The notes beneath the pieces are model-generated. The model was given only the letters and a program-made list of their open reading frames with translations, did no database searches and was not told where the DNA came from. Made by a program: the position numbers and the translations under genes. From an uncultured Odoribacter sp. (GTDB lineage Bacteria > Bacteroidota > Bacteroidia > Bacteroidales > Marinifilaceae), in NCBI GenBank assembly GCA_905204385.1, contig CAJKZL010000159.1, forward strand, positions 1-6,883: a stretch of 6,883 nt of DNA, read 5' to 3'. This document shows positions 1 through 6,883 of the stretch, one piece after another (positions within the stretch are counted from its first letter, which is position 1; every line of letters starts with the position of its first letter).

Positions 1-1972
1 CCTGGCCGAAAGGGAGTTCGAAGGGGCGGTCCCTTGATTCCAGCTCGATGCTGCCATCCACACCGGCACAAAAGATAACGACATCCGACTCGTGCGCCAA
101 ACGCAAAGGTTCTGAGAAATCCAGGTTGCCTTTGTAATCATATCCCATCCGGATCTCGGCAGGCAGGCTCCGTTGACTCAGATATTCCAAGCGTACCTGC
201 AAACGGGTGCCTTTTTGGCCTTTCACTGTCACTTGCCCGTAATCGAAAGACTGAGAATCCGAAGCATCCAGCAACAATTTATCGTCTATCCAAAGACGAT
301 AACCACCCTGAGCGTCCACAAAAAACAGAAGGCTGTCGTTTCTTTCTACATCCACATAGCCGTCCCATTCTACCCGATAATCATCTCCCAAATCTTTGAC
401 CGGTGAACTCCACCAGGAGAAGTCCACCTGCTTGTCCACACGCTCCAATACAGACTTCTTCCCCTCCTGCAGGGAAGAAGGAAGTAACCTCCCACCGCCA
501 TCATCCGTCCGTCCGGCTGCCTTCGCCTGTTGTTGTAAAAGTTCTTCCGAAACGATGTTCTCATCGTTATTCCCCTGCTTGTAGTATTTAGCCCGAAGGC
601 CGGCTTTTCCTGCTTCGGTCTTAAACACGCTGGTACGAAAAATCCGCTTTTTATAAGCATTGGAGATACCTTCTGAGTAATACACTTCAGCGTCAGGGTA
701 TTCAGCTTTGATGCCCTGGAGAATGGAAGTTATATGCCAGGGATGAACTTTCGAACTTCCGCCACCGCCGTAAGTAATGCCACTTACATCATGGCGCCTG
801 TCTGTCACGAGATTATGTGCCGCATTGGGGCCTATTACAGCTATTTTAGCGGTTTTCTTCAACGGAAGGATTCCTTCTTCGTTTTTCAATAAAACCATTC
901 CTTCCCTGGCGGCCTCATAAGCCATCCGATTGGCTCGAGGATTATAAAGAGGAATGGTTGCATCTTTTTGCGGACGGTCGAAGAAGCCCATTTCGATGCA
1001 AGTGCCATAGATCCGACGCACTTTCTCATCGATAGTTTCTTCCGTCACAATTCCCTTCCCGATAAGTGGCAACAACTTTTCTTTCACAAACCAGTCTTTA
1101 CTTCCCATTTCCAGATCCAGTCCATGGTTGGCGGCTTTATCGGCCGAATAAGTGCAAGCCCAATCGGACATCAGCATCCCTTTGAATCCCCAATCTTTTT
1201 TGAGAATATCGATCAAGTCTTTATTTTCAGTACAATACACGCCATACAGAGGATTATATCCTGTCATTACCGCTTTTACATCAGCTTTTTGCACGGCAGC
1301 CTTGAAAGGAGGCAGATAAATTTCGTGAAGGGGACGTTCAGAGACCTCCGAACTGACCCGATAACGGTCATATTCCTGATCGTTGGCCGCAAAATGCTTC
1401 ACTGTAGCGATGACTCCTCTCGCCTGTACCCCTTTAATAAAAGGTACAACCATTTCCGAAGAAAGATAGGGATCCTCGCCCAGGTATTCGAAATTGCGGG
1501 CGCCTTTAGAGGCACGATAGATATTTACCCCCGGTGCCAAAAGAAAATGAATGCCGCGGGCACGCCACTCTTGTCCATAGGCATCGCCGACACGGTTTGC
1601 CAAATCCCTGTTCCAGGAAGCAGCCAGCGCCAGCGCCGCCGGGAAAGCAGTCGCTTTTCCGAACTCACCCCAGGAAGCGACTCCCAAAGGTCCGTCTGCC
1701 AGTTTGAATGCAGGAATACCTAAACGCTCGCAAGGATGAAGGTAGAAATCCTGATATCCGGTCAGCAAATCGATCTTTTCCTCCAAGGTCATGCGTTGAA
1801 TCAAATCCTCCACACGTTCTTTTACCGGCAAGTCAGGACGACGGAACGGATAAGTCCGGGCGGTTATCCCTTTCCTGTCAAAGATACTTTCGGCAGGAAC
1901 AAATGACTTCTTATGAGCTTCTGCCAGGGTAGTCAGTTCTTTAACAATATCCTGATGCCTGGACGCAATGTT
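1..1972 (-). CDS. GH3 beta-glycosidase with inserted PA14 domain, partial; in-frame continuation of the sulfatase beyond its TAA, no start of its own
   Basis: I translated the minus strand codon by codon: 657 codons are open from 1972 to the left edge. The first ~30 codons are not GH3 but a sulfatase tail (NIASRHQDIVKEL, then LAEAHKK). The GH3 barrel begins near 1850 (YPFRRPDLPVKERVEDL, then MTLEEK). Family landmarks in order are ADGPLG (1682-1699), GARNFEYLGEDPYL (1463-1504), the KHFAAND substrate-binding segment (around 1382-1399), and the nucleophile motif MSDW with Asp at 1163-1165. The C-terminal alpha/beta domain starts near 900 and is split by a PA14 domain (about 601-125, opening GLRAKYY). 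The acid/base glutamate is probably in ELESRDR (26-46). By family knowledge it removes terminal beta-linked sugars from oligosaccharides; the sugar cannot be told. The first in-frame ATG (1790-1792) lies inside the barrel and GTG at 1811-1813 or TTG at 1829-1831 are no better, so none supplies a signal peptide. The C-terminus lies outside the window. Confidence 0.9.
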
Positions 1973-1975
1973 TTA
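1973..1975 (-). other. In-frame TAA separating sulfatase and GH3, probably a nonsense change
   Basis: On the minus strand the junction reads GGT GAA TTG TAA AAC ATT GCG, giving G-E-L-stop-N-I-A. Many S1 sulfatases have PGE-x-Y-[ND]-I/L-A at this point, so TAA takes the place of a Tyr codon and differs from TAC or TAT by one third-position base. The frame is the same on both sides, so this is not a frameshift. TAA also ends fecR here, so it is a normal stop in this genome. A sequencing error or low-level readthrough cannot be excluded. Confidence 0.75.
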
Positions 1976-3241
1976 CAATTCACCGGGTTCTTCTTCCACA
2001 TTGTATAGCACCGGGTTCTTATACACCACTTTCGCATCGTTGCCATAGGCCGATTTATAGGAAAAATGCACTTTATATTTACCTTTTCTTACTGCATACA
2101 AATCATTGCCACGATAAAAATAGAAAACATCCCGCTTGGATGCCGATTTATCACGGATGACATTCAACAGACTTACCCCATCGTAGATTCTATCCGAAGG
2201 CAACTCTACACCAGCCAATTCACAGCAGGTAGGCAACAAGTCCAAAGTACTTCCCATATCCGTTATTATCCCGGAATTGACCATTTTACCCCACATGATG
2301 CACGGCACCCGAAAACCTCCCTCGAACATAGAAGCTTTACCGTCTTTCAGCGAACCGGCCGAACCACCCTCTTGTCTGTAGGATAGCCATGGACCATTGT
2401 CGGAAGTAAAAATCACCAGCGTGTTGTCTGCGAGTCCGGTTTGCTGAAGAGCCTGTAATATCGATCCGGTGCTCCAGTCCAATTCTTCGATAGCATCCCC
2501 GTATTTCCCTCTGGCCGATTTGCCTTGAAAATCATCCGCTGCATACACAGGTATATGCGGCATAGGATGTGCTACATACAAGAAAAAAGGATGGTCCGCA
2601 TGGGATTGAATGTAACGCACTGCAGCCTGAGTCACCTGTTGTGTCAGATAATGCTGATCCGGCTCATGTTCTATTACCTTGTCCTGCTCATAAAGCATAT
2701 ATTCATAAGGATACTTTTTATTGCCTCTCTTTGCATTCTCTGCACGACTCATGTCATTGGAATAGGGATAGCCGTAAAAATAGTCGAATCCGTGTTGCAG
2801 AGGCATATACTGAGGCAAATGTCCTAAATGCCACTTGCCGATGCAAGCAGTGTGATATCCTGCTTGTTTCAGCAACTCCGGTATAGTGATCTCTTCCGAC
2901 GGCAAGCCACCCGGAGAATCGGGAAACAACACACGCTTGTCATTGCCATACATGCCTGTTCGTACCCCCAGCCGCCCGGTCAACAAGCCTGCACGGCTTG
3001 GAGAGGAAACGGATGCAGACACATAAAAGCTGGTCCACTTCTGCCCTTCCTGTGCCATCCGATCCAAATGAGGAGTTTTAATACTGGGATTTCCAAAACA
3101 GGAAAGATCACCATAACCCATATCATCACAATTAATGACGATAATATTCGTTTTGGTGTCGGCCGGCTGTTTGGCTATACACTCATATGCGTTGACAGTC
3201 AGCCCGCCGACACATAAACAGATCAAATTTAATGAGTTCAT
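1973..3241 (-). CDS. Secreted S1-family (arylsulfatase-like) sulfatase, Ser-type, ending early at an in-frame TAA
   Basis: The 422-residue product hydrolyses sulfate esters, probably on a sulfated glycan. The catalytic signature is S-S-P-S-R (79-83, followed by AGLLTGR), so Ser79 would be the residue oxidised to formylglycine by an anaerobic maturase (anSME). Other expected active-site residues are present: Asp39-Asp40 and Asp281-Asn282 (FTSDNGPW) for the metal, Lys136/His138 (GKWHLG), His229 (HPMPHIP) and Lys302. The N-terminus (LNLICLCVGGLTVNA) resembles a signal peptide cut near residue 19, but its n-region has no Lys or Arg. ATG at 3241 is the only usable start: an in-frame stop lies ~36 nt upstream with no ATG/GTG/TTG between. 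The end PVLYNVEEEPGEL falls just before the usual C-terminal helix, and that helix is encoded in frame after the stop. The truncated form keeps all catalytic residues and could be active. The sulfated substrate cannot be assigned. A GALNS/arylsulfatase-A-like subfamily is my best guess. Confidence 0.93.
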   Translation of the reverse strand: MNSLNLICLCVGGLTVNAYECIAKQPADTKTNIIVINCDDMGYGDLSCFGNPSIKTPHLDRMAQEGQKWTSFYVSASVSSPSRAGLLTGRLGVRTGMYGNDKRVLFPDSPGGLPSEEITIPELLKQAGYHTACIGKWHLGHLPQYMPLQHGFDYFYGYPYSNDMSRAENAKRGNKKYPYEYMLYEQDKVIEHEPDQHYLTQQVTQAAVRYIQSHADHPFFLYVAHPMPHIPVYAADDFQGKSARGKYGDAIEELDWSTGSILQALQQTGLADNTLVIFTSDNGPWLSYRQEGGSAGSLKDGKASMFEGGFRVPCIMWGKMVNSGIITDMGSTLDLLPTCCELAGVELPSDRIYDGVSLLNVIRDKSASKRDVFYFYRGNDLYAVRKGKYKVHFSYKSAYGNDAKVVYKNPVLYNVEEEPGEL

Positions 3242-3276
3242 TTCAGTGCATAATAAAATTAGGAATTTAATATTTA

Positions 3277-3289
3277 ATTATCTGATAAT
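3277..3289. repeat. 13-nt palindrome in the sulfatase leader
   Basis: ATTATC-T-GATAAT is a perfect 6-bp inverted repeat around one base, 36-48 nt upstream of the sulfatase ATG. Position and symmetry suit a regulator operator, but the DNA is AT-rich and short palindromes are expected by chance. Confidence 0.25.
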
Positions 3290-3370
3290 CAGTTGTTGGT
3301 TGTTTTATGAAATCTGGGAAATCAATAGGTTTAAAGAAAAGTTCGATGGCTTTTCTATGATGACTAATCT

Positions 3371-3387
3371 TAAGGTTTGTTGCAAAC
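3371..3387. repeat. Small palindrome GTTTG-TTG-CAAAC overlapping opposed -7-like elements
   Basis: Arms at 3375-3379 and 3383-3387 are perfect 5-bp inverted repeats. The right arm is part of the minus-strand TATGTTTG. The left arm belongs to a plus-strand TAAGGTTTG (3371-3379), which is one base longer than the TAnnTTTG consensus. The layout could be an operator or two face-to-face promoters, but the arms are short and this may be chance. Confidence 0.25.
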
Positions 3388-3390
3388 ATA
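3383..3390 (-). promoter_or_regulatory. Candidate Bacteroidota -7 promoter element for the sulfatase/GH3 unit
   Basis: The minus strand reads TATGTTTG, an exact match to the TAnnTTTG -7 consensus of Bacteroides housekeeping promoters. It would start transcription near 3376 and leave a 5' leader of roughly 135 nt. There is no good TTTG -33 box at the usual spacing; only a T-rich tract (complement of 3403-3409) lies there. The match alone is weak evidence. Confidence 0.35.
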
Positions 3391-3421
3391 GTAATTTATT
3401 TTAAAAAAAGTCATTTAATTT

Positions 3422-3459
3422 TTCACCCTAAAGGGAGGTTGGCGTGCATTTAGAGTGAA
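3422..3459. repeat. 11-bp imperfect inverted repeat upstream of fecR
   Basis: TTCACCCTAAA (3422-3432) and TTTAGAGTGAA (3449-3459) are inverted copies with one mismatch (C3427 against A3454) around a 16-nt loop. The repeat ends 35 bp before the fecR start. It may be an operator or a leader hairpin; nothing in the sequence separates these options. Confidence 0.4.
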
Positions 3460-3487
3460 TAAACCGGAAAAACAGACCGATTTATTC

Positions 3488-3504
3488 ATTTTACATGTTA
3501 AAAT
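3488..3504 (+). repeat. AT-only hairpin with the fecR start codon in its loop
   Basis: ATTTTA (3488-3493) and TAAAAT (3499-3504) are perfect 6-bp inverted arms around the loop CATGT, which contains the proposed ATG. With only A-U pairs the RNA stem would be weak. It might slightly affect start choice between 3495 and 3513. Confidence 0.25.
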
Positions 3505-4655
3505 CGTCTGATATGGATGAATCTTTAAAAAGCAGCCAAGAAAGAATATTCCATAAACTGTGGGAAGTACTTTATTCGGATAAAGACTCCCCCGATGCTG
3601 TGCAGGACCCCCGGATACGGCAGGCAATCCGCCGGATATACGAGGTGGTGAGTGCCCCGGACGGGGATTACGAACTCGTCTGGGAAAAAATCGACCGGGA
3701 GATCCGGGAAAAGGAAAGGACAAAGCATCGGCTGAGGCTTCGGATGATGCGCTATGCCGCCCTGTTTCTTTTGCCCTTGCTTTGCGGGGGCATTGCCTGG
3801 TATGTTTGGAGACCTGCCGAAACAGGGATGTCTCCGGAAATGGCCGGAGATGGGCGTCCCCGCCAGGGTATCGTCTTGACTTTGGGAAACGGACAACGGC
3901 TGAATTTGCAGGAGAAACCCTCCGGGGAGTTGTGGGAAACCGCCACGGTGGGGATTCGTAAGGATAGCCTGAACGGCATCGTGTATGAGGGCCGCGGGAC
4001 AGGAGAGACTACGGCGGCCTTTCACACCCTGGAGATTCCCGTTGCTGCCGATTATCGGCTGCGCTTATCCGACGGCACGGTCGTTTATCTGAATTCCGGA
4101 ACCACCCTTCGCTATCCCGAAGTATTTGCCGGAAACGAACGGAAAGTGTACCTGGAAGGGGAGGCTTATTTTGAGGTAGCCGAAGATTCGTTACATCCTT
4201 TCAAAGTCATCGTGGACCGGCTGGAAGTAGAGGTGCTGGGGACTCATTTCAACGTATATGCTTATCCGGAACAACGCGGCATAGCGACCACTTTGGCCGA
4301 AGGGAAAGTCAGGGTGACCGATGGTGGGAGAGAAGTGGTCCTCAGGCCGGGGGAGCAGGCGTGGGCCACGGACGACGGTTTACAGGTCAGGGAAGTGGAT
4401 GTGAAAGAATTTACCGGTTGGAAGGACGGACTGTTCAGGTTCCGACAGATGCCTTTGAAGGAGATGATGATCCAGGTTTACCGATGGTATGGAGTCGAAG
4501 CGGACTTTGCCGACAAGGGATTGGAAACAATTACGTTTACGGGAGTCATCAATAAGAATCTTCCGGCCGGAGAATTGTTCCGGATTATCGAAAGCGTTGT
4601 GGACGTCCGCTTTACGAAGGATAGAGAGAATCATGTAATGATTACTACTAAATAA
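3495..4655 (+). CDS. FecR-type anti-sigma factor (DUF4974 C-terminus)
   Basis: This 386-residue inner-membrane protein has the layout of Bacteroidota FecR proteins. A charged cytoplasmic N-terminus (1-83) would hold the ECF sigma factor. One membrane segment lies at about 87-105 (YAALFLLPLLCGGIAWYVW). The periplasmic FecR domain spans about 178-275, with the family-typical LSDGTVVYLNSGTTLRYP, YLEGEAYFEV and LGTHFNVYAYP. A DUF4974-like C-terminal domain spans about 313-384 (FRFRQMPLKEMM to the end). In the known pathway this region senses the STN domain of a loaded SusC-type receptor and frees the sigma factor; the STN-bearing receptor starting 102 bp downstream fits that role. An in-frame ATG at 3513 (MDESL) is an alternative start; neither has a clear Shine-Dalgarno site. 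No sigma gene precedes it here, although sigma-fecR-susC is the common order, so its sigma partner must be encoded elsewhere. Confidence 0.95.
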   Translation: MLKSSDMDESLKSSQERIFHKLWEVLYSDKDSPDAVQDPRIRQAIRRIYEVVSAPDGDYELVWEKIDREIREKERTKHRLRLRMMRYAALFLLPLLCGGIAWYVWRPAETGMSPEMAGDGRPRQGIVLTLGNGQRLNLQEKPSGELWETATVGIRKDSLNGIVYEGRGTGETTAAFHTLEIPVAADYRLRLSDGTVVYLNSGTTLRYPEVFAGNERKVYLEGEAYFEVAEDSLHPFKVIVDRLEVEVLGTHFNVYAYPEQRGIATTLAEGKVRVTDGGREVVLRPGEQAWATDDGLQVREVDVKEFTGWKDGLFRFRQMPLKEMMIQVYRWYGVEADFADKGLETITFTGVINKNLPAGELFRIIESVVDVRFTKDRENHVMITTK

Positions 4656-4659
4656 AAAA

Positions 4660-4692
4660 TCACCGGCAAGGGTTGGTAGCTTTTGCCGGTGA
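4660..4692. terminator. 10-bp perfect hairpin just after fecR; possible minus-strand terminator or RNA processing element
   Basis: TCACCGGCAA (4660-4669) pairs perfectly with TTGCCGGTGA (4683-4692), starting 5 nt after the fecR stop. Inner G-U, G-C and A-U pairs can extend the stem to a GGU apex. In the plus direction no U-run follows, so it is not a classic intrinsic terminator for fecR. On the minus strand a U6 run would follow (complement of 4654-4659), so it could stop antisense transcription. Its apex GTTGGTAGC recurs in the next hairpin. Confidence 0.55.
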
Positions 4693-4705
4693 AGGGTGAA
4701 TTATT

Positions 4706-4730
4706 CCGGCCTCGTTGGTAGCCAGGCCGG
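4706..4730. repeat. Second hairpin in the fecR-susC spacer sharing the apex GTTGGTAGC
   Basis: CCGGCCT (4706-4712) pairs perfectly with AGGCCGG (4724-4730). The 11-nt loop holds GTTGGTAGC (4714-4722), identical to 4672-4680 in the first hairpin and exactly 42 nt further on. The outer stem ends (CCGGC/GCCGG) also match while the inner stem differs but still pairs. No U-run follows. It ends 27 nt before the susC start, so it would sit in the susC leader of a fecR-susC or susC transcript. Confidence 0.55.
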
Positions 4731-4757
4731 ACATGTTAAACTTCAATACACAAATTT

Positions 4758-6883
4758 ATGAAAAAAAAGCAGGCGGAAAACGCCGCGTCGTATTATTTAT
4801 TACGAAAAATGCTGCGTGGTATGAAAATTACCTTTTTTCTTCTTTTGGCCTTCTTCGTGCAAGTAAGCGCCAGTACGTATTCCCAGCAGGTGAAAGTTTC
4901 GCTGGAGTGTCAGAATGAAGAGTTACTGACCGTTATGAAAAATCTGGAGAAGCAGACCGATCTTTTCTTTTTCTTCAATGACAAAGCTATGGATACCCGG
5001 CAAAAAGTCACCTTGTCGGTGAAGGAGGAGAAGTTGGACGAGGTGTTGGACAAGCTATTTGCAGGCCGGTTTCAGTGGGAGATTGTGAGCAACCTGATCG
5101 TGCTCAAACCTGTCCCGCGGCAAATGCCCCGGCAACAAGAGATGTATGGAGTGGTGGGCCGGGTAACGGATGAAAACGGATTACCGCTTCCGGGAGTCAC
5201 GGTGTTGCTGAAAGGAACGCAATTGGGGACGGCGACGGATGCGGACGGCGTTTACATGTTGATGATTCCGGACGGAAAGAATGTATTGCTGTTTACGATG
5301 GTCGGCATGGAAACCCAGGAACGTTCCGTTCAGCCCGACGGCAAGGAAATCCGCCTGGATGTGACGATGAAGAATGCTGTCAGCGAAATGAAAGAAGTGG
5401 TGGTCACCGGGTATTTTAATAAGTCTAAGGATAGCTTTACGGGTGCGGTGACTTCCGTGAAGCGGGAGGAGTTGCGCAAATTCGGGAATGTAAATCTGCT
5501 GGAGGCATTGCGGATGGTCGATCCTTCTTTTAAGATCAAGGAAAACAATCTGAAAGGATCGGATCCCAACACCTTGCCCGATTTCTTTGTCCGGGGCGAG
5601 AGTAGTTTTATGGGCGAAAGCAATATTCCGACGTTTATCGTCGATGGGTATGAAGTCTCTTTACAAAGGGTATTCGATATGGATATGGAACGCATCGAAA
5701 GCATCACCGTATTGAAGGATGCTTCGGCCACCATCCTTTATGGTTCGCGTTCGGCGAACGGAGTGGTGGTGATCGAGACCCGGCGGCCTGAAGGCGGGCG
5801 GTTTCAGGTGACTTATTCCAACCGGACCAGTTTGTCCATGGCCGACCTGACCGATTATAATTTGATGGATGCCCGCGAAAAACTGGAATATGAACAGAAA
5901 TCGGGGATATTTGATGGGTTGGCTCTGGAAGGGTTACGCCATTTGGAAAAAATAAAGGCAGACGTAGAACGCGGGGTGAATACCGACTGGCTGGCACAAC
6001 CCGTACGAAATGCGGTTTCCCATGCTCATTCGTTGTATATCGACGGAGGTTCGGAGGCGGTGATCTATGGTTTGGGGGTGAACTATAACCGGAATAACGG
6101 GGGGATAAAAAAATCCTACCGGGAAGTTTTCGGGGCTTCATTCGACCTCACCTATCGGATCCGTGATAAAATCAATGTGCGCAACAGTTTTGAGTTTACG
6201 CAAACCAATGTGAAAAACTCGCCCTATGGCTCTTTTTCTTTGTACGCGAAAGCGAATCCCTACAATCCGATTTATGACGAGGACGGGAAGTTGATAAAAA
6301 CCTATACCGTTCATGCCAATCAAAGCGAAACAGACGATCAGTATCAGAATCCCCTGTATAATGCTACTTTGCCTTATAAGGATGAGTCGGCTATCCATAC
6401 CATCACGGATAACCTGAGCATCGATTACTGGATTTTGCCGGAATTGCGTTTCAAAGGAACCGTCGCTTTGACCAAGACGCTGAACAGTTCCGATAAATTT
6501 GTTTCACCCGATCATACCGATTACAATTCAGGATATAAACCGACCGAAAAAGGATATTACAAAAAGGGAAACGGGAAAGGATTTTCTTATAACATTAACA
6601 CGACACTGAATTACAATTTGCAGAAAAACAGACATTTATTGTTTACCGGCGTGGGAATGAACCTCATTCAGAATAAATCGGTCAATGACTCGTATAAAGC
6701 TATCGGTTTCCTGGACGGACGTTTCAATGAAATCTGGTTCGGTTCATCTTATGAGAATGGTGGAAAACCTTCCGGCTCGGAGGAGGAAGACCGGATGATA
6801 GGTTTGTTTGCCAATGTCAATTATTCTTTCGATATCCGATATGTTGCCGATTTCTCGGGACGGCTGGACGGTTCTTCCAAGTA
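4758..6883 (+). CDS. SusC/RagA-family TonB-dependent outer-membrane receptor with STN signalling domain, 3' truncated by window edge
   Basis: 708 codons are visible of a receptor that is usually about 1000-1100 residues. A long signal peptide (1 to about 38: MKKKQ..., then MKITFFLLLAFFVQVSA) is typical of STN-bearing SusC proteins and supports the ATG at 4758 over Met18 or Met22. The STN domain (about 45-118) would contact periplasmic FecR. A carboxypeptidase-regulatory-like domain follows at about 131-205 (GRVTDENGLPLPGVTV). The TonB-box-like EVVVTGY lies at 213-219. The plug (about 221-342) contains VRGESSFMG, FIVDGYEV and the SusC signature VLKDASATILYGSRSANGV. The beta-barrel starts near 345. 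By family knowledge it imports oligosaccharides or peptides with a SusD lipoprotein lid, powered by TonB-ExbBD. The cargo is not predictable here. Adjacent fecR implies regulation by ligand through a sigma/anti-sigma switch. An A8 run directly follows the start codon. Confidence 0.95.
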   Translation, partial: MKKKQAENAASYYLLRKMLRGMKITFFLLLAFFVQVSASTYSQQVKVSLECQNEELLTVMKNLEKQTDLFFFFNDKAMDTRQKVTLSVKEEKLDEVLDKLFAGRFQWEIVSNLIVLKPVPRQMPRQQEMYGVVGRVTDENGLPLPGVTVLLKGTQLGTATDADGVYMLMIPDGKNVLLFTMVGMETQERSVQPDGKEIRLDVTMKNAVSEMKEVVVTGYFNKSKDSFTGAVTSVKREELRKFGNVNLLEALRMVDPSFKIKENNLKGSDPNTLPDFFVRGESSFMGESNIPTFIVDGYEVSLQRVFDMDMERIESITVLKDASATILYGSRSANGVVVIETRRPEGGRFQVTYSNRTSLSMADLTDYNLMDAREKLEYEQKSGIFDGLALEGLRHLEKIKADVERGVNTDWLAQPVRNAVSHAHSLYIDGGSEAVIYGLGVNYNRNNGGIKKSYREVFGASFDLTYRIRDKINVRNSFEFTQTNVKNSPYGSFSLYAKANPYNPIYDEDGKLIKTYTVHANQSETDDQYQNPLYNATLPYKDESAIHTITDNLSIDYWILPELRFKGTVALTKTLNSSDKFVSPDHTDYNSGYKPTEKGYYKKGNGKGFSYNINTTLNYNLQKNRHLLFTGVGMNLIQNKSVNDSYKAIGFLDGRFNEIWFGSSYENGGKPSGSEEEDRMIGLFANVNYSFDIRYVADFSGRLDGSSK

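What the first reader, a model, noticed from the sequence alone, without database searches (positions are those of the whole stretch)
1..3241. Sulfatase and GH3-PA14 enzyme form one polypeptide frame, a possible bifunctional glycan-degrading fusion
The sulfatase tail continues in frame past its stop (NIASRHQDIVKELTT, LAEAHKKSF) and, after a linker of about 15-20 residues, enters the GH3 barrel. There is no intergenic space, second signal peptide or credible GH3 start. If translated through, the product would be at least 1080 residues, exported once, and would couple removal of sulfate to cleavage of a beta-linked sugar. I know of no characterised sulfatase-GH3 fusion, though I cannot search. 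Seen: shared frame, motifs, no gap. Known: both families act on glycans. Inferred: joint action on one sulfated substrate.
Basis: partly seen in the sequence, partly recalled or inferred. Interest (0 to 1): 0.72.

Follow-up and report, generated by a model that had tools for sequence, protein, structure and literature searches.

The report
Sulfatase-GH3 fusion gene with private stop
A bacterium carries a joined enzyme gene, one half that should remove sulfate from sugars and one half that should cut sugar chains, but in this copy a stop codon lies between the halves that related copies do not have.

Summary
The shared frame is real: on the minus strand a 422-codon S1 sulfatase (3241-1973) ends in TAA, and the same frame runs on, open, through a GH3-PA14 enzyme to the window's edge. 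The fusion is authentic: five uninterrupted homologues (1273-1327 aa, 75-99% identical over the junction) carry both enzymes, the same 19-residue linker, and a sense residue where the window has its stop. The joint is a whole sulfatase plus a GH3 without its leader. The stop is private: over 1,080 residues the window differs from P0002 only there and five residues upstream, at a 99%-conserved column. It is a very recent lesion or a sequence error; I cannot tell which. Relatives that lost one half also exist. Likely role, inferred: a periplasmic enzyme that desulfates a terminal sugar and then cleaves it, as the S1_25-GH78 hybrid P36 does (PMC8511951). Sulfatase-glycosidase fusions are published (PMC6388578); ten paper searches, five of them naming GH3, showed no GH3 partner.

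The parts
1973..3241 (-). S1 sulfatase half, 422 codons plus stop; ends before its C-terminal domain does
   Evidence: PF00884 3.3e-64; PF14707 reaches profile position 67 of 127 here against 107 of 127 in intact P0002
3170..3241 (-). N-terminal hydrophobic leader, probable signal peptide (by eye, no predictor run)
   Evidence: sequence; the leader family is shared with fusions and with three GH3-only proteins
2993..3007 (-). Ser-type sulfatase motif, residues 79-83 (that it is the formylglycine motif is recalled)
   Evidence: column 79 holds S in 98 and C in 25 homologues
1988..1990 (-). codon 418, second private difference from the nearest relative
   Evidence: one residue in 121 of 122 homologues with a letter, another in the window
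1973..1975 (-). in-frame TAA, codon 423
   Evidence: sense residue in 122 of 122 homologues with a letter at this column
1877..1972 (-). rest of the sulfatase C-terminal tail, after the stop, ending in SIFD
1820..1876 (-). 19-residue linker between the sulfatase end and the GH3
   Evidence: 19 residues in 6 of 6 fusion rows
1010..1729 (-). GH3 N-terminal (barrel) domain
   Evidence: PF00933
1163..1165 (-). predicted GH3 nucleophile Asp, residue 693 (MSDW; role recalled)
   Evidence: in relative P0013 this SDW aligns with SDW of 7ms2, 8j9f and 8va7; invariant in 5 of 5 intact fusions
176..451 (-). PA14 insertion in the GH3 C-terminal domain
   Evidence: PF07691
2..898 (-). GH3 C-terminal domain, cut by the window's edge; predicted acid/base Glu at 38-40 (role recalled)
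   Evidence: PF01915; alignment
3495..4655 (+). neighbour: FecR-type anti-sigma factor, divergently transcribed
   Evidence: PF04773, PF16344
4758..6881 (+). neighbour: SusC-type TonB receptor with STN domain, runs off the window
   Evidence: TIGR04056 367.7 bits against a cut-off of 368.25; TIGR04057 53.5 against 46.2

Best explanation
The locus is a gene for a single exported two-enzyme protein, an S1 sulfatase joined to a GH3-PA14 glycosidase, interrupted in this copy by a private in-frame TAA. In intact copies one signal peptide would carry both enzymes to the periplasm. The sulfatase, after maturation of its serine to formylglycine, would remove sulfate from a terminal sugar, and the GH3 would then cut off that unmasked sugar. 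In the window as read, only a sulfatase lacking its last ~32 residues would be made, and the GH3 would be lost or left unexported. Shown: frame, domains, intact homologues, shared joint, private stop. Inferred: export, order of reactions, shared substrate.
For: Five uninterrupted fusions, P0002 and P0004-P0007, 75-99% identical over the junction, each with Sulfatase, Sulfatase_C, GH3, GH3_C, PA14 and Fn3-like; these clusters stand for 53 member sequences and 71 contigs (15/3, 3/1, 7/1, 6/1, 22/65). Same joint and a 19-residue linker in 6 of 6 rows. Active-site columns of the sulfatase (choice of columns recalled) are kept: 39, 40, 83, 136, 229, 281, 282 and 302 show one residue in all homologues with a letter, 138 in 123 of 124, and 79 is S in 98 and C in 25. 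The GH3 catalytic Asp and Glu align with solved enzymes. The window's GH3 half is residue-identical to intact P0002 over 657 residues, so it has not decayed. A characterised analogue, Formosa P36 (S1_25 + GH78), desulfates and then cleaves at the non-reducing end (PMC8511951, passages).
Against: No biochemistry. None of the five fusions has an organism name in the listing (sources lgn, ena, jgi; P0002 blank), and I saw no DNA of any of them. No full-length junction match in six searches of species genomes, though no known positive genome served as a control. Most listed relatives of either half are single enzymes. The model of the joined protein was too poor to use. The window itself does not encode the full chain.
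Confidence: 0.8

Rival explanations
1. The stop is a sequencing or assembly error; the organism's gene is intact.
For: Only two residue differences from P0002 in 1,080, five residues apart; two random changes fall that close in 0.9% of draws. One hits a column with one residue in 121 of 122 homologues, the other a column that is sense in 122 of 122. No residue difference elsewhere.
Against: A real multi-base mutation or a very recent nonsense change looks the same. The frame is otherwise clean in the window's other long genes, and no reads or DNA of P0002 were available.
Confidence: 0.45
2. The stop is real and recent: one more loss in a fusion lineage in which single-half forms occur.
For: Sulfatase-only P0237 is sister to the window and P0002 in the sulfatase tree (100/99); the six fusion rows alone are rejected as a clade (p-AU 0.0013). 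GH3-only P0008 and P0043 group with the fusions (97/98), and P0008, P0009 and P0043 carry a leader like the fusion's sulfatase leader.
Against: The stop lies 32 residues before the natural sulfatase end, so it damages the sulfatase too, unlike P0237. P0002, 99% identical, is intact. The GH3 data do not reject the six fusions as a clade without P0008 and P0043 (p-AU 0.26), and the tree result for P0237 would also fit two separate joinings.
Confidence: 0.5
3. Two ordinary neighbouring genes brought together only here by a recent deletion.
For: The joint has the shape that such a deletion leaves: whole sulfatase, GH3 without leader. A distant sulfatase (42%) followed by a separate GH3 gene exists in L071.
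Against: The same joint and linker length occur in five other proteins down to 75% identity, so the joining is not private to the window.
Confidence: 0.03
4. Programmed stop read-through or recoding yields both sulfatase and full fusion.
For: The open frame after the stop is kept.
Against: None of 122 homologues with a letter there has the stop. TAA ends FecR in the same window. No Rfam family reaches its gathering score in the window.
Confidence: 0.02

Closest known systems
P36 of Formosa agariphila, S1_25 sulfatase + GH78 rhamnosidase hybrid (PMC8511951, passages read; PMC8360166, one passage read)
   Same: One polypeptide with an S1 sulfatase and an exo-glycosidase in a member of the Bacteroidetes; the two domains do consecutive steps at the non-reducing end.
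   Different: Other glycosidase family (GH78), an ulvan locus of a marine bacterium; activities measured, with the domains analysed separately.
Sulfatase-GH fusion genes of Kiritimatiellales and relatives, with GH10, GH32 and GH29 partners (PMC6388578, two passages read); multi-domain sulfatases of Planctomycetes (PMC4807772, passages read)
   Same: Gene fusions of a sulfatase and a glycoside hydrolase inferred from sequence.
   Different: No GH3 partner in the passages seen.
Standalone S1 sulfatases of the same subfamily (P0237 and others) and human GALNS (4fdi)
   Same: Whole sulfatase half and active-site columns; GALNS is the best solved match (300.9 bits).
   Different: No GH3. GALNS is distant, so substrate transfer is weak.
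Standalone GH3-PA14 proteins of Phocaeicola faecalis type (P0013)
   Same: Whole GH3 half, 80% identical over the part in the window (L001).
   Different: Own leader, no sulfatase joined.

Membership tests
S1 formylglycine sulfatases | Pfam Sulfatase match above cut-off | tested here: met
   217.5 bits, cut-off 25
S1 formylglycine sulfatases | [C/S]-x-P-S-R motif (recalled) at the catalytic residue | tested here: met
   residues 79-83
S1 formylglycine sulfatases | metal and sulfate ligand columns (recalled) kept | tested here: met
   ten columns counted
S1 formylglycine sulfatases | subfamily number (SulfAtlas) | not testable with these tools
   no SulfAtlas models on hand
GH3 with PA14 insertion | PF00933 and PF01915 with PA14 inside the C-terminal domain | tested here: met
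GH3 with PA14 insertion | catalytic Asp and acid/base Glu (roles recalled) | tested here: met
   alignment of relative P0013 to 7ms2 and 8j9f; same residues invariant in the five intact fusions
GH3 with PA14 insertion | a named GH3 specificity (NCBIfam equivalog) | tested here: not met
   best model 272 bits for the window's cut GH3 (cut-off 1250), 494 for P0002 and 499 for P0007 (cut-off 1300)
Sulfatase-glycosidase hybrid enzymes | both enzymes on one uninterrupted chain | tested here: inconclusive
   met in 5 of 5 intact homologues; not met in the window as read, because of the TAA
Sulfatase-glycosidase hybrid enzymes | both activities, on one substrate | not testable with these tools
   needs assay

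The most novel reading that the evidence does not exclude
An undescribed S1 sulfatase-GH3 hybrid enzyme family, probably of Bacteroidales, that arose once by exact joining of two whole genes, couples desulfation to cleavage of the same terminal sugar, and is pruned back to either half in some lineages: to the sulfatase alone (P0237), to the GH3 alone under the sulfatase's leader (P0008/P0009, P0043), and in the window by a stop codon.
Probability: 0.45. Interest if true: 0.5.

Novelty: new variant of a known kind. Interest (0 to 1): 0.42.

Why it matters
Fusions are natural hints about which enzymes work on the same molecule. A sulfatase tied to a GH3 suggests that some glycan reaching these bacteria bears a sulfate on a sugar that a GH3 then removes, which can be tested with one recombinant protein. 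The single-half relatives give matched sets (fused, sulfatase-only, GH3-only) for asking what the physical link is worth.

Tried and rejected
Structure model: the one job finished with mean pLDDT 50.8 and pTM 0.37, too poor to say how the two active sites face each other; I ran no fold search on it. Genome context of an intact fusion: not obtained. The genome-contig scan gave 47 loci, none with both halves joined. The viral-contig scan matched nothing. Plasmid search: three partial hits at 70.7-72.8% identity, covering 57, 40 and 5% of the query. The window's own genome is not held, so reads, depth and the rest of the GH3 gene could not be checked. A Bacteroides-type promoter pattern (recalled) matched once, inside the SusC gene, and the sigma-70 scan of 1500-3600 found fewer sites than shuffles; neither bears on the finding. 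Programmed read-through was considered and set aside. Naming the organism: among genomes searched, FecR and SusC are closest to an unnamed family reached through handle G807 (SusC 77% in G948); I do not name it.

Rows left out: the quick GH3 tree took 57 chosen of 115 GH3-only rows listed and lost four of them (P0055, P0088, P0102, P0103) because a motif search missed them; the careful GH3 tree used 16 chosen GH3-only rows; the sulfatase tree used the first 57 of 120 rows listed. P0009, a near copy of P0008, was in no tree. The leader test scored 109 of the 115 GH3-only rows; the others lacked the motif or a long enough leader.

Full report
What is there. Read on the minus strand, positions 3241-1973 encode an S1 sulfatase of 422 codons ending in TAA. 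The frame then stays open to the window's edge, giving 1,080 codons with one stop. Pfam finds Sulfatase before the stop and GH3 N, GH3 C and PA14 after it. The Sulfatase_C match breaks off at profile position 67 of 127 in the window but reaches 107 in intact P0002, so the stop cuts into the sulfatase itself, not into the linker. The first in-frame start after the stop is TTG at 1831, without a leader.

The fusion is real. A search with residues 330-620 of the read-through protein listed 120 of 7,337 matches (only the 7,998 candidates sharing most words were scored). Five of the 120 span the junction without a break: P0002, P0004, P0005, P0006 and P0007, 1273-1327 aa, at 99, 83, 82, 76 and 75% identity; the other 115 are GH3-only. 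A second search drawn from the sulfatase half of P0002 listed 120 of 4,278 matches: the same five and no other row with GH3 domains; the rest are longer sulfatases, some with other domains, such as GH32 in P0160 and a GH43 match in P0199. All five fusions have the full domain set, including an Fn3-like end that lies outside the window. The linker is 19 residues in 6 of 6 rows. Of 28 standalone sulfatases printed, 26 end in SIFD plus 1-9 residues, one in PLFD plus one, and one (P0294) is longer; GH3-only proteins printed there begin their mature part at or near a YPF-type stretch. So the joint is whole sulfatase to mature GH3.

The stop is private. Window and P0002 differ at two of 1,080 residues, 418 and 423. 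Among 125 relatives aligned (five fusions and the 120), 122 have a letter at column 423 and all 122 are sense; at 418, 121 of 122 share one residue that the window lacks. Two random changes fall within five residues in 0.9% of draws. This points to one local disturbance: a fresh mutation or a flaw in the sequence. P0002's sources are shown blank, which the tool reserves for proteins of the window itself, so it may come from the same or a very close organism; I could not see its DNA.

History. In the sulfatase tree of 63 rows the six fusion rows (window included) fall with three standalone ones (P0237, P0240, P0242) in a group with support 95/94, and P0237 is sister to the window and P0002 at 100/99. 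Holding the six fusion rows together alone is rejected (p-AU 0.0013). Fusions plus P0237 form one side of a branch, but weakly, 71/38. In the careful GH3 tree of 22 rows the six fusions group with GH3-only P0008 and P0043 (97/98), unresolved inside; the fusions alone as one clade are not rejected (p-AU 0.26). In the larger quick tree of 59 rows P0006/P0007, the other fusions with P0008 and P0043, and seven Phocaeicola-type GH3-only rows form one unresolved group. So the GH3 trees do not force the GH3-only forms inside. The leader does better: P0043 (score 55) and P0008 and its near copy P0009 (51) match the fusion's sulfatase leader, against a median of 24 over 109 GH3-only proteins and a next best of 34. 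My reading is one joining, then loss of the GH3 at least once and of the sulfatase at least once. Two independent joinings are not excluded by the trees, but the identical joint and linker length speak against them.

Spread. A 139-residue junction query gave no full-length match in 399 genomes of the family of G001, 123 of the family of G004, 393 drawn from the order of G001, 56 of the family of G807, 45 of the family of G961 and 268 of the family of G959 (E up to 1e-24, 1e-20; some genomes recur between calls). The seven matches reported (G001 twice) cover only one half. No genome known to hold the fusion was available as a control, and in some genomes only ten candidates were scored, so this is weak evidence of rarity. 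None of 47 loci of the genome-contig scan has both halves joined; L001 and L002 have a very distant sulfatase (24-27%) about 4 kb from the GH3 on the other strand. One locus, L071, has a distant sulfatase (42%) followed on the same strand by the start of a separate GH3 gene with a leader of its own, which breaks off.

How it likely works. The sulfatase has the Ser form of the motif that is converted to formylglycine (conversion recalled). The GH3 keeps the Asp and Glu that align with solved enzymes. The best solved sulfatase matches are GALNS and arylsulfatase A; no NCBIfam specificity is reached for the GH3. The closest working model is Formosa P36, whose sulfatase domain desulfates the terminal rhamnose and whose GH78 domain then removes it (PMC8511951). 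I infer the same order here: desulfate, then cleave, in the periplasm.

Novelty. Sulfatase-GH fusions are published (PMC6388578, PMC4807772, PMC8511951; passages). In ten paper searches, five of which named GH3 (12, 18, 25, 43, 88), I saw no sulfatase-GH3 fusion. Most hits were seen only as listings; two searches listed 15 of 32 and 15 of 41. Word searches inside PMC6499787, PMC10154612, PMC8406133 and PMC5066984 showed none either. The library lacks most subscription papers. I rate it a new variant of a known kind.

Noticed in passing
window 3242-3494; L072 6478-7059: In genome G948 a gene that looks by eye like a sigma factor lies directly upstream of FecR; in the window that place holds the divergent sulfatase gene and no such ORF. 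This may mark an insertion point.
   Followed up: partly
L011 8001-9855: The GH3 relative in Phocaeicola coprophilus DSM 18228 aligns in two overlapping pieces in different frames, so it looks frameshifted.
   Followed up: no
P0003: A 1064-aa GH3 protein with its N-terminal part repeated, possibly an assembly duplication.
   Followed up: no
L012; plasmid records NZ_CP018938.1 and OY725998.1: GH3 relatives lie on records called plasmids of Bacteroides fragilis (47% protein identity; 71.2% DNA identity in pieces) and Phocaeicola massiliensis (72.8% DNA).
   Followed up: no
L071 3-1256: A distant sulfatase and a GH3 as separate tandem genes, the GH3 broken shortly after its start.
   Followed up: partly
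P0160, P0199: Other long sulfatases carry GH32 or GH43 matches.
   Followed up: no
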